From positions 1 through 64,000 of the forward strand of contig JBBHKE010002319.1 in NCBI GenBank assembly GCA_037447655.1: a DNA stretch of 64,000 bases. The letters are read 5' to 3'. This DNA is from Zygnema cylindricum (taxonomy: Eukaryota; Streptophyta; Zygnematophyceae; Zygnematales; Zygnemataceae). Positions within the stretch are counted from its first letter, which is position 1. Every line of letters starts with the position of its first letter. The notes below the pieces were generated by a model. The model was given only the letters and a program-made list of their open reading frames with translations, ran no database searches and had not been told where the DNA came from. The position numbers and the translations under genes are program-made. Shown here in pieces: positions 1 through 64,000 of the stretch.

Positions 1-581
1 ATCCCGTGCATTCCATGAAAACTTTTCCTTTAGCTCAATTCAATTTTCTTCAAAATTCAGAAAGACATTCTTTGTAGAATTTACAGCACAAACAAAGAAA
101 CCATGTACACCAAACACACTGGATTTCTATAGAGTATTCATTTTCAAAGTGCGATTTGATTTTCGCACATCTTTTGTTTTTTTTCTTTTGCAGTGATCAT
201 CGCTCCTTCATGTTTGTGGAAACAAAAGAAATTGTAACACAAACTAGTATACGCCACAATCTATCCTAAAAATGTAATATGTTTTACAACCATACTGTGC
301 ATACATAATAATGCTTGGTTTTACATCACTGTAAAGAACTATGATACATAGTATTGTAGTAGGTATGCAAGATGACTTATTACATAAAACAAACCGTTAG
401 GCATACCATACACATGTGGCAACCCTAATGTTAAAAACCCTAAAAAACGTAAAAGATCTTCAAGTGTACGATATGCATATGATAGCATCAATCTGTCTAT
501 GAGCATTCACACAGATGCAAGCATGCCTAAATACTTTCAAACATGACATAACATACATTTAAGAAAAATAATGTTTTCCAC
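1..581. other. No recognisable gene; possible intron of a minus-strand gene
   Basis: No coding frame, RNA gene or terminal repeat could be recognised here. If the small exon at 582-662 is real, this stretch would be its first intron, and the rest of the gene would lie beyond the left edge of the window. Confidence 0.3.
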
Positions 582-662
582 CTGACACGGAGCAGTAAGA
601 ATCTTGCGCCATGGAGGCTTGCAGGAGCGAATGCTTTGCGAGACAGATACCGAGAAAGCCAT
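582..662 (-). CDS. Possible first exon of a protein with a transit-like N-terminus (partial)
   Basis: On the minus strand an ATG in good context (GCCATGGC) opens a 27-codon frame that ends at a CAG|GTGGAA donor-like site. The peptide begins MAFSVSVSQSIRSCK and is rich in Ser, Arg and Lys with no acidic residue. That composition is typical of plastid or mitochondrial targeting peptides. The base composition is much richer in G and C than the flanks, as in the other genes of this window. No mature domain is visible because the continuation would lie left of position 1. The alternative is a chance open frame in a GC-rich patch. Confidence 0.3.
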
Positions 663-984
663 GGCAGCGGAAGAAAGCTCTAATTGCTCAGCAGGAGAAT
701 TGCTCCTTAACTGGTACTAGCTTCCGTACACTCTGGCTGTTGCACTAAGAGGCTCTTGGCCAAGCGATTCACGCAGAAAAAGTCATAAATGTAAAGAAGT
801 TTACAAGGGTGTGTAAACATAAAGTAAAAATGCAAAATCGTTGAAATGTTGGATGTTTTCACTTTCAATGTGCGCGTGGCTTTAGGTTACTGGTTTCTTG
901 TGCCTGCCACGTGGCTGCCAGCGAAATCATATGTATGCCACGTCGACTTCAATGTGCAAACGTGAAATCGTTACTGTACTTGTC

Positions 985-1270
985 CTGTGACGGTTGTAGA
1001 CGTGGGTAGAACATGTGACGGTTGTAGACGTGGGTAGAACATGTGACGGTGGTAGACGTGGGTAGAACATGTGACGGTGGTAGACGTGGGTAGAACATGT
1101 GACGGTGGTAGACGTGGATAGAACATGTAACGGTTGTAGACGTGGGTGAACATGTGACGGTTGTAGCGTGGGTAAAGTGCGACGGTTGTAGACGGGTAAC
1201 ATGACGGTGGTAGACGTGGGTAGAACAATAACGGTTGTAGACGGGTAGAACTGTGGCGGATGTAGACGAC
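985..1270. repeat. 28-bp minisatellite, about ten units
   Basis: A unit close to GTGACGGTKGTAGACGTGGG plus TAGAACAT is repeated head to tail about ten times. The central units are nearly identical and the outer ones have small deletions. Long open frames on the minus strand across it only reflect the lack of stops in the unit and are not genes. Confidence 0.9.
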
Positions 1271-1310
1271 TACAAACTTTGATAATTAGTGTAGAAGAGC
1301 TTTTGCATAG

Positions 1311-1440
1311 TTCAAAGTAGGCATTTTTGTGGCCCTTTGTGTCGCCTTTATTGAAGTTGTGTTACGGGCTTCTATTTAATCTTCTTAGATTGCTACTTTG
1401 ATCATCGACTGTCCGATCGTCCAAATCTGACGGTTTAAAA
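1311..1440. repeat. Degraded copy of the 'GTTCAAAAGTAGG' repeat family
   Basis: The segment starts with GTTCAAAGTAGGCATTTTTG. It contains the family's internal block (GATTGCTACTTTGATCATCG, then CCGATCGTCCAAATCTGACG), which is also present near 12.85, 27.05, 28.9, 35.1 and 63.4 kb. It is a fragment without a second terminus. Confidence 0.6.
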
Positions 1441-1480
1441 AAAAAAAATCCTCAAATCTCACAAAAAATATTTTTTTGTC

Positions 1481-1957
1481 CGAGGGAGAGGGGAGAGGCG
1501 ACGACGGCGCCAAATATTACCAAGGACCCCATGAATGCAAGTGGAGGTCTAAGAGCCCAACAACTTTTTTTTCCGTACATGCACATGACGGGCACGGAGA
1601 AAAACAGCGAGGAGACGTACCCTAAGTCATGCTCACTTGTGACGTCATTAGTAGGAAAACTTTCCGCCTTTTTTTATCTTTTATCACTCGATATGCCATC
1701 AAACTACGACCAAGGATATAAAAAAAAAAAATCAAATAATCTTCATTTCACATGAGTGTTGTCATATTTCATTCTAAAAAGAGGGAGAGAGGAGCGTTAA
1801 ATTGAGAGGGAGAGAGAGAGAGGGAGAGACGACGACGAGGTAGACTTTTGAAAGGACCCATGAATGAAAGTGGATGTCAAAAACCTACGTTTGTCATTTT
1901 TCTACATACATGCATGTGACGAGTAGGGAAAATAATAGCAAATACACTCTGTCATGC
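1481..1957. repeat. Imperfect tandem duplication, about 160 bp per copy
   Basis: Two diverged copies (about 1481-1633 and 1800-1957) share the order: GA-rich tract, GACGACG, GGACCC(C)ATGAATG, AAGTGGA, a TACATGCA(T/C)GTGACG block and a final CATGC. The copies are separated by unrelated AT-rich sequence. No coding function is seen in either copy. Confidence 0.6.
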
Positions 1958-2130
1958 AAAAAAAATAAAAAACGTGTGACCCTCGCAACTACAATTTCCT
2001 AATCCTCTCTCAATTGTGGCATTTAATAAAACCGACTTTTTAGTCTCTTTTAGTAAAGGTTTAAAGATGAGTTACCATTGACGTGGCAGTGGGTCACAAA
2101 TTTAATAAGACCACCAGGAGTACATTTTAA

Positions 2131-2896
2131 GGTCATGTCCCCATGTGCCAGAGTAAGGGTTTTTTTTTGTCATACTCCTAAAAAAATCAGCATTGTACCC
2201 GCTTAAATTACAATCGTGCGAAAAAAATAAAAAATTGAAAGTACAATTCGGGGTATTTTTCAAACTTGTAATATACTGCATGTGGTCGTCTTGTGTTTCT
2301 AAAACCACGCCCACAAAAAGAAGCGCCATCTTCAAATTTTGCCTAATATGTGTTTTAAATCAAATTATCAACGCTCCACAAACATGAAAACAACTTTGCG
2401 GGTGTCAAAAGTTTTAAAAAATTCCAAAAGATTTAATACGACGAGTAAAATTACATGAGTTATTATGGCTTGTCCCTTCGCATTCAGTGCGACAACAAAA
2501 AGTACACGATTTGCTTTGTTTTGTCCGTTCGCGTCCTCTACGGATTTATTTTTGCATAATTCTTAAAAATCCAATGTCATTTCACGTCGTCTCGGTAAGA
2601 GATGGAAAGGTGGATAGTAACTTTTTCAACCATAAAATACACAAGGTTGAAATGTTGTATATCTTCAACGTCAAGGAAAGACATGCGACATCACAAACAA
2701 TTACAAAAATGAATGTGCGACGCCACCGATTTTAGATGTTATGAACCGTGACAAGCATTGTCGACGTAAACAATCGTCGATGACTTAACTGACAATTTCG
2801 TTTTTACGCACCGAGACACTTGAAAACACTATACATATAATATTTGTTGTAGCACAAAGTAAGTTCGTTAAGGTAATGTTGTATAGGGACATGACC
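2131..2896. mobile_element. PIF/Harbinger (Tourist)-like MITE with TAA target duplication
   Basis: The element begins GGTCATGTCCCCATGT and ends in the inverted GGGACATGACC, flanked on both sides by TAA (2128-2130 and 2897-2899). The same terminal motif, size class and TAA flanks recur at 6.5, 7.8, 9.1, 9.9 and 27.4 kb. A 3-bp TAA/TTA duplication with GGG-type termini is the established signature of PIF/Harbinger-derived MITEs. No transposase is encoded, so it is non-autonomous. Confidence 0.7.
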
Positions 2897-2899
2897 TAA

Positions 2900-5009
2900 G
2901 TTATAATATGACAAAATAGGTAATTTGGTTTTTACACATTTTTCCTACGACACAATATTTTCTCGTCGTAATTTCATTTTAGAAGGAAAACGACAAAAAA
3001 AACCCTTGTTTTAACACATGGGCACACAACTTTACACTTCTCAAATAAAATTTGTTATTCGACACCTCTTGCAAAGATTTTTCGACGAATTTCGATGGGT
3101 TGCATCGACCCAGTCTGAAGCGAAAAAGCTCATACGACGTGTTGGATTTCCGCTGACCATCCATTGTTGCACTTGTAAAAGCTCTTGTCCATATAGCGTA
3201 TCGTATGCACACGTTAACATTAATACTTTGATCAGTATTCCATCATACCGTTCGAATAAAACACCAATCGTCTACGTGCCCCGTTACCAATAGTACCACG
3301 TAGGTTCTCGTCTAAATGTTGCGAATGGTCAAATATTTTAAATGCACACATAAATCTTCAAACAATAAATATAAAATGTGTATAGGCGAATTAAATTGTG
3401 TTATCTCTTTTTGCGTACTTTGTAATTGTAAAAGTTGAGCCATTATGTTTTAAACATAATGTCTTTTCTGCAAAGGTCAATGGTTGGCAAAAAGGGCGTT
3501 ATAGGATATCCCACAACAAATATTTTTTGTGAACCCACCTTGCCGAAAGGCACATGCCCTTTGCCACATGTAAGGGTGTCATTTCACGTCCATCGTCGAT
3601 TTTATCTAACTATTTTTGGTTTACCAATCATACAATGTCCAATGTGTGGTTACTATCACTTTGACGACATTAGCGCGCACACTAGATAAAATGACCGTTC
3701 GTTTTGAAAAATCAAAATTGAACTGTCGAAGTTGTCACCCACAAGTTTGGAGAATCTTGCAAAAAATGTAATTAACATGTCCGGTGAACAAATATAAAAA
3801 CAATACGGTCTAATACAAAAATGTACAGCTTTATGTGAATGACCTCACTTTTTGCTTAATGGAGACTCACTCTAAGTCTTTAATGTTTTTTTTTTTTAGT
3901 TTTACCCTTTATGTTAATTATCGAAGTGTAGTGATTGTTTATAGCCAGTATTTACACCATCCTCTTTCAAGATTGTGGAGATTTACTAGCTTGAGGCTAC
4001 GATTGCTTTGAGGATGGGGTTTTTAACAAGGATTAAACAGTCAGTGTTTACGCTTGTCCCTTTTAAAAATGTTGATGGATTCTCAATAAACGTGTAGCTT
4101 AACAAAGAAGAAGAGAACAATACAAAATGGTACGGAAACGTACGAATTTTAGTAAACGACCGTATTTTTTCGTTGATGGAGGCTCACCCACAATAACGAA
4201 AATGTTAAGTTAACTCAAAATGAGCCAATGGCTTTTCACCCTAATAAAGATCTTAACGGATCCTGTCGTGTAACTTCCGATTGGGAAAAATGTTTGTCGT
4301 CTAACAATACCAATCTCTTTACGGCGACTTGAAGACATCAATTAAGTTGTAGAATAGTTGGGGCAGAAGTGACATACTCGTCTTAAATTTGGTTACCTTA
4401 AGCGGATTTACAAGTGAGTACACAATATTCGTTTCTTGTTAACATGAAATGCTTGTATGGAAAGGGAAGAAGCACAAAAGATTAAAACATAAGGAAATGA
4501 TCATCCATGGGAAAAGCGTCATGGTTTTCTTTCAATTTTTTTCGCGACGCTCAACCATGGAAACGGGGCATGTCTCCTAACGTTTCATTTTACTTTAAAA
4601 CACTTTCATGTTTGTTTGTTTATTTGGGTCTTCACACATATCCATGGATTTTAGACAATGCTCCAACGCCGTGGCTTTATGAAGCTTAACCAAGGTTGTA
4701 ATTTGCAATATAATGGAAAAGAAAAGGAGAAAAGGAGTCTCTCTGCGACCAAAATTGATGGTTTCAATTTTTTTCGTCAGGGGAAATGAAAGGGGGAGTC
4801 GACCCCTCGAAATAACACTCTCAGGTTCGGATGTACGCTTTTTCTTTGTCTTTACTGTTGTGCTACAAAGAATGTAAGGTAAATATGTACGTTTTCAAAA
4901 TATATTTGCGAGTGGCATGGGCGTTTTCAAATCGAATTTGACGGCTGATTGGTATTCGCGCTCGACCTTTTTTCAGTTCATGTGAGAAAAAATCGGATTG
5001 GCTCTACCG
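2900..5009. other. Intergenic, repeat remnants, no gene seen
   Basis: A decayed end of the Harbinger-like family is visible at about 2930-3025. It keeps the internal block before the AACCCTT and ACACATGGG motifs but has lost its terminus. From 3030 to 5009 there is AT-rich sequence with only short unsupported open frames; no protein family, RNA gene or array was recognised. Confidence 0.5.
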
Positions 5010-6111
5010 CAGAGGTCGCAAACGGTCAACCGAAACCGTGAACGACCGTTAACTGACCGCCCGCGCCGGATCCGGAACGGATTCGGTTTCCAATTTTTGG
5101 GGGTCGGGCGGTCTCAGTCGGTTGATTCACCAAAAAAGTAGGTTACGGTCGGTCAAGCAAAAAATGAAAAAAAAAAAATTGTACTGTCCATAACTCCATA
5201 CAATCCAACGTTATTGTACTTTGTACTCTTTGATATTGTGGAAGTACGTGACATAATTATTAGCGTCGCAAATTTGACACGGTAGTAACACTACACCGCC
5301 AATCGTTATTAGCGTGTAAGTTTTTTTAGCTTATAAAAATAATCACCGTGGTGTACGCTATTTAAGAATTTGAAAATTTTGGAAAAAATCATACATTCTA
5401 ATTGTTTGCTTATGGTAATTTGGATCTTTGAAAAAAAAATGTCAGTCGCAAACATGTTTACACTAATATAGGTCTCCGTACAAAATCTGACAAATCGTAC
5501 ACATATCGTGCATTCACACGGTCGAAACGCGGCTGTCGGACGAATATGTGCGAGCGGGATTTTTTACGACCTGGCTTTTTTTCCATTTTAGAACGCACAC
5601 TCTCATGCGTCCGCGATTACTAAAACTAATTTATTGTACTTTTTAACTTAAAAAGTTACATTTATGTACGCTCTGATACTGACCGTACACCACTCTATTT
5701 AAGATACAACGTACTGAAAACGACCCTAAATAGAATAAAGAAAAAAATAGAATGAACTACGCTAATGGAGAATAATAATAAAAAAAGCGGGACGGAATTA
5801 GTGTACACAACGCTAATAACGATTGGCGGTGTAGTTCGCAAATCTTAAGGAACGCGACAAATTGTAATTATTGGCTTATTCATAAGTCGTGAAAAACTAA
5901 GATTTTTTTTTGTACTATTCCCTTTACGGGCGGGTACGGTTAGTCGCGAGGAATCGAGTTTCGGTTAACTTTTATTTTCGTAAAAGTCGGTCGGTTAACG
6001 GTTAACAATTTTAGAGCGTGACATGACCCGGTCGGGCGTCGGTTACTCAGATTTTGAAAAATGAAAACGGTCGGTTTCGGTTATGTCAAATTTTGACTTT
6101 TGCGACCTCTG
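5010..6111. mobile_element. hAT-like element with CAGAGGTCGCAAA termini, carrying a nested MITE
   Basis: The termini are CAGAGGTCGCAAACGG on the left and the inverted TTTTGCGACCTCTG on the right. The flanks CTCTACCG and CTCTACTC agree at six of eight positions, which fits a mutated 8-bp target duplication. The better-preserved sister copy at 35.8 kb has a perfect 8-bp duplication. The element is interrupted at 5294-5831 by a TA-flanked MITE. No transposase frame is present. Confidence 0.7.
5294..5831. mobile_element. TA-flanked MITE nested inside the hAT-like element
   Basis: The termini are CACCGCCAATCGTTATTAGCG and its inverted match, with TA at both borders (5292-5293 and 5832-5833). It belongs to the same terminal family as copies near 11.3, 22.1, 26.3, 45.7, 50.0 and 53.6 kb. 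TA flanks in every copy suggest Tc1/mariner-type target duplication. It inserted after the surrounding element, which gives a relative age order. Confidence 0.75.
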
Positions 6112-6544
6112 CTCTACTCTCCGTTGGAGTTACTTCGGCTATCGAGCTGAATCGAACTTAACGTCAACTTGTCGCTGAGCAGGCTGTGCTGGAAAACGCC
6201 TCCTTTCTTGTGCGAATCATGATGGAAAATGGTCATGCTAATTAACATGTGACGCGGCCAAGGCATTTTAATATTTTATGGCTCAAGATAACGTACGGAC
6301 AAAGATTCAACGGTTTTTCCATTCGCTAAAAATGACAAAAAGTGGCTTTTGTGCGTACACACCTGACTTTTCGATAAGAATATTCGTTTCGCGATGCTGT
6401 ACTCCTTGCGATAACATATGCGTGCGATTCGCGAGTGTACTTAATTTAATCGTAAAGTTACACTGTACAACTGTAGGCCTGTCACAGGGAAAAAAAACCA
6501 TGCGGACAAAACACGAGCAGCCGACTACTTTTAAGGGATATTAA

Positions 6545-7240
6545 GGGCGTGTTCCCATGTAACCGATATTTTGAAACGTTATTTTGGAATTTAGCGCTGA
6601 TTTTACGGTGTACTTTTCAAAGTGTGCCTATGTGAATCGTTACTTGCGCGTTCATTATTTTGAATATGTGGCAGCTGTACACGTCGCCAATACTTGCGAA
6701 ACCCAAACTGCTGACATTTGTAGACGCCAACGATCTCGGAACAAAATGCCGACATTTGTACGCCGCAAAGAGATCCTGACATACTGGGACAATTGTCGAC
6801 GCCAGTTGTCATTTGTTGAAGCCCACACGTGAACGACATAATCAATCGCCTACGTCTACAAAATGACATTTGTAGACACCCACAAGTGGACAACATAAGC
6901 AAACGGACAAACACCTTTTTTTTCGTGTACTCTCCCAACCGCAAAAAAAATTTTGAAAACGTTTGACGCTTGCAATCCAGGTTTTCCATTCGTCAATAGG
7001 GTAGTATTTTGACTAAAATCAGATCGCGATTTGATTCCAGTGCAAGTGTGAAGATGAGCTGGAAGTGGGTCGCGATGATTATAACGCCAAATTGCCGTAC
7101 CTTCCAAGTTCCAATATGACGCAAAATGTACTTGTGTTTTTGCCCATTTTTCGTACGGCGTAATATTTTCTCGTTGGAAGTCCCATTTTCTGTGAAAACG
7201 ACGGAAAAAAACCCTTACTTGAACACATGGGAACACGCCC
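6545..7240 (+). mobile_element. Harbinger-like MITE, left member of an inverted pair
   Basis: A 696-bp element that begins GGGCGTGTTCCCATGT and ends ACATGGGAACACGCCC, with TAA on both sides. The inner part has several short repeats around TTTGTAGACGCC and TTTGTAGACACC. It is nearly identical, in reverse orientation, to 7757-8452. The long open frames inside are mirrored in both copies and show no protein family, so they are not annotated as genes. Confidence 0.85.
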
Positions 7241-7756
7241 TAAGGTACGTTCGTTTACACGGCAGGATTCTGGAATGGGCCACGTCGTCTATTTGAATAA
7301 ATTTGACGATGGTTGCCGACAGTATGTGTTTAGTAGAATCCACGTCGCCATTTCGAATTTTGCCACGTCGCCTTTTATCCTGCATTTGGAGCAGGACCAG
7401 TTATATATCTTAAACATGCCGTACGTGTACTTTGCTTCCTTTGCGTTGCCGTTGCCGTTGTAAATGTTGAGTTGTAGCTGGACGCGAAATGTCAAAATGC
7501 GCTGTTATTGGTGCCGCGTCGTCGTCCCTTCTTTCAGATTTTAGTACTACGCGTAAGTCAACAGCCGTACGATCATTATCTAACAAATCGGACAGAATCG
7601 TTTTGTCGTTTTGCTGCTGTGACTTTTTCACACGTTTGTGTGTGACTCTTGTCGTGCCTTTAGATATTGAACTTGTTTAACTTGTTATATGAAGTTAACA
7701 ATAACCTCTGTTAATAAAAGCGTAAACTTTGTCCGTGTTGACGCAGGGTTGAGTAA
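7241..7756. other. 516-bp spacer between the inverted MITE copies
   Basis: This is unique sequence between two 696-bp inverted arms, with TAA at each inner border. It would form the loop if the arms paired. Short open frames occur, but no domain was recognised. Confidence 0.6.
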
Positions 7757-8452
7757 GGGCATGTTCCCATGTGTTCAAGTAAGGGTTTTTTTCCGTCGTT
7801 TTCACAGAAAATGGGACTTCCAACGAGAAAATATTACGCCGTACGAAAAATGGACAAAAACACAAGTACATTTTGCGTCATGTTGGAACTTGGAAGGTAC
7901 GGCAATTTGGCGTTATTATCATCGCGACCCACTTCCAGCTCATCTTCACACTTGCACTGGAATCAAATCGCGATCTGATTTTAGTCAAAATACTACCCTA
8001 TTGACGAATGGAAAACCTGGATTGCAAGCGTCAAACGTTTTCAAATTTTTTTTTGCGGTTGGGAGAGTACACGAAAAAAAAGGTGTTTGTCCGTTTGCTT
8101 ATGTTGTCCACTTGTGGGTGTCTACAAATGTCATTTTGTAGACGTAGGCGATTGATTATGTCGTTCACGTGTGGGCTTCAACAAATGACAACTGGCGTCG
8201 ACAATTGTCCCAGTATGTCAGGATCTCTTTGCGGCGTACAAATGTCGGCATTTTGTTCCGAGATCGTTGGCGTCTACAAATGTCAGCAGTTTGGGTTTCG
8301 CAAGTATTGGCGACGTGTACAGCTGCCACATATTCAAAATAATGAACGCGCAAGTAACGATTCACATAGGCACACTTTGAAAAGTACACCGTAAAATCAG
8401 CGCTAAATTCCAAAATAACGTTTCAAAATATCGGTTACATGGGAACACGCCC
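7757..8452 (-). mobile_element. Harbinger-like MITE, right member of an inverted pair
   Basis: This is the reverse-oriented partner of 6545-7240, with the same length and near-identical sequence. It begins GGGCATGTTCCCATGT, ends GGGAACACGCCC and has TAA at 7754-7756 and 8453-8455. The pair plus spacer makes a palindrome-like structure of about 1.9 kb. Confidence 0.85.
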
Positions 8453-8532
8453 TAAAGCCACGTAGTCCTCTGCCGCAAACTTTGACGCAATGTGACGTTT
8501 TGGAACCTTTCAAACGATTGGAGGACCAAACG

Positions 8533-8560
8533 CACAAACAAACAAACAAACAAACAAAAC
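8533..8560. repeat. Short (AAAC)n microsatellite
   Basis: About six AAAC units lie in otherwise unique sequence. The surrounding 8456-9086 holds no recognised gene. Confidence 0.8.
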
Positions 8561-9089
8561 ACCAAAACCAAACATTCGATCGTTTCGCCTTCCAAATTCG
8601 AAATTTGGTCTTCCGCAAGTCAAACGGCTTCATGACTTTTGAAGGTAAGGAAAAGCACGAATGGCGTGGCCGCACAATTTTTTCCAAACAGAAAAAACAG
8701 CCAGCGTGGCGTAAAATACAGTACAGTACGGTAATTTCATGTACCGTACTGTACCACACTGTACTCTCTTGCTGCCGCCACCCCCCGCCATCATTGCTGG
8801 TACAGATGTCCCTTGAGCGTTGCCACCACTCGCTTTTTGGCTTTTTGCTGCTGGTCATAAACAGACGACCGGCCACCAACACGCGGTCGACTAAATAATT
8901 GCCGGCTACGCATTATTTCTGACGCTCTTGACGTCATACGACAACATGCAATTGCGCCAGGAGCCCTGCGTCATAAAATTTGATCTGGTCACACGATTCG
9001 TGTCGTTACAAGATTCATTTGTCGACGTGGAGCCCTGTCGCACATTTTCAATGGAATCCCTCGTTATATTAACTACGCGATCTTTCTAA

Positions 9090-9868
9090 GGGTTTGTCCC
9101 CATGTACTTGAAACTTAGCGAACTTACTTTGTTTTTTAGCGCAGATCCGGCGGACCCGGATTTCAAGTGTCCCTATGTGTGTAAGGACGAAATCGTAACT
9201 TACGCTTGTGACGATTGTATACGTCGAGAGTACCTGTGACGGTTGTCAACGTCTACAATCTGTGGTCGCACGTTATTTTTTGTACCTGCGTGTGACGTCG
9301 CATGTCTTTCCGTGACATTGTAGACGTACCGCATTCCAGCCTGATAGCTTCACGGTTGAAGAAGATGCGATTTGCCTTCGCGTCGCCTGTCCGGTCGACG
9401 TGAAATGGCATCGGAATTTGAAGACCCCTGCAAAAAAAGAAATCCGTACTAGACGAAAACTGACAAATCCAAACAAATTGTGTCCTTGTATTTGTCGTAT
9501 TAGAGTGCAAACGGACAAAGCATAGCGAACTATGTACTTTTCTTTGTCTTTGGAAATCGTAGGATTTTTGTCGACAGTTACGGCACGCGCGAAAATATGT
9601 TCCTATTTGTCAATCGAAAAAACCTAATTTTAAATCACATCGCGCATGTGTTTTAAAGATAAGGTTGAAGATGACGTTTTTTGTCGTCGAAGTGGGTCGA
9701 AAAGCACAAGACGACAACTTTTCGTACATCCTAAGTTCAGGGATGACGCAAATTGTACTCTACAAATTTGTGATTCCTTCGTACGGTTGCAATTTAGGCA
9801 GTACGGCGCTAAGTTTTACGGCAAAACGACAGGAAAAAACCCTTACTTATGCACATGGGGACACACCC
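9090..9868 (+). mobile_element. Harbinger-like MITE, first of a head-to-tail pair
   Basis: The element begins GGGTTTGTCCCCATGTACTT and ends CACATGGGGACACACCC. TAA lies at 9087-9089 and at 9869-9871; the second TAA is shared with the next copy. It carries the block ATCCGGCGGACCCGGATTTC, which is conserved in the copies at 9872 and 27425. It encodes no transposase. Confidence 0.85.
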
Positions 9869-9871
9869 TAA

Positions 9872-10651
9872 GGGTATGTCCCCATGTACTTGTAACTTAT
9901 CGAACTTACTTTGTATTTTAGCGCGGATCCGCCGGACCCGGTTTTCAAGTGTCCCTATGTCTGTAAGGACGAAATCGCAAATTACGTTTGTGACGATTGT
10001 ATACGTCGACATACCTGTGACGGTTGTCAACGTCTACAATCTGTGGTCGCACGTTATTTTTTGGAACTGCTTTGTGACGTCGCATGTTTTATCGTGACAT
10101 TGTAGACGTACCGCATTCCAGCCTGGCAGTTATACGGTTGAAGAAGATGCGATTTGCCCTTCGCGTCGCCTGTCCCGCTTGAGGTAAAATGGCATCGGAA
10201 TTTGAAGACCCCTGCGAATAAAAAATCCGTACAAGACAAAAACGGACAAAATCAAACTAGCTGTGTACTTATTTTCGTCTTATTATAACGCAAACGGACA
10301 GAACATAGCGAGCTATGTACTTTCCTTTGTCCTTGGAAATCGTAGGATTTTTTTCGAAGTTTAAGGCAAGTGCGAAATAATGTTCCTATTTGTCAATCGA
10401 AAAAACCTAATTTTAAATCACATCGCGCATGTGTTTTAAACAAAGGTTTGAAGATGACGTTTTTTGTCGTAGAAGTGGGTCGAAAAGCACAAGACGACAA
10501 ATTTTCGTACATCCTAAGTTTAAGGATGACGCAAATTGTACTCTACAAATTTGCGATTCCTTCGTACGGTTGCAACTTAGGCAGTACGGCGCTAAGTTTT
10601 ACGGCAAAACGACAGAAAAAAACCCTTACTTATGCACATGGGGACACACCC
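9872..10651 (+). mobile_element. Harbinger-like MITE, second of a head-to-tail pair
   Basis: This 780-bp copy has the same orientation as the preceding 779-bp copy and is closely similar along its whole length. The two are separated only by the shared TAA. The right border is CACACCC followed by TAA at 10652-10654. The arrangement fits either insertion of one copy into the target site of the other or unequal duplication. Confidence 0.85.
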
Positions 10652-10654
10652 TAA

Positions 10655-11244
10655 GTCTTATCCCGTAACTCACCACGTCACTATATCCAGAACTGCAACA
10701 GGCGCAGACGCTGATGGAACTGCGTGACAAATATTATGGGATCTTCGGCTTTTGGCATACGTACGGAATTTGTCTTTTGTAACGCCCAATATTCTCGGGC
10801 ACCCAAAATTTACGTGACAAACGTGCGCTTTATGAAAATTCTCAAAATAGAGTGTCCAATATTCATGACACTCGTCCCATACTGGAATATTTTCATCCAC
10901 CTTTCGCGCTGTTTTAATCCAATAGGTCGAACACCTTCTAGCACTGCTTCTTGTGTCAAAAGCAATAACTCGCCGTACACCGTCAAACATCCAAGGACTT
11001 CACGAGTACGGCCTCACACGGGAACACATCACTTGTCAAAAGTGATCAATACTATATCGGTGCTCCTGAATTACGACACGTGACACTAAGATAGATAAAA
11101 CACTGTTGTTCTTTATGCTAGTATTAGTGCGGAGTATTGTCAATTTATTCAGGAGGCATTTATTTCGCACGCCGTGAACACAGCTCATATTGCGATTTTT
11201 TCGGCGGATAAAAAGAATGTAAATTATTTCCATATTTCAGCAAA
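10655..11244. other. Intergenic, nothing recognised
   Basis: No gene, terminal repeat or tandem array could be supported. The few short open frames on both strands overlap one another and match no family that I recognise. Confidence 0.4.
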
Positions 11245-11273
11245 CCCCCCCCCCCCCCCTCCCACCCCTAGTA

Positions 11274-11453
11274 CATCGCTCATCGTTATTAGTGTCGACG
11301 TTTTTTTCGCCACTTGGTCGGATTGTCGATCCGACGGTTGTTATCAGTATGCAAGATTATCAGCTTCATATTGGCGACATCAGATTAACAATCCGAAAAG
11401 TGGGATGTTTTAAGAGGCGAAAAGAACTTTAACACTGATAGCGATTAGCGGTG
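11274..11453. mobile_element. Short foldback MITE of the TA-flanked family
   Basis: The left end reads CATCGCTCATCGTTATTAG and the right end reads GATAGCGATTAGCGGTG, with TA on each side. At 180 bp it is the same size class as the 218-bp copy at 53.6 kb and shares its TTTTTTCGCCAC block. A run of 15 C residues (11245-11259) lies just upstream. Confidence 0.7.
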
Positions 11454-11455
11454 TA

Positions 11456-12730
11456 CTGACATTGGTTTTTAAACTTTTTTTTGTCAACCCAATGGAAAGC
11501 GAGTAATTCTATCAGTCCAATAAAAAACCCTGAAGCCCCCTAACAAAAACTTAAAAAACCTTAAAAACGAGTCATTAACTCATTGTGTTCCAACAAAATC
11601 ATGGATTAAAATGCGACTAGTTGGTCCACTATGGAGACCATCTCGTTTGACAACACGTGTCCTTACAAATCTTGGAGGTACAACACTAATTATAAGTTCT
11701 GTATACATCTACGTGGCGTCTAATTTGCGGAAATGTTGAAATACGTTTGCCGCCGCTGCACATTAAATACATAATTCAAAAGTAGGCGTTTTTATGGTAG
11801 GCCTTTGGTAGGCGCACAAAATTTGGCACAAAAATCGCGCAGAGTAAGCATAATTTATGTGTGTGCGTTGTGCACACTATTGTACTAGCGTACGAATATT
11901 ATGTATGATCATAGTACAGCGCACGCCGCCAGACGATAATTTTTAGCGAACTGATACGGCTTAGGATGACATTTTGCGGGAAAGAAAACCCGGATTATTA
12001 TTTTTTTAGGGTGAACCTCCATCAAGCGAAAAGTGGGGTTCATTACTGGAAAAAGTGCATTTTCGTACATATCCAACTCATTTCCGTACATGGCCGTGCT
12101 GTGTTTTTTTTTTTTAAACATGATTACTGGAGATTCGTCAAAACTATCCAAACCTTTGGGCGAGAACGTCGACCGTCCGATTACCTGTTTTCGAAGCAAG
12201 CGGTCATGTCGTCCAGTGATTAATTACTCTCCTCGGAGAGGAGAGTAGCCAATCGCCGGACGTGTAAAATGTTTACACGTGGAAAGGTCACGTACGATCC
12301 GCGCGCCTTCGGACATGCGAGAATCAAATCCAACGATAACCACAAAAAAAAAAAATTTGTTGAAGAATATGTTGTGACGCCTCCTCCACGATTCGTTGAC
12401 ATCCAGAATTTATGGCGCCACGACGAAAAACGAACGACAAAAAAACTACAAAAAATACAAATCACGAACGTACAAATTGTGTATTCACATAATTAAAATT
12501 TGCTTTTGGATGTACGGATAAAAGTTCAGATATTTTGCTTTTGGAATCTTGAAGTGCTCGCCGTCAGAACATGAACCTACGTGCATCCAATCGAAAGAAA
12601 GCACCTACACGATAGATTCCAGTGCTGACACGACCTGATGGAGAAGTGAACGAAATATTATTGCCAATAAATGTATTCGTAAGATTACAGTCGACGCCTG
12701 ATGGAGGTTCACCCTTATCGTCCCATACTG
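11456..12730. other. Intergenic with a short repeat fragment
   Basis: A fragment of the CAAAAGTAGGCG repeat family lies at about 11778-11815. The remainder, including a more GC-rich patch at 12150-12430, contains no gene that I can support. Confidence 0.4.
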
Positions 12731-12731
12731 C

Positions 12732-13124
12732 GTGGTTGGTCAATTTGAGGTTTCATTTAGTGTGGCCTTCAAAATTGCAGACGTTAACATGACAGATAGT
12801 CTTATCGTAAGTTGTGTTATGGGCTTTTCATGTGATCTTCTTAGATCGCTACTTTGATCAACGACCATCCGATCGTCCAAATGTGACGGTTTAAGTAAAA
12901 ATACCTCAAAACTCACAGAAAAATATTTTTTTGTCCGAATGTTTTTCAAAATTTAGGCATGACGTTTAAATCTCTATCGATCGATGTGCAGTTCAACCCT
13001 GTTACATTTTTTGTTCATTTTGCTACCCATATAATATGGGTCTTAAGGTCATATTGTATGTTTTACATACAATAGGCATATTGTATGGGCCTACTTTCAC
13101 CTACTTTTGAACTATGATTTAATA
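12732..13124 (-). mobile_element. 'CATAGTTCAAAAGTAGG' family repeat, reverse orientation
   Basis: The right end is CCTACTTTTGAACTATG. Inside are the family blocks CATACAATAGGCATATTGTA, CCGATCGTCC and TTCATGTGATCTTCTTAGAT. The left side (TCAATTTGAGGTTTCATTTA) matches the inverted far end of the copy at 28.67-29.03 kb, so this subfamily has two different ends. Its superfamily is not certain. Confidence 0.6.
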
Positions 13125-15330
13125 ATAAATCTTGCTGTTTTGCAAGTGGATGGGCTGTTACATAACTTTTGTTTTTTCGAGTGTGAAACCGACCTGAGAA
13201 TCTGAAATTAAATTATTGCCGTTGCGCATCAGAGCATGCCTTTGTGGCTCGTCCCGCGTAGACCTGCGTATCTTCCAAGATTTGGAGGACAAAGATTGCA
13301 GATCCGAAGGACTAAAATATTTTTTTTGTCCTTGTGCATGCGTGGCTCGCCCGCTTTTTAGGCCGAATTCATTTTTCGCCTGGCTGGCACAAGGTACAAG
13401 CGCCACGATCGATTGGCATTTGCAAAGCTGAAAGTCAGGTGGTTAATACTAAGAGCGGCATTCCATTACGAAATGATTGTATTCTCTATTTGCAAGTAAA
13501 CGTTAAGCATTGCCTAGTAAGTTAAAACGGTTTTTGGACGCTTTCATAAAAATCTAGGACAGCGAAACAGAGTTCAATCTGTTCAGTGTTCACAATGGAA
13601 TGCCATACGTGCCACGAGTGACAGGGGCGCAACCACACAGCTGTACAGTTTGTCCACGACATGCTGACTGTTACTGACAGGATTGACCCTGTCAGAAGAT
13701 TTGTGAAAAAATATTTTCGTTTCATACAGCCATGCCTGTTTAATGCCAGCTGTAGCCACACTGTACGAAGTCAGCTTAACTAAAGAGATTCAGGGTGGTT
13801 AATGCGGTGTTTGTACTTGTTCTGTACGAATATGTAGTGCATCTTCGTCGTTTCTTTCACTGTACTTTTTGTCAGGTGGTCGAGAGCTCTCCGACTGTAC
13901 ATGGCCAAAGTTGATGTCGTCACAATCGAGCGTACGAATCGACGGAGGGAAGGGCTCCACGTCTCTCGGAGCTAAAGTTTTATAATCAGTCTTTCCCTTT
14001 TTTGGGGGAATCACAGTATATGTGTAAATTGCCATTGCAACGAAGAGCCGTTTCGTTACAGCTAAAAACAAAAAGAGGACCAATAAAATCTCTTGATCTG
14101 ATAACTTTATTAGATTCAACAAACGTATTTTTTGCAATGGCGATTTTCCCATATTTAATTAGATGCCTTGTATGCCGAAGCCTTGGTGCTGACCTTGGCC
14201 ACTACAGTACAGAACAGACTCAGTACAGACTGACTGTACCGCAGTGGATAGTTTCGTACACATGTCGTATGTTGACGTTGATGTATAGTGACCGTACATT
14301 CAACATGCCGTACATCGAAGAGTCTAGAGTTGGGCTCCATCGGGGCAGCTTTCGTATGAACCCGTATCATAAATGTAGCCATCCATAATTTGTCGCGAAT
14401 ACAAACAAAAAGAAAAACAAGTCCGGGAAGAACTAAAAAATGTACAAAGCCTTTTTTTTTCCGGCTGTTTTACGCCGGTCAATGTTTTACTGGCGTTAAT
14501 TTCAAAATTCGAGCGATTCAGATTCATTTTTGAGAGTATCCTACTTTTTTTTTCTGCCCAAAAAATACACGCGTCATAAACTAAAAGGTCCGCGCAATTT
14601 CCCTCGCTATCCTGATAAATGACCTTTCGCAGGTCCAATTCAAAATTTCAAGCTCTTTCAATCAGGCACAGTCCACACTATATAATACATGGCGGTCCCC
14701 GCATATTCTTCACAATGCGTGTTCGTACATCTTCGTTAGTACGGTATCGTATTGTGAATCGCTGTTTGACCTATTGACGGGAGCGTGAAGCTGTGAATGG
14801 AGGAAGTACGGAAATTTGATTATATACTTTCGTTCATCGAATCTACCGTACATGAAACGAGGCTGCAGCAATTTGTTCCTGTAGATTTGTACGCTCAAGA
14901 TTTGTTATCATAGTGACTTGTGCGGCTGTACCGCTGTAGATTTGTACTGTTGACGGTCTAGATTTGATCTAGTGTAAAAGTACTGTACCACTCCAGTGAG
15001 ACCAGACTCCAGTTCCAGAACCATTCGTAGTATTCTGTCGTTTTTAAGACTATGTACAGTCCAGGGTTGGATATCCGAATAAATACCGTACGTAGAGGCT
15101 CGATCGTCCGTTGGATTTGCAAACCAGTGGCTGGACGGTGGGATGTCCGTACACCAAAATATCGAAGGTGTGTACGAACCTAGGAGCCGTCAGTCCTTTT
15201 CCGTGGGATTCCAAGAGTTGTCTCACGCGGCAGTCGAGCTCAGTATTTGTTTTATAAAAGTACAGTGCAAAATCATAGTACGTATTCTAATTAGTACACA
15301 ATTGCATCTGTACGATACCTAGTCCCAGGG
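13125..15330. other. Intergenic upstream of the selenoprotein U gene
   Basis: No coding exon or known repeat was recognised in about 2.2 kb. Short palindromic runs of the type TACGGTACC/CCGTACGTA are common, as in many other gene-free parts of this window. Confidence 0.4.
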
Positions 15331-15335
15331 GATAA

Positions 15336-15343
15336 CTATATAG
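15336..15343 (+). promoter_or_regulatory. Possible TATA box of the selenoprotein U gene
   Basis: CTATATAG lies 212 bases before the start codon at 15555. A second TATATAT-like site lies near 15507. Neither has independent support, and the transcription start cannot be read from sequence alone. Confidence 0.2.
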
Positions 15344-15554
15344 CCTACAAGATGAGTGAAGACTGCAGAGGTGGAGACTCTACCTGCCCTAAAACGTGTA
15401 CCATGCTGCAGCTCTTGCAGTGACAGAAGCAGAACCTAGCCGCCATTGCTAGGAAAGAAGGAAATAAAGAAAACATGAAAACAAAAAAGTGAAGTAAGGA
15501 ATATAAGTATATATGAAAAGAGAATAGGCGGCGCATGCTTCCGCGCATACTTCC

Positions 15555-18500
15555 ATGGCTACTCAGGAAGGTTCGAAGAAAGTCGCTGCAGCTTTACGGA
15601 ATGTGGAAGTCGAGCAGATTGTAGGGCCCGGCAATGATCCCTTCGTACGGATGGGATCATTTTGGAAAGATCAGGTCAGTGATTTTTTTTTTCTTTAGAT
15701 AATCTCGTTTGTGCCTGTCCTATCATTGTTATTTTGGTTTTTTGTGGTTTTCTCTGCTTTGTTTCCAGTATTCAGGTCGTGTGAGAAAAGGCTATTCGTG
15801 GTGGTGTTGCATTTGAATGTGAAATAGTTCAACGGGTAATGAATCGTTAAATTTTTAGCAATTTTTTCTCTCCCTCTCCCTCTCCCTCTCCCTCTCCCTC
15901 TCCCTCTCCCTCTCCCTCTCCCTCTCCCTCTCCCTCCCTCTCCCTCTCCCTCTCCCTCTCCCTCTCCCTCTCCCTCTCCCTCTCCCTCTCCCTCTCCCTC
16001 TCCCTCTCCCTCTCCCTCTCCCTCTCCCTCTCCCTCTCCCTCTCCCTCTCCCTCTCCCTCTCCCTCTCCCTCTCCCTCTCCCTCTCCCTCTCCCTCTCCC
16101 TCTCCCTCTCCCTCTCCCTCTCCCTCTCCCTCTCCCTCTCCCTCTCCCTCTCCCTCTCCCTCTCCCTCTCCCTCTCCCTCTCCCTCTCCCTCTCCCTCTC
16201 CCTCTCCCTCTCCCTCTCCCTCTCCCTCTCCCTCTCCCTCTCCCTCTCCCTCTCCCTCTCCCTCTCCCTCTCCCTCTCCCTCTCCCTCTCCCTCTCCCTC
16301 TCCCTCTCCCTCTCCCTCTCCCTCTCCCTCTCCCTCTCCCTCTCCCTCTCCCTCTCCCTCTCCCTCTCCCTCTCCCTCTCCCTCTCCCTCTCCCTCTCCC
16401 TCTCCCTCTCCCTCTCCCTCTCCCTCTCCCTCTCCCTCTCCCTCTCCCTCTCCCTCTCCCTCTCCCTCTCCCTCTCCCCTCTCCCTCTCCCTCTCCCTCT
16501 CCCTCTCCCTCTCCCTCTCCCTCTCCCTCTCCCTCTCCCTCTCCCTCTCCCTCTCCCTCTCCCTCTCCCTCTCCCTCTCCCTCTCCCTCTCCCTCTCCCT
16601 CTCCCTCTCCCTCTCCCTCTCCCTCTCCCTCTCCCTCTCCCTCTCCCTCTCCCTCTCCCTCTCCCTCTCCCTCTCCCTCTCCCTCTCCCTCTCCCTCTCC
16701 CTCTCCCTCTCCCTCTCCCTCTCTCCCTCTCCCTCTCCCTCTCCCTCTCCCTCTCCCTCTCCCTCTCCCTCTCCCTCTCCCTCTCCCTCTCCCTCTCCCT
16801 CTCCCTCTCCCTCTCCCTCTCCCTCTCCCTCTCCCTCTCCCTCTCCCTCTCCCTCTCCCTCTCCCTCTCCCTCTCCCTCTCCCTCTCCCTCTCCCTCTCC
16901 CTCTCCCTCTCCCTCTCCCTCTCCCTCTCCCTCTCCCTCTCCCTCTCCCTCTCCCTCTCCCTCTCCCTCTCCCTCTCCCTCTCCCTCTCCCTCTCCCTCT
17001 CCCTCTCCCTCTCCCTCTCCCTCTCACTCAATTTCACAATTGTGGGAATCGTTACATCTTATTTGCCGATTCGATTCCCTTCGTCACTTTCGTTGTCTTG
17101 CTACTTTCGAGTCAGGATCAATATTTGTTTGAATATCCTCATTCGACAACAAACATAATCGATTTCAAATGTCGTGTTTCATTCCTGCGTTTGTGTTTCA
17201 TTCCTTCATTTTGTTTATTTCAAGGCTTTTTATGATTATGGATCTTTTGCTTCAGGTGCATTTCACGTCGACTAGAGTTCAGAATTTGATGCCGATTTCT
17301 TGTTGTAGCACATGAAAATTTCCCAAAATCAGGGCGAGTGCATTATATAACCTATTAATTATATAAAATTGTATATTATATAAATCGTGACACACGGTTA
17401 TACTTTTTGAAATGAGTTTGGCATCTGCAGCTAAGGTAAGCTTTTGACCCACTGACTTGACGGCTCGAGAACATAAAACCAGATCAGTAGAGCTTATACT
17501 TATGACGCTCAGCATTTGAATATGACTGTGTTTTTTTTTTTCTTCTCTTCTTTTCTTTTCTTTTCTCTACTTTTGTTTTTTTTTCTGTTCTTTTTTTTCT
17601 TTTCTTTTTTTTATTGGCAGGTGGTTGTTTTGCATCTCTTGCGGCGGTTTGGGTGACGACTGTGTCGCGGAGGGGCCATGGAGATCTCTCGAGCGATCCC
17701 TCTCCTCCGCCGAGCCGGTGTTCGTGTAGTGGGTGTAGGTAAGTTTAAGAAGAGTCAATTAATATGGTTGGTTCGTTTTCTTTTTTGGAAAGAGAATAAT
17801 TATCTCAGCTGGTCTGTTGACGTGGAAATTGGCTGTTTAACTCCTTTGTGAAAGTATTTCGCTGAGAAAATGAGATTCTGATTGGTCCTTATGTGAAAAC
17901 TGGTCAGGGACCAGTGTGGTAGTTTCTTAGAAGCCCCCCTTGTTAAAAATTCAGTTATTTGAACATATAATACCGTATAATTGGTGGAAATGCACTGCTG
18001 CTATGCTTGTCCTGTTTGCTCTGCCAAAAAATAGAATAAAGGAAGAAAAAAAAGAAAACAAACAGAAAGAAACGGTTGCATTTCAATGACTTCCATTTCT
18101 ACTTATTGTAACCAGATTTTTTGTATACACTGGAGCTTTAAAATGCAATTTTATTACTGATTTTGTAACTGATAAGAGTTTGGATTTAACAATGGCAGGT
18201 CTGGAGGCCTTAGGAGTAGAAGATTTTGTAGCGGGCGGGTTCTGGCAGGGAGAGTTGTACATTGATCATGGAAAGAAGGCTTATAAAGCTCTCCAGTTGA
18301 AGTCCTCGGGCATTATCGGTGCCGTTTCTCAACTTGTGTTTAACCGTAAAGTGAGGGACGAGTTGGTTCGAACCAAAGACATTCCGATGAACTTTGTTGG
18401 AGACGGACTGTGAGTTTTTCATCTGGTTCGACCTAATTATACTAATAGGGGGATTACACGGAAGCTATTAGTGGCGTTCCTGGTCAGTAATCGAGTAATC

Positions 18501-19344
18501 GCTTAAAAATATGTATGATCCGTACATTTTTCTGTGCGCTTCTGCAGTTAGTGGCCTGTTAATCCGTTTGTATAGCTACCTTACAAGCTGAAAGGGTGTT
18601 ATTTGATTTCACCACTATGGGGTGTTAAAATAATTGCGAAGATAATCCTGAAAGACCCTTGGAGAGGAGGGTTTAAAGCAAAATATAATTGGTCTGACCA
18701 TGAAGGCGTGAATCTCATGCACTTCAGTTATATATTCTATTCAACATCTTGTCTATGTGGTAAATGATTATAGTATCAGCAGGCTGGCAATATAATACAA
18801 AAACTGATCTGCCAGAAAAAAAGTGCAAATATAGCATAAGAATCGTAACATCATAAAGTTATCGCATTTAAAAACTCAGCGCCCAGAGACAAATGAATGA
18901 ATTTGTCTAATAGGTTAATTATACCTACTCTAAAACTGGTGTTACTGGCAAGTCATCATAGAAACCTTGCAGAATATTGTACGACTCGTACAGTTTTCTG
19001 TACTTTACTCTGGTTATTGGCCAAATATGCCAACTATAGCGTTATCTTGAAAAGTTAAGAGCTATAACATAACTTCCATCGTCGTCGTCTGTTTTATAAC
19101 ATGCTTCAATCATGTTTTCTTGTATTATCTGTTTTCTGACTGTTTCAGGCAACATGGAGCCACATTTGTTATGGATATTGGAGGAGCCATGATTTTGGAC
19201 TTCAGACAAGACGATTTTGCCGCCTATCCTTCTCCGGAATCTCTCCTCGAGGCTTGCGGTCTCTCCTCTCGTTCTCTCAAACCCTCAAAATTGAAGCACT
19301 CTAATGGGAATACCTGTGGTGAGCTTTGCCAATCAAAGGACTAG
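15555..19344 (+). CDS. SELU: Selenoprotein U (peroxiredoxin-like 2 / PRXL2 family), TGA-encoded selenocysteine
   Basis: Four exons join in frame: 15555-15674, 17621-17738, 18199-18409 and 19149-19344. They give about 214 residues, the usual PRXL2/SelU length. All introns are GT-AG, and an in-frame TAG at 15525 precedes the ATG. Exon 2 reads [11 protein letters not shown], then TGA, then [17 protein letters not shown]. In PRXL2A the same place reads RRPG-Cys-x-x-Cys-R, so the TGA replaces the first Cys of the thioredoxin-like CxxC and gives UxxC. Exon 3 has the family's [18 protein letters not shown] block. Exon 4 has [18 protein letters not shown] and a C-terminal LLEACGL. A SECIS element follows at 19557-19603. 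The protein is expected to be a thioredoxin-fold oxidoreductase; its substrate is unknown. The alternative is a pseudogene with one nonsense codon, but every other part of the frame and all splice sites are intact. Confidence 0.9.
15867..17025. repeat. 1.16-kb (CCCTCT)n array in intron 1 of selenoprotein U
   Basis: About 190 near-perfect hexamers lie on the plus strand, (GGGAGA)n on the minus strand. The phase is broken only three times: near 15931 (one CT lost), near 16478 (one extra C) and near 16721 (one extra CT). The purine strand has regularly spaced GGG runs and mirror symmetry, the known requirements for G-quadruplex and triplex (H-DNA) formation. Arg-Glu and Gly-Arg open frames across it are artefacts. 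Confidence 0.97.
17654..17656 (+). other. Selenocysteine (UGA) codon
   Basis: This TGA is in frame within exon 2 of the selenoprotein U gene, 11 codons after the splice acceptor. It is followed by CGA CTG TGT CGC, so the motif is U-R-L-C-R. The frame stays open and family-like on both sides and through two more exons, which argues against a true stop. Confidence 0.88.
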
Positions 19345-19389
19345 AAATAGAATTTCTTGGAGGTCACTGCCCTAAAAACAAAAAAACGG

Positions 19390-19505
19390 GGAATGATATG
19401 GGTTTCTATTTACATTTTTTGTTTATTATCGGCATTGAAAAAACAAGAAATGGGGAACATTATGGGTTTCTATCAACATTTTTCGGTATTATCGGCATTG
19501 AAAAA
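19390..19505. repeat. Tandem duplication in the selenoprotein U 3' UTR
   Basis: Two copies of about 60 bp share TATGGGTTTCTAT, an ACATTTTT run and TATTATCGGCATTGAAAAA. They lie between the stop codon and the SECIS element and do not alter the latter. Confidence 0.8.
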
Positions 19506-19556
19506 TGCGTGGTACTGGTTTTTTCCGATTTTTTTTGAATCGATGAGTGGCAAGGT

Positions 19557-19603
19557 ATGAAGTTGTACTCAGAAAATGCGGTCGCAAGACGAGTACGATG
19601 GAA
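19557..19603 (+). promoter_or_regulatory. SECIS element (eukaryotic, form 2-like)
   Basis: The 5' core ATGA (19557-19560) is followed by exactly 12 bases and then AA at 19573-19574. The helix is formed by GTTGTACTC (19562-19570) and GAGTACGAT (19591-19599), nine continuous pairs including two G-U. The 3' core GGAA (19600-19603) supplies the GA for the tandem sheared G-A pairs. Above the AA bulge, TGC-GGTC-GCA can form a small extra stem, as in form 2 SECIS elements. It lies 213 bases past the stop codon of the selenoprotein U frame, on the same strand. SECIS elements recruit SBP2 and eEFSec to decode UGA as selenocysteine. Confidence 0.88.
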
Positions 19604-19674
19604 AAAACTGGAGCAATTGTTACTGTTTCAGGTGCTCTCAAAGAGGATGACATGAAAAGGAAAAAACGGATAAA

Positions 19675-19731
19675 AGAGGTGGAGGTGGTGGTGGAGGAGG
19701 AGGAGGAGGGAGGAGGAGGAGGAGGAAGTCT
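19675..19731. repeat. GGA/GGT-rich simple repeat
   Basis: A purine-rich run, mostly GGA with a few GGT, lies just downstream of the SECIS element, probably still in or near the end of the 3' UTR. Confidence 0.8.
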
Positions 19732-22101
19732 TTAAGGTTTGGCCAGAAAATGATATTTACTAGTACCTCTTTACTTGCGGGGAATTGCACTCTGTATTAC
19801 ACTTATGAATTTTAGAGTAGAATTACTACTTCGGTATAAAGCAAGGAGTTTGTGCATTGAAGAAAGCTACGCTAAAATAATTTTGCAAGTAAGGAGAATG
19901 ACAATCAGATTAGCTCATGTTTGACTGTTTTGTATCAAGTGAATTGTATGCAGAGAGAGAGAGAGGGAGAGAGAGATAGAGCGAAGAAAGAATAATTTGC
20001 AAGTTTTAAGCAAAAAAACTTTTTTGTGATGTCAACAGTTTTTCAGATGGGTTGTTATTTCTTACTCCTTGCAATCAGAGAGTCAGTGAACGTAGGAGCT
20101 TTATCAAGAGAATTTGATGAGTAAACCGTGTGAGTACATGGGAACATGAGAATGAACAGTAAAAGCGAACGAAAAAACTAAGACGGGAGTAAACAAACCT
20201 AAAATGAAAAACACTGCGAAAGGAACACTATGAAAGTCAGTAAGAAGTTGGTTGAAAGTTTGCACTTTCAGCTTTGTTGTGTTGTGGTTTTATGAGGTGG
20301 TGTTGTTTTGTACACGGTCTAATTGCAAACTCATAGAAAAAGAGTATCTTGCTTTGCCTATCAGCTTCTTCTAGGGAGTAAAGCAGTGAGGTGCAAAGCT
20401 TGTTTGCGTCATCACAGGATCAACTTAAAATGAGGTTATTACTGACATTAGGCCAGTGACCTCAGCAGTAATATTGGTAAAAATGCTGTTAAATCTTTTT
20501 TCCTGAATAATGTTGTATTGTTCATCTTGACGGATCAAAAGGAAAATGGTCGTTCTTGACTGTGTGGTACACTGGATTGCTATAATGTGATTTGGTCATG
20601 GTTGTCATTTGACCTCCAAACAGCAAGTTTTTCTTTCGAACAAATGTTTGTCTTCTTCGTAAATTACGATTCGAAACATCGTTTGGATTGAAATCAAATT
20701 ATTAATTCTAAAACATTTTGAATATTGGATACTTTAGTCAGAAGCTGGTGCAACATTGATGGCTCTTTGGTTTCACCTCATTTAGCATTGCCAACGAGGT
20801 TCCTACTTCCCTTTTACATGTTCAACAAATGCAAGTACCAACTTAACTTTCTCTTTGGGCATGTGATGCCTGCATTGTTGACATGTGCTCAACAACAGTT
20901 CTTTTCTTGTCCATTACATAAAGCAGGTGAAGGTATTAAGATGAAACGTTCTGTATTTGTAGATGCAAGTCAACTCTTAAAAAAAGGAAGAATACATCAG
21001 AATTAGTAAGGATTGTCCAAAGTGCACTAAATCTTTGAGGAAAATTGCAAAGAATAGAATAATGGATCGTCATGTAAGATTGCATTAATTAAGAGACCAT
21101 TGCCTGTAAGAAAAAAAGAGTGTGTTGATGGTATCTTTCTCAAGGCAACTTCCATAGAAAACCTCCAAATCTGCTCATTATTCTCCAGTTTCACTCCAAT
21201 TACTTTTCTGTTTTCTAAAATTTCCTTCTCCCCCTCTTCTCTCCCTCTCCCTCCTAACACATTCCAAAATTTTGAACTGTAATGGTAGCTGTTCTCTGAA
21301 TGATGGCTCTTCTCCCTGCTCTTTTCCTCCTCTCGTCTACCTCATTCCTCCTTCCTCTTGATTCATTGCCTATGGCTGTTCGCCTTAGTGAAGAATTATA
21401 GTTAATGTTAATTCTTCAATGTACTTAATTACTCTTTACTATTTCCTTTATTAAAGACAATCTACACCATGCACTAACAGCAAAAGAAACAATCCTACAG
21501 TATTTTTGCCGTACTTGCAGCTTAGTATCTTTGATGTAGATTGCTTTGTCTATCACCCAGGTCTTGGTTTGGCAAGTACAGATTTCTGAAAGACCAAGTG
21601 ACCAAATAATGTATATTATTAAATTCTCCAGAAGAAATTGTTTAGACTCCGTCACATGGACTAAATCCCTGCTTCTTGCTTATTTTTAATCAGTAAAATT
21701 GACAAACATTGTTAGAGAAACTTAAGAGAGAAAAAAAAAATAAGAGATTTCCCTTGAAGCTTAATGCCTGTTTTCATCCCCAACAATAGCGGGACCACAT
21801 CCTATTCCACTGACTTAAAATCCCAGCAACTAGCCCTCATGCACTTTCAAGGTGGATAATTCTCTTCTTTAACCCTGCTTTTCTCAAGAGCTGAAGGTAT
21901 AATGATATGTTATCGTGGAGATGCTCCACTACCTTTCCCTCAAACATCAAAGTGGACAGTAACTAGGAGACAAGTGGACAGTAACTACAAGACATTCTTT
22001 ATACCAAAACTAAACAACCACAAAAATACTGAGAAAGGAGACGAAGCTGACATAGAATTCGACACTATCGCACAAATGACATTTATGGAATACTAAGAAA
22101 C
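19732..22101. other. Intergenic, nothing recognised
   Basis: About 2.4 kb without a supported gene. A short GA repeat lies near 19951-19982 and a pyrimidine-rich stretch near 21215-21260. An open frame at 20725-21006 has no recognisable family and no splice or context support. Confidence 0.4.
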
Positions 22102-22103
22102 TA

Positions 22104-22721
22104 CACCGCGAATCGTAATTAGAGTAAATTACTCTAATTCGGTCGCTCCAAATTTCGACTCTATCACATCAAATAGAGTAATCGATTCTAATTTTTTCAT
22201 TATTCTAATTTAGGTGAGGTTTAATTAGCGTAAAAAATTCTAATATAGGTTATTTTTAAATAGTGTGGAGTACGGACGACGTCTGACCGTGCAAAATTGT
22301 ACTTTTATAAGTAAAAAGGTACAAATAATGACTTAATAGAATCGCGCTCGCACGTGAAATCGCACTAAACAAAAAATTCAATCACATCGAAAAAAAGCCG
22401 TTCGCATAACTCTCGTCCGTCGACAGCATCGTCGTCAGTGTGAACATTAACTGACATTCAATGCGACAAATATTATTTGCGTCAAAATGATGTCAATACT
22501 ATACCGGACTGACACATTTTGTACATCTACGTAATTTAGTGTTCGAAATTATCGCGCACATAATTATCGCCGACATAACCCAATATAGAATAACTAAATA
22601 AATTAGAGTAAACTTCATAGTTGAAAAAGCTCTATCACATAAAATAGCGTCAATTACTCTAATTGTTTTTTTTGGTTTTTTTACTCTAATTTTTTCATTA
22701 CTCTAATTACGATTCGCGGTG
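22104..22721. mobile_element. TA-flanked MITE, full length (618 bp)
   Basis: The termini are CACCGCGAATCGTAATTAGA and its exact inverted match, with TA at 22102-22103 and 22722-22723. Motifs built on TTACTCTAATT/AATTAGAGTAA repeat inside both ends. It lies downstream of the SAM synthase 3' end and is matched, in opposite orientation, by 50009-50624. Confidence 0.85.
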
Positions 22722-23189
22722 TAGTGGTCAACCGGAAAAACAAAAGTCTACAGTCTACGAGTGCCTCGAAGGTCAGCCTACCCAAAGCTTGTCATTCACT
22801 CAATGTTTTAGTCAAATGGAGAGAAGCTTCTAAAAGACTGAGCGTTAAATAACTGAATGAAACTTTTACCAAAGACTACGTGGGGCATCTAGGCAGATGC
22901 CTACACCACATCAACAACAAGAGCATCAGAGGACCTCAGGTGACTCAAGCTTTACAACACCAAATTACATTGGACAATTTAGATAAACATCATTTTTCCT
23001 CTTAACTTTGGCCATAGAGCTGAATCAAAAATTGCTCCTCTGTAGCGGTACAAACGAAAATAATTGCAGAACAAATGCCTGCTAATAACGAACAAATGCC
23101 TGCTAATAACTCACAAATGGCGAGAAAAGGGAAATTTAAACTAGTGTAAACTAGAAGGGATACAATTAAAACAAAACTAACACTCCTGC
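22722..23189. other. 3' flank of the SAM synthase gene
   Basis: This lies just downstream of the minus-strand stop codon and probably contains the 3' UTR. A TGCCTGCTAATAACGAACAAA unit is repeated twice near 23080-23115. No other gene is seen. Confidence 0.4.
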
Positions 23190-25864
23190 TCAGGCCTTAG
23201 TCTTCAGTTCCTTCACAGTCTCCCATGTGAAATCTGGGTCATCCCTACCAAAATGTCCATAAGCAGCTGTCTTCTGGTATCTCTTATTACCACCGCGTTT
23301 AAGATCCAAATGAATAGCCATCATTCCTGGTCGGAAGTCAAATGTTTCCTTCACCATTTCAAGGATCTCCTTGTCGGGAATTTTACCAGTGCCATAGGTA
23401 TCAACAAAAATAGACAGAGGTTCGGGCACACCAATGGCATATGACACCTGGAAAACAATAAAAGAACAATCAGGACTGCAAAACATTACACCGGATCGCT
23501 ACAGAATTCAGCCCTGAACCTAGCTGTTCCTGCAACACTTTCTTCATGCAAAACCCTAAAGCCTGAAGATGGTTCAGATATGGACAAGAAAACCTCTCAT
23601 AAAGAGAGCTATCCAGGCAGATTTTAGAAAAATAAAACCTTGAGAAAAACGGAAACAAAACCCAAAGATCAAGGGTAATACAGATCGATAGACGACATTG
23701 AAAGAAAGACCTTACTTGAACAATGGCACGTCGAGCAAGTCCAGCAGCAACAATACTCTTTGCAGCTTGGCGGACAATGTAGGCTCCAGATCGATCCACT
23801 TTGGTTGGATCCTTTCCAGAGAAGGCTCCACCACCATGGGCACCCCAGCCTCCATAGGTATCAATAATAATTTTACGTCCAGTGAGACCAGCATCTCCAT
23901 GAGGTCCACCAATAACAAATCGTCCCGAAGGGTTCAAATGGAAAATTGTCTTGTCATCAAGATACTTTGCAGGAATTACAGGCTTAATGACATACTCGCG
24001 GAGATCAGCAGAGATCTCGTCGTTAGTGACTGTCTCGTCATGCTGCAAATAATAAAATAAAAGAAGATAAGTATCCGTACTATCACAATGACAATGAATT
24101 CCATAGATACGGCAAAACAAAGTATAGAATGATACAAATATCACAAATAAATATGCAAATACAGCTGTGTTTAGTTCAAATATTTTATATGCAAATGTGC
24201 AGATATATGCTGAATGAAAGAATGGTATTAAATAGAAAATGAAAGGCAAATTGTTATTTGAAATGCAACCGAATCCTGTTCCCGTTCACATCATTACAGA
24301 CTCCTTGCCACACTGTAAACAACATTTTCAATCGAAAGAAATGTGACATATCGTGAAAAGAAAATGAATCCAGAACAAATGACCAACCTGTGTGGAGATC
24401 AGCACAGTGTGGACACGAATAGGAACCATGGCACCACCTTCATTCTTGTACTCGACTGTGACCTGTGTTTTCCCGTCAGGACGGAGCCACCTGCATTGAT
24501 TCAACATGCCATTGAGTAGCAGGATATTAAAAACCTTAGCCAGGCAGACAAGTGAGGCAGTGGAGAAAAAAAATCAGAACTGCATAAACCTTGAGAGCTT
24601 AGGAATTTCTACCAGGAAATTGTAACCGAAGAAAACTTACTTGCAAACTCCATTCTTCCTAACTTCAGTGAGTTTGGCTCCAAGCTTGGTGGCCAATACG
24701 TGGGTAAGAGGCATCAGCTCTTCAGTCTCATCAGTTGCATAGCCAAACATGTGTCCCTGATCACCGGCACCAATCTCTTCTGGCTTCTTTGTTCCCATAC
24801 CATGGACACCCTGTCCAATATCCGGACTTTGGGCCTCGATGTTTACAAGAACCTGTTCAAATTGACCAAATTGATAAAATGATCAATCAGTCATTGGCCA
24901 AGCAACAGGGTATAAGAGAAGGGCTGCATTTATAGGCATTTGACATCAGCTCTATAGACAGAGGTCTAGCCGAAAATGTGCTAAGATCCAACATCGCTGA
25001 GGAGGTATACTTCGAGAATCCTAACTAAATGAAGCAAAACAAGAACCTGCAAGGGTCAAGAAACGTGGACGTACTTTGCAGGTGTCTGCATCAAGCCCGA
25101 CAGCCTCCGACACGAATCCGATTTCGCGGCAAGTATCCCTCACAATCTTCTCATAGTCAAGTTTCGCACTAGTGGTGATTTCTCCGAAGATCATCACCAT
25201 CCCAGTCTTAGTACAGGTCTCGCAGGCAACCTTACTGTTCGGGTCTTGCTCCAAACATGCATCCAAGACAGCATCCGACACCTGCAGATAAGAATAAACT
25301 AATGCATGTAGTCAAAGATCTGAGCAACTCTGCGATGAAGCAACAAAAAAAGATGCTAAAGCCTTGCACCTGAGTGAGTCCTCCAGATAATGACTCTGGC
25401 AAAGAAAGAATTCCAAAAGTCATGCGGTCAATTCTCACATCTCACCAAAATAGGAATATCCAACATAAGAAAACATAGAGCTAAACCGGAGACTTGCTAA
25501 TCATCGGACTACACATCACGAATCTCGTGAATCCAGAATTAGTTTGAACTGAGCTGGAAGGATAATCGAACCTTTGCCTAACTCTGTTCAAAACAGCTAC
25601 AAAAACTGCAGAAGGGAACAACAGAAAAAGATTGCACAAAGAGCATTCAAATTCCAAAACAAAAGGAGTGCAGATCAGCGACAGAATCAGGAACTACAGC
25701 GAGTTGCCCTGCCATAAAGAGAAACAATTGCAAGATCTGATACGCGTAAAGAGCGTCACCACCATGAAAATACAAAGGAAACAAACAAAGAAACACACCT
25801 GATCGCAAAGCTTATCGGGATGGCCTTCGTTAACAGATTCGGAGGTAAACAAGAAGGTCTCCAT
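23190..25864 (-). CDS. SAMS: S-adenosylmethionine synthase (methionine adenosyltransferase)
   Basis: The enzyme makes S-adenosylmethionine from methionine and ATP. Six minus-strand exons join in frame: 25864-25799, 25281-25075, 24852-24641, 24490-24388, 24042-23716 and 23447-23190, giving 390 residues as in plants. The start [20 protein letters not shown] is the family N-terminus with the methionine/ATP-binding GHPDK. The next exons keep the [18 protein letters not shown] and PLTHVLA motifs. The fifth exon has [20 protein letters not shown] and the phosphate-binding [18 protein letters not shown], and the last has AYGHFGRDD. An ATG six codons upstream (25882) is in frame but lies outside the conserved start. 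All splice sites are GT-AG, and no frame break is seen. The strong likeness to land-plant enzymes is a main reason for placing the host among streptophytes. Confidence 0.97.
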
Positions 25865-26268
25865 GTTTGCGAACTTCCTCACAGAACTAACGACGACGAG
25901 GTAGAGAGTTGATGCGGCTGCTAGACAAAGACTCCGAGCAGAAGAGAAACTCGGAGAATATAGAACCTGAAGCTGCTGTACGGTTTTGAGTGTGACAATG
26001 ACAGAATATGGGGCAGGTGATTTGAATCCACCGTAGGATTTGATTCCGTCTGACTACGACGATTTTGTGCCAGAAATCGACGGTGGAAATGAGTTTGAGA
26101 CGAGCAATGTGAACAGCAAAGTGCAAATCGCTCGTTTTAGGACCACTTACGATACAAAGTGTTGAGTTGTTAGCCCTCAGCACTGGTACAATATAGTATT
26201 GTACTTCTGATTTTCTACTCTACCTAAGGACGAACTCCAAAAGGCCAAAAGTCACATAGTAAAGTACA
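25865..26268 (-). other. 5' flank of SAM synthase
   Basis: Probably contains the 5' UTR and promoter of the SAM synthase gene. A TCGTCGTCG run lies close to the start codon. No convincing TATA box or upstream intron was found. Confidence 0.4.
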
Positions 26269-26271
26269 GTA

Positions 26272-26772
26272 CACCGCGCATCGTAATTAGAGTAAATTAC
26301 TGTAATTCGGTCGCTTGAAATTTCGACTCTATCACATGAATTAGAGTAAGCGATTCTAATTTTTTCATTGTTCTATTTAAGGTAAAGTTTAATTAGCGTT
26401 TTTAACTTTATTATAGGTTCGTTTTAAATAGTGTGGAGTAAGGACGGTGTCAGACTGTGCAAAATTGTACTTTATTGAGTAAAAAGGTACAAATAATGAT
26501 TAAATACAGGTCGTTATCATGTATCTGCATTATAACAAACCGCGTAGTGCAAACGTCATAGTGACGATAAACTGTACGTTTTGCCCAAATCTGTACGGAT
26601 ACCTTATTTACAGTAGAGGATATTAGCGTGACAAATTAGAGTACTTAAATAAATTAGAGTAAACTTCATAGTTGAAAAGGCTCTATCACATAAATTAACG
26701 TTAATTACTTTAATTGTTTTTTTCAGTTTTTGTACTCTAATTTTTTCATTACTCTAATTACGATTCGCAGTG
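26272..26772. mobile_element. TA-flanked MITE (501 bp)
   Basis: Its ends CACCGCGCATCGTAATTAGA and TCTAATTACGATTCGCAGTG lie between TA dinucleotides. It shares internal blocks with 22104-22721, including GTGTGGAGTA(C/A)GGACG and TGCAAAATTGTACTTT. It lies upstream of the SAM synthase promoter. Confidence 0.8.
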
Positions 26773-26877
26773 TACTAGGCTGAACAATTGATAGAATCAC
26801 GAAAGCAATAAATCATAAAGTTCGTAAGATACATTTAATTCGTAATAAATTCATTAAACACAAGCCTCCATACAAAC

Positions 26878-27146
26878 CATAGTTCAAAAGTAGGTGAAAG
26901 TAAGCCCATAAAATATGCTTATTGTATGTAAAACATACAATATGACCTTAGGACCCATATTGCATTCGGACCTATTCGGACCAATTAAAACATTCGGACC
27001 AAAAGTTTTATTTGCACAATCGAATTCGGACGATCGGACGGTCGCTGATCAAAGGATCTAATAAGATCACATGAAAAGCTCATAAAACAACTTACGATAA
27101 AGGCGCCGACAAAAGGCCTACCATAAAAACGCCTACTTTTGAAATA
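26878..27146 (+). mobile_element. 'CATAGTTCAAAAGTAGG' family element
   Basis: The left end is CATAGTTCAAAAGTAGGTGA and the right end is CGCCTACTTTTGAA, so this subfamily has terminal inverted repeats. Inside are the TATTGTATGTAAAACATACA palindrome and two CATTCGGACC units. It is non-coding. Confidence 0.7.
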
Positions 27147-27421
27147 AGTTACGAACATTACCAGAGAGAAATCGACGGTGAAAAAGTCTCATGGCTTAAG
27201 GGTTCCTAAAACAGATAAACTACGTTATCTGTCCGCTACATTAGTAGGTACATCCATGTAGCTTCCCACAATTCGGACGCTCGTTGCAACGAATGACGCT
27301 GAAATAGTGCAGAGCTATCGGACGTCATCACTCCCATATGACGTCACCTTTAATTCTATGTTTTTTTAGCTTTCGCATTGTTTCGATAATTCATATTTTA
27401 GTTTAAGAAGTTCTAAAAGAC
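27147..27421. other. Short intergenic gap
   Basis: No gene or known repeat was recognised. Confidence 0.4.
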
Positions 27422-27424
27422 TAA

Positions 27425-28178
27425 GGGTGCTTCTCTATGTACTTCACACGTAAAGAATTTACTTTGTTTTTTAGCGCAGATTCGGAGGACCCGGATTTCG
27501 GGTGTCCCTATGTGTACCAAACGAAGCTGTCACTTAAGGGCGTGACGATTGTATATGTCGACAATGCCCGTGACGGTTGTCAACGGTGTACAATCTGTGA
27601 TGATGCACCAAATTGTAAAAAAATGCTTTGAACGTCGCATAACATTGCGTGACATTTGTATACCGCGTGAAAGAGGCGGCGTGTGCGACTTGTTGGGCGC
27701 CCTCAGAGATTTCTCGCAATTTCGTCAAATGGCATCGGAGTTTTCAGACCCCTGGAATGGAAAAGACTGTACTAAAAGAAACTTGACAAAACAATACAAA
27801 TTGTGTGCTATGATGGACGCAAACGGACAAAACATAACGAACAGTGTACCTTTCGTCGTCGCTTGAATTCGTTTGAAAATTGTGTGAATTTTTTTACACA
27901 TGCGAATACGTGTTCCTATTTTTTTTTTTTTAAATACTTTGTTTTAAGACACATTGGCCCTGTATTTTAAAGAAAACTTTGAAGATGACGTTTTCTAGCG
28001 TGGCCGTGGGTCGAAGAACACAAGACGACAACATGTAGTACACATTAAATTCGTAGATGACGCAAAATGTACTTGTTTTTTTTTTTTTTTGTATGGTTGA
28101 AACTTACGCGGTACGGCTCTACGTTTTACAGGAAAACGATAGAAAAAAACCCTTACTTTGGCACACATAGACGCACCC
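27425..28178 (+). mobile_element. Harbinger-like MITE (754 bp)
   Basis: The termini are GGGTGCTTCTCTATGTACTT and ACACATAGACGCACCC, with TAA on both sides (27422-27424 and 28179-28181). It is a diverged relative of the pair at 9090-10651, sharing GGACCCGGATTTC, GTGTCCCTATGTGT and AGACGACAAC blocks in the same order. Confidence 0.8.
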
Positions 28179-28673
28179 TAAAACTATACAATCGTACTTA
28201 TTTTTGAGTTCGAACATTTTATTTTTTGTTTCATAAGTCAAAACATGGCGATGTCTACTCGTCGTTCGTATAGCGATATCCTACGATGATTCGATGATTT
28301 GATAACCAATAAATTATGTGGTATTTGACTATTTGCGGTTTATGCAGGATCTCATACAAGTGTCTATCTGTGATGCATATAAATTTGGGAAAAGAAAATA
28401 TGAAAAAAGTAAACCCGATTCGACTTTTGCGCAAACCTTAGTCGAAGATCGATTTGTGGCGCTTCACTTAAAATAAACGAATCACATTGCATACCAAAAA
28501 TTATTGGCAGCGTTGTGTATTGGAATACATCCGATCTGCATTAGCAACATGCCACATCTGCCGACCCATGCGAGTAGGAAACTGTCGGGTTTACAAACAA
28601 AAAAAAAAAATGTATTGTACTGTATTGTACAATTCACCGTCAATTGCTATTAGAGTAAATGAATTAATCATAT

Positions 28674-29035
28674 TCAAAAGTAGGTGAAAGTACGCCCATG
28701 CAATATGCCTATTGTACGCAAAACATACAATATGACCTTAAGGCCGCAACATGAAAAAAAAGGTTGAGTTGCACATCGATCAATAGAGAATTAAACGTCA
28801 TGTTTAAATTTTGAAAAACATTCGGACAAAAAATTGTTTTTCTGTGAGTTTTGAGGTATTTTTTATTTAAACCGTCAGATTTGGACGATCCGATGGTCGT
28901 TGATGAAGTAGCGATCTAAGAAGATCACATGAAAAGCCCATAACACAACTTACGATATGATAATCTGTCATATTAGCGTCTGCAATTTTGAAGGCCACAC
29001 TAAATAAAGCCTCAAATTGACGAACAAGGCACTAT
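28674..29035 (+). mobile_element. 'TTCAAAAGTAGG' family element abutting a MITE end
   Basis: It starts TTCAAAAGTAGGTGAAAGTA. Its far end GCCTCAAATTGA matches the reverse-oriented copy at 12.73-13.12 kb. Immediately left, 28635-28667 (CACCGTCAATTGCTATTAGA) is a single truncated end of the TA-flanked MITE family. No gene is seen between 28182 and 28634. Confidence 0.6.
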
Positions 29036-29246
29036 GGGGCGATAAACAAAGAAAAAATCCACACTCCTAAAAATACCGCGGTTTTGTTGCCGTTCGCAGC
29101 TTTTTTTTTCCCTTGTTTTTTTTTCCCGCGCAATGTCATCCTAAGCCATGTCAGTTCGCTAAAAAAAATTGTTCAGCGGCGTGCGCTCTACTATGATCGT
29201 ACGTTAGATTCGTACGTTCGTACAAAGGCGTGCACAACAAATAATA

Positions 29247-29400
29247 CACCATGAATCGTTATTAGCCTTATGTACTCTATATGGGCACCCCAAATTTTTG
29301 ACATTGATACCTTAAATAGAATAAATTACACTATTTAAGGACGTGGACCATATTCTGCCACGCCTCCTGGCACTATATTAGAATAAATGACGCTAATTTT
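29247..29400. mobile_element. Truncated left arm of a TA-flanked MITE
   Basis: Begins CACCATGAATCGTTATTAGC after TA and runs to a GACGCTAATTTT block. It then stops abruptly where the CGATA-rich hAT-like element begins. There is no matching right arm. Confidence 0.55.
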
Positions 29401-30312
29401 TCGGTAAGGATTTGCTAATAACCGATATGTACCTTTTTTCGGGTACCCGATAATCAATATTTTGGTACGATATATCGCTATCGGTATTATCGCCGATAAA
29501 TGCCCGATATGTATCAGTTTTATCGGCGATAACACCGATATCGATAACTATCGGCGATAATTGTACGGACCGTACAGATAAATGTACGGCTAGTACACTT
29601 AACTGTACATGTTATTCCTAGGACGCGCCCTTCTAACAACCTCGATCTACTGAGGTGTACCAATCAGATCGCACAAAAAGTACACAAAAAGTACAGTAGC
29701 CGCCATGAAAACTGTACGGTTTTGGTACGGATCCAGTAAAAACGATGTACCTTTCAAATCCGACGCCATGGCTTTGTCCCATTCTTCCTTGGGATCCATT
29801 GAGGACCTGCCACGTGTCAATCTGTTGGCATTTTGGCATAAGCTGCCAAAAGAGCCATTCCGGGATGCCGGCACTCACGCTGGCCGTCCGCTCGTATTTT
29901 CTCATTCCAAGTTGTCTGTTCGATTCCGGCGGTGTGCAGAATGTTATTTTCCGTCCGTTGTACTTTTACCGTTCCATGCTCACAAGTTTGTCGATACAAT
30001 TCCGTAAGTCGCCGTATAATTCCTGTTCAGTTTAACCGGCCAACTTTTATGTGCTGCGATGTTCGTAATAAATCGCAGTTAAACAGAGACGGAACAGATT
30101 CGTATACGTGGCATGCCACGCTATATAAAGCAAGTAATATAATACAGTATGTTATAAAGTAATATTGTATGCATACTATATATTTTTAAGTTATCGCCAA
30201 TATGGAATTTGTTGGTCTCGGACCGATATATCGTGACCTCTGACCGTTCGATAACCGATAACTATCGGTATCGGTGTTATCGCGATAAATTTTTTACCGA
30301 TACACAACACTA
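29401..30312. mobile_element. CGATA-rich hAT-like element, one end missing
   Basis: The right end is CCGATACACAACACTA, the inverse of a TAGTGTTG terminus typical of hAT elements. The left end lacks the corresponding TAGTGTTGTGTAT and starts at TCGGTAAGGATTTGC. Both flanks are rich in ATCGGCGATA palindromes. A unique core with a GTTCGATTCC motif at about 29918 is shared with 45787-46656, in reverse. No transposase is encoded. Confidence 0.65.
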
Positions 30313-31440
30313 GTATCTTCCATCTGCCGCTTCGATCAAATTAGGTTACAGCTCTTCCGGCAAAAAGCCCAGGCTGCTTGCCACGCTACATTACATTACA
30401 GAACTGTCGCATAGAACGAACACAGCGTCAATACATATCTACATTAGCTTTAGATCCATAGGCGTTAAAAACGTAAAATCATGCTTTGTAGCGTGTATTT
30501 GGACGCGAAACTACAGTACTGAAAGTAACTGATTTTATACATACATGAAATTCCATAACAATTTCCTTCAGAACATCTTCGAAAACCTTATAAACCCCAC
30601 TCATGCCTAACCAACATCCATTTTACAACATTCCATTTTTTCCATTTTACCAATGTCTGAAATAAGACATTTCATTTGTATACACAAAACTTATAGACTA
30701 TAATTCAAAACACAAAAGATTGACAGCTATTTGAAACACACAACAACAGGTGAACAATTCCCTTGCATTAAATAAATAAATATAGACTCTGTGACTGCAA
30801 CCATGGAAATGCAATCCAATCCTCAGGCTTGAAAAGGGAATGCTGCAAAATGTTCTTCTATTTAGTCTGGAAGTTGAGTGGCCATTTCTTTACGAAGTAA
30901 GATAGTATAATCAAACCACCTGAGAACGCGAGGAATAGTTGTGTAACACCGTGACTCCCCATTTAATCACATTTATGTGGTTGCCATTTTTATTTGAACT
31001 CTGGCCACAAAATGCCATTATAAATAGCAGCCGTTTCTTTTCTTAACACAAATTATTTTAACCGACCCAGAAACATCCACATTATTCACACCGGCAAAAA
31101 AATTATTGACACTAAAACACTCATACTAATTGGTTCTTAGCACTAACAGCAACTCACGGTGTACCTCACGACTTTTCCAAGTTCTTCTGCAGCTTTCCCA
31201 AGTTCTTCTGCAGCTTTCTCAAGTTCTTTTGCGGTTGTCCCCAATTACCTTATGGCTTCTACTAGTTCTTTTACGGCTTATCCTAGTCCCTTTACGGCTT
31301 TCCCTAAATCTTTTCCTGTTTTCCCTGGTTCTCTGTTCGACGTGCACCACCCTCACTAATTGCCAACTGATTCACCACATGTCTAGAGCATCAAACATCA
31401 AAATCAACTTCATGGGGAAAGTAAACTTTTTCTCGTTTAT
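30313..31440. other. Intergenic up to the copia remnant
   Basis: No conserved gene is seen. At 31165-31320 there is a run of imperfect 24-base units built on AAGTTCTTCTGCAGCTTTCC. These stay open in several frames but match no protein that I recognise. Confidence 0.4.
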
Positions 31441-31462
31441 CATCATCGCCATTGTCATTGCC

Positions 31463-32178
31463 ATCGATGTCATGGTCATCGAATTTGTAGTTCCGTATAC
31501 TCCAGAGCAAAACGGAGTATCAAAAATACTTAACGGAACTTTAACGGAAAGTGCAAAATCTATGATGTTGGATAAAGGGATAGATTTTAAGTTTTGGGGT
31601 GAGGCTTTCTCTTGTGCCTCTTATATAAGAAATAGAGTGAAAACTAAAGCAGTGAAAAGAAAAACACGATATGAAGTGTGGACAAGGAAAAAGCCTAATG
31701 TTAGTCATTTCCAAGTTTTTGGGAGCAGATGTTTTATTTTAGATAATCTGCCTATTTCTAAGCTTAGTCCAAAATTGATCCCTGGGATTTTTAGGGGATA
31801 TGATGATGAGTCAGTCGGCTATAGAGTATACAATACAGATACGAAAACTCTTCCAGCTGCTAGGAATATTCTGGTTAAAGAGGAAAGTCAATCAGTTGAT
31901 ATATTTGGCATGACAGATATTGAGAAAAATGCAAAAATCCAAGAATATGTAATTTTTGAAAATGTCCCTTTTACATCTTCCACCTCATCTTTTCCTATTT
32001 CTCCTCTGGACACTCCGCTTGTCCAAGATACTCGTCATTCACCTCCACCTCCTCCCCGTCGCCGACAACCTACGGATCCAACAGTTACAGCATCAGATTT
32101 TCCGGGGGGAAAAAGGCAAAACAGCAGGCTGCGAGGCGGCGAAGCTGCGCTATCAAGCAGCGAATCTGCGACACTGTG
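31463..32178 (+). pseudogene. Copia integrase, C-terminal part (broken)
   Basis: The frame has the PYTPEQNGVSKILNGTL motif of the integrase catalytic core (E of the DDE triad), then FWGEAFSCASYIRNR and the VFGSRCF and FRGYDDESVGYRVY motifs of copia integrases. The upstream catalytic aspartates and the zinc-binding domain are absent. From about 32100 the frame runs into a degenerate GCGAAGCTGCG repeat (32130-32300) that has replaced the normal linker, and it stops at 32177. Confidence 0.85.
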
Positions 32179-32300
32179 ACGCTGCGAAGCTGCGCTGTTA
32201 AACTACGGCGGCGAAGCTACGTTGCTAAACTGCGATGCTGCGAAACTGCGAAGTTGAAAGGCTGCGAAGTTGCAAAGATGCGATGTTGCGAAGTGCACCG
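32130..32300. repeat. Degenerate GCGAAGCTGCG repeat inside the copia linker
   Basis: About fifteen imperfect units related to GCGAAGCTGCG or GCGAAACTGCG follow one another. They lie between the integrase and reverse transcriptase parts and carry stops in the element's frame. Confidence 0.75.
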
Positions 32301-32332
32301 GTAGAGCCTGCTCTGCTTTCTACCAGCACGAC

Positions 32333-33730
32333 AGAACCGGCCACCATACTAGAGGCTTTTTCAGCTCCAGAAAAATATCAATGGATCTCCGCGGCGAATG
32401 ATGAAATGCGATCGATAATGGAGGCTCATAATGGGAGCTTGTAGAACTTCCGCTGGACCGAAAGGCAATCGGCTGTAAGTGGGTCTTCAAAGTTAAGCTA
32501 AATCCGGAAAATTCCATTGAAAGATATAAAGCTAGACTTGTTTCAAAAGGCTGTAGTCAGAAGGAGGCAATTGACTATGAGGAGACTTTCTCTTCGGTTG
32601 TCCGGTTTCCATTGTTGTATATGTAGATGATTTGTTGCTACTGAGTAAGTCATTAAATGAGATCAACAAAATAAAAGCAACCTTGAATTTAAGATTTGAG
32701 ATGAAAGATTTAGGGGAGGCAAAGTATATTCTTGGAATTCAAGTAGAAAGGGATAGAGACAGGAGAAAAATCTATCTAACGCAACGGGAAGCAATAGGGA
32801 ATGTGCTTGAAAAATTTGGCATGTCAGAGGCAAAGGGAAGTGCCACTCCCATGGAATTTAAGCAGAAAGTGGAAGACACAGAGATCGACGGAGGAGTCAT
32901 TATTGACGACACCTTGGAGTCAGGGGAGGCATATTTTATGGCCAACATTCCATACCGGCAGATTGTTGGCAGCCTAATTTACTTCATGAATTGCACTAGG
33001 CCGGAGATTGCGGCAGCAATCGGTGCTCTGAGCCGGAGTTTGCAGAATCCAACAAAAACAGATTGGGAGGAAGCAAAGAGGGTTCTTCTGTATCTTTCGA
33101 GAACACGAAATCTTCGACTTGCTCTCGGTGGAGAGGAAGTAAAAATTCAGAGTTGGAGTGATGCTAGTTACGGAGACATGCCAAACTATCGTTCCACCAC
33201 TGGATTTATCTTGAAAATTGGAAGTGGAACATGTTGCTGGAGCACCAAGCTTTAAAAGATAACAGCTAAGTCTACAATGGAGGTTGAATACATGGCGGTA
33301 AGCTCAGCTGTCAAGGAGTTACAGTGGGTAAAGTCTCTCCTTTAAGAGCTTCATTTCATGCAATCAGGATCTGCTTTAAAAGGTAACAGCTCAGTCTACA
33401 ATGGAGGTTGAATACATGGCGGCAAGCTTAGCGGTCAAGGAGTTACTGTGGGTAAAGTCTCTCCTTGAAGAGCTTCATTTCATGCAATTAAGATCTCAAA
33501 TAGTTTGGTGTGATAACCAGGCAGCTATTGCGATTGCATCTAACCCAAGTCATCATTTCAAAAGCAAACATATTGATATCAAGTTGCATTTTGTGAGAGA
33601 GAAGGTGATGAATAGGATTTTGAAAGTCAGTTATCTACCAGATGAGATGATGATAGCTGATATGATGACTAAGTCTTTACCTGCACATAAATTGAAGTTT
33701 TGTAAAGAGGAATGTGGACTCAGTGGTTGA
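32333..33730 (+). pseudogene. Copia reverse transcriptase and RNase H (broken)
   Basis: The part around 32345-32610 matches the start of the copia reverse transcriptase, with a frame change near 32430. The sequence then jumps at about 32610 directly to the catalytic YVDDLLLL box (32620-32645), so roughly 70-80 residues of the palm and fingers are missing. RNase H follows (SWSDASYGDMPNYRSTTGF and the closing HIDIKLHFVRE). A 124-bp tandem duplication at 33251-33495 shifts the frame inside RNase H. The element cannot be active by itself. Confidence 0.85.
33251..33498. repeat. 124-bp tandem duplication in copia RNase H
   Basis: The segment beginning TTTAAAAGATAACAGCTAAG recurs at 33375 as TTTAAAAGGTAACAGCTCAG. 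The copies keep the same order through GGTTGAATACATGGCGG and AAAGTCTCTCCTT. The offset is 124, not a multiple of three, and each copy has its own substitutions. Confidence 0.9.
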
Positions 33731-33796
33731 GAGAGTCTAAAGGTTTAGGGGAGTGTTGGTTTTTGGAAACCTTTAGCCCTCTCTATTTCACATTGA

Positions 33797-33965
33797 GATG
33801 CTGCCATGCTGCGCTGGTCACACCGCAGCCATAGCAGCCTGTGTAAGAAGGATACTCTACTGCCATGCTACGCTGGTCACACCGCAGTCATAGCAGCGTG
33901 CATAAGGAAGATGTTGTGTTGCCATGCTGCGCTGGTCGAACACCACAACCATAACACAAAATAGC
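33797..33965. repeat. 59-bp repeat, three copies, in the presumed 3' LTR
   Basis: The unit starts TGCCATGCTGCGCTGGTC and continues with ACACCGCAGCCATAGCAG. It occurs at about 33802, 33861 and 33920, the last more diverged. Confidence 0.85.
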
Positions 33966-33975
33966 AGTTTGTGCT

Positions 33976-34885
33976 GAGTCATTTTTGGTTAAAGGATAAA
34001 TTTTCGTAGACAAGATTTAGTGTTATACGTAACTCAAGAAGGAGTACACAGACTCGATACACTTCAGGCACACAGCGTCAGTCTGCGAGGAAGTCAAGAT
34101 TAGTTGTTCCGGACGGCTCGCAAGATTAGTTTTCCGGACGGAAAAATACAGGTTCACTTGGGGGGCCTGATTTACACGTGGAGGAACATCTTCGGTGATG
34201 AAAGAATGCGCCAACGGCGGACAGAGTCCGCCGTCATTTTGGAAGAAGAACATTGACTGCGCCGTCATTTCAGCGGACGAACTTTGACCGCGTACTATTT
34301 TACTTTAGCAGCTGTTAGTTTTAGGTTTGTGTAAATATTGTGTACGGTTGACGGCGGGGTTTTTGGTTTGATAAAGTTTAGTTTACCAATCAACCACGGT
34401 AATTGTGGTACGATGTAGATCAGCTATAGGTTCACTTGTATATGTAGGACGTAGAATAATTTGGAGTTACGAATGCCTTAGATGTAAACTGCAAAGCAGT
34501 TTTTTGGTTGTTTTTTAATTACTAGGTCATTGTGATCTTTGGGCAGAATATTGTGAAATTCTGCATGTGGTTTCCTTCGTGAATAATTTATATTGTGGCA
34601 AATTTGCAGACCTAGGGTGTGTCTGGTTTGCTTGGGGCTTCATTACGAAGTCTGTCTTTTGTGGGATATCGTGAGAGTTTCCTCTTTGTGTATTGTTATT
34701 ATGGCAACTGCTGGTGCTTCTTCTTATGTTTCTGGTGTACCGGTTCTCAAGACAACAGCACACTCACATGTTGATATTTGAGGAAAGCTAAGTCTAATAC
34801 AGTCCCTTTAACTATATTTCTGATCTTGAGATTAATAGTATATATGTTTACACTATTAAAGGGTTTTATAGGGTACATAACGGTA
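33976..34885. other. Probable rest of the LTR and flank; no gene
   Basis: No gene was recognised. The 3' LTR may extend into this stretch, but with no 5' LTR to compare against its end cannot be placed. Confidence 0.3.
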
Positions 34886-34915
34886 ATACGCCTACTTTTG
34901 AACTATGGAATAGAT

Positions 34916-35220
34916 CATAGTTCAAAAGTAGGTGAAAGTAGGCCCATATAATATGCCTATTGTATGCAAAACATACAATATGACCTTAAGACCCATATTG
35001 TATTCGGACCTATTCGGACCAATTAAAGCATTCGGACCAAAAAAGGGACCAATTAAAACATTCGGACCAAATTTTTTTATTTACACCGTCAGATTCGGAC
35101 GATCGGACGGTCGCTGATCAAAGTAGCGATCTAAGAAGATCACATGAAAAGCCCATAACACAACTTACGATAAAGGCGCCGACCAAAGGCCTACCATAAA
35201 AACGGCTACTTTTAAACTAT
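34916..35220 (+). mobile_element. 'CATAGTTCAAAAGTAGG' family element with a solo end beside it
   Basis: The left end is CATAGTTCAAAAGTAGGTGA and the right end is CTACTTTTAAACTATG. A separate right end (CGCCTACTTTTGAACTATG, about 34888-34907) lies just upstream. Both right ends are followed by GGAATAGAT or GGAATAAAT, which looks like a 9-bp duplication. Internally it resembles 26878-27146. Confidence 0.7.
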
Positions 35221-35235
35221 GGAATAAATAGTGTA

Positions 35236-35752
35236 AAACAAAAAATAGTTTTATTAACACTAACCGGGAATATTATCTTTTGAAAAAATGTTTGTATACT
35301 AATTAATCCCTAACTGTAATTTGGGTTGTCCTGAATAATAAATACCCGCCCTTTCGATGTCTACAGTAATATGTGTATCCGTACAAAATCTGAAAATTCG
35401 TACGTCATCGTGCTGTTCACACGGTCGACGGACGAACATATGAGAACGTGATTTTTGTCGACGAGTTTGCGCCTCTTTCTTTCAGTGCACATTCACACGT
35501 GTGCGCAATAATGTTAAGTGTCTTTTTATGCCTTTGTAATTCAAAAATTACCATTTCTTAAGAAGATACCCTATCCGTACGCCACACTATTTCCATCGCA
35601 GTGTACTCCCACTATTAACGCTAATTGAAAAAAAAACCTAATTAGAATAATGGAAAAAATAGAATTATGAATTGTATTTCAGGTTTCTTTTTTTTTGAAA
35701 AGGGCACCGAATTAGCGTTATCTACTCTAATAGTGGTTGGCGGTTTACCATA
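35236..35752. mobile_element. Decayed member of the TA-flanked MITE family
   Basis: It shares GTATCCGTACAAAATCTGA, TTCACACGGTCGACGGACGAA and the right-hand AATAGTGGTTGGCGGT block with 5294-5831 and the other copies. Both termini are eroded, so the borders are approximate. Confidence 0.5.
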
Positions 35753-35845
35753 GAAGTTGCCATGCTAGAAGACTCGGCAGGTGTCGGCATTCATTTTTAC
35801 TTTTACGGGTTTGGGACTTTAGGGTTGCAGATTTATACCTCACAT

Positions 35846-36282
35846 CAGAGGTCGCAAACGGTTAACCGAAACCGCAACTGACCGTTAACCGACCGCCCGC
35901 GTCGGATCCGGAATGGATTCGGTTGCCAAATTTGGGGGGCCGGGCGGATACAGGCGGTTGATTCACAGAAAAAAAAAATCGTGTTTTTTAGGGTTAGCAA
36001 AATTCGAAAAAAAATGAAAGTTTTGTACTGTCCATACTATCCGACATTATTGTAGTTTGTACTCTTGGTATCGTGGAAGGTAAAAGGGAAATATACCATT
36101 AGTTTTGTATTTATTTGGGTACGGGCGGGTACGGGTAGTCGCGAGAAATCGTCGTAAACGCGTTTCGGGTAACGGTTAATAATTTTGGAGGGTGACATAA
36201 CCCGGACGGGCGTCAGGTAAGATTTTGTAAAAAAAAAACGGTCGGTTTCGGTTATCTAAAATTTTGAATTTTGCGACCTCTG
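35846..36282. mobile_element. hAT-like MITE with perfect 8-bp target duplication
   Basis: The termini are CAGAGGTCGCAAACGG and TTTTGCGACCTCTG. The flanks are CCTCACAT at 35838-35845 and CCTCACAT at 36283-36290, an exact 8-bp duplication as made by hAT transposases. Relatives are at 5010-6111 and 46750-47212. It is 437 bp long and non-coding. Confidence 0.88.
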
Positions 36283-36290
36283 CCTCACAT

Positions 36291-38525
36291 CAAGTGCCAA
36301 TAATATCACCATCCAATGTGTGCCGATATGCATCACTGCTTTTTGGCCTTTACATTCATACATTAACTTTTCAGTAAAGCCAATGACGTTCTACTTTTAA
36401 CTTTTAAGGTGGACGAATAAAGGTACTGATAGGTGTAAAAGGACAGCATGCCCGAAACTTTATGGATTATGCAAATACTTTCCGAACGTGTAAGACATGA
36501 GAAACCTACTAACAACATTCACAACAATTTTTGCCTCTTTAACATTTTTTCCATTTTTCCGTTTTCTTTTTCTGTATTATGTGTTGACATAACATGACAT
36601 GCTCGACAATTGACATGCATCGATTCTCACAATTTTCCTTTTATATATAAAAAGTTTGTTTTGCCGATGCGAACCTATATATTAACTAATGGAATTATAG
36701 TATTGACACCGTTTGGGGTTTCATGCATTCTTCGACTTCTCGTGGTTCACAAACGCCCTTGTATTATCATGCCAGAATGGACAGAATACCGTATGTAATT
36801 TGTCAGAAGCGCATCTTTTTTGGTCTCCGCGGCCGAAAAAACCACTCGGTTACCGGGCAAAATTCAAAACGAAGCTTCAAAGAAAAAAAAAAGGATTTGA
36901 AGCAAGCACTTTGCTATATACGACTAAACCATAATGAAATTGGTATATTGATGAATACTGGCATCTCCTTCATATGCAAAACCCAAAACCAACATCTCAT
37001 TTTGCAACACTTATATTTTCGATCACCTGCTTACATAAGTATTGCAATGCTGCCGCTGAATGAGGGAATTGAGTGTGATTTCATTCACATGGATATAATG
37101 GGGTGTTTTAATTGTATACTTGTATAACTATTTACGGAATGGGCTGTTAAACTTAGTTGTAAATTGTCGTTCGGTTGAGAAGACAGATATGCACAGGTTG
37201 TTTGTAGCCTTTAAGCTTGCAACTTACCACAATTGGTCCTTAGTGGATTATTGGGCAATATACACCGCAAGTTAAAATACATGACTAAACTTGGTACAAT
37301 CATATGGATTAGAAAAAGTAAATTTTAATCGAGTAACGTGGTACTACTGCATAGCACTACAAGGAGTTATTAGCAAGTTTTTTGTCTAGTATTAATAAGA
37401 TATCAATACTTCGATCCAATCGACTATTGATATCTCTTCTACATGCACAACTTGTTCGCATTCCCGTCTTGTTAGGTCTTGTGACACCATACAAAACTAG
37501 TTAAACAGTGAATGTGGGAGGACCCAAAATCATCGGTGTACGTCAAACCATAATCCATGTTGATAAACTCGATGTGTTAGGAGCAAACCCTTTTGACAAT
37601 CAATTATATCTAATATCCAAAACTGTTCCTCATTGTTAAAATCAAATGAAATATGTTTTTCTAACCACATGAAATAAACAGTTGAGAAAACAACCAAACC
37701 AAAAATAAAAGATGTCGCTGTATTACATTTCATGAAAAATTGACTGGACGATCCATGGCATCTCCTAAATCATCTCGCCAAGAAATGTCAACGCTATTTG
37801 CAGGAAAGAAAACAGAAAAAGGAAAACAAATGGTGAACAATGCTATATACAATAACACTAATTTTTAATTTTATCAACATTGAATAGAAGGTCATTAAGC
37901 TCTCTTGGCAATATGTGACTCACCTATTATACATTTGAGACACAACATATCCTCCTACCTATTAACAATTATACACACTACTTAACACTGCTTCTTTCCT
38001 AATTGCTTTGTTGCTTTGTTTCTAAAATCACAAGTGAAAATTAACACTATTTACACTTCTTTTCATGTTTCTATACATCTTGCCATTCCTTAAATTTGAA
38101 AAACAAAGCCTGTGTGACCATGGAATTTAGATATTTCCAATGTCTTCAATTTACTTCGAGTTGTGAGACCTCCTTTCAGCCCCGAACATTTATAAGGGCA
38201 ATAATGAAGAAGCAGTGTCCTGATTTTCCTTTTTTTTTCCGAAATGGACAATTTCCGTGATCAAAGAAGAAATGGCCGAAGGTAAAAATTGCCAGGAGAT
38301 GCTCGTCATCAGCCTCCCGTTCCTCATTATAGAAATTTCACCCTCGTTTCGAAGGTACATCGTACAATTCTTATACCTTTTCAGGTAATTAAGCGGCAGT
38401 TTACCCTAAAATTGTACGATTCACCCTCATTTTCAGGCAAACTTCTTCAATGTAATTACACGATGACTAACCATTCCTGTCATTTCTGACCCAATTATGA
38501 AATGACAATTGTTTTCCTTTCCAGA
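36291..38525. other. Intergenic, nothing recognised
   Basis: About 2.2 kb downstream of the SKP2-like gene with no recognised exon, repeat family or RNA gene. A few open frames of 60-130 codons near 36.6-37.1 kb are AT-rich, overlap each other and match no family I know. Confidence 0.4.
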
Positions 38526-41500
38526 TCAGAGAGGTCTATTGCTGGGAGTTATTACCGACCGGATTCTACTGGCAACAAGATTTGGATGTGGATCATTCCG
38601 AACGCATCGACATCGGACGGATGTGAGTGCCAGACATCCACTCACATTGAGTGAGTTTTTCTCGGGACACGTGTGAAGGGCCGGAAAAGCGTCACAGACT
38701 GACTGAACAGCAGTAGCATGGAGACAAATGCACCCACTGAGGTTGAGGGAGACAAGTTTTGGAGAGGGAATAGATGCCTTGTCCGGCATTGCAAGGTTGT
38801 AATATTGTCTGTGAAAAAAGAAACGAACACCATCAGGAATAATAGGAGACATTCAGAAACCAAAACATCCAGAAGAAGGTAAGGGAAAAATTTGTGTCAA
38901 ACTCCACAAAACCGTCCGTCGAGGTTATGCAGTCTGTATCTCTCGTCACTCATTCAGCGAAACATACATACATACAAGCATGACATAGGAGAGCGAATGA
39001 ATCACCTTCGATGTGTTAAGCCTGATGAAGGGCCAGATTGATAACTTTTGCTGTCTAAATCAAGACTATCTTCCACTTCAGAAATGTCATGGTTTTCAGC
39101 GTTGCCTCCTTTCCCATGAAGATGAAGCCTAAGCCCAGCAAAAACCAGGCTTGCATCAGCATGTTTACATGTAGGATCTGCCAACTCTTGTAAGATCTTC
39201 ACCATAAGCATTAAAAAACTCTCATGAAAGCTTGACTATATTCAACCAAGAAAATGAACTTACACGTAACAAAACACACCAAACATTTCCATATTTACTA
39301 GATCATTTGATCACTTTAACGCCTTCCTACCAGCACACTTTCAGCGAGCAACAACATTGGCATTTTCTCCAATTGTGACATGAACAAATAAAATGATTTC
39401 CTGACTAACGAAATTGCATTTTGAGGCCCTCGCACACCAGAAGTCATAAGGCAAACATGTACCTTCTAGACATTGCAACTAGCGCGTGCATGGAAAGGTC
39501 CGTTATCAGTCGACAACAATGGAGTCCAAGAGCTGCCAGCTTCGGACAGTGATCAGCCAATGCAACCACACTTTTGTCTGCATTACCATCATGGAGACTG
39601 TCAAGTTAATTGTAAGCGTCAACTTGATATTAGGTGGACTGAAGTCAAGTGCAGTGAACTGGTTACTAGGCAGGGTCATATGAAGACGAATCTGTCCATC
39701 AAGACATACAAGACATCATTATCTGTTTCTCATGAGAGTTTCCTTGCAAGAACACAGAAAAACTTTACAAAAACCTTTAAAATAATGTACCTGTGATGAG
39801 GAGGCAACCACAGAGGTCGACGATTTCGATAGCTTGACAGCCTCTTGCTAAAGCCGTGACTCCTTCGTCAGTAATTCGCTTACACCAACCTAAATTGAGA
39901 GATTGTAGAAAACAACAGCTCCTTGCGAGAACCTGCAGATAAAGCGATCCTAAATTCCTAAATATAAATTCAGCCGATTCAGTTTACCTGAATACAATCG
40001 ATGCAAGATATCAGAGGATAACACGAGCACATATGACCTATCACGGACATCTCTATCAATGTACAACCAAGACATTCCATGAAGTGAAATGCTTTCAGAA
40101 CAGGCCTTCACATCAATCATAAAAATGCCCAAAGTTTTTGCTTCACCTGCATTACTCGGTCTGTCGAAGCTTTCTCACAGCCACAGAGGTTGAGTCGCCT
40201 TAAAGACGAGCATGCGGCAGCTATGGCCTCCACCCCAGCCTCCCCTATACTGAGACATCCGCTCAAGTCTAAAACCTGTCCAAAGGCAGTTCCAATCTCT
40301 TTTAATCACAAATTGCCATACTGTCAAATTGTTGTAAACCTTACCAGCCTTGAAGCGCCAATGTTCGGTTTCAAAGTAGCTGAAACAATTTCTGCCATGA
40401 GAAAGCATTCAGATCTTCCTACCAACTTTCAGCAAAGTTGGTATTTTTCTGAATACTGTCCTCTACTCCATGGAAAACTGAAGAAAGACCTAGCTTCTCA
40501 AAGCTGCACATAACAAAATTCAGCAACAACTTCGGATGTCCTATGTCCGCTTGCTGAACGTCAAAAAAAGCTGTTCAAATGCCTGTCCATACTTTAACCA
40601 TAAATTTTGGTGATTAAGATGCTTCCCCAAATTAAACTCTAGGAATGTAAAGCACTTTCCCCTGAAAAGACTAGTGCCTTTTCGAGCTCTTGTGAGGGCT
40701 CAGTTACTTGACAAGTTTGTTAGTTTGTTTTCACTGTTTCGATTCTAGCATAAACGAAGTTGTAAAGAAAACATTTTTTAATTTGCCTACCGCCAAATCA
40801 GGACATCCCGATGCCAGAACTTGCATAGAACGGTCGGTGAGTCGGACGGCAGTGGAAAGGTCAAGAGCTCTCAGACTTTGACAATTTGACGCCACAGCCT
40901 CCATAGCTTCATCGGACAACAAGGGGCAACGGCGAAGGCAAAGAATCTGCAAAATGGAAGCACAGGATTTAAGACTCAGTTAAGAAGACTTAGCTAAAAT
41001 TTCAACAACCTGCAACAAAGTATGCCTGCTTTCTAGTCCAGACCATACCGTAATGACTCATAAGCAGTTATAGAAGCAGAACCGTGACTTATCTGCTGGT
41101 TCTAACCAAGGCTAGAAAAGTTAACTTTCACCTGTATCAGCCAAGCCCAACTCTAAAAGATAATTGCATTCTACTGACAAACAGATGTGATCTTTCTTTA
41201 TCCTGTGACCTAGTAGAGTACCAATTTTACTATCCAGGCTTCTAGTTGTCTCATTTTCTGTTAAATCACAATTACCACCTCCTATACATTTACTAATATC
41301 ACTACCAATATCATATACCAATCGTTTGCATGGTCGAGATATGGTTCCAATAAAGCGATGTGAAAAAAAACGAGCAACAAACCTGCAAGCTCTTAAAGTG
41401 TCGGATAAAAGATGTCACCAAAGGCGTCACACCTCGTCCACACCTGCAACCTCCCATCTCGGTCATCGTCAGCCTATTGTAAAACCCTAAAAGATAAAAA

Positions 41501-42727
41501 AAAATCATACTTGAAATGACGAGAATAAAACATCATCCTTGGAGGCAATTTAGGCTTTCAAAGCTCTTTTTAGACATTCAAGTCAGACCTCCGTATAGCA
41601 CCTTCAGAAACAAACTCTTTCCTTTGATGATAGGCCACTAAATCAAGAGTTTACTCACAATAATATATCTACAGAAAACTCCCGAAAACAACTTTCATGC
41701 ACACAACTTTCTAGCAGCAGACTGATAGGTAAGAAACTGTAACATCTATAAAATTAAAAATTAAAGTTAAAAAAGGAAAACAAGCTATAATTTGATGACC
41801 CCAAGGATGGAGCAACAAATGAGCATTGGCTTGAAGTATAGCGTAGCCCGTCCTGTCACAAAGTAACCACCCTTTCTTACCATTCTCACCTTAATAGCAT
41901 CAAAAAACAACTTCTTTGATCAAAATTACGAGTAACTGGACTGGACATGAGAACAAATCACGAACAGCTAGGGTGCGTAGAAACACGAGAGGCAACTTGC
42001 AAAAGGGAATCCATGGTTCACTAGTTTAGACCAAAATCACTCCCAGGAATGGCACAGAAATATACTATTTGAGAAACACCTTCGCGCAATTACAGGTTGC
42101 ACTACCTGCAAATCAAGTAAAAGTTACAAGCTGTACAGCTATAACCTACCTGACAGAATCAGAGACCTTCTCGGGAGGTGACTCAGGCAAAAATATTCCC
42201 GAGAAAAAATAACAAGGGCATTCAAAACAAGAATTGAAAAAACACGCCTCAGAAATCATGAACCGAGTTGACGGCCACAACATACAACTTCGGTTACATG
42301 GTCTAAACTCGAAAGACTTCATCCTTATCATTCCAAAACCTACAGCAGTGTCATCCTTCCTTGCAAATACGCACCAAGAAAATGAAAGCTCCAATTTCGC
42401 TTCACAAATGTTTTCTCGCCAATCTCGGCAAACTCCTGATGCAATCACTATTGTCCGCCCCTCAACACTTTCCATGATCCTCATCAGAAGCTCTGAAGGA
42501 AGATCCTGCCACTTGCTCACATCTTCCTTCAATAGAAGAGGCTTGTTGCCAATATAAGGGCCGCTGACGTTTACCTTCTCTCTCCCTTTCGCTGAAAGGC
42601 TCGCATAATGTGGAAGCAAAGAACTTGTGCGACGCCTTTGTAGACGAATATGTGGAGGGGCAGATTCCACCTCATCTTCTTCCCCGAAGACTTGAAAGAA
42701 GCGGCTTAAACTGTATGAAAGAAGCAT
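38526..42727 (-). CDS. SKP2A: F-box/LRR protein, SKP2A/SKP2B-like (SCF E3 ligase substrate receptor)
   Basis: Minus-strand exons read 42710(or 42727)-42375, 41473-41383, 40946-40791, 40275-40147, 39932-39791, 39577-39463, about 39218-39006 and 38808-38526. Phases agree at every junction. The F-box is WQDLPSELLMRIMESVEGRT followed by VASGVCRDWR, closely like plant SKP2A. Leucine-rich repeats follow: ALDLSTAVRLTDRSM, VLDLSGCLSIGEAGVEAIA, SLNLGWCKRITDEGVTALA, LGLHCCRLITDLSM. The C-terminus has SLNLSGCICLHATAVQSVCD, AFPALHTCPEKNSLNVSGCL, the diagnostic SKP2 end. SKP2A in plants links cell-cycle regulators (E2F/DP) to SCF ubiquitination. The seventh exon adds an acidic insert (EVEDSLDLDSK) with a weak acceptor. 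The 5' end is unsettled: translation may start at Met 42727, or an upstream exon may splice to 42710. Confidence 0.9.
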
Positions 42728-43419
42728 CAGTGTGCCAACGATGAAAAGTGAATACCTAATAATAGACTGAGACTAGCGTTTGAATTCACCACAAATTGAA
42801 AAAATGGTGGAGTGTTGGCTATACAGACGTAACATGTTAAAACTTGGATGTAATCTAAATATGCGACAGATACAGCATTGAGTATTAACAGCCGGAAACA
42901 ATCACATGAGCTACTTTTATTTGACTTTTAAACAAACGGTCAGGATTTCTTGTCTATAGCACAATGATACTTCCAAAGTTTCTCCCTTTGACAATGCAAG
43001 CTAAGTTCTCATTCAGACTAAAATCAACATACAGAAAACGTGATGCCTTCTGTGAAATCTTTAGAAGAGAACGAAATTTCATAGGCTCAATCATAAATCA
43101 GCCATGGCTACTGAGGAACAAGAGGTGGCACTAAGCATATCATGCTGGTTTAAGACCTGCCGCAAGTCACCTCTGAACTCAATTCACCCTCGAAAGTCTA
43201 GTCATTAACTATATTCGAACCCGTCTAAAACTACAAATCATCGTTCAACCACGTACTTCCTGATCCATTTGTCGTTATCTACTAGCTGGTGATGGTCATA
43301 GGGCCTATCTTGTTTGAATCAGATTCACAACTCAGCGAAGCCTCAACAACAACAAATCGTCGCCTTTCTTCGACCTTTGTTGCGATATCTTCGAAGTAAA
43401 ACTCTCAACACTCTTACAT

Positions 43420-43660
43420 CTGAATTGTCCTGTTCACATTAACTTTGTTCCGACGCTGTAACACTACGACCCTAACAAAAGTCACTTAATCTTTTCGCAG
43501 CATCTGAATTGTCCTATTTACAGGCTTTAAGAGATTCACCTCTAATTTCAATTTCAAGTCTAGTCCTAACATATCCTCGTGATTCTACCCTAGTAAAAAC
43601 CATTCCAATTTTTTACAGCATCAGAATTGTCCTTTTCACAGGCTTTCCGAGGTGACTTAC
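43420..43660. repeat. About 115-bp imperfect repeats in the SKP2 5' region
   Basis: The block GCATCTGAATTGTCCTATTT ACAGGCTTT recurs in three diverged forms near 43418, 43500 and 43619, separated by CCTAGT/CCTAAC-containing spacers. If the PPR-like exon belongs to the SKP2 gene, this lies in its first intron. Confidence 0.6.
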
Positions 43661-43680
43661 CACCTCTGACTCAGGTTTAC

Positions 43681-43810
43681 CTGGAGGAGTCGAGGTGAAG
43701 CCCTCGATCTCGCAGTTTGTCTCTCACAGTGAGGGCACAGCTGAGGTCTCCAACTTGCACACAGGCTCTCAGCATCTCCTCGCAGGGGCCATGGAGGCCA
43801 TCCAGGCGGC
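43681..43810 (-). CDS. PPR-like exon (partial gene or upstream exon of the SKP2-like gene)
   Basis: A minus-strand open frame of 130 bases lies between an acceptor-like TTGCTTGAAG and a CAG|GTAAAC donor. It contains MLRACVQVGDLSCALTVRD followed by KLRDRGLHLD. This has the spacing of one pentatricopeptide repeat (leucine-rich helix A, then a helix ending in Gly-Leu). It ends with two spare bases, which is the phase needed by the acceptor at 42710 of the F-box exon. It could be an exon of a separate PPR gene, a relic, or the 5' part of the SKP2-like transcript. No second PPR unit was found. Confidence 0.45.
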
Positions 43811-44169
43811 CTTCAAGCAAAAAATAAAAATTAAAACATTTTTTTCAGAGGACAACTTGAGCACACATTTAGCGTCACGCCATAACAGCGTGACTTGCAT
43901 TGCGCTTCCTCATCCACCACTATTCTAATTGAGAATTTCATTACAATTCAGGAAAAAGAAGAAGGTTTTGCCATCAAGAACAATTCATGTTTAGTGCAAA
44001 TGCTGTCCAGACCAATTTATTGAGCAATTCAATGAGAAGTATAACTGGCCACGAGAAAAACTCTAGGCTCTTGAAACAGACGGGTTTGTCATAGGAAGCA
44101 AAATAACAAGCAATGTGCAAAAACTTGAAAGCATGCAGACATAAAATGCGACGGAAAGAAGTAGTGGAA

Positions 44170-44275
44170 TTGGAGGGAACTACAATTGCCTGAGTTAGGC
44201 TCCATGACCAAGTCAGAGAGGGAGAGGGGGAGAGGGAACAATAATTACCTGAGTTGGGCTCCATAAACAAACAAC
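44170..44275. repeat. Local duplication around a CTGAGTTRGGCTCCAT block
   Basis: On the minus strand the sequence ATGGAGCCYAACTCAG is present twice about 65 bases apart with a GA-rich tract between. One copy is followed by GTAATT and could be a donor site. No gene can be assigned. Confidence 0.6.
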
Positions 44276-44285
44276 GCGATGACAA

Positions 44286-45657
44286 AAAATGGCTTCTTTG
44301 AAACAGCGCATATAAAACGTATCAACTCCCACGATAATAACACCTATATCGTCTAATTCAAAGAACAGCTGCAAAAAAATAACGTAAAATCACAACATTA
44401 GGAAAAGTGATTCCAAAACTTCATAAATTAACAGAAATTTAAATCCAGATGCAACACAACTGTGGCTACATAAGTTTAAGGAGGTATCTTCCCCTCCTCG
44501 CTAACTGGTGTATGATAAATCATATGTGAAGCAAGATGTTTACATTTCCAATTCAACAATGTCACTTTTCTCTTTCCTTAGGTGGCATATCACGTCATGT
44601 TAACACAATTTCAAAAATTTCACAACTTCATCCTTTATAGTCTTAACAGTATATGAATTGTGCCATCCGTATGTGAATTGAATATATGAATTATAGATGA
44701 ATTTTTCAAGGTCTCACCCTTTACCGTAATAGCAATGTATAAAATTTACCTGATTTGGTGACGGCGACCTGCGATCGAGTCACTAGAAAGTGGCTCACTT
44801 AGAAGAAAATTTACCTTTGTACACATTTTTTGAAACAGTCCGAAACAGTTGAATTTCACAAGATTGCACTACCAATTTACCAATTTCAGGCTAGAAATCG
44901 GTTTATGTGTTCATTTATTTATATTTTTACGAGAAATAGTTTGGCTTGGAAAATGTTGCTTACATATGTCCGGCAATTTTGTAGCTCTCAATAACAAGAA
45001 CACAAAAGCAGTGATAATTGCTTCATCACAGGCTTTTCTTCTCTAGATTTTGTATAAATCTGAGAGAATTGTAGCACAATGAAAATACTCGACATGCGAA
45101 ATTGACATTTAGTCAGGCCTTTTTCTTTTTCTGGAAAACTAGGAGCACTGTCATTTACAACTTAATTCTCTAAAATTCATGCATATGCATTACACAGAGT
45201 TACAGACACTGTTTGATATTTACATCAGGAAATGAAGAAGTGTCTGGGGATATGTAGATTACCAAAAGTGACAAAAAGGAGATAAAAAACGTACGATGTC
45301 TCATTACTCCATAACTTTTCTTTCCTATCAACCCTCTGAAAACATTATCGGACGGTCAGAATATACTCCGCAGGTTAGGGAGAAATTATAACGACAATTG
45401 GAAAGTAAACCGTACCTTGCGACCACAAAGGTCTTGGAAGTGGAGATCCGAATGGGCGCCACAACATTTAATAATCCAAGACTAAAAATAGAAAACGTAA
45501 TTTGCAATTCCATTCTGATGCGGATACATGTGGAATCATTAATGATGAAAGTATTTATTCTGTTTAGTTGGAGTGATTGTATCAGTTGCAAGTCCATTTG
45601 TGCGGCCAATGCGGCCTCCGCGCGTCTGGAAGCTTACAACTGGAGCTGTTACATGTC
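44286..45657. other. Intergenic, nothing recognised
   Basis: No exon or family repeat could be supported. A GC-richer patch at 45570-45657 is open in some frames but is cut by the MITE fragment at 45662 and matches no family that I recognise. Confidence 0.4.
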
Positions 45658-45661
45658 AGTA

Positions 45662-45786
45662 CACCGCGAATCGTAATTAGAGTAAATTACTCTAATTCGG
45701 TCGCTCGAAATTTCGACTCTATCACATCAAATAGAGTAAATGATTCTAATTTTTTCATTATACTATTTAAGGTAAGGTTTAATTAG
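45662..45786. mobile_element. Truncated left arm of a TA-flanked MITE
   Basis: Begins CACCGCGAATCGTAATTAGA after TA and follows the 22104 copy for about 120 bases (TTCGGTCGCTCGAAATTTCG, AAGGTTTAATTAG). It then ends at the CGATA-rich element. No right arm exists. Confidence 0.75.
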
Positions 45787-46656
45787 TCGCGATAACACCG
45801 ATACCGATAGTTATCGGTTATCGAACGGTCAGAGATTCCGATATATCGGTCTGGGACCAACAAATTCCATATCGGCGATAACTTAAAAAATATATAGTAT
45901 GCATAAAATAGTACTTTATAACATACTGTATTATTTTATGGACTTTATATAGCGTGGCATGCCACGTATAAAAATCTGTTCCGTTACCGTTTAACTGCAA
46001 TTTATTACGGACAGCGCAGCACATAAACGTTGGCCGGTTAACTGAACAAATATTTTACGGCGACGCACGGAATTTTACTAAAAAACTGGTGAACATGGAA
46101 CTGGAAAAGGACGGCGGACACAAAAGTACAACGGACGCAAAATAACATTTTGCGCGCCCTGCCGGAATCGAACGGACGACTTGGAATGAGAAAACACGAG
46201 CGGACGGGCCAGCGTGAGCGCCGGCATCCCGGAATGGCTCTTTTGGCAGCTTTTGCCAAAAAAGCCGACAGATTGACACGTGGCAGGTCCCCAATGGATC
46301 TCAAGGAATAAAGGGACAAAGCCATGGCGTCGGATGTGAAAGGTACATCATTTTTACAGGATCCGTATCGAAACCGTACAGATCTCATGGCGGCTACTGT
46401 ACTTTATGTGCTTGTACACGTCCGGGGAATAAGACGTACAGCTGAGTGTACAGGCCGTACATTTATTTGTACGGTCCGTACAGATATCGCCGATAGTTAT
46501 TGTTATCGGCATTATCGCTGATAAGTACCCGATATTATCGGCTACTTATCGTCGATAAGACCGATGTCGATATATCGTACCAATATATCGATTATCGGAT
46601 ACCCGAAGAAAGGGCCATATCGGTTATCGGCAAATCCTTACCGATACACAACACTA
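45787..46656. mobile_element. CGATA-rich hAT-like element, reverse copy, one end missing
   Basis: This is the inverted counterpart of 29401-30312. It keeps the terminus CCGATACACAACACTA on the right, which corresponds to the end missing from the other copy. Its own left terminus is lost at the junction with the MITE arm. The core again contains the antisense of GTTCGATTCC (about 46165). Confidence 0.7.
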
Positions 46657-46749
46657 CTGATTTGCTCTGCAGAAATTGACGCAGGTGTTCGATATGTTGT
46701 CTTTAGCGATGAGTATCGCATCGGATAAACCAATATCCAATGTGACTAT

Positions 46750-47212
46750 CAGAGGTCGCAAAAGTCAAAATTTTACATACCCGAAATCGACATTTTTTTT
46801 TTTTTCAAAATCTGAACACCCGATACCCGACCGAGTTATGTCACGCTCCTAAATTGTTAACCGTTGCCCGATACGCGTTTACTAAAATAACCGAAACTCG
46901 ATTTCTCGCGACTGCCCGTACCCGCTCGTACCCGAATATGTACAAAATTAATGGTACGTCTCCCTCATACCTTCCACGATACCAAGAGTGGAAATTACAA
47001 TAATGTTGGATAGTATGGACAGTACAAAACCCTCGATTTTTTTCGTTTTTTGCTTGCCCGACCATACCCGTTTTTTTTTTTTTTGTGAATCACCCACCCG
47101 AATCCAACCGGCCCCCAAAATTTGGCAGCCGAATCCGTTCTGGATCCGACGCGGGCGGTCGGGTAACGGTCAGGTACGGATTCGAGTACCCGATTGCGAC
47201 CGCTACAGTAGT
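46750..47212. mobile_element. hAT-like MITE, third copy of the CAGAGGTCGC family
   Basis: The left end is CAGAGGTCGCAAAAGTC and the right end is an eroded TTGCGACCGCTA. Internally it shares CGCGACTGCCCGTACCCG and TAACCGTTGCCCG blocks with the copies at 5.0 and 35.8 kb, in reverse orientation. No target duplication is recognisable. Confidence 0.65.
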
Positions 47213-48357
47213 ATAAGATAATTTCGGAGGTTCAAAAGTCGATGCGTCGTAATCACGATAATCGATCTGCATATATATTTTTAAATTACATATTTTTGGG
47301 TGTACAAAAGTACGAAAGATACAGAGTGTACGAAACGTAATTTGCGGAAGGTAATGAATGTACGGACTGTCCGCAAGTCAATATCGTCACATCGCGAAAT
47401 AGCGTTTCTCGGGGCCGTTCGATATCTCGTGACGAGACGTCGACTGTCGAGACCCCTAAAAAATCCATATCAATTATCAACAAAACCCGTTCGACATGCA
47501 ACAATATGACTTTGACATCTGCATTGACACAAACATGCCGACCAATTTTGAAGATCTGAATTGGTAATATTCTGCAGATTGACTTTATAACCTATTTTCC
47601 AATTCTTGAGATCATAGTATGTACTAGAATCCTCACAAGTCACGACAAAGTGAGATCACATTTGGAAATGTTTAGTCCTATCTGAGTGGAAAATCCTGTA
47701 TAGCCAGCACTGGACACAATTCACTTACCATAAAAAAGGCAAAACTGAAGATTGACAATTCCCCTCATTTGAAATCCATGCATTAATTTTAGTGCGGAAT
47801 GAAATAGACTTCAATTCGGACCTACAAATAAAACCAGGCGCAGCTTCTATTTTCTATTTTCTCATTCCGTCTATTCAAAAGTACATCTTTTCATGTTATC
47901 AAATGCAGTTCTACAAAAAAACTTTGTGCCCTGAAAAAGGTAGTTTGACTGCTAACCTTCATACTAACCAGTTTTTTGGTTACCTATCATAGTTTTTGTA
48001 TAAATGTTTACAATTTGAAATAGAAAACGAAATGAAACAAAAGGAATACACAAACAATTGACTTCCGACGTCCAAAAAAAGGACAAAAAGCCTCCGAAGC
48101 TTTTACCGCATACCATATTATCCGTTTATATACAAAAATGTACGAATTAGCAATTTCACTTACAATTGCACTAATTAGAAATCCTCACGATTTACCAATC
48201 ACCATCAAACGTTTTTAAGAACGCTCGAATTTTCTATGTCCCTCTTGTTATGTGACGTATTAAAACGTTGAACACCCGATTTAACCGATTAAAACCAACC
48301 ATACCGCCAGAAATGATAGGCACAGGTTACCAGTCAAACTTATGCTTATAATCCACA
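47213..48357. other. Intergenic, nothing recognised
   Basis: This is the downstream flank of the minus-strand aldo-keto reductase. It has no recognised gene or family repeat. Confidence 0.4.
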
Positions 48358-51300
48358 CTAAATGGTGTATTCCTTCAAAGACGGAGTTTCTATGTGTTTA
48401 TAAGTTGACAACAACATAGATTCCGCGTACCGTTCACCTGCGACATGACCAACAATATCACCGATCTCTTTCAATTCTTCTTTCGAAAGTTTAATCTTTA
48501 AAGCATCGATATTTTCCACTAAATGTTTAATTGAAGTGGTTCCCGGAATCGGGACGACATCTGAACCCTGATTTTGAACCCAAGCCAATGAGAGTTGGCC
48601 AGGTGTCACATTTCGGCTGTCCGCTTCAAATTTAAGCTTTTCATAAATGACTTTGTTTTTCTGCAGAGGGAACAAAAGATAGAAAAAGGCAGGGGGAGGG
48701 AAGAGAGAGGGAGGGAGGAGAGAGAGAGGGAGTAATTAAGAAATGGAGGGAGGGACGGAGGGAGGGATTGAGGGAGGAGAAAGAGAATGAAAGAAGTTAT
48801 ACAGGAATTAATGTTGACTTTTTGTTTAGTTTTTGAATAACATATTTATGTATGTCATTAAATATGTCGAGAGTGTACGTTACTGCCGGAGAGTATGTTT
48901 TTTTTTTCAAATCGCTTGATTTGTAGTTTTAGAGTTACTTCTTTTTAGTGCATTTATTTATTTATTTTTAGCACTTTTCTATTTTTTTTCCATGTTTTGT
49001 CATTATCTGGACTTCAATCAGCTTAAGAAAACAAGTAATAGAAGAGAAATGTACCTGATGACACCAAAAAAGAGAGAGAGGCAGAGAGAGGTAGGGACGA
49101 TGGGAGGGTGAGAGAGAGGCAGAGAGATAGGGAGAGAGGGAGAGGAAGAGGGAAAGAGAGTGAGTGAGTGAGGGAGGGAGTGAGGGAAGGGGAGGGAGGA
49201 GAGGGAGGGAGAGTGAGAGGAAGGGAGGGAGGGAGAGGCATGGAAAGGGAGGAAAGAGAGGGGGACAGAAAGAGAGGGAGTGAGGGAGCGAGGGAGAGAG
49301 AGCAAGGGAGCGAGGGAGAGAGAGAGAGGGAAAGGGGGAGAAAGCGAGAAAGAGAGAAATAACGAACAGGGAGCCCAAACCCAGTGTTCACAATTTTGCA
49401 GCCTCTCCATTTTTTTTTTTTTTTAAGGGGTAAAAAAAAAGTACCTCCAAATTTTCGGGCAGAAATCTCGGATAGCTTCCCGTCAAACGTCGGTCACTCG
49501 TTTCAAAACTTTTTAAATCGGTTTTTCCCGAAAAGAATCCTCTCCCGAGAGGACTATAGGCCACAATTCCTATACCTAACTCTCTGTAAAAATCAAAAAT
49601 AAACAAAAAAACAGAAAAAAAACATTTTCAAGAAATTAATAATAAAAGAGAAAAGAAAAAAGAACAAGAAGAATAAACGTTCCACTTTTTCCATTGTTTT
49701 GAACCGAAATCACTCAAAAAAAAAACACCCTTCTGAGAGGTTGATAGGGCAAGAGTCCTGTACCTAATTTATATATAAGCTGTTTTCAAATCTATATGAG
49801 ATTCTTGAGAAAGATTAAGGAGCTCAAGTTGGGATTGGGTACCGATAACCTTAAAATAGGATAGATGTTATATGAATTAACAAGAAGTGCTTGTTTTAAA
49901 AGTAATTGTAGATAAAACGGATGACAAATTAAAAATGTTGTAAATAAAATGGATAACAACCAAAAAATAATTGGATTAGAAGTACTAAGTAGTTTTTTCC
50001 AACAACTACACCGCGAATCGTAATTAGAGTAATGAAAAAATTAGAGTAAAAAAACAAAAAAAAACAATTAGAGTAATGAACTCTAATTTATGTGATAGAA
50101 CTTTTTCACAGAGGAAGTTTACTCTAATTTATTTAAGTACTCTATATTGGGTTATGTCGGCAATAAATTTCCGCGCTGAAATTATGAACACTAAATTACG
50201 TAGATGTACAGAATCTGTCAGTCCGTATAGTTTTGACGTCATTATGACGTTAGTATTATATGTCGCGCTGAATGTCAGCTGACGTTCACACTGACGACGA
50301 TGCTGTCGACGGACGAGAGTTATGCGAACGGCTTTTTTTCGATGTGATTAATTTTTCGTTCAGTGCGATTTCACGTGCGAGCGCGATTGTATTAAATCAT
50401 TATTTGTACCTTATTACTTAAAAAAGTACAGTTTTGCACGGTCGAACATCGTCCGTACTCCACACTATTTAAAACGAACCTATATTACAATTTTGTTACG
50501 CTAATTAAACTTACCTAAATTAGAATAATGAAAAAATTAGAATCATCTACTCTATTTGATGTAATAGAGTCGAAATTTCGAGCGACCGAATTAGAGTAAT
50601 TTACTCTAATTACGATTCGCGGTGTAGTGGTTTTTTTTCAGTAATTTGGTCGCTTGTTAAGGCTAATTGTTTTCCCACTTGTTTTCTTTTTTATTTGTTA
50701 ATCAAGATAGATATAATTTCATTTACTTCTAATATAAACATTTTTCGATTCGTTATTTAGTGTTTTAGACGTACAACAAACATCCAAAACCAGAGGACGG
50801 ACAAAAAGACAAACAGAAATAAAGTGTCAAAACAATAAAAAAGACAAAACAAAAATAGCTGGACACGAAACACAAAAACAGGTAAGATAAATGGGTTAAC
50901 GGTATAAATACTAAGTCATCTACAAATAAGTAGCGATGAACGGTACTAAGTATCGAGAACCAGTAATAAATCAATAATACCAATAAGTAGACATACATAG
51001 TAAATAAGTAGAAATAAGCAGCAAAAAATAAGTACAAAGACATTAACTAATAAGTAACCACGAATAATATATTGTTAATAGATTTTAGTGTTACGAACTA
51101 TATAGCGGTGGGGTTTATTTTAATGTCACCTATCCCAATTTAACTCCAACTGACGCAAACGATTTTCCCTCCCTTACCAAATTAGCGTTAACAAAAAAAC
51201 AATTAAATACTAACGATGCTATTTTATGCTTAAAGGGCCGAAAACAACGACACCAAAATTAGTGCTACCAGCGTTAATAACGATTCAAAGTAGTAGTATA

Positions 51301-52242
51301 ATTCAGGTGTAGTATAATTTATTTACCGGCAAAGTGGTACAATGTCTTCTTCCACATCTCGGGTCCACAACGACCATTCAATCTGAACCGCCGAAATTGG
51401 ATGGATGTGATGAGCTCTCCGGATGGTATCACAGCTGGCTTCTGCCAAGATAAGACAAAAAGGAGAGGGAGAGGGAGAGAAAGGGAAAGGAGAGAGGATG
51501 TGATGAGATGGTGGGACAGCTGGCTTCGGCCGAGATAAAACAAAAGAGAGGGAGAGGAGAGAGGAGAGAGGATGAGATGAGATGGCGGGACAACTGGCTT
51601 CTGCCCATAAAAGATAGAAAAGAGAGGAGAGAGGGAAGAGGTAGAGGTAGAAAAAAAAAACCTATATATCCTTAAACATGAAGTAATGAAAGATAAAATA
51701 AAAGAAAACGGGCATTATTTACCGGATAATCCAATATATTTCACTTTTCCCTCCAAAACTATTTTTTTCATTTCGCCGACCGAAACTTCGATAGGAACTT
51801 CCTTGTCCACTCTACAAAAAAAAAAAAAAGACAACAAAAAAGAATAAATAAATGAACAAAAGAAAAAAAAAGATTTGTACCAAATTTTCCAAATCTACTG
51901 TGTTTCAGAACTTCGGCTTTTTCTGATAAAAAAAAAAAAAGGTTAACAATGACAATATCAAAAGTAAACAGGGAGGTTTTTTGAAAAATATTTAGTTATA
52001 TTTATCATTTAACTTCATTTTTTTTTTTGGCTATAATTTCCCACCTGTGCATATAATACAAGTCAATATAATCCGTATTCAATCGTTTTAAAGAATTTTC
52101 GCAAGCTGCCCGAATATATTCCGGTCGGCCCGAAATTTTTAGACCCGAATCTCCGTGAATAATGCCAAATTTGGTGGCCAGTTGAACCTTTTCCCTGGAA
52201 ACAACCGATAAAAAACCAAACCAAAAGAAAATAAAAAACCTA

Positions 52243-52295
<53 letters not shown>

Positions 52296-52373
52296 AAAAA
52301 GAATGAAACCAAAAAAAACGAAACCGAAGAAAAACAAACCCAAAAACCGAAAGTCGAAAAAAAAACAAAACAA

Positions 52374-52408
<35 letters not shown>

Positions 52409-53078
52409 AAAAAAAAAAAAACAAAAAAAAAAATCAAAAAAATAACAAAAAAAACCATACCTCTGCCCTTTATCACTTCCCGGCCGACCGTTGGTGGAAG
52501 GGTCGTGAGATCCGGCGGTGTCAAACAATGTCACGCCGCGTTCTATGGTGCTCCGTAAAACGGAAACGGCCTCAGTTTCTGTTTTAGGAGATCCGTAACC
52601 CCAAGAAAATCCCATACCCCCAATCCTTGTTCGGATACCACAGGCCCTGAGGAGTGGGGGGGGGGAGGAGGAGGGGGGGGAGGGAGGGAGGGGGTCAGGG
52701 GAAGCGGAGGGGACAATGCGAAGGCGGGGATCTGCGCGGCGGCACGCCCGGCGCTTCTCAAATCCGTCAAATCCATCTGCATGGGGAATTAATATTGAAG
52801 ATTTTAATGGAATTAAAAAACTTATTTTAAATATTTTCAATAATGAGCAATATGTAAAAAAATATTAAATATTCCATTCAATAGGATAATATACAACAAA
52901 AAGTGGAATAAAGAAAGCGACAACTCAGGTTTGCTCGGGTTTCTGCCAAAAATCAGACAGTTCAAATTGAAATCAGCGCCCTCCGGTAAAAATGTTCAAA
53001 CAAACAAACTCATACTGAGTAAAAAAATCTTACCTGTGAACCTAATTTTAATCCCAACTTTAGAACCGGAAAAACCAT
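48358..53078 (-). CDS. Aldo/keto reductase (plant perakine reductase / auxin-induced PCNT115-like), exon 2 out of frame
   Basis: A NADPH-dependent carbonyl reductase of the family with a TIM-barrel fold. Minus-strand exons: 53078-53034 ([15 protein letters not shown]), 52646-52461, 52194-52045 ([18 protein letters not shown], ending [10 protein letters not shown]), 51811-51723 ([25 protein letters not shown]), 51441-51327 ([33 protein letters not shown]), 49583-49445 ([20 protein letters not shown]) and 48660-48358 ([25 protein letters not shown]). Catalytic Asp is seen in LFDTA of exon 2, catalytic Lys probably in LATKFG and His in YMHR. Exon 2 is 186 bases, but the flanking phases require 188, and its start reads in different frames. 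It is either a sequence error or a decaying gene. The other exons are intact. Introns carry GA-rich tracts, decoy acceptors and a MITE. Confidence 0.85.
48700..48790. repeat. GGGAGGGA-rich purine tract in the last intron
   Basis: An irregular GGGAGG/GAGAGG run lies on the plus strand just upstream of the last exon's acceptor. On the transcribed minus strand it supplies a long pyrimidine tract. Confidence 0.75.
49066..49360. repeat. 300-bp GA-rich tract in the last intron of the reductase
   Basis: A polypurine run of GAGAGGGAGG-type units with few interruptions. Ser/Leu/Pro-rich open frames on the minus strand here come only from the TCTCCC composition. Confidence 0.85.
50009..50624. mobile_element. 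TA-flanked MITE inside a reductase intron (616 bp)
   Basis: The termini are CACCGCGAATCGTAATTAGA and its inverse, with TA at 50007-50008 and 50625-50626. It is nearly the same length as, and closely similar to, 22104-22721, in opposite orientation. It lies in the intron between exons ending at 51327 and starting at 49583, so it is transcribed with the gene. Confidence 0.88.
51441..51650. repeat. Three tandem copies of a splice-acceptor segment in the reductase intron
   Basis: On the minus strand the real acceptor TTGGCAG|AAGCCAGCTGT (51441) is preceded by two related units. The nearer one is mutated (CGGCCGAAGCCAGCTGTCCC) and the further one keeps GGGCAGAAGCCAGTTGTCCC. GA-rich spacers of 60-80 bases separate them. 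Confidence 0.8.
52244..52292. repeat. (TA)n microsatellite
   Basis: A nearly perfect TA run of about 24 units in the second intron of the reductase, followed by an A-rich stretch to about 52455 with a pure A run at 52377-52406. Confidence 0.95.
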
Positions 53079-53083
53079 GCTTG

Positions 53084-53600
53084 AAAAAGATAAAAACAAA
53101 TAAATAAAAAAAAGACCGACCAAGCTTGTATTTTAACTAAACTTCGATCGAGTTAAGAAACGACAAAAAAAATAAAAAAATGAATTAGACTTGCAAACGC
53201 TTTTTTTTTGCTGGTTCCAAAAATCAAGCACTGGGTTTTTTTTTTTTTCTTTTACTTTTTGTTTTTTCCCTCACTGAAAGCAGAAATTTTTGCATGATGG
53301 GAAAAAGAAAATTTTAAATTTATCCCAACAAGCTGCAAACCGACAAAACAAAACGAGGACAAAAGGTACGGTACGGCACGACGAATCGTTTAACGATATT
53401 TGTTGGAAAAGTGCGTAACTATGTCGCTTCTGTACGATTGTGTACGACTCGAACTATTTGTTTTTTCAGTGCGATTTTATGTAGAAAAAATGAAAAATAC
53501 ATTGTGCAATTGCCAATTAGTCACACTATATACAGATGTACACCGTAGCCCAAAATTGGACATGTGGACTTGTATAAACTAGCGTAGATAATGTAATAAA
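53084..53600. other. Upstream flank of the aldo/keto reductase
   Basis: Contains the presumed promoter of the minus-strand reductase. No other gene was recognised. Confidence 0.4.
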
Positions 53601-53603
53601 GTA

Positions 53604-53821
53604 CACCGAGAATCGCTATTAGTCTTAATTGTTTTTTCGCCACATAAAACAACTTTTCTCCATACACACTTGTCGGATTATAGATCTGAGGGTTTCCATT
53701 GAAAGCCAAGATTCTCGCTTTCCCATTGGCGGTCTCCATGCGAAAATCGGACAAGTGTGCACGTAGAAAAGATGTTTTGAGTGGCGAAAACATTATCAGC
53801 ACTAAATAGCGATACACGGTG
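53604..53821. mobile_element. Foldback MITE of the TA-flanked family (218 bp)
   Basis: Ends CACCGAGAATCGCTATTAGT and AATAGCGATACACGGTG lie between TA dinucleotides. The arms match inward through TTTTTTCGCCAC/GTGGCGAAAA and ACACTTGTC/GACAAGTGT, so nearly the whole element can fold on itself. It lies between the divergent reductase and ORC6 genes. Confidence 0.85.
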
Positions 53822-53823
53822 TA

Positions 53824-54395
53824 GTAGTGCTAATAATGTCATTAAACTGGTAAATGTAACATCTAATTTCCTTGCAATAGTCGAGTCCAGTTGAATTTAA
53901 CGCCACGTACACATGCATTAACTGCTACTTTCGCAGTTTATTTCACTGTGGAACGGTACGGTAATACGCAGTTTGAAAATTCGTAGCTTCCGTAACGCAT
54001 GTCACAATTTCAAATTTCTCCCTCCAAAAATTCCTCCAAAAATGACGACCTCACTTTCCCTCCAAAACTCTTACCGCGCGGTTCCAAATATGAGAAAACG
54101 CAATTCTAGAATTTGTCTCAAGGCAAAAACTCAATCCAATGGCTGCAAAAGGCGGTTTCTTGCCCAGAATCTGTATCTGGTCAGATTAGTCACAAGCTTA
54201 TATCGCCTCTCATTCTCCACCAGATTCATATTCGACCAGCTCGTTTCTTTTCATTCTTTAAAACACATTTGTTGAATCAGCCTCATTTTCCTTCTCACTT
54301 GTCAGCAGGCGTACATTGCAATAGCTCCTTTCCTTTCATTCTTCAATACCGGCTCTATCAATTCACTAATAGCTAAATTTCCAATAAGAGCTGCC
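53824..54395 (+). other. 5' flank of ORC6
   Basis: The region upstream of the ORC6 start, which becomes more GC-rich towards the gene and probably includes promoter and 5' UTR. No TATA box was clear and no other gene is seen. Confidence 0.4.
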
Positions 54396-57300
54396 ATGGA
54401 AATGCAGTCACTTTGTCGCAAGCTAGGTCTGGAGCCTGTCCCGAAGGAGGTCCTCCGGAAAGCACAAGAACTTACTCGTTTATGTTCAGCTCGCTTCAAT
54501 TCAGCGTCTTTTGGAATTGTTAGTCCTTCCTCTCCTTCTTCTTCTTCCCTTTTCTTCTTCTTCTTGTTCTTCTTGTTTTTCCACTTTCTTCTTTTACTTC
54601 TCTCTTCTTTTTCTTACTTGTTCGTCGTCCTTCTTCCTGCTTCTTCCTTCCTTCTTCATTCCCTCTCCTTCCTTCCCTCCTTCTTCCTTCCTTCTTTCTT
54701 CCTTCCTTTTCCCTTCTTCCTGCTTTCTTCTTCCTTCTTCCTTCCTCCGTCCTTCCTTCTTCTTCTTCTTCTTCGTCTTTTTGCCATGGCATAAGTCGGA
54801 TGTCAAGATTCAATGATTACTGTATGATGATGCACAGACAGATGAAGTTCAATCTTGTATATTACACAGGAGAAATTCGGTTTCGTATATATAAGATGGA
54901 AGGCACAAAAAGCCACAGAAAGACGGATATCAGAAATTAAATATTTATTTTCAGAAAAAGACTGCTTTCATAAAAAATTGGCGCCTCCTGCGGTGCCTGT
55001 CCTTCCCAGTCGTCTATCTTTTATCATTCTTCCTCCTCGTTTATCTTTGTTCTAGCTCCAGTTCCACTGTTTATGGCTATTCAATGTACTATTCAATGTC
55101 CTTTGCCTTCTCTTGCATCTCATTCATTATGTTTTCCACCCCTCATTAAAATATCTGCTGTTTTCTTCTGTTCGCGTTTCTCTCTCCCTTACACATTCTT
55201 CTGGAAATTTTGTGGTTTTCCCTCTTTGCCGACTTTCGATTATACGGGAGATAGTACATGGCTAGTTCACAAAAAAATATTTTCCCTTGCAAAACTAAAG
55301 TAATGCTACTGTTAATGCGAGTTTCTGAACTGCCCTGACATGGCATGACCTTTTGTGACAAATGTAACGTTTTGCAGGGTGAGCTTCCTAAGTCAGTCAT
55401 ATGCGTGGAACTTGCCTGCACCACGTGAGTTGCCATCCCTTTCTCTACCACATTTGGAGTGGCATGTATTGTAATGTAAATGTAATCGCATTTATTGGCT
55501 GGCATTTAGCAATCCAACATTTGGATCTCGTCTGGAAGACTTGTACTTAAGCAGAAAACGTTTTGTCTGGTAAACTGAATGTTGGTATTTATGTTTATAG
55601 TATTTCAAATCCTGCAGTAAATTCTTTTAGGGCTTATGAGAGGCATTATCAATAATCTCAATACGGCTTCATCTGTGTCTATCATACTCAAGTTTGTTCA
55701 ATAAACGACTAGAACTTTATTAATCTGGCCTGCATCTTGCTAGTCCTCTGAAAACATTAAACTTATAGAACTTTCTATTGCACGCATCATAGCCGTTGAA
55801 CGCCTAATTTCTAAACAGTCCACTGTGGTAAGGTTAAGTAGCTGTCGTTGGTACGAGGAATATGCTGTTTATTGATTATTACTTACGTGGTTGATGGAAA
55901 AAGGATCTATGTTGGTAGTGTATACAAAGAATGTTGTAGTTTGGTTACCTCTAGCATTAAGAAGCATAATTCAAATTTATTGACTAGTGTTTGCCCCGAA
56001 TGTTCATCTAATCGTGTATTTGATGGTGGCTTAAGGGAGTGTGGAATGACTACATTATTGAGTCGTGTATTCACCTTTACAGGATAAAGCAGTTTGTTCC
56101 ACTAAATACTTCACATATTATAGCCAGACGACATGTGGGAACCCTGAAAAAGAAAAATTCGACGCAAAAAAACGGATTTTTATGCTAGTGATTGTCAATG
56201 ATAGAGAAATGAGATTGAAATGTATCATAATAAATTTCTGATCTTCCAATTTGATTGTATCCAATATAATCGTTTTTATAACAACCATGTATGCCGGAAG
56301 AGTGAGAAGATGTTCTCAGCAAGCTGTGAAACTCTTCCAGGCTGCAGATGTCGTTTGATCGGAAAAAGGCAATCAAAGTCACTGCTATGTCAGAGAAGGC
56401 CTATGTACGCTCCTCCACGATGATAAAAAACGCCTTAGACCTCAGGTAAGGAAGTCCTCCCCAGTCATGAATTTCCCTCCCCGGGGTCCATGCTTTTGGA
56501 ACTGAGAACTCATGTTTAAAGGTGCACGGTCCATTTTGCATTTGGTTATAACAACATGCCACTACAGTTGCATCAACAATTTGTTCTTGGTTGTATTATG
56601 GTGATTGTTTGCAACATTCCAAACATCAGTGCAGAAGCTGCCATAGTTTAATCCACTTGTGGTGGTCGGGCTCCATATCATGCAATTCCCCATGAAACTT
56701 CGCATGTTTTAATAATCTTCGCCTCCATTGGTGACATGTGCTTGCTAACATGATAATGGAAGAGTACTTTGTCCTTGTGGTTTATGGAAAATTTGATTCA
56801 ATTGCATCATGTCTGTAACAGCAGGTTTATGTTTTTCTAGAGCTTTTGTTGTCAGTGTCATTCATTGTCGGTGCCATTTGGTTGGTACATTATTTTTACA
56901 ACTTTTGGGAGCGGGAGATGGATAAGGAGAGGGAAAGAAAAAAATCTCTGAAAACAGAAGGCCTTTTATCTGTGTCTTTGCTTATTTAGTGATATCTTTG
57001 AAGCTGGTGCAGGCCTCAAGTGGACATTCGACATCTTGCTGTCCAGTTTGGATGTGTGCGATTGATTGGTCCCACGCAGAACACATTTGCCATGTAAGCT
57101 CCTGAACAAGTTCGTCTAAAGTGTTTTTATAGTGTTGCTCATTCATCTTGAGGAGCAGAAACGTATGTAAAACAATATCTCACCACCGAAAATGTGTCTG
57201 TGAGCTTCGAAGACAGCTGAATAAAAGAATGCAATTCAATTTTATTTTAGTAAACAGGTGTCTGTCACTATGGCAATATTTAATGACTGCCGTTTTACAC

Positions 57301-60067
57301 TATGACACAATGCACTAGCCATTTTGTCAACCACGATTGTGCCGCTACGCTGGATTAAAGAAGAAAAGTCTTGGCTTACCTCGGAACTGCATTAGAAGTT
57401 AAGATTATCCATGTCACAACCATTTCTGGTAATCACCGCTTATCCTGATTCTAACAGGTGTTACAGGCTCTTGCTGGTGGTGTGACAGGTACAAAAAACG
57501 CTTTACTGAAGGTGCGCTAATCAAGTGAATGGAGCTAAATCTTAGCCATTTTGATAAATGGCCAATGAAAAATCTCCAAAAAACGGGTTTTAAAATTCTT
57601 GTATGATGTCTTTGACACAGGACAGGTCTCCCGGAGGCACGTCGAGCTGGTGTTGACTTTGGTAGGCCTGTATTTACGGCTGTGGCATTTTATCTCACGG
57701 CACGGAAGAACAAGGTACATTACATGCTCCATACTTATATTCAAAAGCCATTTAAATTGACTCCCTACTTATGATACACTGTTCCTTTCTCATCACAATC
57801 GACTTGTTTGTCTCTGATTGAGCAAGCTGAGATGTTCAGCCATCTAAAGCTCAACAACTTGTACTAATATCTTCGAGTATGTCGTTGTCCATTGAAAAGA
57901 TAGCATGTGAGACAGACAAGAATGTCTATGCCGATACACAACTTTTTCTTTAGCTTTCTTTGCAGAATGTCAGCAAGTGTTCATGAGTGGATGCTCTTGT
58001 TAAACCAGGAAAACAACAACCATCAACTCTTCAAGTTCATAGCCATAACTTCAACTTGAGAGGTGGGGTTGTTGCAGTTAAAAGCAGATGTTCACGAACT
58101 GGTGAAGTTGTGTGGCACATCGGAGGAGGAATTTTCATCGGTGAGTATCTTGTGCATTTGGCGTTTCCTTTTTTAATCATTTATAATATAATGGATCTTT
58201 TGGGATCCCTCCTGGGTCGGTCAATCAAACATAGAAGACACATTCCTAGAAAATGTTTTCTGCTGCAGAAATTTGAATTCAATTATTTTTTTTTTTTTTT
58301 TTTTTTTTTTCTGTTTCCCCTCCAACGAAACAAAAGAACCAACAATCATGTGAGTGACAGGTGTTTGTGAAGCTAAAACTTTGTATGGCATATTGCAACC
58401 TTCAAATTTTGGAGATTGCTGAGCCCTTGATTCATGTGTAATGCATTTGTGATCATCAACATTGATGAGCAGTTTCCGATCACATAAGCAGATTGTGACT
58501 GATGACAGGTTTTGCCAGACGAGGAAAAATTTGAACTTTACTGATGAGCTCAACTTTTAACACACATGTTTGGATGAGATGACTGTTCAGGTCAGAGCAT
58601 CTATGGTCAACCTATGTTTTGACCTTGTGGGAGTTTCAAAAACGAAAAGAGACGCAGATGACGTGAAGGGAAACCGCTGTAGGTTTTCTATCCACTTAAG
58701 CTGAATTTGTACCAAAGTCTACTATATGCTCGTGCACACTAAAGTTGTGCAAAGATGTTGACGAAGGCAAACAATTTTTACCAATACGAGAGACAAAAAG
58801 CTCAGTGAACTAGGGAAGAGCATGCATTGGCATTAAGTGGGTTATGTCTATTGTTAAGTTGAAACTGCAGGGTCATTACATGTTGTTGTTAGAAGAAAAC
58901 AACCATGATTTAAACCATAGTGGGAGACATGGATTTTTTCCAAAGAGTGATAGATTATTTTATAGATCATGGCAGACGGACTTAAGAGCACCCTTACCTG
59001 ATGTAAAGTTTGATAGCCACTTCAAAACATTATGTGCAGTAATGGTGCAGTAATGGTGCAGTTTCAACTGCAATCTCTGACTTGACCACTTTTTGTGTGT
59101 CAAAATGCAGATTTACTGGATGCCCAAATGAGAACAAACACAAGACAGGAGAGCGGAAGTGATGAGGAAGATGCGGAGGAGAGTGGACAAGTGGATGATG
59201 AGGCCTGTGATGCAGTGAGTTTCCCATCGGGCCTGTGATTGCTTTGTATCGAAATGATTCTCTTTGAAGAAATTGCACAAAACTACACATCACACTATTA
59301 TATAATCTTGGAGTTGTGAATATGTTAACCCACTGTCGTTTATTTGTCTGTCGCTTCAGCTTCCACAGATGAAGAAATCACGGAAGATGACCAAAGATCG
59401 CGAGTACAGGGACTGGAAGTCGAGCGTTTTGGAGGCAAAAGCTGCAATTGCTGCAGCAGCAGGTATATTCAATGTGCTTGAGCCTAATTAAATCGCCGTC
59501 TAACACAGACAGTATGGCAGTGTGGCAGTATGGCAGTGTGGCAGTATGGCATTATGACAGTATGACACGACACTATGACTTTATGAAATGACAGCACATT
59601 ATGACAGTTATGACAATATGACAGTATCACAGTATGGCTGTATCACAGTGTGGCTGTATGACAGTATTAGTCATAAAACTTCTGTTCAATACATCGAGTT
59701 GACAACTGAAAAATACTCTTGCAACCATCCATGAAATTAGTATGAAAAAAAAAGTTTGTGTTTACATTCTTAGATGTTAACCACTAGGATTATTTGAAAC
59801 AAAGTGGCCATGGTATTTTCAACAAAGTTTTTTTCGGTGATTTTTAGAAGCAGCTTCATCAAATGCTCACCTGTAATTGTTAACGTAAGATAAATAAATA
59901 AAATTTGTAAATTTTTTCTTGTCTTTCAAGGATATGTTTTGAAGCTTCATTGATCTTTTCACTCATTCGTTTCTTCCCGGGTTTGGGATTCACAAATTTC
60001 AGGACTTGGCAATACTCCCATCAAAGAAAAGCGTCAAGGTGTTTTGAATTTCTCAAAAGCGGGTTAA
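54396..60067 (+). CDS. ORC6: Origin recognition complex subunit 6
   Basis: ORC6 is part of the complex that marks replication origins and helps load MCM helicase. Ten exons join in frame: 54396-54518, 55378-55424, 56341-56445, about 57014-57093, 57621-57714, 58078-58140, 58591-58678, 59111-59214, 59360-59462 and 60003-60067, for about 290 residues. Recognisable plant-like ORC6 blocks in order are LCRKLGLEPVPKEVLRKAQE, SVICVELACT, FDRKKAIKVTAMSEKAYVRS, VDIRHLAVQFGCVRLI, VDFGRPVFTAVAFYL, LVKLCGTSEEEFSS, ASMVNLCFDLVGVSK and the C-terminal REYRDWKSSVLEAK. These cover the two TFIIB-like folds, an acidic linker (SDEDAEES) and the conserved basic tail. The join between exons 4 and 5 is about eight residues shorter than in Arabidopsis. 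I place exon 4 only to within one base; 81 bases are needed for the phase. Confidence 0.92.
54530..54782. repeat. TTC/CTT-rich pyrimidine tract in ORC6 intron 1
   Basis: An irregular run of CTTCTT and TTCCTTCC units begins just after the exon 1 donor. Ser/Phe/Leu-rich open frames over it are not coding. Confidence 0.9.
58286..58312. repeat. Poly(T) run in an ORC6 intron
   Basis: About 25 T residues lie between exons 6 and 7. Confidence 0.9.
59508..59662. repeat. CAGTATGG / CAGTGTGG minisatellite in ORC6 intron 9
   Basis: Around fifteen short units of 8-11 bases (GGCAGTGT, GGCAGTAT, GACAGTAT) are repeated with increasing divergence to the right. Confidence 0.85.
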
Positions 60068-61590
60068 CATTTTTGTAAGTCAATAGTGGCCCATCTTTGA
60101 GGATTTTCAACTTATCCCCACTTTTCCCCTCTTATTCCCACTTACCTCCACTTATCCCATATGGATTTACCCAGGATGTCTCTATTTGATTTTCTCATAT
60201 GCCCTTTGTATCAAAAATTAGAATGAAAAGTTGCAGAAAGAGGAGTACGAGTAAGATTTGTAGTTATTGAGTTTTGTTCCTTTTTTTGTTGAATAAATTG
60301 TGAATAAATAAACTAGTTAGGTCCCTTGCAATATCTGATAGGGATTTGATTGCGTTACAAATTTACATTTTTCCTCTTTCACTTTTTTTTTTGTGCCGAA
60401 ACTATTGTGTAATATATTGTAAAAGCTGAAAGAGTGATGATTTCACATTTCTGGTGCAATTTCTGTATAAGCAACATATGTGCATTTCATGAATGATTTG
60501 CAATTAATTGTTTTATTTCAAAATCTAATTGTTTAGATTGAAAAAAAAAATCACCTGACCGGCTGGTTTATAAATCATGTTTGTGATGTGATGTAATATA
60601 TATCACAACTCCATCAATATAAAAAGCTAGCCTTAAACACTCGCAATTTATACCAAAAACACAACAGTTACGGCAAAGAAAACTCTATTTCAATTGATTT
60701 ATATTGCTCTTCTCCAACTTTTGTGTGACTTGCTGTTGTGAGTCCTCGAAATAATGTGGTTCAGGATTTCCAGAATTAAGTTCCTTCCAAAGTACATTCT
60801 AGAGCATTGTTGTACTTCGTAGAGCACAATCATACTTTTTAGAGCATAATTGCACTTTCTACAGCATCATTGAACTTTCTAGAGCATCGTTGTACTTTTT
60901 AGAGCATCATTATTAGGCAAAGTGACAACCCATGAAAAATATAATGGCTATTTTAGTCTTGTGGCAAAAGGCATACGAGCCAATTTTTTGTCACTTATAA
61001 TTTTTGTTGTCAATTAAGGTTTTAGCTTTCACAATGGAACATAAGTCGACAATCTCCAAGCCATTTCTAGGACAGCTAGTAATTCTGCAATTGCAATAAT
61101 AGTAATAGTAATAATCATATGAAATAGTTACATAATCGATATTCACTGCACCTGTAGTGCATTTTCTTGGAGGAAAAAATAATTGTCAGAATGTAGATAA
61201 GTGCAAATTTTAGAATTTATGATTACATTTTTGTGCTACACGCTTACACTGTTACACTGCCCAGAATTAGTGAATTATTAGCGTTGACAATTTAAACTAT
61301 GTTTTGCAACATAGTTTTTAACACTATTTTATGATTTCTGGTCAAAAAAACTCTACTTACTAGTAACGAGCGCTGTACCTTTTGTACTGTCGTACAATGC
61401 TGTCAGCTGTCACCAAATAATCTAATAATTGATGTGTATGTCTTTTTTGCCGATCGACGGGCAATGTTGAACTGTCGTTGATTGTCCACAAATTAAAACG
61501 CGATTTGTAACACAGCTACGGCGATAATTGTTGGAGCGTTCTATGTCTTTAGTTGCATACACACCGGAACACACTATTTTGTTGAGAATT
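60068..61590. other. 3' flank of ORC6 and intergenic sequence
   Basis: Probably contains the ORC6 3' UTR. At 60798-60917 a unit of about 25 bases (TAGAGCATCATTGTACTTTC-like) is repeated five times. No further gene was recognised. Confidence 0.5.
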
Positions 61591-61893
61591 GATCATCGCA
61601 GTGACTATTTTCACTATTTTGGTTGCTCGCAGTCACCTACGTCAGCTTGTCAAAGATTGTACATTTTAAGTACACATTGGTACAAGTTAAGTACCGTTGA
61701 GTTTAGATTTGACGGTCAATCACTTGGACAGCTTTGATTTGCAAGATATCGTAACAACCGGTTAATATTTTGCCCGCGCTTGTGAATGTCGACCGTCAGA
61801 ATAAAATCAACAATTCACACAGCCGGCACTTTAACACGCTGACGTAGGTGACTGCGCGTAACCAAAATAGTGAAAATAGTCACTGCGATGATC
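61591..61893. repeat. Inverted repeat with 55-bp arms
   Basis: The left arm starts GATCATCGCAGTGACTATTT (61591-61645). The right arm (61838-61893) is its reverse complement with one or two short differences near CTCGCAGTC/GACTGCGCG. The loop is about 190 bases and no family terminus is recognised. Confidence 0.85.
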
Positions 61894-61989
61894 TATTCCC
61901 TTTCTGTCATAGTTCAAAAGAAGGTGACCGTACGCCCATACAATATGCCTATTGTATGCAAAACATACAATATGGCCTTAAGAGTTAAG

Positions 61990-62715
61990 ACCATAGTTGT
62001 TCAAATCGCGCGATTTTTTCCTTTTTTGCGATTGAAACGTATAATTCGTGACTTTTGAAAAAATCGTAAAAAAACGTGTACTGTAAACTGAAACTGAAAT
62101 TTTACGGAAACCTGTAAACTAATTACTGTAACTGTACATTTTTTTACGGGTATGTACGGAATAAATCGGGAAATATGCGTCGCACTTATTGGTACTTTCT
62201 GTTCAGTGAACTGAACAGAAATACCACGGAAGTTGTACGTTATATAATCGAAATGTACGGACATTTTCGAAAAGAGACGTTGAACGTCACAATAATTTCG
62301 CGCGTTCAGTTTGAAATTTGTACGGGCGTCTTCTTCAATTTTTTTTGAAAGAAGACGCCATGGAATAGAGACGAAATTGCTAAAAATGCTATCTTCGCAG
62401 CATTCGAACCCGGGTACGTTAACTGCGAAGCATAACCTAGGGTGAACGACAAGACTATCATTTTGTAAAGTCATTTCGTTTCCAAAAGACATTATGATAA
62501 AAGTTTAAAGAGTTTATTTTTTTACCGCTCATTAAACGGGAAAAACTTGCAAACTGCGTTATATGTAATAGTTTTTTGTTTTTTTACGTACGGAATAGTA
62601 CGGAAGGAAATTCATTAACGATTTTTTGCGATTTGATCAAAAGGTTCAATGCGTTTGTTACGTATAATTCGTCACGTACGGTACGTTCGCACTAATCGCC
62701 GTGAACAACTATGGT
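61990..62715. mobile_element. Nested element with ACCATAGTTGTTCA inverted termini
   Basis: The left terminus is ACCATAGTTGTTCAAATCG and the right terminus is TGAACAACTATGGT, each beside a TTAAGACC or TAAGACC motif. It interrupts the surrounding repeat at its CCTTAAG position. The interior contains a CATTCGAACCCGGGT block at 62400 but no gene. The superfamily is unknown. Confidence 0.6.
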
Positions 62716-62785
62716 TAAGACCATAGAGTCATAGACTTAAGACCCATATTGTATTGGCCGCAAAATGAAATAAAATAGTAACAGG

Positions 62786-62964
62786 TAGTGTTGGGTATCG
62801 AGGACCCATTGCCGATATTCGATATATATCGAATTTCATGGACCCGATATTCTATATATCGCTTCGATACATCGAATTTCAAATTATCGCGATATATTGC
62901 CGATATATCGCCAATATATCGTATCGACAATATATCGAAAATGAAAATTTTAGAATTTTTTTTC

Positions 62965-63005
<41 letters not shown>

Positions 63006-63018
63006 TGCTGGGGGGGGG

Positions 63019-63052
<34 letters not shown>

Positions 63053-63253
63053 AAATATATCCGTATGATTTTTCGTACGATTATCCGTACGGTTTTCCGT
63101 ACTCTGGCTGTACGGATATGCAATTTTTGCGATATATATCGCGATGATTTATGTTGGTCCCGGTACGATATATCGAGGAATCTGCTCGATCGATATTCAA
63201 TATATCGAATATCGAAATTATCGCGATATGAAACTACCTGATATCCAACACTA
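62786..63253. mobile_element. hAT-like MITE with 8-bp target duplication GTAACAGG
   Basis: The termini are TAGTGTTGGGTATC and GATATCCAACACTA. GTAACAGG is found at 62778-62785 and again at 63254-63261. That is the standard signature of hAT transposition. Its arms are dense in TATATCG/CGATATA, and its centre is the poly(C)/poly(G) palindrome. It is 468 bp long and non-coding. Confidence 0.92.
62967..63050. repeat. Poly(C)-poly(G) palindrome
   Basis: 39 C residues (62967-63005) are followed by TGCT and then 41 bases (63010-63050) that are all G except one A at 63021. The strand can fold into a near-perfect C:G hairpin. Its exact length is doubtful because such sequence is hard to read and assemble. 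Confidence 0.85.
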
Positions 63254-63598
63254 GTAACAGGGTTGAGTTGCGCATGGATCGATAGAGAATTAAACGTCAT
63301 GTCTAAATTTGAAAAAAAAACTGGACAAAAAAATTTTTTTTTGTGAGTTTTGAGCAACTTTTAATTTAAACCGTCAGATTAGGATGATATGACGGTCGTT
63401 GATGAAAGTAACGATCTAAGAAGATCACATGAAAAGCCCATAACACAACTTACGATAGGACTATCGTCAGATTCGGACGATCAGACGGTCGTTGATGAAA
63501 ATAGCGATTTAAGAAGATGACATGGAAAGCTCGTAACACAACTTACGCTAAAGGCGGCCTACAAAAGGCCTACCAAAAAACGCCTACTTTTGAACTAT

Positions 63599-64000
63599 GC
63601 TTTCTGTTACGTAACCGTGGCGGTCCGTAGTTTCTCTGCACCGCCGGTGATGCTGCTTATGTTCAAGAATTAAAAAATGGTCAACTACAACACGGGTTTC
63701 AAATCGTCCTCGCTAAAAAGTGCGTCAAAAACTTTGCGCCGTTTCATTGATCTCGCATTTCTCATGCACTTAAATTTTTAACTTTCTGAAAAACCTTATG
63801 CGGAAACCGAATATCGGATGCAAGAAGCTTCATGTGTGCAACTGCACCTGGTAAAGGTTCAGGTGTACGGTCGGCCACACTTTTTGGCATGCGTTTGACA
63901 TTGTCTAATGAGGTACAAACGGCTTTTTTCGCGCCGATCGCCACGTGGACGGCGGATTTCCACACATGATCGACGACTCGGGTGGTCAGCGTCGTACGCT
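63599..64000. other. Right edge of the window; uncertain open frame
   Basis: A minus-strand open frame of about 67 codons (63965-63762) is more GC-rich than its surroundings and contains GAKKAVCTSLDNVKRMPKSV. It continues upstream towards the edge without a clear start. I do not recognise a family, so no gene is called. Confidence 0.25.

Follow-up and report, generated by a model that had tools for sequence, protein, structure and literature searches.

SelU carries its selenocysteine (Sec) at the first position of a UxxC motif, and selenoprotein genes are expected to have a SECIS element in the 3′ untranslated region (UTR). To our knowledge, land plants have no selenoproteins. Among the 36 algal genomes treated in PMC7539508, SELENOU ranked among the four Sec proteins with the widest distribution, its Sec form being found in more than half of the genomes, and selenoproteins of Nitella and Chaetosphaeridium are described there as known from ESTs. 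An earlier study (PMC2375036, from 2007) reported SelU in Ostreococcus and Thalassiosira, and three selenoproteins for Mesostigma, an early streptophyte.

A 2019 paper (PMC6627142) reported Sec machinery, along with a small number of selenoproteins, from every streptophyte algal class; no single transcriptome contained all five Sec factors, but two zygnematophyte genomes contained the full set. A table in that paper gives two Sec matches in liverworts and one in mosses; its authors consider the liverwort and moss factors likely contamination and hold the machinery to be absent from land plants. An expanded gene group is labelled selenoprotein, without detail, in the relevant passage of PMC11096116. 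The main-text passages of PMC7539508 and PMC2375036 that deal with SelU name no streptophyte SelU, and the literature on algal selenoproteins, as far as its main-text passages go and supplements aside, names no Sec-form SelU for a zygnematophyte.

Here we describe a gene in a 64-kb window (the whole stretch of DNA that was analysed, 64,000 nucleotides). We interpret it with high confidence as a nuclear SelU gene (PRXL2/AhpC-TSA_2 family) of a streptophyte alga, probably a zygnematophyte, in whose mRNA UGA codon 52 would encode Sec under the direction of a candidate SECIS stem-loop in the 3′ UTR at 19546–19624.

Gene structure and the in-frame TGA

The gene lies on the + strand at 15555–19344 and has four exons that are intact save for one internal TGA. 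Its features are as follows.

15555–15674, + strand: SelU exon 1, with the ATG start; residues 1–40
15675–17620, + strand: SelU intron 1, 1946 nt, ends GTCAGT..CAG
17621–17738, + strand: SelU exon 2, carrying the redox motif U-R-L-C
17654–17656, + strand: in-frame TGA, codon 52, at position 1 of CxxC; most likely selenocysteine
17663–17665, + strand: TGT, Cys55, probable resolving partner; aligned with human Cys47
between 17738 and 18199, + strand: SelU intron 2, 460 nt, ends GTAAGT..CAG
18199–18409, + strand: SelU exon 3
between 18409 and 19149, + strand: SelU intron 3, 739 nt, ends GTGAGT..CAG
19149–19344, + strand: SelU exon 4, with the TAG stop at 19342–19344

All three introns have consensus GT-AG ends, and the joined coding sequence of 645 nt comprises 215 codons (214 residues and the TAG), whose sole internal stop is the TGA at codon 52. 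Upstream of the ATG a TAG stands in frame at 15525, with no ATG between the two. The codons at 17654–17665 read TGA CGA CTG TGT, that is U-R-L-C, with Cys at the fourth position. The initial annotation had proposed a single in-frame TGA at 17654–17656 in an otherwise intact four-exon gene, and both this proposal and the overall span given to the gene agree with the 215-codon frame and the exact exons determined here. It is unlikely that a chance stop would fall at exactly codon 52 of 214 with the rest of the frame intact.

Two repeats were observed in and beside the gene: intron 1 consists mostly of a CTCTCC hexamer (193.5 near-perfect copies, 15868–17029), and a tandem duplication of a 64-nt unit (84% matches) occupies 19374–19505, between the SelU stop and the SECIS candidate described below.

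Family identity and predicted fold

Protein searches were carried out with Cys placed at codon 52. The SelU protein matched Pfam AhpC-TSA_2 (PF13911) with an E-value of 6.5e-18 and 65.6 bits against a cut-off of 27, and the original naming of the gene as SelU holds. Only two sequences among solved structures were matched at E ≤ 0.001, both of them human prostamide/prostaglandin F synthase (PRXL2B; 9us9, E 2.6e-26, and 9usa, E 1.7e-23). Codon 52 aligned with the first Cys of the human RRFGCxxCR motif (query 52 to chain 44) and Cys55 with the second, such that U52 and C55 of SelU correspond to Cys44 and Cys47 of the human enzyme; the title of 9usa describes a C44S/C47S double mutant. The homologue and human alignments thus bear out the earlier placement of the TGA exactly on the first Cys of CxxC.

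The reading frame is genuine on either side of the TGA, as judged from sequence homology, because residues 1–51 and 53–214 each match homologues separately: the best match of the former has 63% identity (E 9.7e-20) and that of the latter 75% identity (E 9.8e-90), both E-values refer to a small database built locally from the 29 homologues described below.

A structure was predicted for the Closterium Cys orthologue P0004 from a 24-row alignment (mean pLDDT 87.5, pTM 0.83). In this model, the first motif Cys (residue 58) lies between a strand (48–52) and a helix (59–68). Its top fold match was 9usa (TM 0.66 by query length and 0.89 by target length), followed by 9us9 and then by peroxiredoxin Q/BCP and ResA types. 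As modelled on this orthologue, SelU is predicted to have a thioredoxin-like fold in which the motif starts the first active-site helix.

Homologues at the TGA column

Homologue searches returned three proteins at E ≤ 1e-3 and 29 at E ≤ 1e-10, the latter set containing the former; the 29-protein search scored only the 7998 candidates that shared the most words. Alignment to PRXL2/SelU proteins, which the initial annotation had proposed as a check, was run for the 29 homologues (with P0029 left unaligned), and the residue at the TGA column was read from it. Cys occupies the column in 14 of the 29 (P0003–P0012, P0014, P0015, P0020 and P0021), among which P0004, P0005, P0006 and P0008 carry RRFGCxxCR. 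Two distant PRXL2 relatives, P0018 and P0019, have Trp, which might represent a TGA translated as Trp by the gene caller. Six others (P0001, P0002, P0013, P0017, P0022 and P0027) start two or eight residues past the column; P0022 begins with Leu, and its late start may reflect the end of a contig. The remaining seven (P0016, P0023–P0026, P0028 and P0029) start later or are divergent and are uninformative. In viral and prokaryote contigs, a search with a peptide pattern found 316 and 98 matching stretches, respectively, none encoding a relative.

The three nearest homologues, P0001, P0002 and P0013, are 59–75% identical to the window protein, and all begin 2–8 residues past the TGA column. A PRXL2 tree of 21 rows was built from the window protein and 20 of the 29 matches, leaving out P0014–P0016, P0023–P0026, P0028 and P0029, which were short, partial or near-duplicates. 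Nearest to the window protein were P0001 and P0002 (support 99/94 and 99/98), followed by P0013 as the next by path, at a fork left open, and then by the Closterium Cys forms. The closest named relatives are from Closterium and Spirogloea, the latter presumably so, to go by the style of its gene identifiers. As protein sequences, P0001, P0002 and P0013 look as if each had been cut at a TGA of its own; their late starts could instead stem from incomplete contigs.

These comparisons bear on whether the TGA is a plain stop, either in a recent pseudogene or through a sequencing error that turned the TGT or TGC of a Cys-type PRXL2 gene into TGA. Such an origin would fit with the Cys found at this position in the Closterium, Spirogloea (by identifier style) and lycophyte homologues, and with TGA being one base away from both TGT and TGC. 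However, the 215 codons contain no further lesion and the splice sites are intact, the three nearest homologues begin just past the same column, and a SECIS-like element is present downstream of the TAG, so we regard a plain stop as very improbable. A sequencing error at the TGA was likewise considered unlikely on account of the intact frame, the late-starting nearest homologues and the SECIS-like element.

The TGA might also be avoided, through alternative splicing or through a restart at the ATG of codon 60, yielding a truncated product that lacks the redox motif. That ATG is the first start-like codon downstream of the TGA, and P0001 and P0002 begin at the same residue; in addition, one acceptor after 17683 preserves the frame while dropping residues 41–61, including the TGA. 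Yet this was the only frame-keeping route among the six acceptors tested with the exon 1 donor and the five donors tested with the exon 3 acceptor, and it deletes a strand and the entire UxxC motif conserved in the family. The splice route was rejected since its single frame-keeping acceptor removes the active site, and we give avoidance of the TGA as a whole hardly any weight.

A candidate SECIS element in the 3′ UTR

Downstream of the gene we identified a SECIS-like stem-loop, absent from the initial annotation, whose ATGA at 19557 lies 212 nt past the SelU stop. Its parts are as follows.

19546–19624, + strand: candidate SECIS, from our own descriptors and the fold of 19540–19630
19546–19553 with 19617–19624, + strand: outer helix I of the candidate
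19557–19560 and 19601–19602, + strand: core of the candidate, ATGA (19557–19560) facing GA (19601–19602)
19562–19570 with 19591–19599, + strand: helix II of the candidate, nine pairs
19573–19576, + strand: apical loop AAAA of the candidate
19577–19586, + strand: small top hairpin of the candidate

This layout, as folded from 19540–19630, is what we would expect of a form 2 SECIS. An initial, permissive scan covering 4.2 kb from position 19301 found two adjoining ATGA sites, at 19543 and 19557. A second descriptor, applied to the 64-kb window, gave four sites, two per strand; when the 1000 nt that follow the stop were shuffled 2000 times, 141 of the shuffled sequences matched it too. A strict descriptor, whose criteria were narrowed once the site was known, had a single match on both strands of the 64 kb, at 19557; it matched one of 5000 shuffles of the 300 nt past the stop, one of 5000 for 600 nt and 11 of 5000 for 1000 nt, and none of 40 shuffles of the whole window.

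Several observations count against the candidate. Its 3′ internal loop is long (17 nt), and on its own it had no energy advantage over shuffled sequence (z −0.34; 66 of 200 shuffles were as stable or more so). When 416 nt around it were folded, the nine-pair helix and the top hairpin were kept and the outer helix was lost (z −1.17, with 11 of 100 shuffles equalling or exceeding its stability). An Rfam scan of the 64-kb window at gathering scores found no SECIS family, and a scan with relaxed filters of two stretches around the SelU 3′ region found no SECIS, giving weak sub-gathering matches only. We infer from its position and layout that the stem-loop at 19546–19624 is a candidate for SECIS function.

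The looser descriptor also gave a second SECIS-like match, at 39592 on the − strand, approximately 2.6 kb downstream of an F-box open reading frame (ORF) at 42772–42146; this match is probably due to chance.

Neighbouring genes

A SAM synthetase gene shares the window with SelU.

25864–23190, − strand: SAM synthetase gene, six exons read by eye; TGA stop

The stop codon of this gene bears on whether TGA has been reassigned to Cys or Trp throughout the nuclear genome. Reassignment would accord with the SelU frame being open once the TGA is read as a residue, but the SAM synthetase gene terminates with TGA, and therefore the code is not generally changed; moreover, the lone internal TGA of SelU falls at the one Sec position of the family. 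Wholesale reassignment was rejected on the basis of this neighbour and is, in our estimation, close to negligible in probability.

Among the 120 matches listed out of 7939, the best match of the SAM synthetase was to Closterium (91%), with land plants at up to 90%, two more proteins at 89%, Chara at 82–85% and chlorophytes lower. In a tree of the window protein and 28 of 30 sequences taken from those 120 listed matches, Closterium was nearest by path and the window protein fell in no well-supported group. The initial assignment to a streptophyte with plant-like neighbours is thus favoured by the 91% Closterium match and by the relatives of SelU, whereas the tree places the protein in no well-supported group. 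The host is probably a zygnematophyte, our best estimate being one other than Closterium; Chara was rejected as the host on account of its lower SAM synthetase identity.

The window has a G+C content of 39.8% and also holds aldo/keto reductase exons and the F-box ORF mentioned above; no tRNA was found in its 64 kb by ARAGORN. Retroelement remains at 31130–33730, with SH3_retrovirus and RVT_2 domains, are presumably of Ty1/copia type and contain a 124-nt tandem duplication at 33249–33496. Predicted peptides from 6575–6992 recur on the other strand at 8005–8422, which points to a large inverted repeat.

Proposed mechanism and significance

The initial reading of the TGA as Sec is well supported at the level of sequence, if unproven, by the motif column, the homology on both sides and the SECIS-like element, and Sec insertion at codon 52 appears to be its most plausible fate. 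In the mechanism we propose, UGA-52 of the SelU mRNA would be decoded as Sec, with insertion directed by the 3′ UTR stem-loop at 19546–19624, and the product would be a thioredoxin-fold selenol/thiol oxidoreductase. The attacking residue would be Sec52, positioned where the first active-site helix begins, and its substrate a peroxide or disulfide; Cys55 would resolve the intermediate as an Se-S bond, and cellular thiols would reduce that bond. This chemistry and the choice of substrate are taken by analogy from the family and should be viewed as presumptive.

The initial annotation presented Sec in a plant-like lineage as a surprise. The Sec gene itself is supported; the surprise was overstated, as Sec in streptophytes appears in passages of PMC6627142 and PMC2375036. 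What is gained is one clean gene and no new principle, since streptophyte Sec decoding has already been published. Nevertheless, a clear Sec gene whose near relatives carry Cys orthologues is of help in dating and explaining the loss of selenoproteins in land plants, and the gene is a case in which automatic annotation would truncate or misjoin the protein. We suggest, as a speculation that we would not ourselves favour, that this algal group is midway through losing selenocysteine, or even that Sec was regained here from a Cys ancestor.

Comparison with known systems

The window gene resembles algal and fish SELENOU in having a PRXL2/AhpC-TSA_2 domain whose UxxC motif has a probable Sec in first place, and differs from them in coming from a streptophyte, probably a zygnematophyte. 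Human PRXL2B (9us9, 9usa) belongs to the same family and has its motif at the same position, but contains Cys in place of Sec, and its animal substrate need not hold in an alga. The Cys-type PRXL2 proteins of Closterium, Spirogloea (by identifier style) and the lycophyte Diphasiastrum are 44–55% identical to the window protein over 86–96% of its length, and unlike it they have Cys where SelU would have Sec.
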